This document shows positions 1 to 64,000 of a stretch of DNA of 64,000 nucleotides, piece by piece. The position numbers and the translations under genes were made by a program. The stretch is from Cerasicoccus sp. TK19100 (GTDB lineage: Bacteria; Verrucomicrobiota; Verrucomicrobiia; Opitutales; Cerasicoccaceae): positions 496,001 through 560,000 of the forward strand of contig NZ_JAPWDU010000004.1 of assembly GCF_027257155.1 (NCBI RefSeq), written 5' to 3'. The first letter of the stretch is position 1, and every line of letters starts with the position of its first letter. The notes beneath the pieces are model-generated. The model did no database searches. It had not been told where the DNA came from and saw nothing but the letters and a program-made list of their open reading frames with translations.

Positions 1-66
1 AGTTAAATAACACTTAAAGCAATAAGTAAAGTTGCTACCAAGTGATGCGCTATTACAAAATAGAGC

Positions 67-1317
67 ATGAAATCAATTTTCCTGAGCTCACTCATCCTAC
101 TTCCTTTAGCCTCATACGCCACTAACATTAACGATGGCATCATACGCTTTGACGACCCTACCACTGTTGGCACACAGGGAGTAGATTTTAAATTTTACGA
201 TCTATATGAATTTCACGATATCGATGACGGAATCTACGATGATGACCCGTCAGAAATGTATTTCCTAAGCGATCAACGCGAAATCAAATGGATTTGGGGA
301 CATGAATACAATGACGGCGTTACACCTGCCACATACGTTCCTCAAATGGAGTTAACTGAGAACGGCGCACTGCTTCTTTATGACCGTGAGGACATATCGT
401 CTCCAATGATAGAGATAAATCCCGTCAGCGGGAAAATCTATATCGATAATAGCGAAGTCTTACTACTAAAAGGTAGCGGTCCAACTTCAACTGGGTTCGC
501 ATACGGTTCATTTAGTGAAGCCAGCGGTTCTTACAGCCTTGCATTCGGCTACAGAGCAAAGTCACTGGCCAATTACTCTTTCGCATTTGGCCGATTTGCC
601 GAAGCAAATGCACAGAATGCGTTTGCAGTCGGCGGCTATGCAAATGCATTGAACTCCATTGCATTCAGCGGCGGCATCACCGACGCCCAAGCGAGGAACT
701 CCATGGCGGTAGGCGGCGTAACTGTGCTGGGTGAAAGTTCGTTCGCGTTCGGAAGCCAATGGGCAAACCGCCCATATGATGAAGATTATACGATTTCTAT
801 GGAAATAGACGGGGACTACACCTTTGCATTTGGCACGGCCATAAGGACATCGAGTAACCATTCATTTGCCTTTGGTGAGAGAGTCCGCACTGCAGGCCTT
901 CATTCCATGGTGTTCGGCCTCGGCAGCGACACGGGTGGCTTTACCCATGATCCCCAAGGGCACGAAGCCAATGGCGATTTCTCCCTCGCTTTCGGTGAAA
1001 TGAATCTCGTCGACGGAGACCACGCACACGCCTTGGGCCAGAACTTAACGGTTTCTTCGATGCACACCACCGTAATTGGTCGCTACAATCGCAACCTCCA
1101 AGCCGACGGCTTAACCCCTGCTGGCAATCCTGACACCTGGAATAGTGCTGATCCGCTTTTTGAAATCGGCAATGGCGACTCCTCTACCCCGAGCAACGCA
1201 ATGACAGTCTACAAAAGCGGGGATGTCGAGATGAGCGAAAATCTACACGTAGCAGGAAAGATCACTTTAGCCGCACCAGCGGGCGACATCAGCATGGGAG
1301 TATTTGGTGCTCAATGA
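67..1317 (+). CDS. Secreted YadA-head-like repeat protein
   Basis: 416 residues. Residues 1-18 form a signal peptide (short positive start, hydrophobic core, ending LASYA). From about residue 150 to 350 there are about twelve copies of a short repeat with the core S-x-A-F-G (SLAFG, SFAFG, AFAVG, SMAVG, TFAFG, SMVFG, AHALG). This is the left-handed beta-roll signature of YadA/Hep_Hag adhesin heads. The last 50 residues read like the end of a fibre (SGDVEMSENLHVAGKITL). No YadA C-terminal membrane anchor follows, so this is not a classical trimeric autotransporter. It is probably an exported trimeric fibre or surface protein. The start is the ATG at 67, which gives an intact signal peptide. A hairpin terminator follows at once. 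Codon use is more A+T-rich than in most of the window. The fold is fairly sure; the function is not. Confidence 0.7.
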   Translation: MKSIFLSSLILLPLASYATNINDGIIRFDDPTTVGTQGVDFKFYDLYEFHDIDDGIYDDDPSEMYFLSDQREIKWIWGHEYNDGVTPATYVPQMELTENGALLLYDREDISSPMIEINPVSGKIYIDNSEVLLLKGSGPTSTGFAYGSFSEASGSYSLAFGYRAKSLANYSFAFGRFAEANAQNAFAVGGYANALNSIAFSGGITDAQARNSMAVGGVTVLGESSFAFGSQWANRPYDEDYTISMEIDGDYTFAFGTAIRTSSNHSFAFGERVRTAGLHSMVFGLGSDTGGFTHDPQGHEANGDFSLAFGEMNLVDGDHAHALGQNLTVSSMHTTVIGRYNRNLQADGLTPAGNPDTWNSADPLFEIGNGDSSTPSNAMTVYKSGDVEMSENLHVAGKITLAAPAGDISMGVFGAQ

Positions 1318-1337
1318 TCCATGGCAACTTCTCAACC

Positions 1338-1368
1338 AAACGCGCCCTCCATCCGGGGGCGCGTTTTT
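1338..1368 (+). terminator. Rho-independent terminator after the YadA-like gene
   Basis: The stem ACGCGCCC/GGGCGCGT closes a short loop and is followed by a T-run. It begins about 20 bases after the stop codon at 1317. Confidence 0.8.
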
Positions 1369-1429
1369 CTTTGGCGTTCAGGTGCGTTTTTGGCGCGACA
1401 TGGCGTGGCGGATCCTTTAATCTTTTGCC

Positions 1430-1675
1430 ATGAAATACTTACTCATTACCATTTGCCTTGGCTTCGCGCTGGTCGGCTGTAAGGAAGAACCCGAAGCAAC
1501 CACCAACGAGCCCATGATGACCAACGAGGAGAAGATGGACGCGCAAGTCAATGAATACGACAGCCCGACCCAGAACAAGGCCTTCAGCCCGACGACTCCC
1601 GTCAACAGCAACCCGCTGGACCCGGCCAACCCCAACAGCCGCTACAATCAGGCTGATCCCAATCGGCAATACTAA
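1430..1675 (+). CDS. Small lipoprotein, unknown function
   Basis: 81 residues. The N-terminus has a hydrophobic stretch ending in the lipobox L-V-G-C, with Cys17 as the predicted lipidation site. The mature part is acidic and rich in Asn, Pro and Glu, with no recognisable fold (EEPEATTNEPMMTNEEK, later NPLDPANPNSRYNQ). It is therefore probably a small disordered periplasmic or outer-membrane lipoprotein. It stands alone between two terminators. Other long frames over this stretch on both strands are shadows. Confidence 0.6.
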   Translation: MKYLLITICLGFALVGCKEEPEATTNEPMMTNEEKMDAQVNEYDSPTQNKAFSPTTPVNSNPLDPANPNSRYNQADPNRQY

Positions 1676-1701
1676 GTCTCTCTCGAACCGATTTCACCCA
1701 G

Positions 1702-1730
1702 ACGCGTCTCCACCCCGGAGGCGCGTTTTT
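1702..1730 (+). terminator. Rho-independent terminator after the lipoprotein gene
   Basis: The stem ACGCGTCTCC/GGAGGCGCGT (one G-T pair) is followed by TTTTT and lies 26 bases after the stop codon. Confidence 0.75.
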
Positions 1731-1754
1731 GGCAACCTCCGGTTGCATCGATAG

Positions 1755-1773
1755 ATTTGCGCACTGCGCAAAT
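1755..1773. repeat. Perfect short palindrome ATTTGCGC-ACT-GCGCAAAT
   Basis: Eight-base arms with a three-base centre, lying between the terminator and the larger inverted repeat. No T-run is adjacent, so it is not a terminator. Its role is unknown. Confidence 0.5.
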
Positions 1774-1791
1774 GGCTTGTCTAGCATCATC

Positions 1792-1967
1792 AGGTAGCGC
1801 AGGCGCGTCTCGCGCCGCACCCCATTGGAGTGGCGTAGGTCGGTCTCTTCAGAGGCCGACTTGTATTGGTAGGCCAAAAGGTTAAGCAAAACCAACATGC
1901 GGATGGCTGAAGCCAACCGCGCACGCCGTCAGCATGGGGTGCGGCGCGAGACGCGCCTGCGCTACCT
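1792..1967. repeat. Composite REP/BIME-like inverted repeat
   Basis: Perfect 34-base arms lie at 1792-1825 and 1934-1967. Each arm begins at its outer end with GTAG (1794-1797; CTAC at 1962-1965) and holds its own small palindrome (GGCGCG-TCT-CGCGCC). A second, unrelated unit with the same plan lies inside at 1835-1860: GTAG, then a hairpin with arms GTCGGTCTCT/AGAGGCCGAC. GTAG or GGAG followed by a palindrome is the known layout of REP sequences mobilised by RAYT transposases. No transposase is adjacent. The 263 bases from 1756 to 2018 hold no credible gene. Confidence 0.65.
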
Positions 1968-2018
1968 CAAGTTGAGATCAATAGAAGGGCCACCAGGAAA
2001 CTGCACCCTACCCTGCTA

Positions 2019-4151
2019 TCAGTTCTTCGTATCAAACTTATCGATGCCGGCACGGAGGACCTTGACTGCCTGCTGCAGGTCCATTGTTGCTTGGTTAAAG
2101 CCGCCGATGGAGGCCGAAGTCGAACGCGCGGCCTCCTTTAGCTGGAGCATGGCGTCGTCGATATGCTGGGCACCCACAGACTGCGTGTCCATGCCCTGCT
2201 TGACGGATTCAAACTGCCGCGTCAGCTCCTGCACGTGCTTGATGATCGCCGCGAGCTGATCGCTGACCGTCTGCACGCCACTAACGCTCTGCTTCATCTG
2301 AGCGCTAAAGTGCTCCATCTCGACGACACCGCTATCGACCGAGGCATGCATTTCCTTGATCATTTGCTCGATGTCGAGCGTGGCGACCGCGGTCTGGTCG
2401 GACAGGCGGCGAATCTCCCGCGCGACCACTGAAAAGCCCACGCCGTATTCGCCGGCTTTCTCAGCCTCGATTGCCGCATTGAGCGAAAGCAAATTCGTCT
2501 GGTCGGCCACCGTGGTAATCGTCGTGATGACGCGGTTCACATTTTTCGCGCGCGCACTAATTACGGACAGCTTGCCCGAAATCGCATCATTGGCCTCGGC
2601 GAGGGTATTCATCATCGCCTCCATTTCTTCCAGGCTCTTTCGCCCGGAGTCCGCCAGCACCGCCGTTTCGTTGGCGCTGTTGGTCACGTCGCTCATCGTG
2701 TTGGAAAGCTCCTGCGAGGTCGTAGAAATTTCCTTAACCGCTGCGGCAATGGAATTCGTCGACGACTCAAACTCGTTGACCGCAGATTGCTGCGCCTTGG
2801 CGTTGGACGAGATTTTTGTGGCCGTCGAGCTCAGCCCCATGCTCGACCCCTTCACCTGGCTAATCAGGATATTCAGGTTGCCGATCATGGTCTTGATCGC
2901 GCGCAGCAGTTGGCCCGTCTCGTCTTCGGAATCGATTTCCACCTTCGCAGTCAGATCGCCCTCGGCCACGCGGGTCGCAAGCGCAGCGGCCCGTGAGATG
3001 CGCTGCGAAATATTACTCGCCAGCCAGACCATCACGCCCAAGGTGAGCAGCAGGCCCATCAACGACACGGCCACCATGAAGACGATGCGCTCATTGACGG
3101 GCGCGTAAATTTCGGCCTTGTCCACGCTCATGACGAGGGTCCAATCGCCAGTGGCAATCTTCGCCGCATCGTAGAAACGCTCCACGCCGTCGTTGCCCTT
3201 GATCAGCTCCACATCGGCATTGCCGCGCATTTTGTAGAAATTAAGCAGCGTCCCGTTGTCGACGATTTCCTCGATGCGCTTGGCCTTCCAAAGCTCATCT
3301 GGGTCAACGACATCGCCATCGCGGGTACTCGCGATGATCCGGCCGCGCTTGCTGATAAGCGTGAACTCCGCCGTCTCGTATTCCTTGAGACTGTCGAGAT
3401 AGCTCTGCATGTAGGCCAGCGCGCGGTCAACGCCCGCAATGCCTTTAAACTCGCCGTCGATCACGATTGGGTAAGTCTGCTCAACGATCAACTTGCCCTC
3501 GTAAACGTAAGGCTCGGTGACCATCACCAAGTCGTTCACGATGTCCTCCGAGCGAGAGGTCTTGGCCTTGTAGTGCTTGCTCAGTTCGTTGGCGAACGAT
3601 ATGTTCCGCAGCTCGGAAACGCCTTGGGCCAAGTTCTTCGCGCCTTGGTAATAGAAGCTCTCCTCCATGTCGACGAGTGGCTCCAGCTCCAGCTTCGAGT
3701 CATCCTCATGTGAGCGATACCAATAAGGCAAAAAGCGGCCAGTATCCGTCAAGGCACGGCGCTCATCAGCGCTGGCAACCTCCAGAAAAGTCGCGTCCTC
3801 GCCGTCGGCATTGGGCTCATAGCCGAAATAGGCCCCCGTCAGTTGCGGGTGTGCCTGCAAGATTTCCTGAGCGTAGCGAATGGAGTTCTCCCGTTGCCCA
3901 AACATCCCGTTTTTCTGGGCCATAGCCATAGTCTTGGGGAAGGTGACCGTCTCCAGGTTCGTCTTGTCGATTTCCTCCGCTGCGCGCTCGGTGGTGAGGT
4001 TGATGTTCTTGAGCGCGCCCTCTTCGAGCTGTTTGTAAAACTCGCTCAGCATCAGGTAGAAGATCAGCCCGATCGTCGCCACCACCGGCAGCGCCACGCA
4101 GACCATGATCTGTAATCGGATGCTGCGAAACTGGAAGGTCGTGCGTTCCAT
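2019..4151 (-). CDS. Methyl-accepting chemotaxis protein with Cache sensor
   Basis: 710 residues, membrane-bound chemoreceptor. TM1 is at about residues 13-33. A large extracytoplasmic dCache-type sensor lies at about 40-350. TM2 is at about 355-378, followed by HAMP (about 380-432) and the cytoplasmic signalling domain. The conserved hairpin tip at about residue 550 (DQTNLLSLNAAIEAEKAGE) contacts CheA/CheW in this family. There is no C-terminal CheR-tethering pentapeptide. The gene starts six bases after the stop of a stand-alone response regulator, so the two are probably co-transcribed. The ligand cannot be read from sequence; Cache sensors of this type often bind small organic acids or amino acids. 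No cheA, cheW or flagellar genes are in the window, so output could also be to a non-flagellar pathway. Confidence 0.93.
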   Translation of the reverse strand: MERTTFQFRSIRLQIMVCVALPVVATIGLIFYLMLSEFYKQLEEGALKNINLTTERAAEEIDKTNLETVTFPKTMAMAQKNGMFGQRENSIRYAQEILQAHPQLTGAYFGYEPNADGEDATFLEVASADERRALTDTGRFLPYWYRSHEDDSKLELEPLVDMEESFYYQGAKNLAQGVSELRNISFANELSKHYKAKTSRSEDIVNDLVMVTEPYVYEGKLIVEQTYPIVIDGEFKGIAGVDRALAYMQSYLDSLKEYETAEFTLISKRGRIIASTRDGDVVDPDELWKAKRIEEIVDNGTLLNFYKMRGNADVELIKGNDGVERFYDAAKIATGDWTLVMSVDKAEIYAPVNERIVFMVAVSLMGLLLTLGVMVWLASNISQRISRAAALATRVAEGDLTAKVEIDSEDETGQLLRAIKTMIGNLNILISQVKGSSMGLSSTATKISSNAKAQQSAVNEFESSTNSIAAAVKEISTTSQELSNTMSDVTNSANETAVLADSGRKSLEEMEAMMNTLAEANDAISGKLSVISARAKNVNRVITTITTVADQTNLLSLNAAIEAEKAGEYGVGFSVVAREIRRLSDQTAVATLDIEQMIKEMHASVDSGVVEMEHFSAQMKQSVSGVQTVSDQLAAIIKHVQELTRQFESVKQGMDTQSVGAQHIDDAMLQLKEAARSTSASIGGFNQATMDLQQAVKVLRAGIDKFDTKN

Positions 4152-4157
4152 GTGGGG

Positions 4158-4586
4158 CTAGGCGTTGGCCGCGACGGCCATGCGCAAATGGCGGAGTTCG
4201 AGGGAGGTGTCGATCTTGGCAGTGAGCAGGATCGGGTTAAAGAGCTTGGCCATATAGTCCTCGGCACCGTCAGCAATGCACTGCGCAACGCTCTCGATGT
4301 TGTCCACGGCGGTGACCATGATCACGGCAATGTCCTTATATTTCGGATCGGCCTTGATCGCCTTGAGCGTGTCGTAGCCATTGAGCACCGGCATCTGGAT
4401 ATCGAGCAGAATCAGATCCACCGGCTTCTCGGCAATGTAGTCCAGGCACTGCTGACCGTCTTCGACCGAGTCAACGTTTTCATAACCAGCCTGCGACAAA
4501 TGCCGCAGCATCATCACGCGCATCATGTTTGTATCCTCAACAACGAGGATGCGCGCCTTGCGAGGTTCAAAAGGTGGGAGATTCAT
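4158..4586 (-). CDS. Single-domain response regulator (CheY-like)
   Basis: 142 residues from the ATG at 4586. A longer open frame reaches 4700, but its first 38 residues do not look like receiver sequence and they overlap the end of the upstream toxin gene. The receiver hallmarks are the acidic pair E17-D18, phospho-acceptor D62 (LILLDIQMPV), T92 and K114. After the lysine the usual KPF is KLF, a small deviation in the switch region. There is no output domain, so it probably acts by protein-protein contact. It lies directly upstream of the chemoreceptor gene, which suggests a dedicated sensor-regulator unit. Confidence 0.85.
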   Translation of the reverse strand: MNLPPFEPRKARILVVEDTNMMRVMMLRHLSQAGYENVDSVEDGQQCLDYIAEKPVDLILLDIQMPVLNGYDTLKAIKADPKYKDIAVIMVTAVDNIESVAQCIADGAEDYMAKLFNPILLTAKIDTSLELRHLRMAVAANA

Positions 4587-4668
4587 TGTATGGCGGTCAG
4601 TATCAGCGAATTGATTTAACAAGCATCCACGCTCAGGCCCATGACTCAAACCCAATTTTTCGCGGAAT

Positions 4669-5082
4669 CTACCAGACTCGCAAGACTGGATAAGCGTCAA
4701 AATTACGGTCTTTGGACAAAATGCCCAACTTTCGCTTGCTGGCCTGTGCGATGATCATCCGGTCAAACGGGTCGCGATGATGCAGCTCCAAATCCTCCAT
4801 GGCACGGCAATCAGGCGCTTCAGGGTTCAATGGAATCACCGCCGCATCGCTCAAGGCCTTGGGCAGGAGGACATCCCACTCGTCCTCGATTTCAAAGTCA
4901 AAGCCCGGTCCGGCGCGCTTGATGGCGATTTCCCAAAAGCTGACCGTCGAATAATAAACCGGCAACTCGCCGTCGATGTGCTTGCGGGCAGTTTTTGAGA
5001 GCCGTCGGTCACCGTAGAGCATCCAAAGCAGCGCATGTGTATCGAGCAACCAGCCATGCACCTTGGCGACATCCGCGCTCAT
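4669..5082 (-). CDS. PIN-domain toxin, VapC-like
   Basis: 137 residues. The PIN RNase signature is visible: D14 in LLDTHALLW, E51 in SFWEIAIKR, and D104/D107 in HHRDPFDRMIIAQA, with a late Asp in LSKDRNFD. PIN toxins are Mg-dependent endoribonucleases that typically cut tRNA or rRNA. The gene overlaps the end of the antitoxin gene by four bases (ATGA), the usual layout of type II pairs. The antitoxin is Phd/YefM-like, a pairing known for PIN toxins of this subgroup (VapC with a Phd-type VapB). The RNA target is unknown. Confidence 0.85.
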   Translation of the reverse strand: MSADVAKVHGWLLDTHALLWMLYGDRRLSKTARKHIDGELPVYYSTVSFWEIAIKRAGPGFDFEIEDEWDVLLPKALSDAAVIPLNPEAPDCRAMEDLELHHRDPFDRMIIAQASKRKLGILSKDRNFDAYPVLRVW

Positions 5083-5321
5083 TGCTTCGCCACGCCAAAG
5101 ATATCCGCCAACTGCTCACTGGATTCCGCAGAGTCAAAACCAGCGCCCATCTTGAGCTTACGCCCCTTCAAGCCCCCGATTCTCGACGCGGGTCGCTCAG
5201 CAGCCGGCGTCAATCGAACCACTGGCTTATTACGCCGGGTAACGATGACTTCCTCCCCGCGCTCCACCGCCTCCACTAATTTGGAGAACTGCGTCTTAGC
5301 CTCATAGATGCTGACTTGCAT
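5079..5321 (-). CDS. Antitoxin, Phd/YefM family
   Basis: 80 residues from the ATG at 5321. An in-frame ATG 18 bases upstream would add MVNCRA, but the family normally begins MQVSIYEAKTQFSKL as here. The N-terminal half (EAKTQFSKLVEAVERGEEV, then ITRRNKPVVRL) is the DNA-binding Phd fold. The C-terminal tail would bind and block the PIN toxin encoded just downstream. Such antitoxins repress their own promoter. Upstream there is an inverted pair GTTGAC/GTCAA at about 5330-5357 that could be the operator. Confidence 0.85.
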   Translation of the reverse strand: MQVSIYEAKTQFSKLVEAVERGEEVIVTRRNKPVVRLTPAAERPASRIGGLKGRKLKMGAGFDSAESSEQLADIFGVAKQ

Positions 5322-5329
5322 GGCTCGAC

Positions 5330-5357
5330 AGTTGACCAAGTTAGTCAGATTGTCAAG
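5330..5357 (-). promoter_or_regulatory. Possible operator/promoter of the toxin-antitoxin pair
   Basis: On the minus strand TTGACA (5356-5351) is followed 14 bases later by GTCAA, giving a TTGAC...GTCAA inverted pair just before the antitoxin start. TTGACA could serve as a -35 box, but no clear -10 box is seen. Confidence 0.3.
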
Positions 5358-5369
5358 TTACACATTGTG

Positions 5370-5780
5370 TCACTTGGGGTTCATCACCCAAGCACGCGGA
5401 TGTTGCTCAAAACCAATTTTCGGGTAGAAATCATTCGCAGCCGGTGCCGACAAGAGCGTGATGAAACACGTCGGCTCCAGCGCAGCGCGGGTTTCTTCAA
5501 CGAGTTTCGCGCCGATACCGCGCTTTTGGTAATCGGCATGCACGGCCAAATCCGCGAGGTAGGCCACGTAGGCAAAATCCGTCAACGTCCGCGCAATGCC
5601 GACGAGCTTCTCGGCATCCCACGCGGTGATCGTCAGGTTGCCATGCTCCATCATCGCCTGCATGACGTCGCGATTCTCCACCGGCCGCCGCTCGCCCAAG
5701 GTTGACACGCGGTAGAGCTCGATGAATTGATCGAGGTCAAACTGGGCGTCGCGCTGGTAGGTGATGGGCATGACTTCCAA
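5370..5780 (-). CDS. GNAT-family N-acetyltransferase
   Basis: 136 residues. It has the GNAT acetyl-CoA-binding motif A in YLADLAVHADYQKRGIGAKL (Q-x-x-G-x-G), and a C-terminal FYPKIGFEQH segment typical of the fold. It transfers an acetyl group from acetyl-CoA to an amine; the substrate cannot be told. The start may be the ATG at 5780 or the one nine bases downstream (MPITYQRD). It stands alone, with a dispersed inverted repeat on its upstream side. Confidence 0.85.
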   Translation of the reverse strand: MEVMPITYQRDAQFDLDQFIELYRVSTLGERRPVENRDVMQAMMEHGNLTITAWDAEKLVGIARTLTDFAYVAYLADLAVHADYQKRGIGAKLVEETRAALEPTCFITLLSAPAANDFYPKIGFEQHPRAWVMNPK

Positions 5781-5794
5781 TTAGGCAATTCTTC

Positions 5795-5912
5795 TAACCA
5801 CGAAGAGCACGAAGGACGCAAAGTTTGAATACGTAATTCATAATGATAAAAACGTCATAAAAAGCTCGAACTAAATTCCATGGATTCGTGCTCTTCGTGT
5901 CCTTCGTGGTTA
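5795..5912. repeat. Imperfect inverted repeat with CCACGAAG words
   Basis: The arms TAACCACGAAG... (5795-5817) and ...CTTCGTGGTTA (5888-5912) pair at about 18 of 22 positions. They are built from reiterated CACGAAG/CTTCGTG words around an A+T-rich centre. It lies between the GNAT gene and gcvPB. It does not start with GTAG/GGAG and so is a different class from the REP-like units. Confidence 0.5.
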
Positions 5913-5927
5913 AAATAAAATTGCGCA

Positions 5928-7394
5928 CTACTTCCCCTCCTCCGGGTCGTAGATGGTCATCCAAGCGGCTTCGTTCGCAATGATCTTGGCCGTCGCGGCG
6001 GTGTGCGGGGCGGTCTCGATCATGTAGGGTGCCACCTTGGCTTCGCTGGCCACCTTGCGGAATTGCTCGATCATGAAGTTAAGCGATTCGAGGCTTTCGG
6101 TTTCGGTGGGCTCGATGAGCATGGCGTCGTCGAACTCCTCGGCGAAGTGGACGCAGCCTGCGCCCACCAGTGTCGGCGGGTGGACCCCGAAGTCGATCAG
6201 CCGCTTCACGAAATCCGCGCCGCGCACGTCGAGGCTGCCGCCGTGCAGCAGGCATTCGTGCATGCAGTTTTGCGGGAACACATTGGGCAGCAAATCCTGC
6301 AGCTGGTGCTTGATGTAGTTGGCGTTGAGCACGGCGTTTTCGGTCGCCGTTTTCAGGCCGATGGCGCCGTTGGCGAGGATGTAGCAATACGCGCGGAGCA
6401 GCACCTCGATGTGGCCAAAGTGCGTCTTGACCTTGCCCACGGAATCCGGGCGATCGTAGTCCGGCATCGGCGCGCCGTCGATCGGGCGGATGACCGGCGT
6501 CGGCAAATACGGCTCGAGGAATTGCTTCACGCCGCAAGGGCCCGCGCCGGGGCCGCCACCGCCGTGCGGGGTGGACAGCGTTTTGTGCGTGTTGATGTGG
6601 ATGACATCGAAGCCCATGTCGCCCGGGCGGATGAGGCCCATGATCGCGTTCAGGTTCGCGCCGTCGTAGTAAAGCAACGAACCGTTGTCGTGGATCTTGT
6701 TGGCGATGGTTTCGATGTTCTGCTCGAAGAGGCCCAGCGTCGACGGGTTGGTGATCATCAGCCCGGCGACATTTTCATCGAGCGCGGCCTCGAAGGCGTC
6801 GAGGTCCATCATGCCCTCTTTGCTCGTGGCGATGATCTTGCAGGTAAAGCCGCACATCGCTGCGCTGGCCGGGTTGGTGCCGTGCGCGGTGTCGGGGATC
6901 AGGATGACCTTGCGGTGCGCCTGCCCGATCTTTTCAAAGTGCTTCTTCATCACGAGCAGCCCCGTGAACTCGCCATGTGCGCCGGCGGCGGGCTGCAGCG
7001 TCACGGCGTCCATACCGGTGAGCTCGGCAATGTAAGTTTGCAAGTCCCACAGCATCTGCCAAACGCCCTGCATCGAGTCGGCCGGCTGGCGAGGGTGCAC
7101 CTTCCCAAAGCCGTCGAGCATAGCGAGCTTGTCGTTGCGCTTCGGGTTATACTTCATCGTGCAAGAACCCAGCGGATACGGCCCGTTGTCGACGCCGTGC
7201 GCCTGACGCGAGAGGTTCGTGAAGTGCCGCACGACATCGATCTCCGACTGCTCGGGAATGCCAATCAGGTCATCCCGTAGGTCTTCGGCCTCGCAGCAAA
7301 CACCGGGATTCTCACCGACCGGAAACTCGTTATCGAACACCGTCGCGCCACTGACATTCGGACGCGTTTTTTTGAAAATGGATTGGGGAGTCAT
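5928..7394 (-). CDS. gcvPB: Glycine dehydrogenase (decarboxylating) subunit 2
   Basis: 488 residues, the PLP-binding half of the split P-protein of the glycine cleavage system. It decarboxylates glycine and passes the aminomethyl group to lipoyl-GcvH. PLP Lys is K271 in NTHKTLSTPHGGGGPGAGP, with the glycine-rich loop just after it. Length is normal for the two-subunit form. It lies downstream of gcvPA on the same strand, but 268 bases of REP-like palindromes separate them. gcvT and gcvH are not in this window. The gene ends close to a dispersed inverted repeat. Confidence 0.96.
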   Translation of the reverse strand: MTPQSIFKKTRPNVSGATVFDNEFPVGENPGVCCEAEDLRDDLIGIPEQSEIDVVRHFTNLSRQAHGVDNGPYPLGSCTMKYNPKRNDKLAMLDGFGKVHPRQPADSMQGVWQMLWDLQTYIAELTGMDAVTLQPAAGAHGEFTGLLVMKKHFEKIGQAHRKVILIPDTAHGTNPASAAMCGFTCKIIATSKEGMMDLDAFEAALDENVAGLMITNPSTLGLFEQNIETIANKIHDNGSLLYYDGANLNAIMGLIRPGDMGFDVIHINTHKTLSTPHGGGGPGAGPCGVKQFLEPYLPTPVIRPIDGAPMPDYDRPDSVGKVKTHFGHIEVLLRAYCYILANGAIGLKTATENAVLNANYIKHQLQDLLPNVFPQNCMHECLLHGGSLDVRGADFVKRLIDFGVHPPTLVGAGCVHFAEEFDDAMLIEPTETESLESLNFMIEQFRKVASEAKVAPYMIETAPHTAATAKIIANEAAWMTIYDPEEGK

Positions 7395-7418
7395 GGGTCT
7401 TTAGAGAAATGTGTAAAG

Positions 7419-7443
7419 GTAGCGCCCGTTATCCCTAACGGGC
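7419..7443 (+). repeat. Solo REP-like unit
   Basis: GTAG at 7419-7422 is followed by a hairpin with arms GCCCGTTA/TAACGGGC (7424-7443). No inverted partner is nearby. It has the same plan as the paired elements that follow. Confidence 0.5.
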
Positions 7444-7462
7444 AGTTTCAACATGCTGGAAA

Positions 7463-7548
7463 GGTAGGGACGGTTGCCCTCAACCGTCCGCGTTCCATCC
7501 AACGGGCCACCGAGACGTGGCGGACGGTTGGGGGCAACCGTCCCTACC
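7463..7548. repeat. REP-like inverted pair between gcvPA and gcvPB
   Basis: The 28-base arms at 7463-7490 and 7521-7548 differ at one position. GTAG (7464-7467) and CTAC (7544-7547) mark the outer ends, and each arm carries its own hairpin (GACGGTTG/CAACCGTC). Confidence 0.65.
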
Positions 7549-7562
7549 CTAAGACGATGTCC

Positions 7563-7638
7563 ACTGGAGGGCGACGCTTCGTCGTCGCCGTCGTTCGGAG
7601 AGGCAATGGGCGGCGACGACGAAGCGTCGCCCTCCAGT
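7563..7638. repeat. Second REP-like inverted pair between gcvPA and gcvPB
   Basis: Perfect 28-base arms lie at 7563-7590 and 7611-7638. GGAG (7566-7569) and CTCC (7632-7635) mark the outer ends, with an internal GCGACG...CGTCGC palindrome in each arm. Its sequence is unrelated to the neighbouring pair. With the two units above, it fills the whole gap between the two gcvP genes. Confidence 0.65.
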
Positions 7639-7662
7639 ATTGCTGTTTCGAAATGGGACATC

Positions 7663-9030
7663 CTACAGCGCTGCCGCGAAGCACTCGACCATACGATCAA
7701 GGTCGGCTTTGGTTTTGGTTTCAGTCACTGCGATGAGCAGTTGGTTCTCCGGCGCGCTGGCATCCAAATCCGTCACCGCCACGCCGCCGAAGATGCCTTC
7801 GTCGCGTAGGGTCGCTAAGACCGCCTTCGCGGGCACGGGCAATTGTAGCAAGAACTCGTTGAAGAACGGGCCGCTGTGGACGCGGGAAACGCCGTCGATG
7901 TTCGTCAGTCGTTCCGCAAGGTAATGCGCTTTTTGCACGCAAAGGTCCGCTATGTTCTTAAAGCCGTTTTCGCCGCGGAGCGTCATGTAGATCAGCGCGC
8001 GCAGGGCGAGGTTCGCTTGGTTCGAGCAGATGTGGCTCGTGGCGTTGTGGCGGGCCACGTGTTGCTCGCGCTCTTCCTTGACGAGGGCCAGGGCTTCTTC
8101 GCCTTTGAGGTCAGTGCACTGGCCTACGATGCGACCGGGCAGGTGCATTTCGTATTCCTCCTTCGTCGCGATGATGCCGAGATAAGGTCCGCCGGCGTTC
8201 AAATGCAGACCGAGCGGCTGGCCTTCGCAGACCGCTATGTCCACGCCGAACTGGCTGGGATTTTTCGTAATGCCGAACAGCATCGGATAGCTCGTCATGA
8301 CGTTGAGCGCATCCGTCTTTTTCACCAGCTGGCCAATGCGCGACATCGGCTCGACGACACCGTAGCGGTTCGGCGATTGGTAAAGGAAAGACGCGGTGTC
8401 GGCGTCGAACAGCTCGGTCAACGCGGCCTCGTCGATCTGGCCCGTCTCGGCGTTGATCGGGGCAGTGACCAGCTCTACGTCGCGGCCGGCGAGGTAAACG
8501 CCGAGCACTTCGCGGTAGTCCGGCCAGAGGCCTTCGCTGACGACCAGCTTGCGCTTGCCCGTGATGCGGCACGTCATCCAGGCCGACTCCGCCAGCGCGG
8601 TCGCGCCGTCGTACACCGAGCAGTTGACCGCGGGCAGCCCGAGGAACTTGCCGAACAGAATTTGAAAGTCGTGCAGGAAGCGCAGGATGCCCTGCGCCAT
8701 TTCCGGCTGGTAGGGCGTGTAGGCGGTCAGAAATTCACCGCGCGTCGCAATGGCGTCGATAACGGCGGGCACATGGTGCTCGTAGGCACCGGCACCAAGG
8801 AAGCTGAGCGTGTCCATCGTCGTCTCGTTTTCACCGGCGAGACCGCGCAAATGCCGCTCCAGCTCCCACTCGTTTAGCGCCTCGGGCAGATCGAGCAACC
8901 CTTGCACGCGCAGGTGCTCCGGCACTTCCGTAAAGAGGTCCGCAATGGAAGATTTGCCCATCGCGGCGAGCATCTTCTGTCGATCCTCCGGCGTATGGAC
9001 ATTGTAACCAGTCAAGATGGCGTCCGACAT
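7663..9030 (-). CDS. gcvPA: Glycine dehydrogenase (decarboxylating) subunit 1
   Basis: 455 residues, the N-terminal half of the split P-protein. It has the PLP fold without the Schiff-base lysine and forms the active tetramer with GcvPB. Recognisable stretches are FLGAGAYEHHVPAVIDAI, YTPYQPEMAQGILRFLHDF and the conserved YDGATALAESAWM. Length and domain content are normal. It is first in the gcvPA-gcvPB pair. Upstream is a short leader with a perfect palindrome (9040-9059). No glycine-riboswitch-like structure is visible in the 109-base gap to the divergent PEP-CTERM gene. Confidence 0.95.
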   Translation of the reverse strand: MSDAILTGYNVHTPEDRQKMLAAMGKSSIADLFTEVPEHLRVQGLLDLPEALNEWELERHLRGLAGENETTMDTLSFLGAGAYEHHVPAVIDAIATRGEFLTAYTPYQPEMAQGILRFLHDFQILFGKFLGLPAVNCSVYDGATALAESAWMTCRITGKRKLVVSEGLWPDYREVLGVYLAGRDVELVTAPINAETGQIDEAALTELFDADTASFLYQSPNRYGVVEPMSRIGQLVKKTDALNVMTSYPMLFGITKNPSQFGVDIAVCEGQPLGLHLNAGGPYLGIIATKEEYEMHLPGRIVGQCTDLKGEEALALVKEEREQHVARHNATSHICSNQANLALRALIYMTLRGENGFKNIADLCVQKAHYLAERLTNIDGVSRVHSGPFFNEFLLQLPVPAKAVLATLRDEGIFGGVAVTDLDASAPENQLLIAVTETKTKADLDRMVECFAAAL

Positions 9031-9039
9031 AAGAAATAA

Positions 9040-9059
9040 TCCACTTTAATATTAGTGGA
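9040..9059 (-). promoter_or_regulatory. Palindrome upstream of gcvPA
   Basis: TCCACT-TTAATATT-AGTGGA is a perfect 20-base palindrome that starts ten bases before the gcvPA start codon. It could be a repressor site or a leader hairpin over the ribosome-binding region. The regulator is unknown. Confidence 0.35.
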
Positions 9060-9139
9060 AGGTCAAGGGCCGACACTCCCAAAGGAAAGCCAGCAATAGT
9101 CTTGATTATCAGTCGCACTACTGGCATATATTTAAGGCA

Positions 9140-9913
9140 ATGAAACTTTCCCCCCGATCAAAGTTTTCCCTGTTCGCCCTGGTCGGCGGCAGCATCGCAT
9201 GCGCAACCAGCCTTTCCGCAGCCACACTCATGGGCTCGTTCGCCGACTACGACGAGACCCCGGTCGACCTGACCGCCAGTGGCGACCTCGACTGGGCATA
9301 CTGGGAATCCACCAGCAACCCGTTTCCCGCGCCGGGCATTACCAACAGTAAGCTTGGCGGCACACTCATTGCCAGCCCAACCGTGGTCGGTTCGGGTAAC
9401 TTGCGCGGCTCCAACAGTAACACCTTTGTCGACGTTACTTTTAGCGACGGAACCAGCCCCGCGAGCGGCTCTGTCGCCGGTTTATCCGGTATCTTCAGCA
9501 CCAGCCTGAACACGCCCGGAGCCGGTATCTCGATCGACATCACCTTGCCGGAAGCGGGCGTCACCTACTACATCACCCTCTGGGGCTCCGAGTACGCCAC
9601 GCAAACGTCGGGCAACACCGGTGGCATTTTCACGGCATCCCTACCTGGTGCCAGCGACTACACCTACAACGCTTTTTACGGTCCAGATACTTCGCCCAAA
9701 GCCAGCGCCGTTTACACCATTACGGCATCGGCGGACAACAATAACGACGTGCTCACGCTGACTTACGTTCTTCCCTCGCAGACAAAAAACAACGGCCACG
9801 TGCTCTTCGATGCGCTAACGGTTTCCGCGGTGCCCGAACCATCAACGTATGCGCTCATCATTGGCGCGGCAGCCTTCGTCGGCTTGGTGATGCGCCGCCG
9901 ACACACGCGCTAG
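9140..9913 (+). CDS. PEP-CTERM sorting domain protein
   Basis: 257 residues. Signal peptide is at 1-29 (ending SLSAA). The middle is a beta-rich, Ser/Thr/Gly-rich domain without a recognised enzyme motif. The C-terminus is a complete PEP-CTERM signal: VPEPS at about 231, a hydrophobic helix (YALIIGAAAFVGLVM) and a basic RRRHTR end. In other bacteria this signal is processed by exosortase and is linked to exopolysaccharide or biofilm export. No exosortase gene is in the window. It stands alone and is followed by a terminator-like hairpin. Function of the mature domain is unknown. Confidence 0.85.
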   Translation: MKLSPRSKFSLFALVGGSIACATSLSAATLMGSFADYDETPVDLTASGDLDWAYWESTSNPFPAPGITNSKLGGTLIASPTVVGSGNLRGSNSNTFVDVTFSDGTSPASGSVAGLSGIFSTSLNTPGAGISIDITLPEAGVTYYITLWGSEYATQTSGNTGGIFTASLPGASDYTYNAFYGPDTSPKASAVYTITASADNNNDVLTLTYVLPSQTKNNGHVLFDALTVSAVPEPSTYALIIGAAAFVGLVMRRRHTR

Positions 9914-9945
9914 GCAAAGTGCATTGGCCCCCAGCGAGCAGCATT

Positions 9946-9964
9946 AACTCTGCATCGCAAAGTT
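9946..9964. repeat. ACTTTG-N5-CAAAGT palindrome, copy 1
   Basis: AACTCTG-CATCG-CAAAGTT, one mismatch between arms. It lies between the stop of the PEP-CTERM gene and its terminator-like hairpin. Confidence 0.55.
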
Positions 9965-9977
9965 CGTTTTAATCCTA

Positions 9978-10007
9978 AAGCGGTCCGTCAGATTGGCGGG
10001 CCGCTTT
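9978..10007 (+). terminator. Terminator-like hairpin after the PEP-CTERM gene
   Basis: AAAGCGGTCCG pairs with CGGGCCGCTTT around a short loop. The stem ends in TTT and there is no long T-run. Confidence 0.6.
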
Positions 10008-10074
10008 ACTGTCTTGTAGCATGCGGGGAAAATGCGACTGGACTTGCCTCCGATCACAGCGTAGATGACGCGTT

Positions 10075-11661
10075 ATGCCTTCGAAATCCCCCAACTTCAT
10101 CCTCATCCTCAACGACGACATGGGCTACTCCGACCTCGGCTGCTACGGCGGCGAAGTCAACACCCCCAGCCTCAATAGCCTTGCCGAAGGCGGCCTGCGC
10201 TACACCCAGTTTTACAACACCGCGCGCTGCTGCCCTTCTCGCGCGTCGCTGCTGACCGGCCTTCATCCGCACCAGGCCGACGTCGGGCACATGATGGGCA
10301 ATGACGATGTAGACGGCTATTTGGGCGACCTCAATGCGCAGGCCGTCACCATCCCCGAGGCGCTGAAAGCCGCGGGCTACCGCAACTACATGTCGGGAAA
10401 ATGGCACGTGACGCGCTACACCGAACAGGAGGACCCCAAGCACAACTGGCCGTTGCAACGCGGGTTCGACGACTTCTTTGGCATGATAGGCGGCGCCGCG
10501 AATTTCTGGCAGGTCTCCACCCTCGCTGAGGGCAATGAGCGCATCGACCCGCTCGCTACGCCGGACGACTTTTTCTTTACCGACGCGATTAGCGACCGCG
10601 CGATCCAGCAGATCACCCAGCACGCCGCTGATCACCGCGACCTGCCTTTCTTCCAATACGTCGCCTACACCGCGCCGCACTGGCCGCTCCACGCGCACGA
10701 GGAAGACATTGCCAAATACAAGGGCCGTTTCGACGCCGGCTGGGATCAGCTCCGCGAAGAGCGTCTCCAGCGCATGATCGACATGGGCATCATCGACCCG
10801 GACTGGGACCTCACCGACCGCGACCCCGATGTCGGCCCCTGGGCGGACCAGCCACACAAGGAGTGGGAAGCCCGCCGCATGGAAGTCTATGCTGCGCAAA
10901 TCGAGCGTATGGACCGCGGCATCGGCCGCATCATTCAATCACTCAAAGACACCGGACAATACGAAAACACCGTCATCATCTTCCTTGCCGACAACGGTGG
11001 CTGCGCCGAGGAATTGCACGAGACCTGGGGCCCGGGAATGATGGGCAAAAGCATCGCGGAATTCACCCGCGATGGCCGCAAGGTACAGATCGGCAACGAC
11101 CCGAGCGTCATGCCCGGCGGCGAAGAGACCTACCAGAGCTACGGCGTGCCGTGGGCCAACGTGTCGAACACGCCCTTCCGCCTCTACAAACACTGGGTGC
11201 ACGAAGGCGGCATTGCCACGCCGTTCATTGTCCACTGGCCAGCGGGCATCGAGGCCAAGGGCGAATTCCGCACGCAATGCGCGCAGCTACCCGACGTCAT
11301 GGCGACCTTCCTCGACCTGGCTGGCGCAACTTATCCCACCGAGCGCGCGGGCCAAAGGGTGAAGCCGCTGGAGGGCTTTAGCATTGCGCCGACTTTTCAA
11401 GACAAAGACTTCGGCCGCAAGGTCCTCTGCTGGGAACACGAGGGCAACAAAGCCCTGCGTCGCGGCAAATGGAAACTCGTCTGCCGCCACCCGGGCGATT
11501 GGGAGCTCTTCGACATGGAAACCGACCGCACCGAGATGCACGACCTCGCCGCCGAGCACCCCGCACTCGTCGAGGAGTTAGCAGCACTCTGGCAAGACTG
11601 GGCTGACCGCGTCGGCGTGATCGATTGGGACAAGCTCTGCGCCATGCGCAAAGCCAAGTAA
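10075..11661 (+). CDS. Sulfatase (arylsulfatase-like)
   Basis: 528 residues of the type I sulfatase family, alkaline phosphatase superfamily. The formylglycine site is C52 in the motif C-C-P-S-R (residues 52-56), followed by ASLLTG. Metal ligands appear in the N-terminal LNDDMGYSD (D14, D15) and in the later FLADNGG. There is no signal peptide at the N-terminus (MPSKSPNFILIL), so as annotated it would stay in the cytoplasm unless the start lies further upstream. It may act on sulfated sugars already imported. No sulfatase-maturing enzyme is in the window. It stands alone. A second sulfatase lies at 45.8-47.2 kb. Confidence 0.93.
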   Translation: MPSKSPNFILILNDDMGYSDLGCYGGEVNTPSLNSLAEGGLRYTQFYNTARCCPSRASLLTGLHPHQADVGHMMGNDDVDGYLGDLNAQAVTIPEALKAAGYRNYMSGKWHVTRYTEQEDPKHNWPLQRGFDDFFGMIGGAANFWQVSTLAEGNERIDPLATPDDFFFTDAISDRAIQQITQHAADHRDLPFFQYVAYTAPHWPLHAHEEDIAKYKGRFDAGWDQLREERLQRMIDMGIIDPDWDLTDRDPDVGPWADQPHKEWEARRMEVYAAQIERMDRGIGRIIQSLKDTGQYENTVIIFLADNGGCAEELHETWGPGMMGKSIAEFTRDGRKVQIGNDPSVMPGGEETYQSYGVPWANVSNTPFRLYKHWVHEGGIATPFIVHWPAGIEAKGEFRTQCAQLPDVMATFLDLAGATYPTERAGQRVKPLEGFSIAPTFQDKDFGRKVLCWEHEGNKALRRGKWKLVCRHPGDWELFDMETDRTEMHDLAAEHPALVEELAALWQDWADRVGVIDWDKLCAMRKAK

Positions 11662-11770
11662 AAGTTCCCCACCCCTACGTCAGTCCTCCGTAAAAGCGGC
11701 ATGACGACCCGTATATTTCTAAACGCAATCCCGTTCCGATAGGCAGCAAAAGGCAAAGCTGCTAGTTAGT

Positions 11771-12301
11771 TTACTCATTCTCTCGATATTCACTCAAAGC
11801 TGAGAGTCTCATCTCCATTGTTTCCAAAGAATACAGTGAACCAATGAATTCTGAGAATTTCGGCGTGTGATGCTCAACGGTAGAAGCCAACAATTCCGAG
11901 TCGTTTAAGTATGGCAACATATCGACCCGTAGAGCATCTGCGATCCTATACAAATCACAATTTGACCAATCCTTAGCCTCAAGTGGCTTACGGGCGAGAA
12001 ATGTACCGTGATAGATGCTTTCGAAATTGAACTCACCGGCTAATGAAATCTGCATGTATAGATAGCAATATTTATCGGTCCTGACTGGCACAGCATATCG
12101 GAGATCGTTAATCGCTACTACATTCTTAGATTCTAGTAGTTTGTCTTCAATGCCAGGTGCCAAAACAGTCGCAACCCCAGTGATATCTGGACGCGCATAA
12201 GAGGAGGTGCTAGCTTCTTCAATTGTCGTCCAAAGTGTTGTTGAACTTTGCCCCAAACATACAATTATTGAGAATAAATAGATAGTATATAATTTTATCA
12301 T
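11771..12301 (-). CDS. Hypothetical exported protein
   Basis: 176 residues from the ATG at 12301, chosen because it gives a signal-like start (MIKLYTIYLFSIIVCLGQSS). An upstream in-frame ATG at 12358 would bury this segment. The rest is a mixed, acidic sequence with no motif I recognise. Base composition is clearly more A+T-rich than the flanking sulfatase and exporter genes, which may indicate acquisition. It is isolated between 110 and 170 bases of non-coding DNA. Confidence 0.45.
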   Translation of the reverse strand: MIKLYTIYLFSIIVCLGQSSTTLWTTIEEASTSSYARPDITGVATVLAPGIEDKLLESKNVVAINDLRYAVPVRTDKYCYLYMQISLAGEFNFESIYHGTFLARKPLEAKDWSNCDLYRIADALRVDMLPYLNDSELLASTVEHHTPKFSEFIGSLYSLETMEMRLSALSEYRENE

Positions 12302-12429
12302 GAATTTGTAAATATCACTTACGTCTTCAAATCTTTCTAACAAGCTATTAAGCAACAACTGTAAGAGAATTAAGAATTGGTTTCATAATCAACCGATTTC
12401 TGTTTTTCCAAACACCGGCAGGGCATTCG

Positions 12430-12466
12430 CAAAACAACAGTAGTGGCTTTTCCAAAACAACAGTAG
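12430..12466. repeat. Short direct repeat CAAAACAACAGTAG
   Basis: Two exact 14-base copies lie at 12430-12443 and 12453-12466, with a third degenerate copy just upstream. They sit in the 226-base gap between the hypothetical gene's start and the LysE-type gene. No gene is seen in the gap. Confidence 0.45.
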
Positions 12467-12527
12467 GGCAAACCTTATTTTGGCTCAGTTGCTTCGGTTG
12501 TCGTGCTTTAGGAGCGCGCGAGCGGCG

Positions 12528-13148
12528 TCAGCTTTTCGAAACCAAATAAGCGCCCGAGCCGATCATGGCGCAGCCTGCCAGACGGCGGGGCAACGCGCTG
12601 TTTACCCGGCCGGATAACTTGCCCACAATACGACGGGCGGCATAGGCGTAGATCAGTTTGACGCCGCCTACGGCGAGCACGGTGACAATCAGGATCAGCC
12701 CGATATCCACCGGTGCCAGCGACTGCATGTTGACGAAGGCTGGGAACAAGCTGGCGTAGAACAGGATCGCCTTCAGGTCGCCCAGGGTGAGCACGAAGCC
12801 CGCAGCTAAACTAGCCATCCATGAGGCGGCAGCAGCGCTGCCCGACGCGCTAATCGGCTTGGGCTTGGGGGCGCGCAGCAGGCTCACGCCGACCCAGATT
12901 AAATACCCGCCGCCCAGGATTTTCACGATTGCAAATAGCGAGCCCATCGTCTCGGCAATGACCGTCATCCCCAGGATCGCGAGCAGCGCAAAAAGGACAT
13001 CAGCCAACACGATGCCCAAGGCCACGGCAGCACCATGCGCAAACCCGTGTGTGGCTGAGCGCACAACGACCAAGGCGACACTCGCGCTCGGCACAGCCGC
13101 CAAAACAAGCATCACCACCAAGAGAAAAACTGAGTCCGTAACGTTCAT
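12528..13148 (-). CDS. LysE/RhtB-family exporter
   Basis: 206 residues, an integral membrane protein with five to six hydrophobic segments. It has the family start pattern AAVPSASVALVVVRSATHGF followed by GAAVALGIVLAD (G-x3-G-x-G-like helix). The LysE superfamily exports amino acids and related small compounds; the substrate is not predictable here. It starts 18 bases after the end of the PocR/AraC regulator gene on the same strand, so the two are probably co-transcribed. This may link the exporter to whatever signal the regulator senses. Confidence 0.85.
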   Translation of the reverse strand: MNVTDSVFLLVVMLVLAAVPSASVALVVVRSATHGFAHGAAVALGIVLADVLFALLAILGMTVIAETMGSLFAIVKILGGGYLIWVGVSLLRAPKPKPISASGSAAAASWMASLAAGFVLTLGDLKAILFYASLFPAFVNMQSLAPVDIGLILIVTVLAVGGVKLIYAYAARRIVGKLSGRVNSALPRRLAGCAMIGSGAYLVSKS

Positions 13149-13166
13149 ACAACTGGTGCTAATACG

Positions 13167-14102
13167 CTACCCTGCCCGCGCTTTGAGACGACGGTATTCG
13201 GTAGGGGTGTGGCCAGCGACGCGCTTAAAGCTGCGGTTGAATTGCGAGATGGAGTCAAAGCCGACTTCGAAGGCGATCTCGCTGACGCGCAGATTGAGGT
13301 TGGTGAGCATGGTCTTGGCTTTCTCCACCCGAACGCGGGCCAGATAATCCGTGAAGGTGATACCCGTCGCCTGCTTGAAGACTTTGCAAAAGTGGCGCGT
13401 GCTGGCGTTGACGGCTTTCGCGGCGTCGTCGAGCGAAAGTTGCTCCTGGTAACGGTCCTGGATGTATTTTTTGGCATTGGCCACCAGCATTGGGTCGGCG
13501 TCGCTTTCCTCCACGGCGATGCTGTTACTGATCGTCGCCAAGTGTTCGGCAAAGGTCGACAGCAGCGCGATCATCGCCTCGTATTGCCCGCGGTCGAGGA
13601 CCTTGGTGTTGAAGTAGGCCTCCTGCAAGTGCTTGAGATTGACCTCGCTGCCCCACTTTAAAATCTGCTTCGTGGTCTGCGAAAACTCCTGCTCATTGGG
13701 CTGGTGGAGGAGGATTTGACCCGTCTGCAAAAAGGCGATCAGTTGGTCACCCACGCGAATGGGCACCGCCGTATCGCACAACCCGGCAAAGCAATGCAGG
13801 CTCTTGGGCTCGAGGCCGGCCTCTTGCTCCAGCTGCTCCTGCATCTTCAGGCAATTGGCGCAGCCGACGTTGGTGCGGCCCATCAGCTTGCAAAATTCAT
13901 TTTCGTCGGCCTGCCCGGAAAGGGCGTTTTCGTAGGACTGAATCGGCCGAATGCCCAGCGGCAAGCCCGTGGCTTTGCGGAATGCTTTCTGGTAATCCTT
14001 GAAGATCTGCGTCTCCTCGAGCAGAGCCGTAGCCTGGCGCGAGCGCTCAGAAGCAGGGTCTCCGGCGGCCTGGGGCTTATCGAGGTTATTAGCGAGTTTC
14101 AT
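13167..14102 (-). CDS. AraC-family regulator with PocR sensory domain
   Basis: 311 residues. Residues about 33-190 match the PocR ligand-binding domain, with a cysteine set C71, C81, C84, C104, C109 (FCKLMGRTNVGCANCLKMQE, then LHCFAGLC). Residues about 205-308 form the two-helix-turn-helix AraC DNA-binding domain (LSLDDAAKAVNASTRHFCKV, ending HTPTEYRRLK). PocR domains are known from the 1,2-propanediol/cobalamin regulator and are proposed to bind small organic ligands. The gene is divergent from the cbb3 oxidase operon with an 82-base gap, so it is a good candidate regulator of that operon. It is followed by a LysE exporter gene. Confidence 0.9.
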   Translation of the reverse strand: MKLANNLDKPQAAGDPASERSRQATALLEETQIFKDYQKAFRKATGLPLGIRPIQSYENALSGQADENEFCKLMGRTNVGCANCLKMQEQLEQEAGLEPKSLHCFAGLCDTAVPIRVGDQLIAFLQTGQILLHQPNEQEFSQTTKQILKWGSEVNLKHLQEAYFNTKVLDRGQYEAMIALLSTFAEHLATISNSIAVEESDADPMLVANAKKYIQDRYQEQLSLDDAAKAVNASTRHFCKVFKQATGITFTDYLARVRVEKAKTMLTNLNLRVSEIAFEVGFDSISQFNRSFKRVAGHTPTEYRRLKARAG

Positions 14103-14184
14103 ACAGGGTGCGATGCGAATAATTGCGCAGTGTTGGTCAGGATATGCGGAGACAATCTAGGCGGGTTTATGCGAAAATCAACCC

Positions 14185-14664
14185 ATGAATAAACGCCTCA
14201 CGAGCTACCTCCGCGACAACCGGGATCATATCATTGAGAACTGGTTGATGGAGAGCGACCTGCCCCCTCCGACCGATCGCTCAGAGTGTGAGGGCTCGGT
14301 GCCGGTCGCCTTTCTGGAGGGCGTGTTTGACCGCGTGCTGGAGCGCATCAGCGGCAGCCAGCCCGCCTGCCACTGCGGCACTGCAAACCAAAAAGTAGAG
14401 CTGCGCCAGATACTCGGTGTGACCTGCGCCTGCCAGACGAACCGCTTGCGCGGCCACGTTTGCCTGGAGCTGCATGAGGCCGGCATCCGCGCATTTGGTG
14501 CCATCATGCACGACAGCTGGGACGCCCAACAGGAGTTTAATGACTTCGACCGCGAGAACTCGCTTAAGGCAATCAACGAAGCGCTGGCGTGGATTTTTAG
14601 CCAGGAAATCTTCCGCTGCCCACACCGCGTCGGCAAGCAGGACTGCCCCTTCACCCTCAACTAG
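14185..14664 (+). CDS. Cysteine-rich protein at head of cbb3 operon
   Basis: 159 residues, no signal peptide and no membrane segment. It begins with MNKRLTSYLRDNRDHIIENW, which resembles the helical N-terminal domain of RsbR-type sensor proteins. Eight cysteines follow (C35, C62, C64, C81, C83, C93, C145, C154), several in C-x-C pairs (ACHCGT, TCACQT), and a C-terminal R-C-P-H segment. This pattern suggests a metal, haem or Fe-S site, or redox-active thiols. It is divergent from the PocR/AraC gene and only nine bases upstream of ccoS, so it is probably transcribed with the oxidase. A role in oxygen/redox sensing or in oxidase assembly is inference. I do not recognise a named family. Confidence 0.6.
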   Translation: MNKRLTSYLRDNRDHIIENWLMESDLPPPTDRSECEGSVPVAFLEGVFDRVLERISGSQPACHCGTANQKVELRQILGVTCACQTNRLRGHVCLELHEAGIRAFGAIMHDSWDAQQEFNDFDRENSLKAINEALAWIFSQEIFRCPHRVGKQDCPFTLN

Positions 14665-14673
14665 TTTTAGCCC

Positions 14674-14835
14674 ATGGAAATCTTACTCTTAACCGTATTC
14701 CTGAGCACCCTGCTCGCCGGATTTTTTCTGTTTCTGTTTTGGCGGGACCGGCAAACGGAAACGCATCGCAGCATGGAGCAGGAGTCACTGCGCCCCTTTG
14801 CTGTCGAAAAACCCGTGGAGGCCATTCGCAAGTGA
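14674..14835 (+). CDS. ccoS: cbb3 oxidase assembly protein CcoS-like
   Basis: 53 residues (MEILLLTVFLSTLLAGFFLF, then LFWRDRQTETHRSMEQES). It is a single N-terminal membrane helix with a short polar tail, the usual form of CcoS/FixS, which is needed for cofactor insertion into the cbb3 oxidase. The tail lacks the usual S-G-Q-[FY]-D-D motif, so assignment rests on size, topology and position directly before ccoNO. Its stop overlaps the GTG start of ccoNO by four bases (GTGA). This gene is short and is easily lost when ccoNO is called from an upstream ATG. Confidence 0.65.
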   Translation: MEILLLTVFLSTLLAGFFLFLFWRDRQTETHRSMEQESLRPFAVEKPVEAIRK

Positions 14836-17246
14836 GCACCGTAAAAAGCACCAACACCACGACCATCGAATACGACGACAAGTCCGTCCGGTGGTTCCTC
14901 GTTGCATCCGTCATCTGGGCGCTCGTTGGCCTTGGAGCCGGCGTGCTCATCGCGTCGCAGCTAAACTTCTGGCGGATGAATTTTAACATGGAGTGGCTGA
15001 CCTTTGGCCGCCTCCGCCCGCTACACACCAACGCCGCGATCTTCGCGTTTGTTGGCAACATGATGTTCGCGGGCATTTATTACTCCACCCAGCGCCTGTG
15101 CCGCTGCCGCACGGCGTCCGACCTGCTATCGAAGATTCACTTCTGGGGCTGGCAGGGCATTATCGTGCTGGCGGCCATCACCCTCCCGCTGGGCTACAGC
15201 CGCGGTAAGGAATACGCCGAGCTGATCTGGCCGATCAATATCCTTGTCGCCGTCATCTGGCTGGTCTTCGCCGCGAACTTTTTCTGGACGCTCGCTAAGC
15301 GCAACGAGAAGAGCCTCTACGTCGCGCTGTGGTTCTACATCGCGACCATCGTCACCGTGACGATGCTCTACGTGGTCAACCACCTCTCGCTGCCGACAAG
15401 CTTCACGCACAGCTATCCGATCTTTGGCGGCGTGCAGGACGCGCTTGTCCAATGGTGGTATGGGCACAACGCCGTGGCGTTCTTTTTAACGACGCCGATC
15501 CTCGGCATCATGTATTACTTCGTGCCGAAGGCGGCCAACCGTCCGGTATATAGCTACCGTCTCTCGGTCATTCACTTCTGGTCGCTGGTGTTCATTTACA
15601 TCTGGGCCGGTCCGCACCACTTGCTCAACACCGCCCTGCCCGGCTGGCTGCAAACGCTGGGGATGCTGTTCAGCCTGATGCTCTGGGCTCCCAGCTGGGG
15701 CGGCATGCTCAACGGCCTGCTTACCCTGCGCGGCGCGTGGGATAAGCTGCGCACCGACCCGGTGATCAAGTTCTTCGCCGCCGGCGTCACCTTCTACGGC
15801 ATGGCGACTTTTGAAGGCCCGCTGCTTTCGATCAAATCCGTTAACGCGCTCTCGCACTACACGGACTGGACGATCGGTCACGTGCACGGTGGCACGCTCG
15901 GCTGGAATGGCTTCATGGCCGCCGGGATGTTCTACTGGCTCGCACCGAGACTTTGGAATACAAAGCTTTACTCGCAGAACCTCGCCAACATGCACTTCTG
16001 GTTGGGCATGGTCGGCATCCTGCTCTACGTAGCGGCCATGTGGGTCTCCGGCATTACGCAAGGACTCATGCTCAACGGCACCGTTGACCAGGGCACCCTG
16101 CTCGCCTACCCGAACTTCCTCGACACGCTGCAGGCCATCCGCCCGATGATGCTCTTCCGTGTGATCGGCGGCGGGCTCTACCTGATCGGCTTCTTCATGA
16201 TGGCCTATAACCTCTGGAAAACCGCCAAGGGCGGACAGCCGGTCAACGGCACGGTCGAAGTGGAATCCGCCATGAAGGAAATGACCGGCAGCGCCACGAA
16301 GTTCCGCGGTTACCTGAACCCGCCCGTCGTTTACAGCGTGCTGATCCTTGGCTCGGCCGCGGTGATGATCTTCGGGCAAGGCGTGGCGTTCCTCGCGGGC
16401 ATCTTCTTCACCGGCGTCTTTACGCTGGCGGCGATCTCGCACTTCGAGTTCAGCGGCGCCAAGTGGAGCGAGTGGTATGACCAACTGCTGGAGCACGGCT
16501 TGACCTTTACCGTGTTGACCGTCATCGCCGCAGCCATTGGTGGCATGGTGCAGATCATCCCCACGGTCACCATGCAACGCGCCGAGAACATTGAGGGGCA
16601 TTTGCAAATCCCCTACACCTCGCTGGAGCTGACCGGCCGCGACATCTACGTGAGCGAGGGTTGCTACAACTGCCACTCGCAGATGATCCGCACGATGACG
16701 CCCGACATCCTCCGCTACGGCGACTACTCGCGCCTCGGTGAATCCATTTATGACCACCCGTTCCAGTGGGGCTCCAAGCGCACCGGGCCGGACCTCGCCC
16801 GCGAAGGCGGCGATATCCAGTCCGGGGCCGAACTGATGCGCATTGGCAAACGCTCCAACGACTGGCACTACCTCCACCTCATGGATCCGCGCCAAGTGTC
16901 TGACGGCTCCAACATGCCAAACTACCCGTGGCTCATCGCCAAGGACGCCAAGACCGGAACGCTCATGTCGAAGATTAACGCGATGCGTATGCTCGGCGTG
17001 CCTTACGACATCGGCCTATCCGAAGAAGAAGTCATGGCGGAATACAATCTGCAGGCCAACGAGATCGTGGCCGACCTCGCCGAAAGCGGCGTCTTCGTGG
17101 AGCCCAACAAGCAGATCGTCGCGCTCATCGCCTACCTGCAAAAACTCGGTGCCTTCGAGGACAACACCAAGGTGCCCAAACAGGATAAACCCGACACCTC
17201 CTTGCCATTCGAATCCGTTGCCACGGCAACTCCGGCCAACCACTAA
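14832..17246 (+). CDS. ccoNO: cbb3-type cytochrome c oxidase, fused subunits I and II
   Basis: 804 residues from a GTG at 14832. The in-frame ATG at 14739 lies inside ccoS in another frame and gives a nonsensical N-terminus. Residues about 15-480 are CcoN: haem b/b3 and CuB ligands are visible in RPLHTNAAIF, YGHNAVAFFL, GPHHLLNTALP and HVHGGTLGWNG. After several linker helices, residues about 595-790 are CcoO with one c-type haem site C611-Y-N-C614-H615 and the family context RTMTPDILRYGDYSRLGESI, then GPDLAREGG. Fused CcoN-CcoO is known in some bacteria. It is the catalytic core of a high-affinity proton-pumping terminal oxidase in the inner membrane. ccoQ follows 14 bases later. Confidence 0.95.
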   Translation: MSTVKSTNTTTIEYDDKSVRWFLVASVIWALVGLGAGVLIASQLNFWRMNFNMEWLTFGRLRPLHTNAAIFAFVGNMMFAGIYYSTQRLCRCRTASDLLSKIHFWGWQGIIVLAAITLPLGYSRGKEYAELIWPINILVAVIWLVFAANFFWTLAKRNEKSLYVALWFYIATIVTVTMLYVVNHLSLPTSFTHSYPIFGGVQDALVQWWYGHNAVAFFLTTPILGIMYYFVPKAANRPVYSYRLSVIHFWSLVFIYIWAGPHHLLNTALPGWLQTLGMLFSLMLWAPSWGGMLNGLLTLRGAWDKLRTDPVIKFFAAGVTFYGMATFEGPLLSIKSVNALSHYTDWTIGHVHGGTLGWNGFMAAGMFYWLAPRLWNTKLYSQNLANMHFWLGMVGILLYVAAMWVSGITQGLMLNGTVDQGTLLAYPNFLDTLQAIRPMMLFRVIGGGLYLIGFFMMAYNLWKTAKGGQPVNGTVEVESAMKEMTGSATKFRGYLNPPVVYSVLILGSAAVMIFGQGVAFLAGIFFTGVFTLAAISHFEFSGAKWSEWYDQLLEHGLTFTVLTVIAAAIGGMVQIIPTVTMQRAENIEGHLQIPYTSLELTGRDIYVSEGCYNCHSQMIRTMTPDILRYGDYSRLGESIYDHPFQWGSKRTGPDLAREGGDIQSGAELMRIGKRSNDWHYLHLMDPRQVSDGSNMPNYPWLIAKDAKTGTLMSKINAMRMLGVPYDIGLSEEEVMAEYNLQANEIVADLAESGVFVEPNKQIVALIAYLQKLGAFEDNTKVPKQDKPDTSLPFESVATATPANH

Positions 17247-17260
17247 CCGAAAGAACGACT

Positions 17261-17443
17261 ATGTTTAAGCGCATCATTTACGACAACTGGACGAACATTG
17301 TTCCCGTCATTTCCTTCTGGCTGACCTTTGGCGTGTTCATGGCCATTACCATTCGCGCCCTTTGCTTCAAGAAGGACTTCGTGGAGCACATGGGCAACCT
17401 TCCCCTGGAAGACCAACCCGGAGAATCGGAATCCAAAGCATGA
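17261..17443 (+). CDS. ccoQ: CcoQ-like small membrane subunit of cbb3 oxidase
   Basis: 60 residues with one membrane helix (NIVPVISFWLTFGVFMAITI) followed by a short tail with FKKDFVEHMGNLPL. Size, topology and location between ccoNO and ccoP match CcoQ, which stabilises the complex. Its stop overlaps the ATG of ccoP by four bases (ATGA). Confidence 0.8.
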   Translation: MFKRIIYDNWTNIVPVISFWLTFGVFMAITIRALCFKKDFVEHMGNLPLEDQPGESESKA

Positions 17444-18012
17444 GCGACGTAAAACCAGAAGACCTGCCCGAAGGCGTCATCCTCAAAGACCACACCTACG
17501 ACGGCATTCAGGAATATGACCAACGCCTGCCGCGCTGGTGGCTGCTCACGCTGTATGGCGCCATCATCTTTGCCGGCGGTTACTTCATGTTCAGCCAGTA
17601 TTACTCTGGATCGCAAAGTAACCAGGAGCGCGTCGAGTCCGAGATGAAGAAGATCGACGCCATTCGCCTGGCCAACTCCATTGACGTGACCAACAACGAA
17701 ATGTTCTGGGACATGAGCAAGAACCCGTCCTTCGTGCTAGCGGGCGAGAAGACCTTCCAGTCCACCTGCAGTCCCTGCCATGGGGCCAACCTGCAAGGCG
17801 GCATCGGCTTCAACCTCGTCGATGGCGAGTGGGTGCATGGCGCTGCGCCGTCCTCCATCTACAACACCATCTACAATGGCGTGCCGGATAAAGGCATGCA
17901 GGCCTGGGGCACGATGTTGGGCCAAAAGCGGATCGCCGAAGTCGTCGCCTACGTCCTGAGCAAGAACGACGAAGCAACACTCCGCGCCGCCGCAGAAAGC
18001 GAGGGCTCTTAA
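17440..18012 (+). CDS. ccoP: cbb3 oxidase cytochrome c subunit CcoP, mono-haem
   Basis: 190 residues from the ATG at 17440, which overlaps the ccoQ stop. An open frame upstream (from 17362) overlaps ccoQ and is not used. The N-terminus has the CcoP signature YDGIQEYDQRLPRWWLLTLY followed by one membrane helix. A single c-type haem site is present: C110-S-P-C113-H114. Classical CcoP has two haems and about 300 residues, so this is the short mono-haem form. It passes electrons from a soluble or bound cytochrome c to CcoO. A copy of the ACTTTG-N5-CAAAGT palindrome lies inside the gene (17601-17621). ccoG starts directly after the stop. Confidence 0.92.
   Translation: MSDVKPEDLPEGVILKDHTYDGIQEYDQRLPRWWLLTLYGAIIFAGGYFMFSQYYSGSQSNQERVESEMKKIDAIRLANSIDVTNNEMFWDMSKNPSFVLAGEKTFQSTCSPCHGANLQGGIGFNLVDGEWVHGAAPSSIYNTIYNGVPDKGMQAWGTMLGQKRIAEVVAYVLSKNDEATLRAAAESEGS
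17601..17621. repeat. ACTTTG-N5-CAAAGT palindrome, copy 2 (inside ccoP)
   Basis: TTACTCTG-GATCG-CAAAGTAA, one mismatch between the eight-base arms. It is read in the ccoP frame as Y-S-G-S-Q-S-N, in the periplasmic linker after the membrane helix. Confidence 0.55.
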
Positions 18013-19434
18013 GTGAGCGCCCCCGCCAGCAACAAGAAGCCGATCCGGGAATCCGTTACGACGATCAACGATGACGGATCGCGCTTCTTCTTGCACCCGG
18101 CGGACGTCAGCGGTAAGTTTACTTTGCTTCGCAGAGTAACCGCAGTGCTGCTGATCCTGGTTTACATCGCGCTGCCATGGATTCCCATCAATGGCTACCC
18201 GGCGGTGTTCCTCGATGTCGCCCAGCGGCGCTTCCACCTATTCGGCCTCACCTTCGCCGCTCAGGACATGTGGATGGCGTTCTTTTTCATCACAGGCTTG
18301 GGCTTTTCGCTGTATGTCGTCACCGCGCTGTTCGGGCGCCTCTGGTGCGGCTGGGCCTGCCCGCAGACAGTGTTCCTGGAGCACGTTTACCGCCGCATCG
18401 AGCGGCTGATTGAGGGCGACCATACCAAGCGCAAACAGCTCGACCGCAAAGACTGGGATGCGCACAAGGCGACGCTGCGCGTCATCAAGCACGGGCTGTT
18501 CATTATCGTGTCGCTGATCATTGCGCACATCTTCCTCTCCTACTTTGTCTCGATGCGCAACCTCTATGGAATGATGACGCACAGCCCGTTGGAGCACTGG
18601 AGTGCGTTCCTGTTTATAATTATCACGACAACGATCATCTACTTTAACTTCTCGTGGTTTCGCGAACAACTCTGCCTCGTCATCTGCCCGTATGGTCGGC
18701 TACAATCCGCACTCATCGACGACGACTCCATCGTCATCGGCTACGATGAAATCCGCGGCGAACCGCGAGGCCCCGCCAAAAAGACCGACATTGGCGACTG
18801 CATTGACTGCCGCCGCTGCGTGCAAGTTTGCCCCACGGGCATCGACATCCGCCAAGGCCTGCAGATCGAGTGCATCGGCTGCTCGAACTGCATTGACGCG
18901 TGTGACGCCATCATGGACAAGCTCGGTCGAGACCGTGGCCTGGTTCGCTACGACTCGCTCAACGGACTGGCCGGTAAAAAGAAGCGCATTATCCGCCCGC
19001 GCCTCTTTCTCTACGGTGCGCTCATGCTGCTGGGTCTAGCCGCAATGACTTTCTCCGCGACAAAGCTCACGAGCGCAAACATGAACGTGGTCCGCATGAC
19101 TGGCTCGCCTTACTTCATAACGGAGACCGGCCTTCGCAACCAATACATGGTCCGCATCATAAACAAAGACGACGCGGAGAAAAACTTTACCATCCACGCT
19201 GAGGCCGCCGGACAAACGGTGACATTTGTTGGCACGGATGAACCCATCACCGTCGAGTCTATGGGCGAACTGGTGCAGCCTGTCGTCGTCTCCATCACCA
19301 AGGAAGACTACACCGGCAAGTTCCCCGTGAGCATCGAGCTGATCGACCCCGACGGCAAAACGATCATCTCCCGCGAAACAGAATTCGTCGGCCCCGATCC
19401 CAAGCTCTTCAAGCAACATGAATCAGGAGAATAA
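18013..19434 (+). CDS. ccoG: Cytochrome c oxidase accessory protein CcoG
   Basis: 473 residues, start codon GTG at 18013 immediately after the ccoP stop. It is an integral membrane iron-sulfur protein, with five hydrophobic segments and the conserved GRLWCGWACPQTVFLEHVYR. Two ferredoxin-type clusters start at C263 (CIDCRRCVQVCP) and in CIGCSNCIDACD. The C-terminal periplasmic domain is Ig-like. CcoG (FixG/RdxA) handles copper reduction for cbb3 assembly. Length is normal. A palindrome copy lies near the 5' end (18119-18139). The last 17 bases overlap the small membrane ORF that follows. Confidence 0.95.
   Translation: MSAPASNKKPIRESVTTINDDGSRFFLHPADVSGKFTLLRRVTAVLLILVYIALPWIPINGYPAVFLDVAQRRFHLFGLTFAAQDMWMAFFFITGLGFSLYVVTALFGRLWCGWACPQTVFLEHVYRRIERLIEGDHTKRKQLDRKDWDAHKATLRVIKHGLFIIVSLIIAHIFLSYFVSMRNLYGMMTHSPLEHWSAFLFIIITTTIIYFNFSWFREQLCLVICPYGRLQSALIDDDSIVIGYDEIRGEPRGPAKKTDIGDCIDCRRCVQVCPTGIDIRQGLQIECIGCSNCIDACDAIMDKLGRDRGLVRYDSLNGLAGKKKRIIRPRLFLYGALMLLGLAAMTFSATKLTSANMNVVRMTGSPYFITETGLRNQYMVRIINKDDAEKNFTIHAEAAGQTVTFVGTDEPITVESMGELVQPVVVSITKEDYTGKFPVSIELIDPDGKTIISRETEFVGPDPKLFKQHESGE
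18119..18139. repeat. ACTTTG-N5-CAAAGT palindrome, copy 3 (inside ccoG)
   Basis: TTACTTTG-CTTCG-CAGAGTAA, one mismatch between arms. It is read as F-T-L-L-R-R-V in the ccoG frame, a different phase from copy 2. Confidence 0.55.
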
Positions 19435-19588
19435 ACCTCGCGGCCTGCGCATCCCGCTGTGGGTCCCCGTGACACTCGCCTTCATCCTGCTCATCGCCGC
19501 ATGGACTACGCTGATCGTCATTGCACAGAAGCACCCGACCGAACGCGTTCCGGTCGAAACCGCCAGCGCAACTGAGCAGCCCGAATAA
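19418..19588 (+). CDS. 56-residue single-helix membrane protein between ccoG and ccoI
   Basis: 56 residues. The start ATG at 19418 overlaps the end of ccoG by 17 bases, and the stop at 19588 is six bases before ccoI. A short basic head (MNQENKPRGLRIPL) is followed by one strong helix (WVPVTLAFILLIAAWTTLIV) and a polar tail (AQKHPTERVPVETASATEQP). The position is that of ccoH/fixH, but CcoH is about 150-170 residues with a conserved periplasmic domain, which is absent here. It may be a minimal replacement or an unrelated small subunit. Translation-coupled layout on both sides supports it as real. Confidence 0.6.
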   Translation: MNQENKPRGLRIPLWVPVTLAFILLIAAWTTLIVIAQKHPTERVPVETASATEQPE

Positions 19589-19594
19589 GCCATC

Positions 19595-21967
19595 ATGGCC
19601 ACCTCCACCAAAGCGCATTGCGAACACTGCGGAACGCCCTTCCAGCCGAAGGCGCAAGAGCGTTTTTGCTGCCATGGCTGCGAGTATGTGTTCCAGATGC
19701 TGCACGATGTCGGCTTCACGCGCTTCTATGATTTGAAGGGCAGCCAAGCCACGCCGCCCGTCGGCTCGCGAGCATTTCGCACGGTGGACGTCACCTGGCT
19801 ACAGGAGGCCATGGCCAAAGCCGAGGAGTCAGCGACGAACGGTATTGCCGAGGCAACCTTTGGCGTGCGCGGCATTTCCTGCGTGGGTTGTGTGTGGCTA
19901 ATCGAAGCGGTGTATGACGCCCAGCCCGGCGCGCGCTCCATCAATATCGATGCGCGCAAAGGCGCCATCCGCCCCCGCTGGCACGTAGGAGAATTTGACG
20001 CCGCGCACTTCGCCCGCGAGCTGCAAAAACTTGGCTACGAAGTCGTTCCCGAGCCCGCCAAGGACACTAAGTCAAGCGCCTCCAGTAGCATCGCCCAACG
20101 CGTTGGCATCTGCGGATTTCTGCTAATGAACACGATGCTGTTCACGCTACCGAGCTATCTCGGCATGGCCTCGGATTACTTTCTTGCGCCGCTCTTCTCA
20201 ATGCTTGGCGCGTTGTTCGCGACGCTCAGCCTCGTGATCGGCGGCAGTTATTTCTTCAAGCGCGCCAGTCAAGCTTTGCGACACAAAGTATTGTCGATCG
20301 ACTTCCCCATCGCCCTCGGTTTGGGCGCGGCCTATCTCGGCTCTATTACCGGATGGCTGACCGGCGCCGCGCACATGATCTACTTCGACTTCGTGGCGAC
20401 GTTCGTCTTTCTTATGCTCTGTGGCCGTTGGCTGCAGGAGTATGCGCTCGAAAAAAATCGGCAACACCTGAACCGCCGGCAGACCGAAAGCCAATACGTG
20501 ACGATCTACGGCGGTCCCGAAGATGGCGCACGCAAGCCCATTGAGCAGGTCAAGCGCGGCGATGCCTACGTGATCGCGCCGGGCGAGATCAACCCCGTCA
20601 GCGCGCGCCTGAAGACCAATGCCTCGCTCAGCCTGGAGTGGATCAACGGCGAGCCCGATCCGGTTGCCTGGCTGGACGGCCAGATAGCCCCGGCTGGCGC
20701 AATCAATGTCGGCCTGAGCGCTGTCGCCATGACGGCCGAGGAAGCATGGCAAGACAGCTTACTCGCCCGCTTACTCGAGCCGCCCAAGGAAGACTTTCAG
20801 GCCAAGCGTCTGCAGAAAGTATTGAGCGTTTACATCGTGCTCGTGCTGGCCATCGCCGCCGTTGGCGGGCTTGCGTGGCTGGCCCTGGGTGGTGGGGTGA
20901 TCAATGCGCTACAGGTCTTCATCTCGGTGTTGATTGTTTCCTGCCCCTGCGCCCTCGGTGTCGCCTTGCCAATGACGGACGAACTTTGCCAGACAAAGTT
21001 AAGACGTGACGGACTCTTTATCCGCAATAACGACATCTGGGAACGCCTGCGCCAAGTGCGCACGGTCGTCTTTGATAAGACCGGCACGATCACGCTCGAA
21101 ACGCCTCGCCTGATCAACGCCGGTGTGCTGGACCGCCTTAGCTCGACTGCCTCACTGGCGCTTTACCGCCTCGTCGATAACAACCTGCACCCGGTCGCCC
21201 GCTCCATTCGCGAAAGCCTGCTGCTGCGCTATCCTTCACTTCAGTTGCACCCGATCGAAACACCGAATCAGGAGATGGTCGGCCATGGCGTATACTTCAT
21301 CTCGAACGATGGTAACACCTGGAGCCTGGGCAAGGCCGGTTGGTCGCCCCAACCCGATAGCCAAGCTTTGCCATGCAAAGTAGATGGCGCGACCGAGCTC
21401 CGCTGCAACGGCACGCTCTTAACCACATTTCACTTCGAGGAAGACATTCGCGACGACGCACGCGAGGCCATCGACTGGCTGAAGGAGGAGCGTTTTAACA
21501 TCGCCATTCTCAGCGGCGACGCCTCCGCCAACGTCACCCGCATCGCGACGCAACTCGGCATCGAGCCCCCCCAGGCCCATGGGCAATGTTCGCCGGACGA
21601 CAAGGCGGACTGGATCGGTGAGTTTGCGCCAGACTCTGCCCTGATGATCGGCGATGGCGCCAACGATCGGCTGGCCTTCGACCGCGCCATCTGCCGCGGC
21701 ACGCCTATCGTCGATCGCAGCCTGCTTGAAGCCTCGGCAGATTTCTTTTTCTTCGGACGCAGCATGGACTGCCTGCCCAGCTTGCTGCGCCTAGCCAAGC
21801 AACGGCGCAAGGCGGTGAACGCCATTTTTGCGCTCGCGATCGCATACAACCTCATCGCCGTCTCCCTCTGTCTGGCTGGCGCGATGCACCCACTGCTCGC
21901 GGCGATTCTGATGCCGCTGAGCTCGATTGCCACGTTGCTGGTCCCATGGCGTTGGTTAAGGTGCTGA
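19595..21967 (+). CDS. ccoI: Copper-transporting P-type ATPase CcoI
   Basis: 790 residues, P1B-type ATPase of the CcoI/FixI type, which supplies copper to the cbb3 oxidase. The N-terminus carries a Cys-rich metal site (HCEHCGTPFQ, FCCHGCEYVF) and an HMA domain with C-V-G-C (GISCVGCVWLIEAV). Membrane helices follow. The transport motif C450-P-C452 is in SCPCALGVALP, the phosphorylation site is D494 in DKTGTIT, and the hinge motif is GDGANDRLAF. Length and order are normal. It closes the cbb3 cluster. Three copies of the ACTTTG-N5-CAAAGT palindrome lie inside it, more than in any other gene of the window. Confidence 0.95.
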   Translation: MATSTKAHCEHCGTPFQPKAQERFCCHGCEYVFQMLHDVGFTRFYDLKGSQATPPVGSRAFRTVDVTWLQEAMAKAEESATNGIAEATFGVRGISCVGCVWLIEAVYDAQPGARSINIDARKGAIRPRWHVGEFDAAHFARELQKLGYEVVPEPAKDTKSSASSSIAQRVGICGFLLMNTMLFTLPSYLGMASDYFLAPLFSMLGALFATLSLVIGGSYFFKRASQALRHKVLSIDFPIALGLGAAYLGSITGWLTGAAHMIYFDFVATFVFLMLCGRWLQEYALEKNRQHLNRRQTESQYVTIYGGPEDGARKPIEQVKRGDAYVIAPGEINPVSARLKTNASLSLEWINGEPDPVAWLDGQIAPAGAINVGLSAVAMTAEEAWQDSLLARLLEPPKEDFQAKRLQKVLSVYIVLVLAIAAVGGLAWLALGGGVINALQVFISVLIVSCPCALGVALPMTDELCQTKLRRDGLFIRNNDIWERLRQVRTVVFDKTGTITLETPRLINAGVLDRLSSTASLALYRLVDNNLHPVARSIRESLLLRYPSLQLHPIETPNQEMVGHGVYFISNDGNTWSLGKAGWSPQPDSQALPCKVDGATELRCNGTLLTTFHFEEDIRDDAREAIDWLKEERFNIAILSGDASANVTRIATQLGIEPPQAHGQCSPDDKADWIGEFAPDSALMIGDGANDRLAFDRAICRGTPIVDRSLLEASADFFFFGRSMDCLPSLLRLAKQRRKAVNAIFALAIAYNLIAVSLCLAGAMHPLLAAILMPLSSIATLLVPWRWLRC
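20271..20291. repeat. ACTTTG-N5-CAAAGT palindrome, copy 4 (inside ccoI)
   Basis: AAGCTTTG-CGACA-CAAAGTAT. The core CTTTG-N5-CAAAG is exact. It encodes Q-A-L-R-H-K-V. Confidence 0.5.
20982..21000. repeat. ACTTTG-N5-CAAAGT palindrome, copy 5 (inside ccoI)
   Basis: AACTTTG-CCAGA-CAAAGTT, perfect seven-base arms. It encodes E-L-C-Q-T-K-L, just after the CPC motif. Confidence 0.55.
21363..21383. repeat. ACTTTG-N5-CAAAGT palindrome, copy 6 (inside ccoI)
   Basis: AAGCTTTG-CCATG-CAAAGTAG. The core is exact. It encodes Q-A-L-P-C-K-V, the same frame as copy 4. Confidence 0.5.
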
Positions 21968-22055
21968 TTAGCGCGGCTCATAGCAGAGATTTCGCGTATA
22001 ATATTATTGAATCTTCGCGCCGATTATTATTCAATTTTCTAATAATCCAGCCACC

Positions 22056-23567
22056 ATGAAAAAAGTTATCTTCAATAACAACGTCTTGCGCGATGGTCAC
22101 CAAAGCCTCGCCGCCACCCGGATGACGACCGAGCAGATGCTGCCGGTTTGCGAGGACCTCGATGCCATCGGCTTTGGCGCGCTCGAAACCTGGGGCGGTG
22201 CGACGATCGACTCCGGCCTGCGCTTCTTGGACGAGTTCCCCTTTGACCGCCTGGATGCCCTCAAGAAGGCCTGCCCCAAGACACCGCACATGATGCTTCT
22301 GCGCGGGCAGAACATTGTGCAATACGCGCACTTTCCCGATGAGGTCGTGACCGCATTCATCAACATGTCCGCCAAGCACGGCATGGACATTTTCCGTATC
22401 TTCGACGCGCTCAACGACCCGCGCAACATGCTGACTGCCATCGAGGCCGCCAAGGCCGCGGGCAAGCAGGCGCATGGCACCATCTGCTACACCACGAGCC
22501 CCGTCCACACGACGGAGAAATTTATCGAGCTCGGTTGCCAGTTGGAAGAGATGGGCTGCGACGCGATCGTCTTAAAAGACATGGCCGGGCTGATTCCCCC
22601 AATGCACGCTCAGGCGATTATCAAGGGGCTCAAAAAGCAGATCAACATCCCAGTCTGGATTCACACGCACGACACCGCCGGCCTCGGCGCCACGACTTAC
22701 CTGGCGGCGGTGGACGCCGGGGTAGACGCCATTGACTGCTCGGTGGTTCCCTTTGCCAACGGCACCGGCCAGCCCGACACCGTGCGCATGCTTGCGCTGC
22801 TAAAGGAGCACGAGCGCTGCCCGGACTTTTCTACGGAAGACATCGAGCGCCTCGGCCGCGTGCGCGCACACCTGAATGGTGTTTATAAGCAGTTGTCGGA
22901 ATTCACCTCGCACACGAACGAAATCGTCGACAGCGACACCCTGCTCTACCAAGTGCCTGGCGGCATGCTCTCCAATTTCCGCACGCAACTAGCGCAGCAA
23001 AAGATGGAGGATAAGTTCGACGAAGTCTTTGCGGAGATACCCGTTGTTCGCGAAGCGCTTGGCTGGATTCCGCTCGTTACGCCGACATCGCAAATCGTCG
23101 GCATGCAGGCGTTCCTCAACGTGAAATTCGGCCGCTGGAAGCAAATCTCTCCGCAAGCCGCCGACATCGCGCTCGGCTATTATGGAGTCACCCCGGCACC
23201 GGTGAATCCGGAGATTCAAAAGCTCGCCGCCAAGCAGGCTGGCAAGGATCCCATAACCTGCCGTCCCGTGGAAGCCCCCGGCTCGAACCACACCATGATG
23301 GCCGATCTGCGCAAGCAACTGCAGGATGCCAACATCCCCGACGACGACGAACACTGCGTCATCCAGGCGATGTTCCCGCAGCAGCTGGCCACGCATTATA
23401 AAAACAAGAACAAGCCGAAAAGCGAACAACCGGCCGCCGCACCCGCTGCTCCGGCCCAACCTGCACCAGCGCAGCCGGCAGCCGCCAAAGCCGAATCAGG
23501 AAACGCCCGCCAATATGCGCTGACCATCAACGGCAAGCGCATGGAAGTGGCCGTTGAAGAACTTTAG
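22056..23567 (+). CDS. Biotin-dependent carboxyltransferase subunit (OadA/PycB-like), no biotin domain
   Basis: 503 residues. Residues 1-300 form the carboxyltransferase TIM barrel: the metal/substrate motif LRDGHQSLAATRM, ETWGGATIDSG, MDIFRIFDALND, the carboxylated lysine K174 in VLKDMAGL, and HTHDTAGLGATTYL. Residues 300-440 are the conserved PYC/OADA domain. A Pro/Ala-rich linker (AAPAAPAQPAPAQPAA) leads to a short tail YALTINGKRMEVAVEEL, which looks like the first strands of a biotinyl domain but stops before any A/V-M-K-M biotin site. The biotin carrier must therefore be a separate protein. It is probably part of a Na+-pumping oxaloacetate decarboxylase or a methylmalonyl-CoA carboxyltransferase. 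The adenosyltransferase gene downstream favours the second. Confidence 0.85.
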   Translation: MKKVIFNNNVLRDGHQSLAATRMTTEQMLPVCEDLDAIGFGALETWGGATIDSGLRFLDEFPFDRLDALKKACPKTPHMMLLRGQNIVQYAHFPDEVVTAFINMSAKHGMDIFRIFDALNDPRNMLTAIEAAKAAGKQAHGTICYTTSPVHTTEKFIELGCQLEEMGCDAIVLKDMAGLIPPMHAQAIIKGLKKQINIPVWIHTHDTAGLGATTYLAAVDAGVDAIDCSVVPFANGTGQPDTVRMLALLKEHERCPDFSTEDIERLGRVRAHLNGVYKQLSEFTSHTNEIVDSDTLLYQVPGGMLSNFRTQLAQQKMEDKFDEVFAEIPVVREALGWIPLVTPTSQIVGMQAFLNVKFGRWKQISPQAADIALGYYGVTPAPVNPEIQKLAAKQAGKDPITCRPVEAPGSNHTMMADLRKQLQDANIPDDDEHCVIQAMFPQQLATHYKNKNKPKSEQPAAAPAAPAQPAPAQPAAAKAESGNARQYALTINGKRMEVAVEEL

Positions 23568-23587
23568 CCAATAATCCTCCCCCGACG

Positions 23588-24112
23588 ATGTCCATTGCAA
23601 CCAAACGCGGCGACCAGGGAACCACGTCCTTGGTGTTCGGTCGACGTGTGGCGAAAGACCACCCCCGCGTCGCCGCGTATGGTTCGGTGGACGAGTTAAA
23701 CTCCGCGCTCGGCCTCTGCCGCGCACACGCCCAGGGTAGCCGGGCGCGCGAGTTTATCCTCGCAACTCAGCATGAGCTCATCAGCCTCATGGCCGAACTC
23801 GCAGTGGACAACTCCGACCAGGATCGCTATCTCGACAAAGCCAAGCACCCGATCACTGAGGATAACCTGGCGCGAATCGATGAGATGGTCGCGCTGCTGG
23901 AAGCACAGACCGGCGGTTTCGAGGGCTGGATTCTTCCCGGCGAAAACCTAGTGCAGGCGTTTTTTGACCAAGCGCGAACGACCTGTCGCCGCGCAGAGCG
24001 AATGGTCGTTACTTTGCAATCCAAAGGTGGCGTCGTGCGGCCAGTATTATTGCAATATCTAAACCGCCTCGCCGACACCTTGTGGCTGCTGGGCCGCGAG
24101 TGTCTTACCTAG
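23588..24112 (+). CDS. Cob(I)alamin adenosyltransferase, PduO type
   Basis: 174 residues. The N-terminus MSIATKRGDQGTTSLVFGRR and VDELNSALGL match the ATP-binding P-loop-like region of PduO-type ATR. Later motifs are FILPGE-like (GWILPGENLVQAFFDQARTT) and the R-R-A-E-R segment (CRRAERMVV). It converts cob(I)alamin with ATP to adenosylcobalamin, the cofactor of methylmalonyl-CoA mutase and diol dehydratases. It follows the carboxyltransferase subunit by 20 bases in the same direction, so the two likely form an operon. A palindrome copy is inside the gene (24009-24029). Confidence 0.93.
   Translation: MSIATKRGDQGTTSLVFGRRVAKDHPRVAAYGSVDELNSALGLCRAHAQGSRAREFILATQHELISLMAELAVDNSDQDRYLDKAKHPITEDNLARIDEMVALLEAQTGGFEGWILPGENLVQAFFDQARTTCRRAERMVVTLQSKGGVVRPVLLQYLNRLADTLWLLGRECLT
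24009..24029. repeat. ACTTTG-N5-CAAAGT palindrome, copy 7 (inside adenosyltransferase gene)
   Basis: TTACTTTG-CAATC-CAAAGGTG. The left arm is full length; the right arm matches for its inner five bases only. Confidence 0.45.
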
Positions 24113-24123
24113 GCAACCCGCCA

Positions 24124-24147
24124 TTAAGCTTTGCGATGCAAAGTTAA
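24124..24147. repeat. ACTTTG-N5-CAAAGT palindrome, copy 8 (between convergent genes)
   Basis: TTAAGCTTTG-CGATG-CAAAGTTAA, exact core, in the 41-base gap between two convergent genes. It may act as a weak bidirectional hairpin, but no T-run is attached. Confidence 0.55.
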
Positions 24148-24153
24148 TGTACA

Positions 24154-27100
24154 TCAACCCGTGTAATTAATTTTCCACAACACATGGCGCACCCGAATCA
24201 TCCACACGTAGTAGCCATCGACAAAAGAAACTGCCTTTGGCTCGTTCGCCCGGATGGCCTCCATCACCAGACGCATCAGGTTCGCTGCTTCGGGCCGGGA
24301 CCAGCCATCGTCACTGGACTGATTGTAGATTTCCTTAAGGCGATTGCGCGTGCGATTCTTTCGCACCACCGGGTCAATGTCTTCCTGCAATCCAATTAGC
24401 AGGCGGGCACCGGAATTGGTCAGAATCCGAAGGTAGTCGGCGTTGTCATTGGCTACGCAGCGGAGCAACGCCTCTGACTGCTGATAATCGCCGGCTTGCG
24501 CAGTGCGCAGCGCCAGGTAGCCAAAGGGGTGGTCGGAGCCGAATTGAATGGACCGGTTATTGACTTGCGCAGCGGCAACTTCGTCCGCCGCCTGCCAGTC
24601 CCCCAGCGCGATGTGGGCAAAGAGTAAATTGTTCAGCATCCACAGTTCGATGTCGCGCTCCCGCCAATCGCTCAACCATTGCACGGCCTCGTGGTAGCGA
24701 CGCACCTCGATCAGGCAGCGCCCAATATTGCCCCAGGCAACGTTATCCGCTCGTCCCAACTCCGCATACTTTTTATAAATACGATTCAGCTGCCGCGTGG
24801 TTAGATTGCCATTGCTGACTTGGTAAAAGTAAGTCTGCAATGCGCCAACCCGCCGTTCGTCAGAGACATTTTCGATAAGCTGGGTAATGTTGAGCTGCCG
24901 CTTCTCCACCTTGATCTCGACCAGCACACGCAGCGACACTTCGGAAATTTCACCACTACGTGCCATGCGCGAGAAGACTTTGATCAACATGCCGCCCCGT
25001 GAACGCGCCTTCATGCGCTCGTAGAGATAGCGCAGTTGTTCACGCTCCAAGTCACTCTCCACCGCGAGTTTGGGCAACAGCGGTTTCAGGTCTTTCCAGC
25101 GGCCACGCTGCACAGCGATGAGCGCATCGAACAACATGGTACGGACTTCGCCCAAGGTCTCGCTGTAGCGATTGCTCACTTCCTCCGCTTTGATTGTCTC
25201 CTGCGAATCGTAGTGCAGATAAAAGAGGCGGTTTGCCGCAAACAAATAGCCTTCATCGATTTCCAGAGCTTCGCGAAGCAATCGCTTGGCGTCACCAAAG
25301 TTACCCTTCTCATCGGCCGCAATCGCCCCATAGCCTTTACCCATGGCTTCATCCGGGAACTGCTGACTAAAGCGCTCAGCCTCGCGAGAGAGATCACTCC
25401 AACGCTCCAGTTCGCGCAACCAGGTAAGCACCAATTCACCACCCCAATAATATTCGGGATGCTGCGACCAAATTTCTTTCATCTCATTGAGCCCCTCTTG
25501 TAGCTTACCTTCCTGGGCTAGCACCCAGGCGCGACGCCCGAGCAAATTGAAGGGCGGATTATCACCAAAGGCCGACGGCATACACACCTCGCGTGCCTCA
25601 TCGAAGCGGCCCGCCCGCGTGAGCAAGACAGCCTTGTAGTCAATCGCTTCGATCAGGCGGGCGTCTCGGCGCAACGCTTCGTCAATGGCGTTCAGGCATT
25701 CATTAATCTTGTTCTGCTCGTCCATCGCGCGGGCCAGCATCATCCAAGGGTGCGACTGGCCGGGGCAACGTTCCGCCATCTCCAGCGCCAGCGCTTCCAT
25801 CTCATCGCGCGCGGCGAGGTTTTCGATCGTGTCCCATGCCCAGTGGTAGTCCGCCTCCAGTGTGAGTGCCTGCTTCAGCGATTCCACGGCTTCTTTAGTC
25901 CGCTTGAGGTCGCCAAACACTTTGCCTTTGAACCCCCAGGAAACATGATTGCGAGGCCAGCGCGTAGTCATCGTTTCGGCCAGCTCCAATGCTTCGTCGA
26001 AACGTTTTTCCGCCGAATACCACTCGGACAAGCGCGCCGTCCCCCACCAATAGCTGGGGTTTGCGCTGAGGATGTCCTGCATCAACCGGATGGCTTCATC
26101 GTGCTTGCCACTTTCCCAAATGATCCACGCCTGACGCCCCTTCATCGGAAAAGGCATTGCCTCGCGGTGGCTTTCCGGACTCGCAACCAACAGCGCCTTT
26201 TCGTAATCTCCGACCGCGGCATAATGCTGTGCGAGCTCGTCGACAAAATCCAGATTCCAGGGCTCCAGCTCGACGGCCTTTTGCAGGGCCGCTTCGCGCT
26301 CGGGCCGCTCATCTTCTTTGGTGAGTACGTGCGCCAGCATTAGCCAGACGTTGGCCTGACCAGGGCGGTCTTCCGCAATCTCCCGGGCCAGCTTGACGCA
26401 TTCCTCGTGGCTGCCCCACTCATTGAGGCGCGACCAGCCGTAGGGATAATTGGGCTCCAGCGACAGCGCCTTTTCCAGCTCGGCAATCGCCGTCTGGGTA
26501 TCACTGCGGCGAGCGTGCCAGGCAGCGAGGTATCCATGCAAAGTATGCGCATTGGGCAACAGCCGCTGCGAGCGCTCAATGAGTTCGCGCTCGTCCTCGC
26601 CGCGATTCGCGAGCCCATAGGCATCAATGAGTCGCTCGATAATCTCAAGCCAATGCGGGTTGAGCTCCAGGGCTTTTTCGAGCCCTTCAATTTCCTTCGC
26701 CAAATCTCCCTGGTAGCTGGCGATGCGTGCCAGATTGGCAAACGAACCGGGCACCAGCGGAAAACGTTCGCAACAGCGTTCAGCCACCTCGCACGCCTCG
26801 TCGATGCGGTTCATGTCCAGTAGTTGGTAGCAAATCACCGCGTGGCAGTGCCACAAATCATGCCGCTCACTAAGCGCATCCTGCAAGCGCGCGAGCAAGT
26901 CGTCCGCCGGTATGACATCGATGGCCTGATTGCGAAACTCCAGCAAACTATCGCCAAATACCGTCTGCGTCTGAATCTGCTTCCAAACGAAATCCAGGAA
27001 CTCCGCCGTCTCAGCGTGATTGTTGGCCAATGCGCAAAGCCGGCTAATGGCAAAGCGGTTGTCGACATCCAGCTCAATCGCTCGCTGATAGCATTTTGCC

Positions 27101-29796
27101 GCCTCGGCGAACCGGATATCCTTCTCATACAGATCGCCCAGCACGGTATAGGACGCCGGCGCCATCTTGTCATTATCCCGACCAGCCTCCGCGATAACAA
27201 CGGCTTCGGAAATCTTACCCTGGTTCTCCAACGCAATCGCCAGCTCACGACGCGCCCAATGGTTGTTCGGGTGAAATTCGAGCAAGCGACGACAAGCCAT
27301 TTCCCCTTGAACCGCGTCCACATCTTTGAGCCAGCTGATGTAAAGTTCGTTCAACTCATTGTTGTAAGGATAACGCTGGCAGAGCTTTTCCAAATACTCG
27401 ACCACGTGCGAAACGCCGTGGATGCGGTGCATCGCCGTAGTATAAGCGCGCTGCAATACGACGTTACGCTCGTTGCGAGCGACGGCCTCGGCATACAGAT
27501 CGTGTGCGGTTTCGTAGTCGCCGCGAGAGGTCGCCAAGCGTGCCGACAACTCCAACCACTCCGTTTCGTGAACCTTGCCCTTGGCCCGTTCCAGTAGCTC
27601 ACCGGCGCGGTCGAGCTGCCGCCAGTCAATACAGCGCGAGGCAAAGGCCGTCAGCAGCGCATAATCCTCCGGCCGCTTTTGAGTCGCCTCTTCAAAGACC
27701 TCCATCGATTCCTGGTCGCGATCAATCAAGCGCAGCATATCAGCCAGTGTGATGGCCGGCTCTCCCGAGGATTTCCCGTGCCGCTCCACTCGCTGGCGCA
27801 GCAGCTCCAGCGACTCTTCGCCGCGCTTGAAAAAACGGGCCGCCTGGAAGAATGCCCGCGCCCGACCTTCATTTAAGTAGTCCTGCGTGAAGGCAAAACG
27901 ATATGCCTCGAACGCCGTTTCCCGCTCACGGCGCCCCCAAAGTAAATCGGCCAGGCTCTGAATCACTGCGGACGATCCGGCGTGCTGGCTCTGGCATTTC
28001 CACAGCACTTTTTCAGCTTCGCCTGAGCGACGCACATCGTCCATCAGCAGTCGGCCGAGCTCCATGCGAACCGTCGGGTGAACTTCCTTCTCCTTGGTCA
28101 GCTCCTGCAGAAAATCCACACACTCGCCCCAAGTATTCTCCGTGCGCATGTAGGACAATTCCGCCAATTGGAGCCTCGTCGCCTTAGGAAACTCCTTGCG
28201 CAAAGCACGCACGGCGTCCAAGCCGCGCGGAGTATCGGCATCGTAGTTGGCAATCAGGCGGCTTGCGGAGTGCGTTAAAAACGAGTCCGGTGCCGTTTCT
28301 TGGAGTTGCGCAAAAATCTGTATTACGCGGCCGCGGTCGTGGCCTTCCAGAGCGCGGTTCATGGCGTAACATAAGTCGTAGAGCGCATCATCCGGCAGCT
28401 CCAGTGCACGCAGGGCCTCGGCCTCTTCCGCCGGTGCGAAAACCAAACCGCGCGGCCCGACCCACCCGTTGTTCTCAAAAAATTTATCCTGGATGTAATC
28501 CACATGCGTGGAGGATCCCGGCTCACGCACTTCCACACACTCGCGGACCGCGTCGTAGCCAATGATTGCCTGCAGGTGCGAATAGTCCGCACCCGCCGTC
28601 ATCACGGCAAACGGATACCCCGCATCGATGAGTTGCTGCGTGCACTCCCAAGTGACGCGAAACTCGCGCACGACAAAGCCTTGGTCTTCTGCCCATCGGC
28701 GCTCCTTCCAGTCGAAGGTGCCATCGTGCCAAATCTCCTCAATGATCTCCGACTGCTCCACGGGCTTGCCCCAATAGCGGGCAATGCTGGCCAGCGTCGC
28801 CGGGCCACAGGTTCTACGCTGTTGGCGGACCGAGCTCACCGGCAGACGCTTCTTTTGCGGCGCGCCCTGCATAGCGCCCAAGCGCTCGGCAAACTTTTTG
28901 TAATAATGCTCATTGCCTTGGGCCGCATGCTCCCGGGCCTCTTCGTAGCGACCAAGATCGTAGTAAATATCTGCATATTCGCCATGCAGCCACTGGGTAA
29001 ATTTCGAATCACGCAGCGGCATGCATCGCTCGACCTCATGGGCCAACTCCAACGCATCTTCGTAGCGGTCCAGCTCACGCATCATGCGAAGCAGCTGGAT
29101 CGCCAAATGCCCGTCATGGTGCAGGGTAAGGCCTTCGCGCAGCAGGGCTTCCACCTGCTCGGTGTTGCCCTCGCGCTCGTGGACACGCGCGAGCAAATAC
29201 CGCGATGGCAAGTAGAGCGAATCCGCCTCCAGCGAGCGTTGGGCGGACTCCTTGGCGAGGTCGTAATTTTCATCGGTGTTGGTGATGCAGGCCTTGGCGT
29301 ACCAGTAGGTTTCATCGCGCGGATCGACCTCGTAGGCTTTCTCCGTCAACACCTCGGCCTGCATGACATCCTCGAAAGACAAGCAACGCCAACATAGCGC
29401 ACGATAAATCCGCGCACGGTCCTCTCCTTCGAAGCGCAGCGGGTCGATCGCCTTGAGCCGGCAATAGGCGGCAAAGGAGCCAATCCGCTCCGTCCAGATG
29501 TGATTCATGCGGGCGATGGCCCGGGAATTCTCCGGATTGCGCCGGTAGGTGGTGATGTCGATCAAGTCACTGAGTCGATCGCCTCCCAATCGCGAAATGA
29601 TAAACGACCCCGACAGGCGCGCATGCGTATCCGCCCAATAGACCGGCGAGGGCAAGTCCTTTAACAAACGGTTACCCGAATGAAACTGGCTGTTGTTGGC
29701 GTAAAGCTCGATCTTCTCCGCAATGTCGGGCTCGAGCTCACAGAGCGGGTGATCGCGGTCAAAGCGTGGTAACTTGGGCGTATTTTCACTCATCAC
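24154..29796 (-). CDS. Giant TPR protein with embedded C39-peptidase-like domain
   Basis: 1880 residues, no signal peptide or membrane segment, so probably cytoplasmic. Residues about 100-315 and 480-1860 are helical TPR arrays with recurring A-x3-Y/F and P-N/E-N-x2-A patterns (for example ELNPHWLEIIERLIDAYG). Residues about 320-470 resemble a papain-like C39 domain: C330 in TCGPATLASIARYWGK, and H407 in YSHLQAIIGYD. The expected third residue is in VEVREPG, where family members normally have Asp, so activity is uncertain. TPR-C39 combinations are known from large uncharacterised bacterial proteins. It may cut or only bind peptides, with the TPR arms as a scaffold. It stands alone, convergent with the adenosyltransferase gene. 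Confidence 0.8.
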   Translation of the reverse strand: MMSENTPKLPRFDRDHPLCELEPDIAEKIELYANNSQFHSGNRLLKDLPSPVYWADTHARLSGSFIISRLGGDRLSDLIDITTYRRNPENSRAIARMNHIWTERIGSFAAYCRLKAIDPLRFEGEDRARIYRALCWRCLSFEDVMQAEVLTEKAYEVDPRDETYWYAKACITNTDENYDLAKESAQRSLEADSLYLPSRYLLARVHEREGNTEQVEALLREGLTLHHDGHLAIQLLRMMRELDRYEDALELAHEVERCMPLRDSKFTQWLHGEYADIYYDLGRYEEAREHAAQGNEHYYKKFAERLGAMQGAPQKKRLPVSSVRQQRRTCGPATLASIARYWGKPVEQSEIIEEIWHDGTFDWKERRWAEDQGFVVREFRVTWECTQQLIDAGYPFAVMTAGADYSHLQAIIGYDAVRECVEVREPGSSTHVDYIQDKFFENNGWVGPRGLVFAPAEEAEALRALELPDDALYDLCYAMNRALEGHDRGRVIQIFAQLQETAPDSFLTHSASRLIANYDADTPRGLDAVRALRKEFPKATRLQLAELSYMRTENTWGECVDFLQELTKEKEVHPTVRMELGRLLMDDVRRSGEAEKVLWKCQSQHAGSSAVIQSLADLLWGRRERETAFEAYRFAFTQDYLNEGRARAFFQAARFFKRGEESLELLRQRVERHGKSSGEPAITLADMLRLIDRDQESMEVFEEATQKRPEDYALLTAFASRCIDWRQLDRAGELLERAKGKVHETEWLELSARLATSRGDYETAHDLYAEAVARNERNVVLQRAYTTAMHRIHGVSHVVEYLEKLCQRYPYNNELNELYISWLKDVDAVQGEMACRRLLEFHPNNHWARRELAIALENQGKISEAVVIAEAGRDNDKMAPASYTVLGDLYEKDIRFAEAAKCYQRAIELDVDNRFAISRLCALANNHAETAEFLDFVWKQIQTQTVFGDSLLEFRNQAIDVIPADDLLARLQDALSERHDLWHCHAVICYQLLDMNRIDEACEVAERCCERFPLVPGSFANLARIASYQGDLAKEIEGLEKALELNPHWLEIIERLIDAYGLANRGEDERELIERSQRLLPNAHTLHGYLAAWHARRSDTQTAIAELEKALSLEPNYPYGWSRLNEWGSHEECVKLAREIAEDRPGQANVWLMLAHVLTKEDERPEREAALQKAVELEPWNLDFVDELAQHYAAVGDYEKALLVASPESHREAMPFPMKGRQAWIIWESGKHDEAIRLMQDILSANPSYWWGTARLSEWYSAEKRFDEALELAETMTTRWPRNHVSWGFKGKVFGDLKRTKEAVESLKQALTLEADYHWAWDTIENLAARDEMEALALEMAERCPGQSHPWMMLARAMDEQNKINECLNAIDEALRRDARLIEAIDYKAVLLTRAGRFDEAREVCMPSAFGDNPPFNLLGRRAWVLAQEGKLQEGLNEMKEIWSQHPEYYWGGELVLTWLRELERWSDLSREAERFSQQFPDEAMGKGYGAIAADEKGNFGDAKRLLREALEIDEGYLFAANRLFYLHYDSQETIKAEEVSNRYSETLGEVRTMLFDALIAVQRGRWKDLKPLLPKLAVESDLEREQLRYLYERMKARSRGGMLIKVFSRMARSGEISEVSLRVLVEIKVEKRQLNITQLIENVSDERRVGALQTYFYQVSNGNLTTRQLNRIYKKYAELGRADNVAWGNIGRCLIEVRRYHEAVQWLSDWRERDIELWMLNNLLFAHIALGDWQAADEVAAAQVNNRSIQFGSDHPFGYLALRTAQAGDYQQSEALLRCVANDNADYLRILTNSGARLLIGLQEDIDPVVRKNRTRNRLKEIYNQSSDDGWSRPEAANLMRLVMEAIRANEPKAVSFVDGYYVWMIRVRHVLWKINYTG

Positions 29797-29916
29797 ATTG
29801 ATTGGCTGGCCTTCCCATTACAGACCAGCAAATCAAGCAATTACAATACTTTTTGATACAATCTCCAGCCTCCGCTGAGAATTGTCACCCAACGACCACG
29901 ATGGGGCCTGCAAGGC

Positions 29917-31311
29917 CTAGAAAACAACCTGCGCCGCGACGCGGAAGATGCCTTCCGAGGCATCGGGACCGCCAAAGCTCGTGGCCATCCAGCGACCGCC
30001 GAACTGCACGAACTCATACCCCGCACCGATCTTGGCATCGTCGCCGAGGAAGTACCAGTTCACCCCAAAGTAGTAGGACTGCGCAGCATTGAAGAAACCG
30101 ACTCCCGAGGACGAAAGCACGGCCGTGCCGGGTGCCGCGCCGGGAGATGCGCCACCGAAGGCAACGCCTCGTGTCACTACGCTCGGATTGAGGCCGGCCT
30201 CATTGGAATCGATCATCGAGAATCGGAATACAGGCTCAATGTCGCCAAAGAGATAGGTCGCGTAGAATGTGCCCCCAAATGGCGTCGCATCGCCACTGTT
30301 AAAACCGGTAATCGAGGTTGGGCCGTTGAGGTAGGAGGCCTTGCCGTTCTCGACGTTGGCCACGAAGAATTCACCAATAAAGTGAAAGCCTTCATACTTA
30401 ACTTCGGCAAACGGATTGACCGCGCCAATGGAATTAGACTGGCTCAGACCACCGGCCGAGAAGCTGTTACCTTCAGGCATATAGGTGCCGTTGACGCCGA
30501 CCTTCAGCATACCATCGTCCAAATCATGCGTGTATTGGATACCGCCAGAGTAGCCCATGTGATTTTGGCTGCCAGTATTCGAGGGCGCGGAAAAATTCTG
30601 ATACCCCTGCGTGATTTCCGCAAAGTATTCGAAGCCGTCGATCTTAGGAATTTCTCCAGCCCAGTAGACCCCTAAACGGCGGGCACCCAGGCCAAGCCGG
30701 GTCGTCCCCAAACCAGCAGGGCTGGTTCCATAAACCCCCGATCCGATACGATTGAAACTACTGGTAAAGTAGCTGGTGGCGATGGAGCGATTGGGAGCCG
30801 GGAGGTAGCGGGAAGACGTATATTGCTCGAAGCCGAAGTGTGCCTTTTTGAAGCCGGCCTGGACGTTACCGTAGCCCTCAAACTCTTTCTCCACATACGC
30901 CTTTTCAATGTAATTGCGGGAGGAGAAGCCGGCACCCAGGTTGGCCATAATCGTCGTGCTGAAGCCGGACCCGATGTCCGCCGACACACCAAAAATCATA
31001 TTCGGCAAGTAGAACTCGCTATTGGCCGGTGGGTTCGGCAAGGCGTCATCGTGCCCCGTAGCATAAGCAAAAGCAAACTGGCCATAACCAGAGATGGTTA
31101 TCTTTTGAACATGCTTTTTCGACGTCACGCGTGGTTCAATGCCCACGGCTGAGCCGCGGATTTGATCAGCCTGGGCCTGAGTAATGACCCCTTGTCTGAC
31201 CAACTCGGAGAGTGGCACCACCCCGCTAAGTTCGGGGAGCGATTCGTCTTGAGCGAGCACTGGCAAGGCACTGGCCAGTGATAGCGCGAGAAATACAGTC
31301 TTTAGCTTCAT
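29917..31311 (-). CDS. Outer-membrane porin-like beta-barrel protein
   Basis: 464 residues from the ATG at 31311, which gives a clean signal peptide (MKLKTVFLALSLASALPVLA). An upstream in-frame ATG at 31362 gives a Cys-rich, unlikely N-terminus. After the signal comes a short helical stretch (LSELVRQGVITQAQADQIRG) resembling the SLH-like or coiled segment of some verrucomicrobial and cyanobacterial porins. Then come many alternating amphipathic strands (ISGYGQFAFAYATG, NVQAGFKKAHFGFEQY). The C-terminus ends FRVAAQVVF, with the terminal Phe typical of outer-membrane barrels. It probably allows passive uptake of small solutes; selectivity is unknown. It lies four bases downstream of where mpl ends, on the same strand. 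Confidence 0.75.
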   Translation of the reverse strand: MKLKTVFLALSLASALPVLAQDESLPELSGVVPLSELVRQGVITQAQADQIRGSAVGIEPRVTSKKHVQKITISGYGQFAFAYATGHDDALPNPPANSEFYLPNMIFGVSADIGSGFSTTIMANLGAGFSSRNYIEKAYVEKEFEGYGNVQAGFKKAHFGFEQYTSSRYLPAPNRSIATSYFTSSFNRIGSGVYGTSPAGLGTTRLGLGARRLGVYWAGEIPKIDGFEYFAEITQGYQNFSAPSNTGSQNHMGYSGGIQYTHDLDDGMLKVGVNGTYMPEGNSFSAGGLSQSNSIGAVNPFAEVKYEGFHFIGEFFVANVENGKASYLNGPTSITGFNSGDATPFGGTFYATYLFGDIEPVFRFSMIDSNEAGLNPSVVTRGVAFGGASPGAAPGTAVLSSSGVGFFNAAQSYYFGVNWYFLGDDAKIGAGYEFVQFGGRWMATSFGGPDASEGIFRVAAQVVF

Positions 31312-31365
31312 GAGGAGTTTCGTAACAATCGATACCGTCCCGTTACAATTGTAACAATTCAAGCC

Positions 31366-32817
31366 CTAATCCTTAAAATCTGAAATAACTGACGCCGTCA
31401 CTGCCTCATCGGCGTAGCGACGATGGATGCCGCCAAAACCGCCATTGGAGAAAAAGACCACGCAGCGCGGATGGTCGGTTTTCGTGCGCGTGGCCTCAAA
31501 CAGCTCGGCGAGCAGGGAGTCGAAATCCGCAAACGCGCCGCTACAGACGTTGCGGGAATTGAGCTCTTCGGCCATGGCGGCGGTGTTTAGTCGGCGGTCC
31601 TCGGCGTAGCGCTCACCGCGAAACACGGGCCCTAAATAAACGGCGTCCGCCAGCGCGAGCGCATCGGTGAAGCGGTCTTGAAAGATGTTCGTGGCACCGG
31701 TGTTGCTGCGCGGCTCGAAGCAGGCCGTGATCCGGTGCTCCGGGTAACGGCGACGCAGCGACTCCAGCACTTGCGCGACCGCTGTCGGATGGTGCCCGAA
31801 GTCTTCCAGCACGACGAGTTGCTCGTCACTGCGCAGGCATTCCTGGCGGCGTTTAACCCCTTGATAGCTAGCGAGTTTGCCGACATCCAACGGGCAGAAT
31901 GGGTCCTCCGGCTTGATCGCCAGACCGGCCGCCAACAAGGCGATCGCAGCATTGCGCGCGTTGTAAAGGCCGTGCATCGGCCACTGAACCTTGTCCCATA
32001 AGGTCCCTCGCCACCGCAAGGTGAAGGAGGCCCCTTTGGCGTCTTCCTTAAAATTCTCGATGCGCAGATCGCACTCCTTGCCAACGCCGACCGAGTAGCA
32101 TGGGCACCAGTCCACCGGTAGCAGCGGACGCAGTGTTTCCTCGTCGCCATTGTAGAGGATGAAGCCGTTGCGCGGCACGAGGCGGATCACGTGGCTAAAG
32201 CTACGCTGGATGTCCGCCAAGTCGCGGAAGATGTCGCCGTGGTCGAACTCCAGGTTATTAATAGCCAGAATGCGCGGCTGGTAATGCACGAACTTGCTGC
32301 GCTTGTCGAAAAAAGCCGAGTCGTATTCGTCGCCCTCGATCACAAACGGACGCCCCGCCGCGCCAGCCTCGGCACCACCGGGCAAGTCACGCGGCACACC
32401 ACCGATCAACCAACCCGGCTCAGCACGGTGCTCACGCAGCAAAAAGGCCGTCAGGGCGGAGGTGGTCGTCTTGCCATGGGTGCCGGTAATCACAATGGGC
32501 TGGCGCGTGGACAGCGTGGTCTCCGACAGCAGCGCAGGCAGGGAAACAATCGGCAAGGCCCGCGAGGCAAGCAGCCATTCGATCTCGGGATTACCGCGAC
32601 TAATGGCGTTGCCCACCACGACGCGGTCCGGCTTGAGCCCAGCCAGGCGCTCGGCATCCCAGCCATCGAGTATTTCCACGCCCGCATCGCGCAGCAGATC
32701 GCTCATTGGGGGATAGATACCCGTATCGCTGCCGCTGACTTGGTGCCCCAGCTCGCGCATCATCAAAGCGACGTTACCCATCGCCGTCCCGCAAATTCCC
32801 ATGAAGTAAAGGTGCAT
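31366..32817 (-). CDS. mpl: UDP-N-acetylmuramate:L-Ala-gamma-D-Glu-mDAP ligase
   Basis: 483 residues, Mur-ligase family. The N-terminal Rossmann motif is [19 protein letters not shown]. The ATP-binding P-loop is [11 protein letters not shown] with K116. The middle-domain motif [19 protein letters not shown] is characteristic of Mpl rather than MurC. It re-attaches recycled murein tripeptide to UDP-MurNAc in the cytoplasm. Length is normal. It is divergent from hemF with a 222-base gap that holds a polypyrimidine tract. The signature implies meso-diaminopimelate peptidoglycan. Confidence 0.94.
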
Positions 32818-32997
32818 GCTCCACCCAATTTAGACCAACGCCACCCGGCAAGCGCAAACCCCATCCTCCGATCCACCGCTACGATACAGTTTTTTAACCT
32901 TACCGAGACAAACCACTCTGCGGCTGGAGCCAATGCTTGCCAACAAAGCAAAATTCCCGGTCATGGGTTCGATCAGGCCAGGCAAGATCGCCACTCG

Positions 32998-33036
32998 TTT
33001 TTCCTTTTTCCTTTAATCTTTTTCCTTTTTCCTAAC
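32998..33036 (+). repeat. Polypyrimidine TTTTTCC tract before hemF
   Basis: A run of CTTTTTCC units, four or five copies with one TTTAAT interruption, ends four bases before the hemF start codon. It replaces any Shine-Dalgarno-like purine stretch. The remaining gap between mpl and hemF shows no gene. Confidence 0.5.
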
Positions 33037-33039
33037 CAC

Positions 33040-33978
33040 ATGAAGCCCGACCCAAACGCCGTGTGCGAATTTCTCCGCGATTATCAGAACTCCCTTTGTG
33101 CGCGGCTGGAGGCCTTTGCGCCGCACCAGCCGTTTAAAGCCGACCAGTGGGAGCGCGCGGAAGGCGGCGGTGGCGAATCACGCGTGCTGGCCGATGGCGA
33201 CATTTTTGAAAAGGCAGGCGTCAACTTCTCCGATGTCCGGGGGAAATCCCTGCCGCCGAGCGCGACGGCGCATCGACCGCAGCTCGCCGGGCGCAGCTTT
33301 CGCGCAATGGGCGTCAGCGTGGTGATCCACCCGCGCAACCCCTACGCACCGACGAGCCACGCCAATGTCCGCTTTTTCATTGCCGAAAAGGAAGGCGAGC
33401 CGGCTGTATGGTGGTTTGGCGGCGGCTTTGACCTGACCCCGTATTACGGCTTCGTCGAGGACGCGCAGGACTGGCATCAGACAGCGCGCCAAGCCTGCCA
33501 GCCCTTCGGTGTCGATCTCTACCCGCGCTTCAAGAAATGGTGCGACGAGTATTTTCACCTCAAGCATCGCAACGAAGCGCGCGGCGTAGGCGGGTTGTTT
33601 TTCGACGACTATAACGAGCACAATTTCGAGCATGCCTTTGGCTTCATGAAGAGCGTCGCCCAAGCCTACCCGGATGCCTATGCGCCGATTGTCGAGCGTC
33701 GCAAGGACACCAACTTCGGCCTCAAAGAACGTCAGTGGCAGCTTTACCGCCGCGGCCGCTACGTGGAGTTCAACCTGCTCTACGACCGCGGCACCCTCTT
33801 TGGCCTGCAAAGCGGCGGGCGCACGGAATCGATATTGATGTCCCTGCCACCGCTGGTCCGCTGGGATTACGATTACCAACCCGAGGCTGGCAGCCGTGAA
33901 GCTGCCCTAGCGGACTTTATCAAGCCACGTGACTGGGTCGGTGCCGACGGCGAACCGCTGGAGATTGAGATCGATTAA
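33040..33978 (+). CDS. hemF: Oxygen-dependent coproporphyrinogen III oxidase
   Basis: 312 residues from the ATG at 33040. The frame stays open far upstream, across the antisense of mpl, but that part is not protein-like for this family. Family hallmarks are [73 protein letters not shown], and [17 protein letters not shown]. It decarboxylates coproporphyrinogen III to protoporphyrinogen IX using O2 in the cytoplasm. Length is normal. hemE follows in the same direction after a 192-base gap with a dispersed inverted repeat. An O2-dependent HemF together with a cbb3 oxidase fits an aerobic or microaerobic organism. Confidence 0.96.
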
Positions 33979-33999
33979 GTCGTGGCCAGCGAGGCGCAG

Positions 34000-34150
34000 T
34001 TTTTAGCCACGGATGGACGCGGATGAAACACGGATGTTTTGACTTCGCCGTGAAGTTGCCGTTCTTTCCTGCCCAATCTTTTACGAAACACTGATCTACT
34101 AAAATTACGAACCGCCACGCTGATATCCGCGTTTCATCCGCGGCTAAAAA
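34000..34150. repeat. Inverted repeat with GCGGATGAAAC words between hemF and hemE
   Basis: The left arm (34000-34034) and right arm (34126-34150) share TTTAGCC-x-CGGATG and AAAC-x-CGGAT in inverted orientation. The left arm has an extra ten-base CGGATG-containing insertion. The centre is A+T-rich. It differs from the REP-like class in having no GTAG/GGAG start and no small hairpin in each arm. Confidence 0.5.
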
Positions 34151-34170
34151 AATCCGCATTCCGCACTCCA

Positions 34171-35205
34171 ATGACTTCCAAAGAACGATTTCTCGCCGCC
34201 GCAAACTGCCAGCCCGTTGACCGGCCACCAATCTGGATCATGCGCCAAGCGGGACGCTATCTGCCCGAATACCGCAAGCTCAAGGAGCAGTATGACTTCG
34301 TGACGATGGTCAAGACGCCGGAGCTGGCCACCGAGGTGACGCTGCAGCCGCTCAAGCGGTTTGCGCTCGATGCGGCGATTGTGTTTTCCGACATCCTCAT
34401 CGTGCCCGAGGCGCTGGGCCAGCCATACCATTTCCGCGATCAGGGGGGCATCGGCATGGATTTCGCCCTCGAAAGCGCGGCCGACATTGCCAAGCTCGAC
34501 GACGCCTCCGCCGTCAGTGAAAAGCTGACCTACATTGCCGACGCATTGAAAATGGTGCGCAGCGAAGTCGGAGAGGAAAAGGCCGTGCTGGGCTTTGCGG
34601 GCTCCCCCTGGACCCTCGCCTGCTACATGGTCGAGGGCGGCAGTTCGAAGGACTTTACCCGCATCAAGGCGCTATTTTATCAGGACCGCAAAACGTTCGA
34701 TCAGCTAATGACCAAGCTGGCCTCTGCCTGCGCGGAGCTCCTCAAGATGCAGCTCGCCGCCGGGGCCGATTGCGTGCAGCTCTTTGACAGCTGGGCCAGC
34801 GCGTGCGCCGGTGTGGACTACCACGAGATGTCGCTGCGCTGGATCCGACAGATCATCGATGAGCTGCCCGCCGACGCGCCGATCATTCTCTTTGCCAAGG
34901 GCATGGCGCATCATGTAGACACCTTGTCCGCCAGTGGTGCCAAAGTGCTCGGCATGGACTGGACCGTCAACCTGCCCGAGATGCGTGAGCGCGCTCCGGC
35001 GAACATTGCCCTCCAGGGCAACCTCGACCCCACACTGCTCAGCACCTCGCCAGAAATCGTCCGCCGCGCCGCCGAAGACCTGCTCAATGCGATGAACAAC
35101 GCTCCGGGCCACATCGTAAACCTCGGCCATGGCATTCTGCCCAGCGCTCATGTCGAGTGCGTCGAGACGCTGGTCAACACGGTCGTCGAGCGCGGAGCCA
35201 AATAG
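34171..35205 (+). CDS. hemE: Uroporphyrinogen decarboxylase
   Basis: 344 residues. The substrate-binding N-terminus PVDRPPIWIMRQAGRYLPEY is the family signature. Further conserved parts are FSDILIVPEALG and the catalytic Asp in that segment, GFAGSPWTLACYMVEGG, LFDSWASACAGVDYHEM, LQGNLDPTLL and FNLGHGI-like IVNLGHGILPSAHVECV. It converts uroporphyrinogen III to coproporphyrinogen III, the step just before HemF. Length is normal. Confidence 0.97.
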   Translation: MTSKERFLAAANCQPVDRPPIWIMRQAGRYLPEYRKLKEQYDFVTMVKTPELATEVTLQPLKRFALDAAIVFSDILIVPEALGQPYHFRDQGGIGMDFALESAADIAKLDDASAVSEKLTYIADALKMVRSEVGEEKAVLGFAGSPWTLACYMVEGGSSKDFTRIKALFYQDRKTFDQLMTKLASACAELLKMQLAAGADCVQLFDSWASACAGVDYHEMSLRWIRQIIDELPADAPIILFAKGMAHHVDTLSASGAKVLGMDWTVNLPEMRERAPANIALQGNLDPTLLSTSPEIVRRAAEDLLNAMNNAPGHIVNLGHGILPSAHVECVETLVNTVVERGAK

Positions 35206-35243
35206 GCATTTACCCCCAGGGCGTTATATGCCATACCCGTGGC

Positions 35244-35666
35244 ATGCAACGCTTGGTCATACTTTCGCTGTTTCTGCTAAGCCTCAGCCTTGGGGCCGTG
35301 CCGCCGGGACACCGTAAGCATCCGCCAAAGCTGTTAACCGAAACACGACTAGTCGGCCACTGGCACAGCACATCACTGAGCGGCGACGCCGTCGGGCTGG
35401 CAGTGAGCGATGTCGTGGTGGAGTTTCACGGCAGCAAAAAGTTTCACGCCACGATCAACATGAACATCGGTGGACCTTCCGTTTATGAGGGTGAATATCA
35501 CGCCCGCCGCCAGATGCTAACGCTGCACCCCGTCTCACAAAGCGCCATTCCCTGCACGGTGACATTCCACTCGGACGACAAGATCACGATCGTTGCGACA
35601 CAACAGGGCGTCACCGCCGTCTTCGAGCGCGGCCAAGCCCCAGCCTCGTCCGGCAGCTGGTTTTAG
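35244..35666 (+). CDS. Small secreted protein, unknown
   Basis: 140 residues from the ATG at 35244, chosen because it starts a signal peptide (MQRLVILSLFLLSLSLGAVP). The open frame reaches back into hemE, but that part is a shadow. The mature part is beta-rich and resembles a lipocalin-like stress or extracellular domain of the type GHWHSTSLSGDAVGLAVSD, then VYEGEYHARRQMLTLHP. It may be a small ligand-binding barrel, but I do not recognise a family. It lies 38 bases after hemE. Confidence 0.55.
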   Translation: MQRLVILSLFLLSLSLGAVPPGHRKHPPKLLTETRLVGHWHSTSLSGDAVGLAVSDVVVEFHGSKKFHATINMNIGGPSVYEGEYHARRQMLTLHPVSQSAIPCTVTFHSDDKITIVATQQGVTAVFERGQAPASSGSWF

Positions 35667-35682
35667 CCGAGTGAACCGCTTG

Positions 35683-35703
35683 ATGATTAATGGGTTTAAT
35701 CAT
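35683..35703. promoter_or_regulatory. Perfect operator-like palindrome upstream of the LacI-family gene
   Basis: ATGATTAA-TGGGT-TTAATCAT has perfect eight-base arms and lies 47 bases before the start of the LacI-type regulator. The size and symmetry fit a LacI-family dimer or autoregulatory site. TTGACT (35709-35714) just downstream may be a -35 box. Confidence 0.4.
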
Positions 35704-35750
35704 TTGCTTTGACTTTTTGGGGCTAAGCCTGCTCTTTATCGGTTAGTTAA

Positions 35751-36755
35751 ATGGCCTCCCTGAAAGAAATCGCAAAGGATGTTGGCGTCTCACATGCGCT
35801 GGTGTCACGAGTATTAAGCAACCGGATGGGGACGACCCGCGTCAGCGAGAAGACCCGCCAGAGAATTCTGGATCGCGCCAAAGAGCTTAACTATACCCCC
35901 AATCCCCTGGCAGTGGCGCTCAAGCGCGGTCGAAAAGGTGCCGTCGGCGTGTTCCTGCACGGAGTCGGCATCCCCGGCAGCGAGATGTCACTGAAATTCA
36001 TCCAGTCAGCCGGTCGCGCATTGTCCGCCAATGGCTACAATTTGTGGATGCAGTTTTTTGAGAAAAAAGAGGAGTTTCTCGCCGCGTGCAACGAAGAGCT
36101 CATGAGCAAGGTCGATGGGCTGATCCTCGCCGGTCTCGCCCACGAAGAGCTCGCCGAAAACGTCATTGAAATTGAAAAACGCGGCCTGCCCGTCGTCCTC
36201 TCATGCCACGGCAACATGGAGAAGTTCGGGCTGACGAATTTTCAGGTCGACGCCGAACAGCAGTCCTACCTAACAACCAAACATTTATTGGAATGCGGCT
36301 GCAAGGAAGTGGCGCATTTTTTCAGCATGCCGCTGCGCTATCGCGGCTATATCCGCGCCCACGAGGAGTTCGGCATCACGCCCAAGGACCATCTAACGGT
36401 GCCCGCCCGTGGCTATCAGACAAAAAGTGGCCACGACGCCATGGCGCACCTGTTCGACAACAACATCAAGTTCGACGGCATTTCCGCGCAGTCAGACGGC
36501 CAAGCTGCTGGCGTTTACCACTACCTGGCCGAGCGGGGAATCTCTCGCGAAAACTGGCCGCTGGTTACCGGCATTGACGACTCCCCAATTGCACACGACT
36601 TCAGCCTGATAAAGCTCACCAGTGCCACCGCCGAAATGGAGCGCTGCGCCGAGCTCGCAGTGAAGGCGGTGCATAACAAAATCGAAAGCGAACCCGTCGA
36701 AGAGCAGCACGTGGAGCCGCAGTTAATGATCCGCGAATCGACCAGCCGCAAATAG
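35751..36755 (+). CDS. LacI-family transcriptional regulator
   Basis: 334 residues. Residues 1-55 are the LacI helix-turn-helix and hinge (SLKEIAKDVGVSHALVSRVL, then LNYTPNPLAVALKRGRKGAV). Residues 60-330 are a periplasmic-binding-protein-like sensor for a sugar or related ligand. It lies upstream of the ABC importer operon in the same direction, so it likely controls uptake. Candidate operators are at 35683-35703, 36848-36859 and 36984-36993. The inducer is unknown. Confidence 0.92.
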   Translation: MASLKEIAKDVGVSHALVSRVLSNRMGTTRVSEKTRQRILDRAKELNYTPNPLAVALKRGRKGAVGVFLHGVGIPGSEMSLKFIQSAGRALSANGYNLWMQFFEKKEEFLAACNEELMSKVDGLILAGLAHEELAENVIEIEKRGLPVVLSCHGNMEKFGLTNFQVDAEQQSYLTTKHLLECGCKEVAHFFSMPLRYRGYIRAHEEFGITPKDHLTVPARGYQTKSGHDAMAHLFDNNIKFDGISAQSDGQAAGVYHYLAERGISRENWPLVTGIDDSPIAHDFSLIKLTSATAEMERCAELAVKAVHNKIESEPVEEQHVEPQLMIRESTSRK

Positions 36756-36847
36756 CCAAATACCACCGCAATCGCGGTGACACCATACGCCCAGCGGTGA
36801 CTATTCGTCCTAATGCTAAGGCAAAGCGAGGCCTCTATCCACCCAGA

Positions 36848-36859
36848 TAACACGTGTAA
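36848..36859. promoter_or_regulatory. TAACACGTGTAA motif upstream of the ABC importer
   Basis: Near-palindrome around ACACGTGT. A close relative (TTACACGTATAA) occurs at 43824-43835, just before the secreted-protein gene after the importer. Both are candidate sites for one regulator. Confidence 0.35.
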
Positions 36860-36943
36860 CCAAAAATACGCTGGATGGAAAACCTACCGAGCCTAACAAG
36901 AACGAGACAGAGCCTAACAAGTTAAATTTTTTACCGTAATTCG

Positions 36944-36974
36944 TTGACAGCAAAAGCGACGCAACCCGTATTAT
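36944..36974 (+). promoter_or_regulatory. Sigma70-like promoter of the ABC importer operon
   Basis: TTGACA at 36944-36949 and TATTAT at 36969-36974 with a 19-base spacer, about 110 bases before the first importer gene. The 329-base gap otherwise holds only the operator-like palindromes. Confidence 0.5.
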
Positions 36975-36983
36975 CGCTTTTTC

Positions 36984-36993
36984 AACCATGGTT
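36984..36993. promoter_or_regulatory. AACCATGGTT palindrome just downstream of the -10 box
   Basis: A perfect ten-base palindrome at about the expected transcription start. It could block transcription if bound. The regulator is unknown; the LacI-family protein encoded upstream is the obvious candidate. Confidence 0.35.
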
Positions 36994-37084
36994 TAGCAGT
37001 TGGCCCAAACTACTGCTGCTATCCAAATCTCCTTCCAATTTCCCAACCCCGAGTCTCGACACAGATCGGTAATTCGCCCCCCAC

Positions 37085-40000
37085 ATGTCCCTCCCCCCTT
37101 CCGGATCCAAGCTCAAAGGTATTGGCAAATTTTTTGGCCTCTTTGCCGCCGTCGCGGTCGGTTTCTATGTCCTGCTTCTGCTGTTAAACTGGGCACTCTC
37201 GCCTGAGATACAGTCCGAAAAGCTACCAGTACCACCCGAAATAGCCGAGAAAATGCAGGCTCTTCGCTCGGAGTCCTGGGAGGTCGACCCAGATAACCCG
37301 CCGCAAAATTACGTCGCCGTGGACTACTCCGAGGGCGAGACCGCTGCCTGGTGGCCCAAGGGGCAATCCAAAGTCATCGACCAGGCCGTTGCCAATGGCG
37401 ACCTCCCCCCAGTAGCCGAGCGCGTGGGCCCGGAACCTGTTGTTTTAAAGGGATCCGACGGCATTGGCGAATATGGTGGCACCTGGATGCGCCTGGGCAC
37501 GAATAACGACTGGGGCATCATGAGCTGGCGATTGTCGGGCTCCAACCTCGTCCGTTGGTCACCAATGGGCTATCCGATCGTCCCACACATTGCCAAGAGC
37601 TGGTCCCGCAATGAGGATGCAACCGAGTGGACCTTCACGCTGCGCAAGGGCGTGCACTGGTCCGACGGACACCCGCTCACCACTGAGGATGTTCGCTTCT
37701 ATTGGGAGGATGTCGAACTCGGGCTGGACGATGGACAAGTCGCCAGTTGGCTCGCCCCGGGTGGCGTCGCGGCCGAAGTGGAGATCATCGACGACTACAC
37801 CTTCAAGTTCAAATTCGCCAAGCCCTATGGTGCCTTCCTCGAAATGCTGGCCAGCAACGTCTTTTACAAATTCATGATGCCCAAGCACTACCTGCTCCAG
37901 TATCACGAAAAAATCGGCGACGAGGAAAAGATCGAAGAACTGCGTGTGCAGATGGGCCTCTCGACCAAAAAGGCAGTCTGGAACGCGGTTAGCAACACCA
38001 TCACCAACCCCGAACGCCCTACGCTCAATCCCTGGATCGCCCGCTCCGAGCAAGGCACGCCTCCGATCTACTTTGTCCGCAACCCCTACTACTTTGCCGT
38101 CGATGAGGCGGGCAACCAGCTCCCCTACATTGATCAGGTGATGTTCGAGGTGAAGCACCCGCAGCTCATTCCGGTCGCCGCGTCCGCCGGGTCTGCCAGC
38201 ATGCAGGGGCGCAATCTGTCCTTCGACAACTACACGCTCCTCATGGAAGGCACCGACCCGGGCGGCTACGAGCTGCTCCACTGGTTTAACCCCTCACGCT
38301 CAGCATGGACCATTTTCCCCAACCTGAATCGCCGCGCGTTTGACAACGACCCTGCTTCCCAATGGAAGGTCCAATACCTCACCGATAAACGCTTCCGCCA
38401 AGCCCTCTCCCTCGCCATTGACCGGCAGACGATCATTGACTCCGTTTACCACGGCATCGGCGAGCCTGCGCAGCTCGATCCCGGTCGCAGCTCTCCCTAC
38501 TTCAACGAAAACCTGCTCAAATCTTTCACCGAATTCGACCCCGAGCGCGCCAACCAACTCCTCGACGAAGTGGGCTTGAGCAAGCGAGGCCCCGATGGCA
38601 TGCGCGTGGCCGAGGACGGCACGCCGATCACCTTCTACATAGACTTTACCAGCTACACCGGCGAAGGCCCGGCGCAATTCGTAATCGATGATTGGCGAGA
38701 CGTCGGCATCCGCGCGATTCACCGCGAACGCAACCGCGGACTCTGGGGCCAAGAGCGCCTGGCACTCAAGCAGGACTTCGTCATCTGGGCCGGCGAAAGC
38801 GAATTCATCCCTCTGTTAGAAATCCGCAACTTCGTGCCCACCAACGCCTGGTCCCTCCACGCACCCGCCTACGGCCAGTGGTTTGACAATGGCGGCACGG
38901 AAGGCACCCCGATGCAGAGCGGCTTTGCCCAAGAGCCCCCAGTCGGTAGTGCGATCCGCAAGGCCATGGATTACTGGAACCAAATGCTCGATGCCTCCAA
39001 CGAAGAGGAACGCATAAAGCTGTTTTCCCAAATTGCCGACCTGGCCGCAGAGGAAGTCTGGACCATCAGTATCGCCACACCTCCGCCGTTCCTGATCGTC
39101 AAAGACAAAGATCTGAAAAACGTTCCCGACAAGGCCGTCTACGGTGCGCCATATAACAGCCCGGCCAACACCGCAATCGATACCTACTATTTCGAAAACC
39201 TCGAGGAAAATCCGGCCATCACCGCACAGATCGCCAACGTCATGGCCGGCCCGCTGCCCAGTAAGTTTACCCTCGGCAGCGAAGGCCGCGTTCTCGAAAC
39301 CTCATTTACGGAGAAGCTCTCCAAAATGGTTCCGTGGCTCTGGACGATTTGCCTGATCGGCTTCCTCATCATGATGGCGACCAAGCACCCCTACGTCGCG
39401 CGCCGCCTCCTGATCATGGTCCCCACGTTGTTCATTGTGTCGATCATCGTGTTCATTGTCATCCAAATGCCGCCGGGCAATTTCGTGGAGACGAAAATTA
39501 TCCAGCTACAAATGGACGGTGACGAGGAGGCCATCGAGCAAGTCGAGCAATTGACAGTACTCTTCAACCTCGAGGACCCAGTTTGGAAACAGTATTTAAA
39601 ATGGTCCGGCCTGCAGTGGTTTGTTACTTATGATGCCGGAGACAAAGGCCTCCTCCAGGGGGAGCTCGGCATCTCGATGCAAACGCTACGATCGGTCAAC
39701 GACACGGTGGAGGAGCGCGCATTGCTCACCATGGCGATCTCCCTCCTCACGGTGCTCTTCACCTGGGCGGTCGCGCTACCAATCGGCATTTATACGGCCG
39801 TGCGCCAATACTCCATCGGTGATTATGCGCTAACCTTCATCGGCTTCATCGGCATGTGCGTGCCCAACTTCCTGCTCGCTATCTTGATGATGTATTGGGC
39901 CAACAAATACTTTGGCGTTAATGTAACCGGCCTGTTCTCCCCCGAATACGCGACCGACCCCAGCTGGTCCTGGGGCAAGTTCGTCGACCTCCTACTGCAC

Positions 40001-40417
40001 CTGATCGTGCCCATCATCGTGATCGGCACAGCGGGCACTGCGGGCATGATCCGCGTGATGCGCGCCAACCTCCTGGACGAGTTGCGCAAGCCCTACGTGA
40101 CAACGGCGATGGCCAAAGGCGTCAAGCCGTTCAAACTGCTCATCAAGTATCCCGTGCGCCTGGCGATCAACCCGTTCATCTCCGGCATCGGCGGCCTGTT
40201 CCCGAGCATGCTTTCCGGCGGCTCGATCACAGCCATCATCCTGGCGCTGCCGATGATCGGCCCATTGCTCCTCGACGGCCTGCTCACGGAAGACTTCTAC
40301 CTCGCCGGCTCCCTCCTGATGGTGTTCAGCCTGTTGGGCATCGCCGGCACCCTCGTCAGCGACATCCTGCTACTGCTGGTTGATCCGCGAATCCGCATGG
40401 ACGGAGGTTCAAAATGA
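37085..40417 (+). CDS. ABC importer: substrate-binding domain fused to DppB-type permease
   Basis: 1110 residues. A membrane helix at about 12-36 anchors the N-terminus. Residues about 130-690 are an SBP_bac_5 domain of the peptide/opine/nickel class (WTFTLRKGVHWSDGHPLTTE, then RFRQALSLAIDRQTIID). A helix at about 755-770 re-enters the membrane, and residues about 775-1105 are a DppB-like permease (YVARRLLIMVPTLFIVSIIV, with the EAA-like loop RVMRANLLDELRKPYVTTAM). Normally these are two separate proteins. Continuous coding from end to end with no stop supports a real fusion. The binding domain would be tethered on the periplasmic side next to its pore. It is followed by the partner permease with a four-base overlap. 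Confidence 0.9.
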   Translation: MSLPPSGSKLKGIGKFFGLFAAVAVGFYVLLLLLNWALSPEIQSEKLPVPPEIAEKMQALRSESWEVDPDNPPQNYVAVDYSEGETAAWWPKGQSKVIDQAVANGDLPPVAERVGPEPVVLKGSDGIGEYGGTWMRLGTNNDWGIMSWRLSGSNLVRWSPMGYPIVPHIAKSWSRNEDATEWTFTLRKGVHWSDGHPLTTEDVRFYWEDVELGLDDGQVASWLAPGGVAAEVEIIDDYTFKFKFAKPYGAFLEMLASNVFYKFMMPKHYLLQYHEKIGDEEKIEELRVQMGLSTKKAVWNAVSNTITNPERPTLNPWIARSEQGTPPIYFVRNPYYFAVDEAGNQLPYIDQVMFEVKHPQLIPVAASAGSASMQGRNLSFDNYTLLMEGTDPGGYELLHWFNPSRSAWTIFPNLNRRAFDNDPASQWKVQYLTDKRFRQALSLAIDRQTIIDSVYHGIGEPAQLDPGRSSPYFNENLLKSFTEFDPERANQLLDEVGLSKRGPDGMRVAEDGTPITFYIDFTSYTGEGPAQFVIDDWRDVGIRAIHRERNRGLWGQERLALKQDFVIWAGESEFIPLLEIRNFVPTNAWSLHAPAYGQWFDNGGTEGTPMQSGFAQEPPVGSAIRKAMDYWNQMLDASNEEERIKLFSQIADLAAEEVWTISIATPPPFLIVKDKDLKNVPDKAVYGAPYNSPANTAIDTYYFENLEENPAITAQIANVMAGPLPSKFTLGSEGRVLETSFTEKLSKMVPWLWTICLIGFLIMMATKHPYVARRLLIMVPTLFIVSIIVFIVIQMPPGNFVETKIIQLQMDGDEEAIEQVEQLTVLFNLEDPVWKQYLKWSGLQWFVTYDAGDKGLLQGELGISMQTLRSVNDTVEERALLTMAISLLTVLFTWAVALPIGIYTAVRQYSIGDYALTFIGFIGMCVPNFLLAILMMYWANKYFGVNVTGLFSPEYATDPSWSWGKFVDLLLHLIVPIIVIGTAGTAGMIRVMRANLLDELRKPYVTTAMAKGVKPFKLLIKYPVRLAINPFISGIGGLFPSMLSGGSITAIILALPMIGPLLLDGLLTEDFYLAGSLLMVFSLLGIAGTLVSDILLLLVDPRIRMDGGSK

Positions 40418-41580
40418 GCGAAGAAATTAAAAAATCCGGCATGACCCCCACTCCGCCCCGCGACCACCCGAAGCCCACGGCTGACGATCCCGACGAAAAG
40501 CCAGCCCAGGTCATCGACAACCTGTCGCAATGGCAACTCATCCGCCTGCGCTTTCTCAAACACAAGCCAGCCGTCATCTCGATGTTCCTACTGATGGTGC
40601 TCTACTCCATCGCGGTCATCGCCGAGTTCGTCGCTCCGTATAACAAAGACTACGGCAACGTGGACTACATTTACTGCCCTCCGCAGATGCCCAAGTTCAG
40701 CTTTGAGCACGGCATTTACACGGACAAACTTGAGCGCGCGAAGGACCCCGTTTCGCTCAAGAATTACTACGTGCATACGGGAGAAATTACCAAGCTCGGT
40801 TTCTTCGTGAAAGGCGAGGAGACGAAGCTCATGGGCTTCATCCCGATCGAGCGCCGCCTCTTCGGGGCCCAGAGTGATCAGGACGCGCCATTCTATTTTC
40901 TGGGCGCGGATAAGTTCGGGCGCGATTTGTATTCCCGCCTCGTCTATGGCTCTCGGATCAGTCTTTCCATCGGCATCGTGTCGATCATTACCACCTTCCT
41001 ACTGGGTGCCGTGATCGGTGGTATCTCCGGATACATGGGCGGCACGGTGGATATGATCATCCAGCGCTCCATGGAGATCATTAACGCCTTTCCGCAGCTA
41101 CCACTTTGGCTCGCGCTCGCCGCCGTGATGCCCGGCGACTGGCCACCAATTAAGGTTTATTTCGCGATCACCATCGTGCTGTCGATCTTTGGTTGGACCG
41201 GCCTCGCGCGCTTGGTCCGTGGTAAGATTCTTTCGCTGCGCGAGGAGGATTACGCCGTGGCTGCGAGTCTCCTGGGTGCCAGCCACAGTCGCATTTTGTT
41301 CCGCCACCTGCTGCCGGGCTTTACCAGCCACATCATCGTCAGCCTGTCGCTCAGCGTGCCGGGGATGATCCTTGGCGAAACCGCGCTGTCGTTCCTCGGA
41401 CTGGGCCTGCGCCCACCGGTTGTCAGTTGGGGCGTGCTCCTGCAGGAGTGCCTGAACATCGACATTGTCGCCAATTACCCTTGGCTGCTGATGCCGGTGA
41501 TCTTCATCATCATTACCGTTCTTTGCTTTAACTTCTTCGGCGACGGCATGCGTGACGCGGCCGACCCCTACGCCCGCTAA
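40414..41580 (+). CDS. ABC importer permease, DppC type
   Basis: 388 residues. It has a long cytoplasmic N-terminus, TM1 (AVISMFLLMVLYSIAVIAEF), a large periplasmic insertion of about 110 residues, and the C-terminal permease core with the EAA loop (LSLREEDYAVAASLLGASHS, then HLLPGF). It starts four bases before the end of the fusion gene (ATGA) and is followed three bases later by the ATPase gene. The insertion between TM1 and the core is larger than in typical DppC and resembles YejE-type permeases. It pairs with the DppB domain of the fusion protein. Confidence 0.92.
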   Translation: MSEEIKKSGMTPTPPRDHPKPTADDPDEKPAQVIDNLSQWQLIRLRFLKHKPAVISMFLLMVLYSIAVIAEFVAPYNKDYGNVDYIYCPPQMPKFSFEHGIYTDKLERAKDPVSLKNYYVHTGEITKLGFFVKGEETKLMGFIPIERRLFGAQSDQDAPFYFLGADKFGRDLYSRLVYGSRISLSIGIVSIITTFLLGAVIGGISGYMGGTVDMIIQRSMEIINAFPQLPLWLALAAVMPGDWPPIKVYFAITIVLSIFGWTGLARLVRGKILSLREEDYAVAASLLGASHSRILFRHLLPGFTSHIIVSLSLSVPGMILGETALSFLGLGLRPPVVSWGVLLQECLNIDIVANYPWLLMPVIFIIITVLCFNFFGDGMRDAADPYAR

Positions 41581-41583
41581 ACC

Positions 41584-43521
41584 ATGTCCACGGCCACCGC
41601 AACTTCCCCCACTTCCTCATCGACCGCCTCGGACGACGTCGTCCTGAGCATCGAGAATCTCAAGACGCACTTCTTCACCGAGGAGGGGCAAATCCCCGCC
41701 GTCGACGGCGTCAGCCTCAAGCTGAAGCGCGGTAAGGTGCTCGCCATCGTCGGCGAGTCCGGCTGCGGCAAGAGCGTTACCTCGTATTCGATCCTGCGCC
41801 TGATTCGCTCGCCTGGAAAAATCATGGACGGCAAAATTCTGTTTCACTCCGAGCGCCGGGGGGAAACCGTCGACATCGCCGCGCTCGACGAAAAGTCTGA
41901 CACGCTTTACCAGATTCGCGGTGGCAACATCAGCATGATTTTCCAGGAGCCGATGACCGCGCTCAGCCCGGTGCATACCGTTGGAAACCAGATTTGCGAG
42001 GCCATCCTGCTGCACCAAAACGTGACCAAGGAAGAGGCGCGTCAAAAGGCAATCGACATGCTGATCAGTGTCGGCATTCCTCAACCCGAGGAACGCATCG
42101 ACCAGTATCCGCACGAGATGTCCGGCGGCATGCGCCAGCGTGTGGTGATTGCGATGGCGCTCGTTTGTGACCCGGAAATTCTCATTGCCGACGAGCCCAC
42201 CACGGCGCTCGATGTGACCCTGCAGGCGCAAATCCTTAAGCTGATGCGCGAGCTGCAGGAGAAGCGTAATTGCTCGGTCGTTTTCATCACTCACGACTTG
42301 GGCGTGGTTGCACAAATGGCGGACGAAGTCGCCGTCATGTATCTAGGCCGCGTGGTGGAAACCGGTTCGGTGCGCGACATTTTAAAGAACCCCGCGCACC
42401 CCTACACACTTTCCCTGCTACATTCGATTCCGCGAAACGAAACACTCGGCGGCCGCCTGCCCACGATCAAAGGCAGCGTCCCCTCGCTCACGCAAATTCC
42501 CAAAGGCTGCCCCTTCCATCCACGTTGCCCGTTCGCCGTGCCCGGGAAGTGCGACGTCGGCGGCCCTCCTGATCTGCTTCAGTGGAAAGAAGATCGCCAG
42601 GCCGCCTGTGTGCGTCTGGATGAAATCCACGGTAACGGCAAACCGACGCTCCAAGTCGAAGGCGGAGTCGACGTTACCCAGTCCATCAAGGAGGAGAAAG
42701 TCCTCCTGCAGGTGCGCAATCTCTGCAAGCATTTCCCCATCTACACTAAGGGACTGATCCGCAAACAAAAGGGCGTGCTCAAAGCGGTGGACAATGTCTC
42801 CTTCGATCTTCTGCGCGGCGAAACGCTGGGCCTCGTCGGCGAATCCGGTTCGGGCAAAACCACCTGCGCGCGCACCATTCTCCGCGCCCTCTCTGCCACC
42901 TCCGGCGAAGCCATTTTCCGCAGCGATCTGCAAAACCGAGATATCGACCTGACCAAGCTTGAGCGCAAGGAGCTCAAGCCACTCCGCAAAGAGATGCAGA
43001 TGATTTTTCAGGACCCGTTCTCCTCACTGAACCCACGCATGACAGTGGGCGACATCGTGGCCGAGCCGCTCGTCATCCACAAGCTTGCAAGTGGCTCCAC
43101 CTTGGAAGACATGGTCGTAGAAATGCTTAAGAAAGTCGGCCTCAAGCCCGAGCATCGCCAGCGTTACCCGCACGCCTTTTCCGGCGGCCAGCGTCAACGC
43201 ATCGGCATTGCCCGGGCATTGATCATGCAGCCGTCGCTAGTGGTGGCAGACGAGGCCGTCTCCGCGCTCGACGTATCCGTGCAGGCACAGGTGATTAACC
43301 TCCTCGCCGACCTGCAAATCGAGTTCGGGTTGACGTATCTTTTCGTCGCGCACGACTTATCAGTGGTCCGCCATATCTGCGATCGCGTGGCCGTCATGCA
43401 GGGTGGCAAGCTGGTAGAGTTCGCCGAGTCCGAGGCGCTCTTCGAAAACCCGCAGCATCCCTACACGCAAAAGCTCCTCACCGCCGTGCCCAGCCTCGAC
43501 CCCGACGAGCGCAGTTGGTAG
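41584..43521 (+). CDS. ABC importer ATPase, fused DppD-DppF
   Basis: 645 residues with two ABC ATPase domains. Domain 1 (about 20-330) has Walker A GESGCGKS, signature [15 protein letters not shown] and Walker [12 protein letters not shown], followed by the oligopeptide C-terminal motif with Cys-rich [15 protein letters not shown]. Domain 2 (about 370-640) has Walker [10 protein letters not shown], signature [15 protein letters not shown] and [13 protein letters not shown]. Here Walker B has Ala-Val where the family usually has Pro-Val/Thr. The fused layout matches GsiA/YejF-type ATPases. With the two upstream genes it forms a complete importer made of only three polypeptides. An ACTTTG-N5-CAAAGT palindrome lies just after the stop. 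Confidence 0.94.
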
Positions 43522-43528
43522 CAGGGCT

Positions 43529-43549
43529 TTACTTTGCGATGCAAAGTAA
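43529..43549. repeat. ACTTTG-N5-CAAAGT palindrome, copy 9 (after importer operon)
   Basis: TTACTTTG-CGATG-CAAAGTAA, perfect eight-base arms, seven bases after the stop of the ATPase gene. The five-base centre CGATG is the same as in copy 8. Confidence 0.6.
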
Positions 43550-43595
43550 GCACGCCGCAACAGTTTGGCACCGTAAAGCACTGCGTTGTGTCAGT

Positions 43596-43732
43596 TATGG
43601 AGTGCGCCAGCCCTCTGGCGCTTTGGGATTTTCAATGAGGCAATAAAGTGAAGCTCAACAAAATCTTGGTGCGCGTTTCATTCTGTTGGTCGCGGACAAT
43701 GCGAAAGCGCCAGAGGGCTGGCGCACTCCATA
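43596..43732. repeat. REP-like inverted pair, GGAG type
   Basis: Perfect 29-base arms lie at 43596-43624 and 43704-43732. GGAG (43599-43602) and CTCC (43726-43729) lie near the outer ends, and each arm contains its own hairpin GCGCCAG-CCCT-CTGGCGC. It fills much of the 320-base gap after the ABC importer; no gene is seen there. Confidence 0.65.
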
Positions 43733-43819
43733 GCCATGCTACTGTAATTTTGCTAGAGCTGCATTACCACAATGCCAACCAGGCCAGCATACACCGTTGA
43801 CAACTACAAAAGCGCCCGC

Positions 43820-43843
43820 ATGATTACACGTATAACTAATCAT
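43820..43843. promoter_or_regulatory. Inverted repeat overlapping the start codon at 43842
   Basis: ATGATTA-N10-TAATCAT with TTACACGTATAA in its centre (43824-43835). The right arm overlaps the start codon. Arms match the ATGATTAA/TTAATCAT operator-like site before the LacI-type gene, and the centre matches the motif at 36848. A shared regulator is inference. Confidence 0.4.
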
Positions 43844-45137
43844 GAAGCTTTACACTCCCCTAACCCTCATTGCCGCGCTTGCCGCCACATCGCTTTCCGC
43901 CGAAATGGCGCAATCGGTCAGCCAGTTTGGCGTCACCTGGACCTTTGAAAAACCTTACGAAGTCGGCCATTTCGCCAATGGCGACTGGTGGGTCGTCGGG
44001 CCAGTGACGATCACCGACATTACACCTAAAACCGAGAACAACCAAAATGGCAGCATGATCAACCCGGGACTTAACGGTGCTCAGGGTTTTGACGACCGTA
44101 TTCAACGCAGCACTTATGAGCCCGCGCTGAACATCGCCACGCAACTGCCCTACGCCGTCACCGAACCGTCGTCGATCCTGTCTTCCATCAGCCTCGTGCC
44201 GGACACCACTCGCGACAACCCGCAGATGGACACCATTGCGATCCTGACCGTGCTCAATGAAGCGCCACCCCAGGGCAGCTTCCGTCCGCCATATCAAGGT
44301 ACGGATAAGAGCATACCGGGCAACGTGAGCACCCTCGATTTCGACAAACTCGGCAAGTATCCAAGCGCCGAATACGCGGATATGCCCAGCAAGCTGGCGA
44401 CCACTTTTGAGCGTCCCTACATCGAGCTGAATCTCAGCTGGACCGGTCGCTACATGCATCCGAAAAACAACCAGCCACCCTACGGCCGCGAAATAGCCCA
44501 ACGCCTCGGTCACGGTCTGCTAGCACTACAGATTGATGCACCCGACAACGAAAAGCGCGAACTGCTGATCGACCTCGTGCAAGTCGGCGTGGATATCTAT
44601 GGTGCCGCACGCCTCGGCGGGAAATGGAGCGCGGACGGTGGCCACAACCAAGGCCGCAAACTGCCCCTGATTCTGGCCGGCGTCATGCTGCAAAACCCGG
44701 ATATTCTCCAGTATGCAGACGGCGAGGTTTTCACGATTTTCCAGGAAGACCAGCAGACCTTTTATGTAACCCAGGAGGACGTCGACCGGCCGCGCAAACA
44801 GCCTCGCAATGATGGTCGCCCCCGTATGGAGCCCTACACGGTCGAGATGATTGGCATGCCTGAATGGGGCATCCGCCACTACAACGAGCCGGAGAAATCC
44901 GGCAGCAACTGGAACGCCACCTACCGCCAGGTTTCCGGTGCCCCGACGACCACCCATGTCCTCGCCGCCAAGCTCATGGGCGTTGAAGAAATTTGGAACT
45001 GGCCGGCAATTTTCGACTACTACACGACCCGCTATTGGCCAGCCGAACGCAGCGAAAATCGCGGCGTAAATTCTCCAAGCAAATTTACTAGAGCGATGTG
45101 GGAAGCCCACGTGGCTAAGGCCGACGGCGAAAGCTGA
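43842..45137 (+). CDS. Secreted protein, unknown, possibly carbohydrate-related
   Basis: 431 residues with a signal peptide (MKLYTPLTLIAALAATSLSA). The mature part begins FGVTWTFEKPYEVGHFANGD and includes a helical middle with WSADGGHNQGRKLPLILAGV, reminiscent of the alpha/alpha-toroid of polysaccharide lyases and related enzymes. I cannot name a family or catalytic residues. The N-terminal 'W-T-F-x-K-P-Y-x-V-G-x-F-A-N-G-D' pattern and later H-Y-N-E-P may mark a conserved secreted family. It follows the importer operon and shares operator-like sequence with it, so a role in making the imported substrate is plausible. Confidence 0.5.
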   Translation: MKLYTPLTLIAALAATSLSAEMAQSVSQFGVTWTFEKPYEVGHFANGDWWVVGPVTITDITPKTENNQNGSMINPGLNGAQGFDDRIQRSTYEPALNIATQLPYAVTEPSSILSSISLVPDTTRDNPQMDTIAILTVLNEAPPQGSFRPPYQGTDKSIPGNVSTLDFDKLGKYPSAEYADMPSKLATTFERPYIELNLSWTGRYMHPKNNQPPYGREIAQRLGHGLLALQIDAPDNEKRELLIDLVQVGVDIYGAARLGGKWSADGGHNQGRKLPLILAGVMLQNPDILQYADGEVFTIFQEDQQTFYVTQEDVDRPRKQPRNDGRPRMEPYTVEMIGMPEWGIRHYNEPEKSGSNWNATYRQVSGAPTTTHVLAAKLMGVEEIWNWPAIFDYYTTRYWPAERSENRGVNSPSKFTRAMWEAHVAKADGES

Positions 45138-45165
45138 TCAGCCCAATCCGCGCTACCGCCACACG

Positions 45166-45768
45166 TTATTTTGCAGCGGCCATCAGTTCGCTAACCGTAA
45201 CCAGTTGTAAGCCCCTGGCTTTATAGCGGCGGATCATTTCCGGCATGGCCTCGAGCGTCTTCACCTGCCAAGTGTGCAGGATGTAGATATCACCCGCGAC
45301 GGTGTCCTTCGTGTAGTTTTCGGTAATAGCTTCCACAGTCGCGTCGGGTGCCCAATCGCTGTAGCTCTTTCCCATAATGGCGGGCAATCCCAGCTCGCCA
45401 AGCACGGTCCAAACGTGATCGCTGTGTTCACCAAACGGCGCACGAAATACCTTGGGCGCGATGCCAAAAGTATCCTCAAAAAGCTTCTGGCAATCTACGA
45501 GTTGCTCGCGCACTTCGCTCAAGCTCAGCTCCGGTAGATGCGGGTGCGTCATGGAGTGGTTGCCAATCTCATGCCCGGCCGCAAAAACGTCTTGGGCTAA
45601 GTTTGGTTCGGCGATCACCTTGTTACCAAGATCAAAGAACGTCGCCTTGCAATCGTGCTTCGCGAAGAGCTCGATCCACTGTGGGCTGGTTTCCGGGATT
45701 GGCCCGTCATCGAAGGTCAGCGCGATGTAAGGCTTGTCGGTTTTTACGTGATGAATGGGGGTGGGCAT
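45166..45768 (-). CDS. Polysaccharide deacetylase (NodB homology)
   Basis: 200 residues from the ATG at 45768, chosen because the NodB domain begins right after it (MPTPIHHVKTDKPYIALTFDDG). An upstream ATG at 45810 would start immediately before the sulfatase stop. Catalytic motifs are TFDDG (metal Asp pair), GNHSMTHPH (H-x4-H metal site) and the RAPFGEHS motif. The enzyme removes acetyl groups from a polysaccharide or peptidoglycan. No signal peptide is visible, so it may act on oligosaccharides inside the cell. It is 42 bases downstream of a sulfatase on the same strand; together they may strip sulfate and acetyl groups from imported glycans. Confidence 0.9.
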   Translation of the reverse strand: MPTPIHHVKTDKPYIALTFDDGPIPETSPQWIELFAKHDCKATFFDLGNKVIAEPNLAQDVFAAGHEIGNHSMTHPHLPELSLSEVREQLVDCQKLFEDTFGIAPKVFRAPFGEHSDHVWTVLGELGLPAIMGKSYSDWAPDATVEAITENYTKDTVAGDIYILHTWQVKTLEAMPEMIRRYKARGLQLVTVSELMAAAK

Positions 45769-45810
45769 AACTCGTATTGAGTGGCAGTTCATTAATGCGG
45801 GCAACGGCAT

Positions 45811-47190
45811 TTACGCATAGCCTGCATTGACATAATTGGGGTCAGCATTGAGGCCATTGCCTAGCTCGCCCAACCGTTGACGAAAGCGTGCCATCGCCGA
45901 AGCATAGGCCGGATCGTTGGCGAAATTTTTGAGCTCACCTGGGTCGGCTTCGAGATCGAATAGCACCTCCGGAACATCCTCGCCGTAGTATTGATATTTG
46001 AGCGCATCCTGCTTGATCATGACATGCGACGGACCGATCTGCGAAACCGATTCATTGCACCAGTCCACGCTTTCTCCACGTAGAAGCGGAGCGAGGCTGC
46101 GGCTGTCCAGACCAGACGGAATCTCAAGACCAGAGAGATCACAGAGTGTGGCAAACAAATCGCAGAGGTTGACGTTTTCATTCACCACGCGACCGCCCTC
46201 AAAGCCTTTGGGCCAACGGATAATCAAGGGCACACGGGCACTAGCTTCATAGAAGCGCGCCTTTTCCCAAATACCGTGCTCGCCGAGCATCTCGCCATGA
46301 TCGCTAGTGTAGACGATGATCCAGTCATCCAAATCCTCTCCCAGCAGCTCCAGGTGATTCAAAACCTGCCCGTAGTAGTTGTCCACTTGGTCGACCATGC
46401 CGTAATAAGCTGCCGTTGCGCGGCGAATCGTGTCGGTGGAGACGTTGACCGGCTTGTTCAGTTGGCTAAGCGAGAGCACCGGGTGGTCGCATGGCTTTTC
46501 ATCAAAAATTGGAGCACGCTCATAATAATACCGGAAGCGATCTTCATCAGTAAAATACGGATAATGCGGTTGCACCAGGCTAAGCTTAAATAACAGCGGC
46601 CGGTGGTTTTTCGACCGGCAATAGAGCGGATCGTGGAAGTGCTCGCTCAGGTAATCGAAGGCAGCGTTGACGGTATCGCGGTCCAACCTCTGGCATACCC
46701 CAAAGGCAGGCCGCGCCTCCTCCAACTCACGCTGGTTCGACCATTTGCCCACGCCCGGCGCTGGTTGGTATCGCGCAAACTCTTCCGGGATGGCACCGTC
46801 AATATATTGGAGACCTAAGTGCGTGTCGGGGGCAATACGACGCGTCCACCCCTGCATTTGATCCGGCCCGCTATGGTGCAGCTTTCCCGAACAAACAGTG
46901 TGGTATGCATATTGGCTGAAGCGCCGGGAAAATGTCATGTAGTTCGGCGTGAGGTCTTCGCCAAAATTATAGCAATGACACGTGTGCGGCAGTTGACCAC
47001 TCATCATACACTGACGCCCCGGGATACAAATCGGCGATGGCGTGTAGGCGTTATTAAAGACCACTCCAGTCTCCGCCAAATGATCCAGTATCGGTGTCCT
47101 CACAACATCGTTACCCGCAAAGCCCGCAACATCGGCACGGTGCTCATCGCTCATTAGAAACAAAATATTGGGGCGTTTTGCTTGAGACAT
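45811..47190 (-). CDS. Sulfatase
   Basis: 459 residues, type I sulfatase. The formylglycine site is C55 in PICIPGRQCMMSG (C-x-P-G-R). N-terminal metal ligands are in MSDEHRAD, with a conserved D-H-G-E (SDHGEMLGEHGIWEKARFYE) further in. In the first motif the usual D-D pair is D-E, which is common in some subfamilies. There is no signal peptide. It forms a pair with the polysaccharide deacetylase that follows. Differences from the sulfatase at 10.1 kb throughout the sequence suggest a different substrate. Confidence 0.93.
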   Translation of the reverse strand: MSQAKRPNILFLMSDEHRADVAGFAGNDVVRTPILDHLAETGVVFNNAYTPSPICIPGRQCMMSGQLPHTCHCYNFGEDLTPNYMTFSRRFSQYAYHTVCSGKLHHSGPDQMQGWTRRIAPDTHLGLQYIDGAIPEEFARYQPAPGVGKWSNQRELEEARPAFGVCQRLDRDTVNAAFDYLSEHFHDPLYCRSKNHRPLLFKLSLVQPHYPYFTDEDRFRYYYERAPIFDEKPCDHPVLSLSQLNKPVNVSTDTIRRATAAYYGMVDQVDNYYGQVLNHLELLGEDLDDWIIVYTSDHGEMLGEHGIWEKARFYEASARVPLIIRWPKGFEGGRVVNENVNLCDLFATLCDLSGLEIPSGLDSRSLAPLLRGESVDWCNESVSQIGPSHVMIKQDALKYQYYGEDVPEVLFDLEADPGELKNFANDPAYASAMARFRQRLGELGNGLNADPNYVNAGYA

Positions 47191-47747
47191 GCCGCCAACA
47201 TGAACGCGTTAGAACCACATGGGAAATAAAAACGGCACCCAATCAAAGATCGTAGCAGACCATTCAACTTCTCGAAAAAATTTTTATAACCGATAGGAGA
47301 CTCCGCCCCTGCGGCATACACTATTCCGTCGTCATTCCGCAGGTAGATTCAGTACCCATGTAGAACATTCACCAAGGAAACACGCTGCCCAATATTACTT
47401 GGAACCAAGGCCCCATTAGCCGAAGTTACTGATCTGCGGGCATTTACTAATCTATGCAATACCTCATCAACTTAATTAGACCTCCCCATTGACGTCTAAA
47501 AACGATCAAAAACCGGTCAAAAACGTCGAATATTGCACAATTTTTCAACGTGTGCGGACAAGCCCTTTTTTCAGAGCCGAAAGTGCCGATTAGATGAAAA
47601 TCTTCTTTAATAAAGGCATGATTTATGGTCTAATCTAGCTACTCGAAGCTTATTTTACCAAACGCGTCTGACTCTTGCATTGCGCAACCTGACGTGATAG
47701 GTATAGTATATCAATCGCTTAAGTTAAGACCCAACAATTTACCCAGC
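47191..47747. other. Long A+T-rich non-coding stretch before the first pseudopilin-like cassette
   Basis: About 550 bases without a credible gene. The stretch is clearly more A+T-rich than its surroundings, with short palindromes (for example GATTAGA at about 47590 and TCTAATC at about 47632, inverted) and runs of A. It separates the divergent sulfatase and pseudopilin-like genes and probably holds both promoters. No convincing -35/-10 pair could be fixed. Confidence 0.4.
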
Positions 47748-50700
47748 ATGAACTCCCCCAAGAAACTGTCTTCCCGCGTATCCGGGCACCAGAAAAGCAA
47801 CGGATTCGCACTGATCATCGCCTTGACGCTGATGTCCTTCATGGTCGTCCTGATCCTGAGCCTAGCGACATTTCTGAATGTGGAGATGCATACCTCTACC
47901 CACCAGAACCGCATGAACGAGGCGCGCTCCAATGCACTTTTCGGGGCACAGATTGCCTTGGGCCAGTTACAGATGCTCGCCGGCCCCGACCAGCGCGTTA
48001 CCGCTCCAGCCACTGTCGCTTACCCACAGAAGGAGAGCCCAGGTGAAGGTGAAATGTGGGATATATATCGGGAGAACGCATCAGGTATGCCTCCATCAGG
48101 CAGCGCTTCAGCTCCCGACACATGGAGCACGTATCTCATTGAAGATTACGATAACAGCAAAAGCGAAGATCGCGACTCTTGGAATAGCGCACTCGTTGAT
48201 TGGTGGGAGGGCAAGAATCCCCATTGGATTGGCGTTTATAAGTCCAATAAGCTGGACAAGGACGGCGAGTGGTTAAATGCAGCAGACTTCAATCGGGAAC
48301 AGACTCCACATTGGTTAATAAGCGGCAATGAGCGATACACCGAAGATAATATTGGAAGCCAAATTACGCCCGACACCGTATTGGACCCCGATGATTCAAG
48401 TGTGGCTATCCTTGTAGGATATGGAAGTGCAGCTCCCAACAAAAGCGCAGATGGCGATCAAGCACTTTCGAGCGACGGACTTGATGGCCGTGTTCTTGCA
48501 CCTAAAATAGACATAACCAATTCTGATTCTATTGTCACCGGGCAATATGCCTACTGGGTCGGAGACGAAAACACGAAGGCAAACTTTGCCATCATCGACC
48601 CATATTATGACGCTGCGTCTGGCTCTACCGAAGAACGCTACCGTCTACAGGTGCCACAGCGCTTGGGCTGGGAACAGATTACCGGTTATAAGGAAATTTT
48701 CGATGAATTCGACGGTGATGATAGCGCGCAGGAAGCAATGATTAACAATAAATACCTGCAGCTCATCGAAACTACTTCTCAGATCGTGCTAACCAACCCG
48801 GCTCCAGATGATGATTCGATCACCGAAAAATACCAGGACGCCGCAAAAATAAACTTTCACCACATTACCGGTTTCTCAAAAGGCCTTTTCACCGATACTG
48901 TTTTGGGTGGCTTGCAAAAAGACTTAACTCGCTACTTTGAGGATGGAGCAAGCGCAACCAATGGGGGCATTTCCGACGACAAACCAATTCCTGCCCCTAA
49001 TGATGACGACATTTTCAACTATGACAACGACCCGCGGTTTGGTTTATTCAACGAAGGCTTCCCCGTTTCAGATCTCAATGTCCCAACTTGGAGAAACATT
49101 CGAGAATGGTACACGAATGAGGTTCAGGATACAGGAGACGGAGAAGGTCAAATCCGAGCAACAGAAAGCACGGCACCCGTTATCACCCAAATTCGCCTAT
49201 TTGTTGGATTCTCGAAAACCGGCGACCAACTACGACTCAATGTGTTGCCTCAAGTCGTTCTATGGAATCCTTATGACACAGGGCTAGAACAAGCAGACTA
49301 CGACATCCGAATTAAGTTCTCGCCCAATTTAACTCGCTTCCGCGTTGCTTCTGCAACCACAGCGACCCAAAGCAAGTCCGAGTTAAATCCAGTGACAGTG
49401 CGAGAGTATTCAAGTGGTGACAACTATCACCATCACCGGATGAGCCGGTCGGATGCGGATTCGTGGCAGCACAACGATCGCGAAATAGTCAAAGATGAGG
49501 AAAGCATTGTAGTGACCTATCATGAAGATGCACTCCACATGCATCCCCAACATGCAAACTTAAGCGCCGTAACCCCTGACTCACAATATCCGGAAAATGA
49601 GGATATCTTTTTCGACAGCTACAACATTCGAATCTTCCCCGAAGACAATGAGCTATCACTTCGCATCCGTAATCAGGATTTCCAAGCAGGTGAGCATCTA
49701 ATGTTTTCGGTTGGTGAAGACCATAAGATAGATGAAAATAATGAGTCAGGAGTCCCCGTTGCTATCGTGGAACTCCAGAACGTATTTGATTTAGATGCAC
49801 CCGCTTCCGCGTATCATCATTTTGCGACATTGGATTATGCCCCTGGCGCGCTAACCAAGACCACATATTGGGCTGACAACGCAGTATTCCTTCCAGAGCC
49901 AGCAACAGAATTCCAAGTGAGGTTCTTTTTGAACGAGGTTGAAATCCGGGACTACGGAAGCTTCGGAAGCCTTGCCGGTGGCGGCGGCTTTATGTCAAAT
50001 TTCAATCGTTCCAGGAATGCCTCAGTACTAGTGGATCAGCCGATGATTTGGCCTAACGTCTATGATAGTGACTATTTTAGCGCCAATATAGTTGGGGACA
50101 GAGATCCCAATCTAAACTCAAGCGGCGCACGAAGTGGTTCGCCAGATATTCCGATCATGCTCGTAGGTGAAACCTATCTAGACCCTCTCTATTTCCGAGG
50201 CAGTGGCACAATTGACTCTGTGGAATCGGGTGCCACCAGCTTTCGTCCTTTTGCCAACTATAATATTATGGCAAAACAGTTCACTTCAAACAATCCAATG
50301 GTCGACGGTGTTCGCGGCGCGGAGGACTGGAGAAATGCCAACACTGGCGGTGAAAAGTTGGCTCGGTTCGAAGCCATCAACGGCATTCAAAGCCGGAATA
50401 ATAGTCAACCAAGTGTAAGTGACGCTTTTGGGAGCGGCAATATTGGGGAGGATAAGTGGAGTTCGTGGGCCCACACCCCCACAAATAACAAAGAAGCTGG
50501 TAAAGTAATTGTTGACAGAGGACAGCCATGGAATGCCTTCGATCAAAATCGTCGCGCTGAACTTCTAAATGGTCGAACCGTTGGCTTCAATTTTATTCAG
50601 CAGACCAAGCTTCCCGAAGGCCTTGCCAGAAACAATTGGGCGAATCCGAAAGTAGATGCACTCTCTAAAGTACCAGTGCGGCTAGCCTATCGCCCCGAAT

Positions 50701-52184
50701 TCGACATCGTTTCAATCGGCCAACTCCAACAGGTAAACCTTGGTGAGTTCATGTGGCAACCAGCCTACGTGATTGGCAATTCAGAAGCCAGCCCCTACAT
50801 TGACCGGGATCGGATCGCTGGCCTCACCTCACGCCCAGTGTTCCAATACTACAATGTCGATGATGACAACCTTCCTCTCCGAAATGCAGACGGCAGCTAC
50901 GCTGGCACTAAGACTTCTTGGGCATCAGAAGGCTTGGGAAATAACCGCTTTAACCACCTACTCGATATTTCCTACTTGCTCAACGAATCACTATGGGATC
51001 GCTACTTTTTCTCAACGATACCAGGAAATGGCTCCGTGCCATTGGATAATTCGGAGCCAATGGGCAACAGCCGCATAAAATTCAATGTTACAGATGACGT
51101 CACCGAATCCGACGTGCGCGACTTTGATAACGCCGCAGCTTATGTATACAACAATGGAGCATTCAACGTAAACTCGACTTCTGTCGAAGCTTGGAAAGCA
51201 CTGCTAACCGCTTTCCGTGATATTCAATTGCGTTCGCTTAGTAACTACAACGATACCAACCCGCGCGACACAGTGCCAATCTCACGCTCCCTTGAGCCGC
51301 TAAATGGAGACATCGCGTTCACCTCGGATAGTTCAACAAACTCGCCGATTGATTACGGCGCTGCACCCTCCCCCACCGGATACAATAACTACGATAAAGT
51401 GTTCGGAGGTTTCCGCTTCCTGACAGACGACATGATTGAAACCCTGGCTGAACGCATCGTTGATGAAGTACGCCTCCGCGGTCCATTTTATTCTCTGGCA
51501 GACTTTGTTAACCGACGCCTGGATGCACCACATGGACTTTCCCGAACTGAAGACGGCAGAATCAGCTATTCCAACTCACACTACACCGACGGGCGTAAAA
51601 ACAAAATGAGCCAAAGCTACGATGCTTTAGTTGGACTCCAAAGCATCAACGGGACAATCCAACGCGCCTTGAACGTCTCCGGCATTAACGGCGGTGTCAA
51701 CTATCCGGATACCGCTTCCCACAACTCATACAAACGCTATGACGCGATGTTTTTCCCACGGTCTTACAGCGAAACCGGCAGAGAAGGCTGGGGCAGTGAC
51801 TGGCGTTGGGTCGCGTATCCATCGATGGCATGGTACACAGACTCCGAAGCGCGCGCTGGTGCCCCCGTTGGAGAGCAGGGCCTACTCCTGTCACACAGCC
51901 CCGGCTTTGTTACACAGGCTGACATCCTCTCGATGATTGGGCCAGTGCTTCGCCCTAGAGGCGACACCTTCGTCATCAGGAGTTATGGCTCATCAATAAA
52001 CAAACTGACCGGAGAGGTCGAAGCAGAAGCTTGGTTAGAAATGACCGTTCAGCGGATAGTTGAGCCAGTGAAACCCGATAGCAACAATCCATTTGAACCC
52101 GACCTTGCCAACAAAGATGAAATAGATGTCGGACGAAAGTTTGAAATCGTTAACTTCCGCTGGCTATCACCTGAAGACGTGTAA
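47748..52184 (+). CDS. Giant exported protein, Verru_Chthon cassette A-like
   Basis: 1478 residues from the ATG at 47748. An in-frame ATG at 47694 would add 18 residues that do not fit. The N-terminus MNSPKKL...NGFALIIALTLM is a pseudopilin-like signal: basic head, G19|F20, then a long helix to about residue 42. It lacks the Glu at position +5. The remaining 1430 residues are acidic, Asn/Asp/Ser-rich and beta-like. Repeated segments such as SLADFVNRRLDAPHGLSRTE and VLRPRGDTFVIRSYGSSIN occur near the C-terminus and match what I remember of the Verru_Chthon cassette protein A family. Base composition is A+T-richer than the neighbours. A secreted protein follows 14 bases later. Confidence 0.75.
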   Translation: MNSPKKLSSRVSGHQKSNGFALIIALTLMSFMVVLILSLATFLNVEMHTSTHQNRMNEARSNALFGAQIALGQLQMLAGPDQRVTAPATVAYPQKESPGEGEMWDIYRENASGMPPSGSASAPDTWSTYLIEDYDNSKSEDRDSWNSALVDWWEGKNPHWIGVYKSNKLDKDGEWLNAADFNREQTPHWLISGNERYTEDNIGSQITPDTVLDPDDSSVAILVGYGSAAPNKSADGDQALSSDGLDGRVLAPKIDITNSDSIVTGQYAYWVGDENTKANFAIIDPYYDAASGSTEERYRLQVPQRLGWEQITGYKEIFDEFDGDDSAQEAMINNKYLQLIETTSQIVLTNPAPDDDSITEKYQDAAKINFHHITGFSKGLFTDTVLGGLQKDLTRYFEDGASATNGGISDDKPIPAPNDDDIFNYDNDPRFGLFNEGFPVSDLNVPTWRNIREWYTNEVQDTGDGEGQIRATESTAPVITQIRLFVGFSKTGDQLRLNVLPQVVLWNPYDTGLEQADYDIRIKFSPNLTRFRVASATTATQSKSELNPVTVREYSSGDNYHHHRMSRSDADSWQHNDREIVKDEESIVVTYHEDALHMHPQHANLSAVTPDSQYPENEDIFFDSYNIRIFPEDNELSLRIRNQDFQAGEHLMFSVGEDHKIDENNESGVPVAIVELQNVFDLDAPASAYHHFATLDYAPGALTKTTYWADNAVFLPEPATEFQVRFFLNEVEIRDYGSFGSLAGGGGFMSNFNRSRNASVLVDQPMIWPNVYDSDYFSANIVGDRDPNLNSSGARSGSPDIPIMLVGETYLDPLYFRGSGTIDSVESGATSFRPFANYNIMAKQFTSNNPMVDGVRGAEDWRNANTGGEKLARFEAINGIQSRNNSQPSVSDAFGSGNIGEDKWSSWAHTPTNNKEAGKVIVDRGQPWNAFDQNRRAELLNGRTVGFNFIQQTKLPEGLARNNWANPKVDALSKVPVRLAYRPEFDIVSIGQLQQVNLGEFMWQPAYVIGNSEASPYIDRDRIAGLTSRPVFQYYNVDDDNLPLRNADGSYAGTKTSWASEGLGNNRFNHLLDISYLLNESLWDRYFFSTIPGNGSVPLDNSEPMGNSRIKFNVTDDVTESDVRDFDNAAAYVYNNGAFNVNSTSVEAWKALLTAFRDIQLRSLSNYNDTNPRDTVPISRSLEPLNGDIAFTSDSSTNSPIDYGAAPSPTGYNNYDKVFGGFRFLTDDMIETLAERIVDEVRLRGPFYSLADFVNRRLDAPHGLSRTEDGRISYSNSHYTDGRKNKMSQSYDALVGLQSINGTIQRALNVSGINGGVNYPDTASHNSYKRYDAMFFPRSYSETGREGWGSDWRWVAYPSMAWYTDSEARAGAPVGEQGLLLSHSPGFVTQADILSMIGPVLRPRGDTFVIRSYGSSINKLTGEVEAEAWLEMTVQRIVEPVKPDSNNPFEPDLANKDEIDVGRKFEIVNFRWLSPEDV

Positions 52185-52198
52185 TATTATCACAAATT

Positions 52199-52963
52199 AT
52201 GATTAAGGCAATATTTACAATTCTCATCGCCAGTTTCACTCTAGCTTCAATCTCGACCACGAGTGCTCAAGTAAATCGGGATATTCCGACGCAAAAAGTG
52301 AGTGCGGTGCTTTTAGAAAACCGTAGTAAGAATCAGGAGCTATATTATTTGGACCTCTTGGACGAATACCGCCCTTTCCAAGTGGGTATGATGTCACGCG
52401 GAGGAGGAAATATTCAGGCCTTAAGCAATCAGCTAAATCTTTTTGCTAAATCTATCAATGAAGATGGTGACGAGGTCTATACACCTGCAATTGTCTTGGA
52501 TATCCCAAAAGTGAGTCAGGTCCTGATTCTCTTTTACTATGATAATAAACGCAACCTGAACTACCGCATCTACGACGACACTCTAGAAGCGCACCCCAGA
52601 GGCACAGGAAGGCTGATAAATCTAACTGATAGTGATATCATTGGAAAAGTAGCTGACGAGCAATTTCAAATTAAACCATGGGGTGCTCTGATTACAAATC
52701 CACTTATAAAGAACCAACGCACGCGTTTTCAATTCGGCTATGTAATCGAAACCAATGGAAAGTTTAATGCTGATCCTTCCATCGATACCTTTAGAATTCC
52801 GAACCAGAAAATGCGTTGGCTAGCGGTATTCACTTATTTCGATCATAAAGAATCTTCAGAAAACGGTAAAGAATTCATAATAACACGCCTGCCAAGCGTC
52901 ATCAGAATGCTGGATGCTCCACCACCCCAACCCGGCGAAGAAGGGTATGCAGCAACCAATTAA
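52199..52963 (+). CDS. Secreted protein after the giant exported protein
   Basis: 254 residues with a signal peptide (MIKAIFTILIASFTLASISTTSA). The mature part is beta-rich (VSAVLLENRSKNQELYYLDL, and PRGTGRLINLTDSDIIGKVA). The second stretch resembles a small domain found in verrucomicrobial exported proteins. It is the second gene of the cassette and ends at a strong terminator. It is probably a periplasmic or surface partner of the giant protein. I do not recognise a named family. Confidence 0.55.
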   Translation: MIKAIFTILIASFTLASISTTSAQVNRDIPTQKVSAVLLENRSKNQELYYLDLLDEYRPFQVGMMSRGGGNIQALSNQLNLFAKSINEDGDEVYTPAIVLDIPKVSQVLILFYYDNKRNLNYRIYDDTLEAHPRGTGRLINLTDSDIIGKVADEQFQIKPWGALITNPLIKNQRTRFQFGYVIETNGKFNADPSIDTFRIPNQKMRWLAVFTYFDHKESSENGKEFIITRLPSVIRMLDAPPPQPGEEGYAATN

Positions 52964-52966
52964 CTC

Positions 52967-53007
52967 AAAGAGAGGAGCAGCCACTGATGGTTGCTCCTCT
53001 CTTTTTT
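52967..53007 (+). terminator. Strong Rho-independent terminator after cassette 1
   Basis: A 13-base stem AAAGAGAGGAGCA/TGCTCCTCTCTTT with a T-run, starting three bases after the stop at 52963. It also lies near the end of the convergent GH2 gene and may serve both. Confidence 0.9.
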
Positions 53008-53022
53008 GAGAAAACTGATGCT

Positions 53023-55926
53023 TCAAAACACCTCTCCGGGCAGCGGGTCGATGCTGCGGGAAAGCAGACCCGTGATGCTCGGGTTGTCGATCTTAGCGTT
53101 CGCGTAGTTGAGCAGGTTGATCAACAGACGGCGGGCTACTGGGCAGTTGGGCGCAAGCTCCGGCAATGGAACGTGGCAGATGATTAACGTGCCGTCGCCG
53201 ATCGGCAGTTCGTAGATCGCAGCGCCATGGAAGAAGACCGCCGGTCGGGTCCACATGTGCGCGGAGAGGCAGCCCATGTGGATGCGACCACCCAGCGCAA
53301 GGATGTCATTGATGCGGTCAAACTTCGTCGGGGCCAGAGTCGACAACACAAAGTCATTCACCCCCGGTCCGCAGAGGCCGTCAAAAAGCTCGGGTGACAC
53401 CGAGTAGCAATTCGGCTGCATGACCGGCCGCTGGCGGATCAGCCCCGGGATCACATATTCATAGAGCGTCATCGGCTCAGGCTCAAAGGCGATCGCACAG
53501 CCGCCGCCTTTAATCGCTTTGCGCAGTTGGTGATAGTCCTCAAAAGTCGAGGCCGAGCGCTTGTCCGCCGAATGTTTAAAGTCATAAACGATAGGCGCAT
53601 TTGGTTCGCGGAAATTGTTGCTAAACGGCAGATTCACCCCGCCCTCGTCGATGACGATTCGCGAAACGGAACCACCACGGCTGCCGGTCACTGCCACTTC
53701 TTTGGCCTTCAGACCTGCTCTCCCGATAACGCGAAGTGGCACAGAATTTTCGACCACCTCGCCATTGGCCAAGGTTAGCTTGGCGCTTACCTGGTAGGCT
53801 CCAGCGCGGTCCAGAGTCAACGCCGGTTCGTCAAGCAAGACACTGCGATGCTCGGCATTGGCCGATAGTTCGCCGGACCAACCCTGGATTATTTTTCCCT
53901 GTTCACTCTGCAAAGCGATGGACCAGCTGTGCGGGCCGGCGGCAGACTCATGCATCAGCATGGCCTCGATCCGGAACTCCTGCCCCGGCTCAATAACACG
54001 CTGCGAGGGAAACAGCGCAATGGTGTCATCGGCGCAGCTTTCGGCCAAGGCTGTCAGCATCGGCTTCGGATTGCGCCAGGTATCCATCGCGCCGAAAAGC
54101 TCGCCGCTGGCATCAGCCAACTGCGTAAAAACCAGCCCGGATACCTTGGGGTTGGCGCGCATGGCAAAGGTTACCAGCTTCATATCCGCCGCGCGCAATT
54201 CGTTGGTGCGGCGGAGCCAGTCGTTCTTTTCGCCAACGGCCTCGCGGAGCCAGTCATTGGCAAAGGCTTCCTCCAACGACTCGTTGAAGTCGACGTTCAT
54301 GCGGTAGTCTTCGAGACCAATTTCGCGGTCGGCATCGCTGTAGGCAGCGAGCACATCGTCAAACATCGGTGGCACTTGCGCCGCGCCGTATTCGCTGACA
54401 AAGACGTTCTTGTCACCGCTGCCGAGGGCGCGGAAATCTTGCCAGGACTTATCCTGCGTCGGCACGCGGTGGTAGCTGTGCGTATCGGTGATCGGCGTGG
54501 GCTTGGGCTGGCTTGGGCTCAGCATGTAGGCCACGTTGCCGTCGTGCGCGGTGTCGGGCAGCATGTCGGACACGCCGCCATATTCGACGAGGCTATGCCC
54601 GCCGGACACATCGATCACCGGGCGCGTGGGGTCCATTTTATAGACATCCTGCAGCCACTGAACGACGAGCTTCATCATCTCCTGCGGCTTGAAGCCCTTC
54701 AGGTGGAAGACTTCGTTCATCAGGCCCCACATGACCACACAAGCGCGGTTGCGGTCGTTCTTAACGAGTCCGCTAATCTCGCGCCAACAACGGTTGGCCG
54801 TCTCGGGCGAATTCGCAATCCAGCCAATGGGCGGCTCAGACATAACCAACAGCCCCAGCTCATCCGCAACATCGAGCACCTCGTAATGCGGGCGCATGTG
54901 GCAGCGGATAAAATTAAAGCCCAGGTCCTTGATCTGCTGAAGCTCCTTGAGCACGATTTCATGGCTGTCCGGGTAAATCGCTGTGCGCGGGAAGTCTCCC
55001 TGGTGCAAGAAACCTTTCAGACAAACACGCTCACCGTTGAGCTGGAACTCGCCGTCCACGTAATCAAATTCGCGCATACCGAAGCGCACTTGTTCAGCAT
55101 CCAACGCATGCTCGCCGGTGCTCAGAGTGAGCGTAGCCTGGTAGAGATGCGGATCGGCCAAGGTCCATCGGCGCGCATTCTCAAACGGCGCAGTAAAGCT
55201 CACCTTCGTAATCCCCTGCTCCAGCGAGCAGCTCTCCACCGCTTGCAAAACAATGTTCTCCGCGCCCTGCCAGTCCGTAACGGTCAGACGCAGCTCAGCC
55301 CCATCAATTGCCACGCTGGAATCGATCTCACAGTGGACCTTTAACTCGTTGCGGCTCGGCCATGGTTCCAGAAACACGTCACCGATCGCCGCCGTTTGCG
55401 AAGTCTGCAGGCTAACGCCTTTCCACAAACCACCGACGTTGAAATACCACCCGAGTTTCGCAATCGGAATGGAGCCCTGATTGAGCGGGGCTCCGCAGCG
55501 GAAGCCGTCGATCTCGCGGTCCATCGGCGGTGCCACCACGCGCACAATCAGCTCATTGTCACCATCCGTTAGCTGGTCGGACACATCAAAGACAAACGGC
55601 AGGAGCCCGCCTTCGTGATCACCAATGCGCGCACCGTTGAGCCATGCCTCGGCAAAATACTGCGCCGCGCCAAAATGCAGGCGGTGCCGCTGCCCGGGTG
55701 ACGTTGTCGCATTTATCGTCCGGCGATACCAGACCACGCCATCGTAGAATGGACGGATCGTTTCAAAGGTGCTGGGCACGGTGATTTTTTCACCGCCGGG
55801 AAATGACTTTTCCCAGCCGTTTTGCTTGCCGCAATTATCGGGGTCGAAGGCGATATCCCATTCGCCATTTAAATCAAGATTGGTGCGCGGGGCAGCACAG
55901 GGTTCAATCGTGTAATCAAGGCTCAT
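53023..55926 (-). CDS. Glycoside hydrolase family 2
   Basis: 967 residues. An N-terminal sugar-binding jelly roll (NLDLNGEWDIAFDPDNCGKQ, YFAEAWLNGARIGDHEGG) leads to an Ig-like domain and a TIM barrel (about 290-600). The acid/base is E405 in MWGLMNE and the nucleophile is E512 in VFVSEYGAAQ. A C-terminal part of about 350 residues includes a further Ig-like domain and a glutamine-amidotransferase-like tail. No signal peptide is visible. Family members are beta-galactosidases, beta-glucuronidases and beta-mannosidases; the exact specificity cannot be read. It sits alone and in reverse orientation between the two pseudopilin-like cassettes. Confidence 0.9.
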   Translation of the reverse strand: MSLDYTIEPCAAPRTNLDLNGEWDIAFDPDNCGKQNGWEKSFPGGEKITVPSTFETIRPFYDGVVWYRRTINATTSPGQRHRLHFGAAQYFAEAWLNGARIGDHEGGLLPFVFDVSDQLTDGDNELIVRVVAPPMDREIDGFRCGAPLNQGSIPIAKLGWYFNVGGLWKGVSLQTSQTAAIGDVFLEPWPSRNELKVHCEIDSSVAIDGAELRLTVTDWQGAENIVLQAVESCSLEQGITKVSFTAPFENARRWTLADPHLYQATLTLSTGEHALDAEQVRFGMREFDYVDGEFQLNGERVCLKGFLHQGDFPRTAIYPDSHEIVLKELQQIKDLGFNFIRCHMRPHYEVLDVADELGLLVMSEPPIGWIANSPETANRCWREISGLVKNDRNRACVVMWGLMNEVFHLKGFKPQEMMKLVVQWLQDVYKMDPTRPVIDVSGGHSLVEYGGVSDMLPDTAHDGNVAYMLSPSQPKPTPITDTHSYHRVPTQDKSWQDFRALGSGDKNVFVSEYGAAQVPPMFDDVLAAYSDADREIGLEDYRMNVDFNESLEEAFANDWLREAVGEKNDWLRRTNELRAADMKLVTFAMRANPKVSGLVFTQLADASGELFGAMDTWRNPKPMLTALAESCADDTIALFPSQRVIEPGQEFRIEAMLMHESAAGPHSWSIALQSEQGKIIQGWSGELSANAEHRSVLLDEPALTLDRAGAYQVSAKLTLANGEVVENSVPLRVIGRAGLKAKEVAVTGSRGGSVSRIVIDEGGVNLPFSNNFREPNAPIVYDFKHSADKRSASTFEDYHQLRKAIKGGGCAIAFEPEPMTLYEYVIPGLIRQRPVMQPNCYSVSPELFDGLCGPGVNDFVLSTLAPTKFDRINDILALGGRIHMGCLSAHMWTRPAVFFHGAAIYELPIGDGTLIICHVPLPELAPNCPVARRLLINLLNYANAKIDNPSITGLLSRSIDPLPGEVF

Positions 55927-55992
55927 GCATGTTTCTGTTCCAAAAGCGTTATGAATCCAAGCTTAAAATTCACTTATCTCACGTTTGATAAA

Positions 55993-56022
55993 CTATTGCT
56001 GAAGGGCGTATTTTAGCAATAG
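55993..56022. promoter_or_regulatory. Inverted repeat in the GH2/pseudopilin divergent promoter region
   Basis: CTATTGCT (55993-56000) and AGCAATAG (56015-56022) are perfect eight-base arms 14 bases apart, in the 211-base gap between two divergent genes. It could be an operator for either side. Confidence 0.3.
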
Positions 56023-56137
56023 ATTTACATACATTCGGCCTCAATTCAATTGACCCAATTGGCCCTATGTCAGTATGCTATTCGTCTCGTTTTGATAATT
56101 TTGAATGGCTGATTCACGTCAAAATGAGCTGACTCCT

Positions 56138-56686
56138 ATGAACTGCAATACCAAGTCAAAAGGGTTTTCCCTGGTTGAACTACTGGTCGCGCTGACGCTA
56201 TTTGGGCTAATGGCAGCCGGGCTGGCGAGCCTCGCCATACAGAGCCGCCGCATGTCGGAAACGATCATCTTTGAAGATCAGGTCCACCGCTCGATTCAGA
56301 ACTTTCTGGAGGAAATTCGCGGTATCGGCTATGAACGCATTGAGAATGTGCTGGAGGAACCCAAAGACGGTTTCGACCTGACGCTGCCGGACATCGACGG
56401 AGCCGGTGCCATCGTATCGGTGAACATCCCCATTGCCGTTGTTAATGACACCGAACGGCTGCCCAATTGGACGACCATCAACGTGGAAACCACGACGAAA
56501 GATGGCGATTCCACCACGCTGCCCATTGATCTGCGCGTGGCGCTGAACAGCCATAAAGTTCTCGCTTCAGAAAACACCGAAGGCATCGAGGTCATCATCC
56601 AATTCCAGTGGCAACTCCCTTGGGAAAAGGATGGCCAGAAACAACTCGGGGAGGCAATTGCCTTCGTCGCTGACGAATCACCTTAA
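56138..56686 (+). CDS. Prepilin-like protein, first gene of cassette 2
   Basis: 182 residues from the ATG at 56138. An upstream in-frame ATG at 56105 would add 11 residues and lengthen the leader. A complete type IV prepilin signal is present: MNCNTKSKG|FSLVELLVAL with G9|F10 and Glu at +5. A helix follows to about residue 38. The remainder is a small globular domain. It resembles the Verru_Chthon cassette protein B/D pseudopilin families, but assignment to one letter is uncertain. It is followed 10 bases later by a second prepilin. A prepilin peptidase must process it, and none is in the window. Confidence 0.75.
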   Translation: MNCNTKSKGFSLVELLVALTLFGLMAAGLASLAIQSRRMSETIIFEDQVHRSIQNFLEEIRGIGYERIENVLEEPKDGFDLTLPDIDGAGAIVSVNIPIAVVNDTERLPNWTTINVETTTKDGDSTTLPIDLRVALNSHKVLASENTEGIEVIIQFQWQLPWEKDGQKQLGEAIAFVADESP

Positions 56687-56696
56687 TACTGCTAAC

Positions 56697-57335
56697 ATGA
56701 AATTACACTCCAAATCAAATGCTCAGCGAGGCTTCTCGCTGCCGGAAGTGTTGATCGCCGTTGGCGTTTTCTCGACCCTGATCGCGATTTCCAGCACCTT
56801 CTTCATCGACTCCTACCGAACTCTTTTCAAGAGCCAAACCGCACTGGAGGCCAACCGCTCTTCACGCTCTTTTCTGGACTTCCTTTCCCAAGACGGCATG
56901 GAGGCGGATTCCTTCGTGATCTATCCAGCCTATTCCAATAAAGTCTCCGAAGGTGACCGCGTCGTGAGCGGCAAGTCCGGCGATTTTCTGATACTGGCGG
57001 AAACCGATATCGGCGTGCTCGGCACCGAATACCACCGCCTCGTAGGCTACTATGTCTCCGAACGCGAGGAGGATGAATACGATGATATTCTGGTCTTCGA
57101 ATACGATGTAGCCGATGCAGACATCTCCAAACCGCTGGAGAGCCTCGTCGCCAAAGCGATCAACAATTCCAAAGACCGCCTGGTCTTCGCGCAAGTTAAG
57201 CGCATCGGCGGGGACGGCATGTTTATCAACGTCGACTCCGGCAATGTTTTTTCATTTCACGCAATCCGCGTCCGCTTTCCCGAGCAGGCGCAACCTTCAA
57301 AAATTCTTCACACGACCATTAACGTACGCTCCTGA
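56697..57335 (+). CDS. Prepilin-like protein, second gene of cassette 2
   Basis: 212 residues from the ATG at 56697. An upstream frame overlaps the first prepilin gene and is not used. The prepilin signal is complete: MKLHSKSNAQRG|FSLPEVLIAVG with G12|F13 and Glu at +5. A helix continues to about residue 40, followed by a globular domain (DFLSQDGMEADSFVIYPAYS). It resembles Verru_Chthon cassette protein C-type pseudopilins. Two bases separate its stop from the next gene, so translation is coupled. Confidence 0.75.
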   Translation: MKLHSKSNAQRGFSLPEVLIAVGVFSTLIAISSTFFIDSYRTLFKSQTALEANRSSRSFLDFLSQDGMEADSFVIYPAYSNKVSEGDRVVSGKSGDFLILAETDIGVLGTEYHRLVGYYVSEREEDEYDDILVFEYDVADADISKPLESLVAKAINNSKDRLVFAQVKRIGGDGMFINVDSGNVFSFHAIRVRFPEQAQPSKILHTTINVRS

Positions 57336-57337
57336 CC

Positions 57338-59821
57338 ATGAGACTATCGACACAGCCATCGCGTCGCGGATCCGCCATCCTCGTCGTGCTGATTTTATCC
57401 ACCGCCATCGCTGTCATTGCCGGCACGGTGTTAAATTCCACCCTCACGGAAAAACGCATGAACCTGCGTAATTCCCTGCGCACAGAAGCTTTGCGCGCAG
57501 CCGAAGTGGGCCTCGAACTCGCCTTCGCGGAATACGTCAACGACGTCGAGACTAACAGCGGCCTTTATGCGGCAGCCATCGCCAATCCCAAGCAGGAGAT
57601 CACCTTGTCCAGCCGCGGCAAAAACATGGTGGTGCGCAACAACATCAAGAGCATCGAAATCCGCTCCGAGTTCGTGCCGCTGCCAGTGCGCCGCTTCATC
57701 GACGGCAAAGATCCGGCCAATGACGACGACCCGCTCAAAAACAAATATGTCATTGAAACCAACATCAACCTTTACGCCAAAGTTGTCGCCGAGCGCAGCG
57801 GCCAGGATGTGGAGGTTTTCCTCGCCAAGACCATGGCCATCCGGGACGCCCCGCTGTTCTCGCACGCCATTTTCTTCAATGACGACCTGCTCTTTCACCG
57901 TAATTTCGACATCGTCGGTGACGTCCACACCAATGGCGACCTCGAGCTGGACACGCACAACGGCGACAACCCGCTCAAGCTCGGCAATATGACCACCGCC
58001 GTAGGCGACCTTTACCGCCTGACCACCGTCGACTCCTCCAACATGGGCAACCGCCTTTCCACGGGCGATAACCGCATCAACCTCAAAGGCAAGCTCGACC
58101 TGGACAACATGAATTATCACTCGGGCGGCACCGTTTACAGCAATGGCATCCTCGTGAACAAAGGTGTCGACTCCCGAATGAATAATTGGATGGAGGTCTC
58201 GCAATCCATGTTTAATGGCTCACTGATGGACGCATCCTACGGAGTCCCGGTCTTTAAGCCAGTCGGCGCTGAAGACGCCCAAAAGGATAATATCTACACA
58301 CCCGGCGTGAATGAGATGAACAACAGCGGCTATTCGCTGATCGAGCCACTACTCCCCACTGGCCACTCTGCGATTAAAAACGATGCCATCCGCGAAGGTA
58401 AAATGGCGGCCAAGGCCGGCCTGCTGCTGCGCCTCGAAGCCAACCAAACCTGGACTCCACGTGACCAATATGGCAACTACACCACCAATCCGAACAAGAT
58501 CGTAAATGACAACGAATACTTCGTGGTTAAGGGCTACAAATATAAAACCCGCGTTGGTTCCGGCACCCCGCAATTAGAAGCCGTCCCCCTGCCCGATCGT
58601 CTGATCGGCGTCGCCAACCCCAACATCACCTCGGTCAACTCCGGCCAGCCCTATGCAGAGAAGTTTAAAGAGGAGTCAGCCTCCGGCAAGCGCAACGGCC
58701 ACAGCTACAGCAGCAAAATCACCGGTGGTCTCGAAGACACCCGCACCGGCCGCAGCATGGACCTCGTCACCATGGATATTGCCCGCCTCAAGGAAGTGCT
58801 GGAGAAAGACGTTAGCTCACTCGACTCATCCGCTAAAGACTTTCGCAACAGCTTCAATACAAACAGCGATTGGAACGGCGTCGTTTATGTGGAGTTCCCG
58901 ACCTCGACCAAAGTCGACACGAGCGCTTCGGCTAACACCACCGACATCAGCAGCAAGCCTTTCCAATACGGATCGGCCGAGAAAGACATCCCCGAGCTGG
59001 CCAGCCAATACAGCACCGAAAGCTGGAAGCACACGCCCAAGCCGCGCACGGATAACATCGTGCCTATCGCCGAAGAATTCCGCACCCTCAACACGTCCGA
59101 CACCGGACTGGGCTTGCAGGTGATCAATGGCGGAAAGCTGCCCAGTGTCGGCGCGAACGAAGGCCTCACCATTGCCACCAATACCTCCATGTATGTGGTC
59201 GATCATTTTAATTCCGATGGCAACTTTAAGACCGGCACCGGCCTGAGTAAGAACGACGGCAGCAACGCCGATGCCGACTCCGGCCATGGCGAAGTGCCTG
59301 CCGCTCTGATGGCCGACTCCGTTACCTTGCTCAGTGGAGCCTGGGCCGACAACCGCCAATACAGCCACATGGGCTACGGCAGCCAGTCCAGCACCCGCAA
59401 GGCCAATGAGCCGCTGGAGGTTTCTGCCTGCATCGCCTCGGCCGACTACTCTGTCTATGAGTTTTTCGTCCGCTCATTGGAGAACTGGCAGCACCTGCTT
59501 AGCCATTCCGATGTGGGTGGCCTCGGCCACAAAAACCCCATTGTCGTCAAGGGTTCGCTAGTCTCATTTTGGGATTCGGAAATCCCGCTGATGAAGAATG
59601 TCTATGGCCGCGACAAGACAAAGCCCGTCGATAAATATTGGAACGAATTTGCCTCGCACGCCTTCACCACGCCGCGCTTCCACCAATTCCTAGCCGACGG
59701 CCGCTTCCCTCCCGGCACCCCGACTGCGCGCTTCTATGACTTGCGCGAATACGATGTCATGCACCCCGCTGACAAGACAGATGTCACGCTGCTCTCCGGC
59801 GTCGGCTTCAAAATGAATTAA
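57338..59821 (+). CDS. Large pseudopilin-like exported protein, third gene of cassette 2
   Basis: 827 residues. The N-terminus MRLSTQPSRRG|SAILVVLILS is a pseudopilin-like leader with a short basic head and a long hydrophobic helix, but no Glu at +5. It resembles PilX/GspK-type minor pilins. TLTEKRMNLRNSLRTEALRA directly after the helix matches the conserved region seen in PilX-N proteins. The large domain is Asn/Ser/Gly-rich (SGHGEVPAALMADSVTLLSG). It occupies the place held by the giant A-like protein in cassette 1, but is about half its length. It may cap a pseudopilus, as GspK does in type II secretion, which is inference. Confidence 0.7.
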   Translation: MRLSTQPSRRGSAILVVLILSTAIAVIAGTVLNSTLTEKRMNLRNSLRTEALRAAEVGLELAFAEYVNDVETNSGLYAAAIANPKQEITLSSRGKNMVVRNNIKSIEIRSEFVPLPVRRFIDGKDPANDDDPLKNKYVIETNINLYAKVVAERSGQDVEVFLAKTMAIRDAPLFSHAIFFNDDLLFHRNFDIVGDVHTNGDLELDTHNGDNPLKLGNMTTAVGDLYRLTTVDSSNMGNRLSTGDNRINLKGKLDLDNMNYHSGGTVYSNGILVNKGVDSRMNNWMEVSQSMFNGSLMDASYGVPVFKPVGAEDAQKDNIYTPGVNEMNNSGYSLIEPLLPTGHSAIKNDAIREGKMAAKAGLLLRLEANQTWTPRDQYGNYTTNPNKIVNDNEYFVVKGYKYKTRVGSGTPQLEAVPLPDRLIGVANPNITSVNSGQPYAEKFKEESASGKRNGHSYSSKITGGLEDTRTGRSMDLVTMDIARLKEVLEKDVSSLDSSAKDFRNSFNTNSDWNGVVYVEFPTSTKVDTSASANTTDISSKPFQYGSAEKDIPELASQYSTESWKHTPKPRTDNIVPIAEEFRTLNTSDTGLGLQVINGGKLPSVGANEGLTIATNTSMYVVDHFNSDGNFKTGTGLSKNDGSNADADSGHGEVPAALMADSVTLLSGAWADNRQYSHMGYGSQSSTRKANEPLEVSACIASADYSVYEFFVRSLENWQHLLSHSDVGGLGHKNPIVVKGSLVSFWDSEIPLMKNVYGRDKTKPVDKYWNEFASHAFTTPRFHQFLADGRFPPGTPTARFYDLREYDVMHPADKTDVTLLSGVGFKMN

Positions 59822-59828
59822 TCCGGAA

Positions 59829-60590
59829 ATGCTGCGAAAAACGCTTCTCCTACTCTCGGCGTGTCTGCTCGCGCCTGGCTTGCAGGCACAGGACCAGATA
59901 GAGCTTCCTTTTCCGGAAGCCTCGACCTTCGTCTTGCCGAAAAACCCGGACCTGTATTTCACCCAAAAAGTCATTACCGTGGAGGATGAGTTTGGCGCGC
60001 CGCTGAACTTTTTCCTGCTCAGCTCGGCCGACTTCACCATTGAAACGCCGCCGACCGAAGACTGGTCCGTTCGCTCAGAGGACAAAGATCACTCCGCCGT
60101 GTTCAGCCACCGTTTGGTCGATACGGTGAAGATGACCTTCGATTGCTATCGCACCGAGACCCTGCCCGAGCTAACCCCGGACTTGCTTCAAAGTAAGATC
60201 AATCAGGAGGCCTTTCTCCTGGTCAAGCAGGGGTTCAACCGCTTTCAGGTTGAAGCCGAGGAAGAGGATTTCACCGCCACAGTGCCCACTCGCAAACTAC
60301 AGATGGCCGACGGCACCATCGTCGAGGTGGCCAAGCGCGGGCGCGTCAAACCGCTCCGCGTCGCAGACCAGTATCTCTACGATCTCATCGCGCAAAAAGT
60401 CGACTCGCAGGGCAACATTACCGAGCAACACATGATCCACGAAACCTTCTGCGTGCACCCGATGGGCTACACGCTGGTTTGCCGTGTCGAGGGCGACGTC
60501 CGCGCGACTGCCCTGACCAAGGGCTGGCTGCGGGATTTCCTGCGAAGCTCTCAGGAGAACGCCGCGCTTCTCCAAGCCTCAAGGAATTAA
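59829..60590 (+). CDS. Secreted protein, last gene of cassette 2
   Basis: 253 residues with a signal peptide (MLRKTLLLLSACLLAPGLQA). The mature part has no motif I recognise (ASTFVLPKNPDLYFTQKVIT, then FCVHPMGYTLVCRVEGDVRA). It starts seven bases after the large pseudopilin-like gene and so is probably co-transcribed. Cassette 1 also ends with a signal-peptide-bearing protein of almost the same length (254 residues), but I see no clear sequence similarity between the two. Confidence 0.55.
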   Translation: MLRKTLLLLSACLLAPGLQAQDQIELPFPEASTFVLPKNPDLYFTQKVITVEDEFGAPLNFFLLSSADFTIETPPTEDWSVRSEDKDHSAVFSHRLVDTVKMTFDCYRTETLPELTPDLLQSKINQEAFLLVKQGFNRFQVEAEEEDFTATVPTRKLQMADGTIVEVAKRGRVKPLRVADQYLYDLIAQKVDSQGNITEQHMIHETFCVHPMGYTLVCRVEGDVRATALTKGWLRDFLRSSQENAALLQASRN

Positions 60591-60668
60591 GCGAATCGGA
60601 ACGCATTCTGCTCGTAGCTTTGGTGTTTGCCATCGGCGCGTCAGCCGGTAGTGTCAGCCCCCGCGCTT

Positions 60669-61895
60669 ATGAGCCACAAAATTCTCCACATCAACGAGCC
60701 CACACCCGTTCCTCCCTACGAAGAACGCGGAAACATTCCAGACATCCGCAAGGCAGGCCTTGATCCCGACTTCTGGTATCCGCTCGCCCGCAGCCAGGAT
60801 GTCAAACCCGGCAAAGCGCACGCCGTAACCTTTGCCGGCGAGCCCATTGCGCTCGTCCGCAGTAAGGAGGCTGGGCTGTTCGCCGTGGAGGACCGCTGCG
60901 CCCACCGCCAAGTGCCGCTCAGTGTCGGTGTGGTGGAAGATGGTGGCATCAAATGTGGCTACCACGGTTGGAAGTTTGACTGCACTGGCAGCTGCACCAG
61001 CGTCCCCTATCTGGACAAGTGCACGCTCCATCCCAACAGCATCAAGGCCTACCCGTGCAAGGAGCGCTACGGCCTCATTTTTGTGTTCCCGGGTGACCCG
61101 GCCAAGGCCGACTCCGTCCCCTTCCCCGAGACGCCGGCCGCCGAAGACCCGCGCTACAAAGTGCGCACGCTCGACCGGCGCATCGAGTGCCATTGGTCAT
61201 TCATGCACGAGAACCTGATGGACATGAACCACCAGTTCCTGCACCGCAAGCTGATGGGCCAGATCAAGACCCTTTTCCTCGGCAAGCGCGAGGGCGACAA
61301 CTGGGTCGAAGTCGACTATTCCTTTTACCGCAAGGGCGGCAAGCAGTCGCTCGGCGAAAAAGTCATGATTCAGCGCAGTGGCAAGGCCAAGGAAATCAAG
61401 GAAGCCGATGAGAAAGCCAAAGCTGAGGCTGAAGGCCTCAAGACCCGCGACATCATGACGATTCGCACCGAGTATCCCTACCAGCGCCTCAAGTTCTGGA
61501 CCGCCGGCAGCAAGGAGCCCGCACTCGATTTGTGGAACCTGTATTACCCGGTCGACCGTGAGCAGCGCATCAACCAGACCTACGGCCTCATGTGCATCCA
61601 GCGCCCGGCCAAAGTCGGCTTCCTGCTGGATGTTTTCTGGCCGGCAATAATCTGGTTTACCAACGGCATCTTCAGCGAAGACAAGTGGATCTGTGAACTC
61701 GAGCAAGCCGCCTTCGACGCCCAAGGCGAAGACTGGAACCACGAAATTTTCCCCGCAATCCAAAGCGTGCGCCGCGTCATCACGAGCAACAGCGTGCCCA
61801 TCCGCACCAGTTGGAAGGGCAGCAAATCCTCCCCCGAGCACGTCCGCGCCCGCCACGAAGCCACCGAGCAAAAGGCCGCCGGCGGCGAAGGGTAA
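60669..61895 (+). CDS. Rieske non-haem iron oxygenase
   Basis: 408 residues from the ATG at 60669. An in-frame ATG at 60627 adds 14 residues without Rieske similarity. The Rieske [2Fe-2S] site is C77-A-H79 and C96-G-Y-H99 (CAHRQVPLSVG, CGYHGWKFDC). The catalytic domain has the mononuclear iron motif ENLMDMNHQFLHRKLMG with the two histidines. It resembles ring-hydroxylating and O-demethylating oxygenases of the vanillate demethylase/pheophorbide oxygenase type; the substrate cannot be read. No reductase gene is nearby. Confidence 0.9.
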   Translation: MSHKILHINEPTPVPPYEERGNIPDIRKAGLDPDFWYPLARSQDVKPGKAHAVTFAGEPIALVRSKEAGLFAVEDRCAHRQVPLSVGVVEDGGIKCGYHGWKFDCTGSCTSVPYLDKCTLHPNSIKAYPCKERYGLIFVFPGDPAKADSVPFPETPAAEDPRYKVRTLDRRIECHWSFMHENLMDMNHQFLHRKLMGQIKTLFLGKREGDNWVEVDYSFYRKGGKQSLGEKVMIQRSGKAKEIKEADEKAKAEAEGLKTRDIMTIRTEYPYQRLKFWTAGSKEPALDLWNLYYPVDREQRINQTYGLMCIQRPAKVGFLLDVFWPAIIWFTNGIFSEDKWICELEQAAFDAQGEDWNHEIFPAIQSVRRVITSNSVPIRTSWKGSKSSPEHVRARHEATEQKAAGGEG

Positions 61896-61958
61896 AGTGG
61901 GATGAAGATGAGTTGAAGGATCGCGAATTTCCACATTCGCACCACGCCGCCCCTTGGC

Positions 61959-62050
61959 GGAACGCGAACCTCTGTGTTCGCATCTCGCCACGTTGGCACC
62001 CCCAGAGAGAAGTCAGATAGATAGTATGCGAACACAGAGGTTCGCGTTCC
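61959..62050. repeat. REP-like inverted pair, GGAA variant
   Basis: Perfect 25-base arms lie at 61959-61983 and 62026-62050. The outer ends read GGAA/TTCC instead of GTAG or GGAG. Each arm contains a hairpin GCGAAC-CTCTGT-GTTCGC. It separates the Rieske gene from the convergent helicase gene. Confidence 0.6.
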
Positions 62051-62057
62051 TTGTTCC

Positions 62058-64000
62058 TCAACGCGCCAACCATTCCGCCAGTTCGCCAAAACTCCGCAAC
62101 TCCGCTTCCGGCGTATATTCCGGCGCGAGCAGTTCCTGGTAACTTTGCTCCGCAAAGCGGCGGCAGTGCAGGATCACGCGCGTGCTTTGCCCCGGCGCGC
62201 GGACAAGTCGGCCGAGCGCCTGATTGATCTTCGTCATCGCCGGCAGTTGATAAACTTCACGAAACGCGCCTTCGCGGCCGAGGTGATCGTATTGTCGCAG
62301 CTTCGCTTTCTGCACCGGGTTGACTTCCGGTAGCGCGGGCCCGACAACCATCGCGTCGCTGATTCGTCCGCCCAGGTGGTCAATGCTTTCGCTAAAGCTG
62401 CTACCCAATACGAAAAACAGCACGTGCGCTGTCAGCAGACTTTCTTCCACAAAGCTGAGCTGCCCATTCAAGTCGACCGAGCGCGGCTGCATGGCCACGC
62501 GCAGCAACGAGTCGAGCTCGGCGAGATAGGCCTTGATCGTTTCCGCATAATGGTAGCTCGGAAAAAACACTGCGACCGGGGCCGTCGTCTGCTGGCTGAG
62601 GAGCTGGATCGTCTCGGCGGTTTGCACGTAGTGGTTGGCCCGCGTGCGGTATCGCGTGTCGACGCGCGCATCCACAGCCACGCGATACCCGCCCTCCCGC
62701 CACGGTGCCCCCGCGCGCAGCAGCGGCACATTCAGCCCCAAGCGCGCGGTAAACGATTTTTCCGGACTCAGCGTGGCGGACATCAGCACTGCCCCGCCAT
62801 ACTCGCCGAGCACCTGAGCCAAGTGCGGCGCGGCGTCGAGGCACGTCACCCGCAGTGCCCCACCACGCGGCGACCAATACAGCCTGGGGAAACGGCTGTC
62901 CGCCACGAACTCCCGCCATCCGGGAAACGAAAACACGTGCTCGCGTGCGGACGGACTCAGCAGCTCCGGCTCCAGTCGGGTTTGCTGGATGGCGTCATTG
63001 AGGTGGGTCAGCAGGTCCAGCGCCTCGTATTCGACGGTGGCCGGGTGCTCTTCTTTCTCTTTGAGCGTCGCGAGAAATTCCGCCCAGTCGTCGGCCGCCT
63101 TCACGAGCTTAAACGGCTGGCCTGTGCCACGGAGTTCAGCGGCCAGCGCCTCGGCTTCGGCCACCGTATCGGAGAAAGAAAAATTATCCGCGACGCGGGT
63201 AGGCAGATTGTGCGCCTCGTCAACGATGAGCAGCGTTTGCGCGGGATCGAAGCCCATCACTCCATAGAAGATTCCGCTGTGGCGCGGGGAGAACACATAA
63301 TTATAATCGCAGATCCATGCCTCGGCAAACGGCAGGCAGGCCTTGGCAATCTCAAACGGGCACACCCCGGTCAATGCGCCGAGCTGACGCAGGTCATCAA
63401 CGCCGGTTTTGCCTTCGTCGAATAAGCCTGGCGGATTGATGCTCGCCGCATCCCAAGCCTCCTCGATTCCCTCCAGGCAGGACTCCGCCCGCGAACAATC
63501 ATGCCGCGGCGTCTGGATGCTGTGCTCGCGCTTGTTGCGGAGCTGAAAGTAGCGCAGATCGCCATTGGGCGGGATCATCGCCTTCAGTTGACGCACCGCC
63601 TGATGTTGACCGGTCGATTTCCCGGTTAAATAAATGATGCGGTCAGTCGTGCCGTCGCGCAGACGTTCCAGCGCATGTTGCAGCGAAATGCCGGTTTTGC
63701 CGAAGCCCGTGGGTGCCTCCAGCAAACGCACCGGCGACAGCGTGACCGACTCTTCCAGCTCTCGGCGGATCAGCTTTTGCTCCGGGCGGAATTCCTTAAA
63801 CGCCGGCTTGAACTCAGTCGGCGCAAGGCGCTCACGGCGCTTATTCTGCTCTTCGCAAAATGCGGTAATGCGCGTGAGCTGCGTTTCCAGAAGCTCGGCG
63901 GGGTCGTCGCGCAGCGGGAGGGTCTGTGTGATGCCGTCATCGATCGACACGAAAAGCAGCTCGCCGCGCACGGGCTTGGAAAAGTCTCCGTTAAGACCGG
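62058..64000 (-). CDS. DinG/XPD-like DNA helicase (5' end outside the window)
   Basis: At least 647 residues, superfamily 2 helicase of the DinG/Rad3 type. Walker A is APTGFGKT, Walker B is VDEAHN. Between them is a Cys cluster (HDCSRAESC, GVCPFEIAKACLPFAEAWIC) of the kind that holds a [4Fe-4S] cluster in XPD and DinG. Motif V/VI residues appear in the C-terminal QALGRLVRAPGQSTRVIL. The apparent start is a GTG at 63971, but the frame stays open and protein-like to the window edge (NGDFSKPVRGELLF), so the gene is likely longer and may carry an additional N-terminal domain, for example a nuclease fold. Confidence 0.88.
   Translation of the reverse strand, partial: GLNGDFSKPVRGELLFVSIDDGITQTLPLRDDPAELLETQLTRITAFCEEQNKRRERLAPTEFKPAFKEFRPEQKLIRRELEESVTLSPVRLLEAPTGFGKTGISLQHALERLRDGTTDRIIYLTGKSTGQHQAVRQLKAMIPPNGDLRYFQLRNKREHSIQTPRHDCSRAESCLEGIEEAWDAASINPPGLFDEGKTGVDDLRQLGALTGVCPFEIAKACLPFAEAWICDYNYVFSPRHSGIFYGVMGFDPAQTLLIVDEAHNLPTRVADNFSFSDTVAEAEALAAELRGTGQPFKLVKAADDWAEFLATLKEKEEHPATVEYEALDLLTHLNDAIQQTRLEPELLSPSAREHVFSFPGWREFVADSRFPRLYWSPRGGALRVTCLDAAPHLAQVLGEYGGAVLMSATLSPEKSFTARLGLNVPLLRAGAPWREGGYRVAVDARVDTRYRTRANHYVQTAETIQLLSQQTTAPVAVFFPSYHYAETIKAYLAELDSLLRVAMQPRSVDLNGQLSFVEESLLTAHVLFFVLGSSFSESIDHLGGRISDAMVVGPALPEVNPVQKAKLRQYDHLGREGAFREVYQLPAMTKINQALGRLVRAPGQSTRVILHCRRFAEQSYQELLAPEYTPEAELRSFGELAEWLAR

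Follow-up and report, generated by a model that had tools for sequence, protein, structure and literature searches.

The giant gene of this region belongs to a family that Cerasicoccus sp. TK19100 carries in many copies. Its product, A, has a predicted GspK-type core, and the gene is paired with one for a small secreted-looking partner, S. Because the A-S module has multiplied while the machines that could assemble filaments stay few, interchangeable tips on one machine are suggested. The explanation that we favor, at a little better than an even chance, is that the A-S pairs are giant, swappable tips that serve a shared filament machine. It is grounded in the paralogy of A, the A-S pairing, the predicted GspK fold, the decoupling of A copies from platform genes in the bacterium's own order, a bias toward LacI genes around A, and a head of A that is invertible in one genus.

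The window is the whole stretch of DNA that was analyzed, 64,000 nucleotides (G000:C4:496001-560000) from a source genome of 5.07 Mb in 13 contigs. Open reading frames and leaders confirm the genes that the original prediction placed there (Table 1), with two small prepilins that have Glu+5 and two large proteins, A and K, that do not. The leaders of the prepilins, G/FSLVE and G/FSLPE, both exceed the cut-off of the N_methyl model, and this model matches neither A (G/FALII) nor K (G/SAILV). An internal ATG at 56697 is the likely start of the second prepilin. No platform gene is present near the cassettes in the window, as predicted; all four genes of the genome with a PF00482 domain map elsewhere.

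Table 1. Genes of the two cassettes and their neighbors, in window positions
Feature	Position	Strand	Remarks
Polysaccharide deacetylase	45166..45810	-	Upstream of A; 70% identity to C. maritimus counterpart
A, giant protein with predicted GspK-type core, 1478 aa	47748..52184	+	Pilin-type leader without Glu+5; fold via homologue L144
S1, secreted-looking partner of A, 254 aa	52199..52963	+	Two predicted Ig-like beta-sandwich domains; 14 nt past A
GH2-family glycosidase	53023..55926	-	Between cassettes 1 and 2; incidental neighbor
Prepilin 1 of cassette 2	56105..56686	+	Glu+5 present
Prepilin 2 of cassette 2	56631..57335	+	Glu+5 present
K, 827 aa	57338..59821	+	Cassette 2; pilin-type leader without Glu+5
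S2, secreted-looking cassette 2 partner, 253 aa	59829..60590	+	

For window A, neither Pfam nor NCBIfam gave a match over cut-off. The weak matches among the 22 intact A proteins of the source genome were most often to GspK (NF037980; 20 of 22), followed by Verru_Chthon_A (TIGR02600; 18 of 22). Window A scores 18.4 bits with NF037980, under the curated cut-off of 130, which taken alone is a weak test because the GspK of the genome's own gsp operon also fails it (107.9 bits). With TIGR02600 the score is 14.9 bits against a cut-off of 332.3 and covers model positions 1 to 59 of 1296; the top match among the 22 proteins has an E value of 5.4e-7. Membership of A in the Verru_Chthon family, which had been proposed for cassettes of this type, is so far below the cut-off that we rejected it. 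PilX_N matched 4 of the 22 proteins at an E value of 1 or lower (best, 0.0037) and did not match window A; K reached 11 bits with this model (cut-off, 25.5). Searching by sequence, we found no solved chain for A.

A structural model was obtained with AlphaFold2 for an A homologue of Cerasicoccus maritimus (L144; 1,102 aa; 53 rows). It has a pTM of 0.79 and a mean pLDDT of 70, with one helix at residues 18 to 76 and a large low-confidence middle. In a second structure aligner the model matched 204 to 257 residues of the GspK/XcpX chains 3ci0_K, 5vtm_X, 6utu_F, and 9a1f_T at Z scores of 9.6 to 10.5 and an rmsd of 3.1 to 3.5, the next best Z score being 3.4. The alignment with 9a1f_T, itself an integrative model, spans residues 18 to 1102 of the L144 model. 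In Foldseek the first row was also 3ci0_K (GspK), but at an E value of 0.04. Comparison by hhalign of the A N-terminus with a seven-row GspK profile (from the gsp operon of the source genome and 6 of 11 other gsp loci) gave E values of 5e-7 (profile A8) and 6e-5 (profile A1), and nothing was significant in A beyond the N-terminus. The predicted GspK core of A is thus well supported by the fold, and by sequence at the N-terminus only, which bears out the GspK-like nature originally predicted for the large protein. Judged from the L144 model, A would carry hundreds of residues beyond this core.

S1 of the window was predicted with a pLDDT of 90.6 and is all beta following the signal helix. The model contains two Ig-like sandwiches arranged as in the extracellular domain of PepT1/PepT2 (Z score, 11.4; 177 residues; rmsd, 3.9). 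We dropped this domain as a hint to function, as only the Ig-like arrangement is in common. The second S domain weakly resembled fimbrial and adhesion proteins of Bacteroides (Z scores of about 4 to 5.5). By sequence, nine solved chains matched S at E values of 0.15 to 0.97, which we take as noise. In its predicted structure, S looks like a binding module and points to no enzyme.

A search with A recovered 23 A-S loci in the source genome including the window, 22 of them with an intact A, and one further A fragment. In the locus that completes the 23 (L059; C2:350429-353991), A is frameshifted and S is still present; the fragment (L072; C1:216378) consists of 523 N-terminal residues and has no S. 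When the open reading frames were read, S was found directly after A and on the same strand at all 23 source-genome loci that reach the A C-terminus. The S proteins have 219 to 293 residues, counted from the first start codon, and mostly begin with what looks by eye like a signal peptide. The 22 intact A proteins, of 967 to 1515 residues, share 40 invariant columns when aligned. These lie mostly in the N-terminus and the last 500 residues, and between residues 510 and 988 of window A there is G648 alone. The leader residues Gly-Phe-Ala are invariant in all 22, and position 5 is I, V, or L. The median pairwise identity is 17% for S versus 27% for A, and the distances of A and S are correlated (Mantel rho, 0.26; P = 0.0045; n = 22), as would follow from joint duplication of the two genes. 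Of the 23 A genes, 22 have no N_methyl prepilin at a distance of 5.5 kb or less; the exception is window A, with cassette 2 at 4 kb. Contigs C6, C7, and C9 (about 0.99 Mb) hold none of the 23 A genes, and C1 holds eight.

The neighborhood of the A genes is biased. Within 6 kb of the A midpoint a LacI gene is found for 9 of 23 A genes, compared to 2.7 expected within contigs (P = 0.001; 42 LacI genes in the genome), and this excess persists at 8, 10, and 15 kb (P of about 0.003 or less). Among the matches listed, LacI accounts for 9 of 116 neighboring reading frames at 22 loci and for 1 of the 142 frames that 20 random stretches contain (P = 0.006); the single control is the window's own LacI gene at 35751, which falls within the random stretch L185. 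Glycoside hydrolases at an E value of 1e-47 or lower account, among the matches listed, for about 7 of 116 versus 1 of 142 (P = 0.024), with a limit that was set after the lists were seen and with both GH1 members assumed to pass. These Pfam counts draw on the 25 commonest of 68, 53, 87, and 79 families. Sulfatases are not enriched near A (3 of 23, P = 0.15; 34 in the genome), and a sulfatase linkage was rejected.

The source genome has 49 N_methyl matches, one Peptidase_A24 gene (prepilin peptidase), and four T2SSF genes (PF00482; GspF/PilC type). All 23 A loci are away from its gsp operon (L078), in which GspG is over the cut-off, GspK and GspD (302.8 bits) are under theirs, and GspE and GspF are best matches. 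Another locus (L079) has a clear PilT, and two lone T2SSF-domain genes (L080, C7:203149; L081, C2:332056) are found apart from both loci. The original prediction had proposed a count of cassettes against platforms, and this count gave 23 A-S loci and eight prepilin-prepilin-K sets to four platform genes and one peptidase; many cassettes with a single platform were what it regarded as a sign of a shared machine. Neither of the findings that would have refuted it was made: a full set of secretion genes does not stand beside each cassette, and both a peptidase and platform genes are present in the genome.

Relatives of A occur well beyond the source genome. A contig scan confirmed 470 of them, and the best 80 of the 470 loci, which we examined, include Cerasicoccus, Coraliomargarita, Rariglobus, Luteolibacter, Akkermansiaceae, and Kiritimatiellae. 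With an S profile made from the source genome only, 64 of the 80 external A genes with room in this best 80 of 470 have an S that ends no more than 1.5 kb downstream, and the other 16 have no recognised S. The count for these best 80 of 470 was first 60 and became 64 after an altered distance rule and a tighter E limit; a count of 65, from a profile that includes external S, is circular and was set aside. Together with the 40 invariant columns of the 22 A proteins, this pairing places the genes beyond chance. Profile A8 holds 52 of 61 intact external A proteins, and profile A9 holds 44 of 63 S proteins. Two loci have tandem giant A genes, with a recognised S only after the second (L133) or after neither (L089). 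The closest orthologue of the window pair is in C. maritimus (L085; A, 74%; S, 59%), where the polysaccharide deacetylase is the sole window neighbor kept, and both the sulfatase and the GH2 gene of the window are absent within about 8 kb. For the window itself, the case for a biased neighborhood is weaker on this account. The GH2 enzyme, which the original prediction described as flanked by the two cassettes, was rejected as a component of the system on account of its absence there.

Among the Verrucomicrobiota genomes that are at least 90% complete, 51 of 193 have the A C-terminus, with 1 to at least 23 copies each; up to 25 candidates were scored per genome, so high counts may be low. A T2SSF-domain gene is present in all 51 and PilT (E value of 1e-60 or lower) in 50, G116 being the genome without it, which carries little weight because each is found in nearly all genomes anyway (186 and 185 of 193). 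Only two T2SSF domains, one gene's worth, are found in 20 of the 51. The A-bearing genomes of the bacterium's own order have 1 to at least 23 copies of A, a number uncorrelated with that of platform genes (rho = 0.09; P = 0.64; n = 28). When all 51 genomes with A are taken together, the two numbers are weakly correlated (rho = 0.37; P = 0.007), with a rho of 0.26 after genome size.

With the GspD model, 22 of the 51 A-bearing genomes (G108, G116, G145, G148, G154, G175, and 16 genomes of genus g26) match only at E values weaker than 1e-60, a line chosen after the gap between 1e-51 and 1e-82 became visible, and the other 29 match better than 1e-80. We used this gap because the curated cut-off is passed by just 51 of the 193 genomes and the GspD of the source genome fails it. 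Five platform loci were read, in G148, G145, G116, G027 (one ATPase scanned), and G102 (list of reading frames only). G148 and G145 each have a single platform gene, and there the ATPase and platform genes adjoin a PilT over its cut-off; G116 has the ATPase and platform gene and no PilT. The ATPases of G145, G148, and G116 score slightly higher with GspE than with PilB models and the platform proteins of G145 and G116 slightly higher with GspF than with PilC models, all under cut-off; for the G027 ATPase the PilB model scores higher, still under cut-off. As these proteins are not separable as GspE or PilB and GspF or PilC, the type of machine rests on PilT and the secretin. A thus persists without a close GspD-type secretin, and there is a PilT-associated machine at least in G145 and G148, so the shared machine need not be a type II secretion system (T2SS). 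For A. muciniphila, the excerpted text of one study describes outer-membrane PilQ as abundant (PMC4960237).

In genus g26, which its motif, kinship, and genome size lead us to regard as Akkermansia, the N-terminal 315 to 322 codons of A and the DNA upstream make up about 1.2 kb that is bounded at either end by inverted copies of a motif. The exact motif ATTTAGAATCCG is present in five of the seven loci read (L194, L195, L197, L198, and L199), and close variants flank the head in L171 and L196. At L197 the head is in frame with the body. At L198 and L199, in other genomes, it faces away and the junctions are swapped reciprocally. Two bodies in inverted orientation flank the head at L171, L194, L195, and L196; in L171 (7587-14731) they are 100% identical over 2965 nt. 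Measured from a transporter gene at the flank, the body joined to the head is the distal one in L171 and L194 and the proximal one in L195 and L196. The motif is closely similar to the CGGATT..AATCCG of Akkermansia invertons, as given in the excerpted text of PMC13343947; compared with the invertons described in that excerpt, the invertible piece here is the coding A N-terminus with upstream DNA, beside one body or between two. We found no paper that joins Akkermansia invertons and a pilus. The arrangement of these sequences suggests that the A head in g26 is invertible and that the product may be exposed and vary at the surface.

If the A-S pairs are swappable tips, the single prepilin peptidase would cleave the A leader and the one long N-terminal helix of A would dock in a type IV filament or pseudopilus. 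Lacking Glu+5, A would cap the tip as GspK does, and its extra domains and the two-Ig-domain S, probably in contact with each other, would project from the tip, where they may be displayed at the surface and bind a ligand. With few assembly machines and up to 23 A-S tips, the cell could fit its tip to the polysaccharide or surface that it meets. The machine would be the PilT-associated one, the only one seen in some genomes, or possibly a T2SS where one is present. A different and rather unlikely possibility is that A caps the T2SS pseudopilus as a cargo selector and recruits enzymes, for example the neighboring hydrolases, through one T2SS secretin. The GspK fold, the single gsp operon of the source genome, and the glycan-enzyme bias of the neighbors all fit such a role. 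It sits poorly with the 22 A-bearing genomes that have distant GspD matches only, an argument that is weakened by the post hoc line and by the ambiguous ATPases and platform proteins of the single-platform genomes; an invertible head, moreover, is more in keeping with an exposed product than with a selector in the periplasm. What had been proposed originally, one shared machine with customized tips for different cargoes, stands as to the many cassettes and few machines, but a T2SS is not required and no A is tied to a cargo.

The invertible head of the Akkermansia-like genomes, the variable middle of the A paralogues, and the fimbrial and adhesion matches of the second S domain might also point to a surface adhesin or antigen that varies against phage, predators, or immunity and has no specific role with polysaccharides, the LacI link then reflecting accessory islands. 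We regard this as improbable, given the LacI and glycoside hydrolase bias around A and given that both the search for inverted sites and their detection are confined to genus g26. Very little likelihood attaches to the idea that A is no filament part and is instead a periplasmic scaffold, anchored in the inner membrane, that kept the GspK core and lost assembly. The very large size of A and the 22 of 23 A genes that stand apart from N_methyl prepilins would agree with a scaffold; the invariant leader argues against it, as does the platform gene in every A-bearing genome, near universal as this gene is.

The A-S pairs can be set beside several known systems. With GspK/XcpX, A has in common the predicted core fold, the long N-terminal helix, and a leader without Glu+5, but it is three to five times larger, occurs in up to 23 copies and with S rather than gspG-J, is far under the NF037980 cut-off, and is found also in genomes without a close GspD. 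In Verru_Chthon cassettes, protein A is accompanied by B, C, and D. TIGR02600 resembles our family in the phylum of its name, its giant size (a 1296-position model), and its GspK-like N-terminus, but window A is under the cut-off and no prepilin genes directly adjoin A; our literature search found no paper on Verru_Chthon cassettes or TIGR02600, and the papers that it listed for GspK in this phylum were unrelated by title. The minor pilins of type IVa pili carry the large tip protein PilY1. A resembles them in the idea of a type IV pilus whose minor subunits bear a large protein at the tip, but in A the GspK-type subunit contains the large part as an insertion of its own, and the partner S is small. 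SusCD, the marker of polysaccharide utilization loci, is a multicopy pair in glycan-utilization neighborhoods, to which A-S is also biased; the A-S proteins are unrelated to it, and only 9 of 23 loci have a LacI gene within 6 kb. It is a doubtful extension that the whole phylum keeps a library of giant GspK-fold tips with Ig-like partners on one type IV machine, chosen by LacI in free-living members and by inversion in gut Akkermansia, with a diversity like that of SusCD.

The source genome has eight prepilin-prepilin-K sets, cassette 2 among them, and these sets have a likeness to minor pilin operons. The original prediction described two cassettes of one kind. Both exist, but A and K fail to find each other genome-wide (no A among 11 K-search matches and no K among the A-search matches), so we rejected a single family of A and K and regard the cassettes as two families. 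A common S family was also rejected, as the S profile (four-sequence set) gave an E value of 0.024 or worse on S2. There are three full-length K copies; the paralogues L073 and L074 share 35 and 33% identity with window K, and in both loci K is preceded by two prepilins and followed by a secreted-looking gene. The S2-type partners of the three match one another only at E values of 0.3 or worse. The other five sets, in L075 (three), L076, and L083, are smaller, and two of their K genes were called by the leader alone. No T2SSF gene lies in the stretches of the eight sets. One further stretch without a T2SSF gene (L077; C6:348674-351381) has five N_methyl matches among other genes. K-type proteins are found in 31 of 113 genomes of the class (E value of 1e-10 or lower). 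In the window, cassette 2 is adjoined by a Rieske oxygenase gene (60627-61895), for which the top NCBIfam match, under cut-off, is 4beta-methylsterol monooxygenase.
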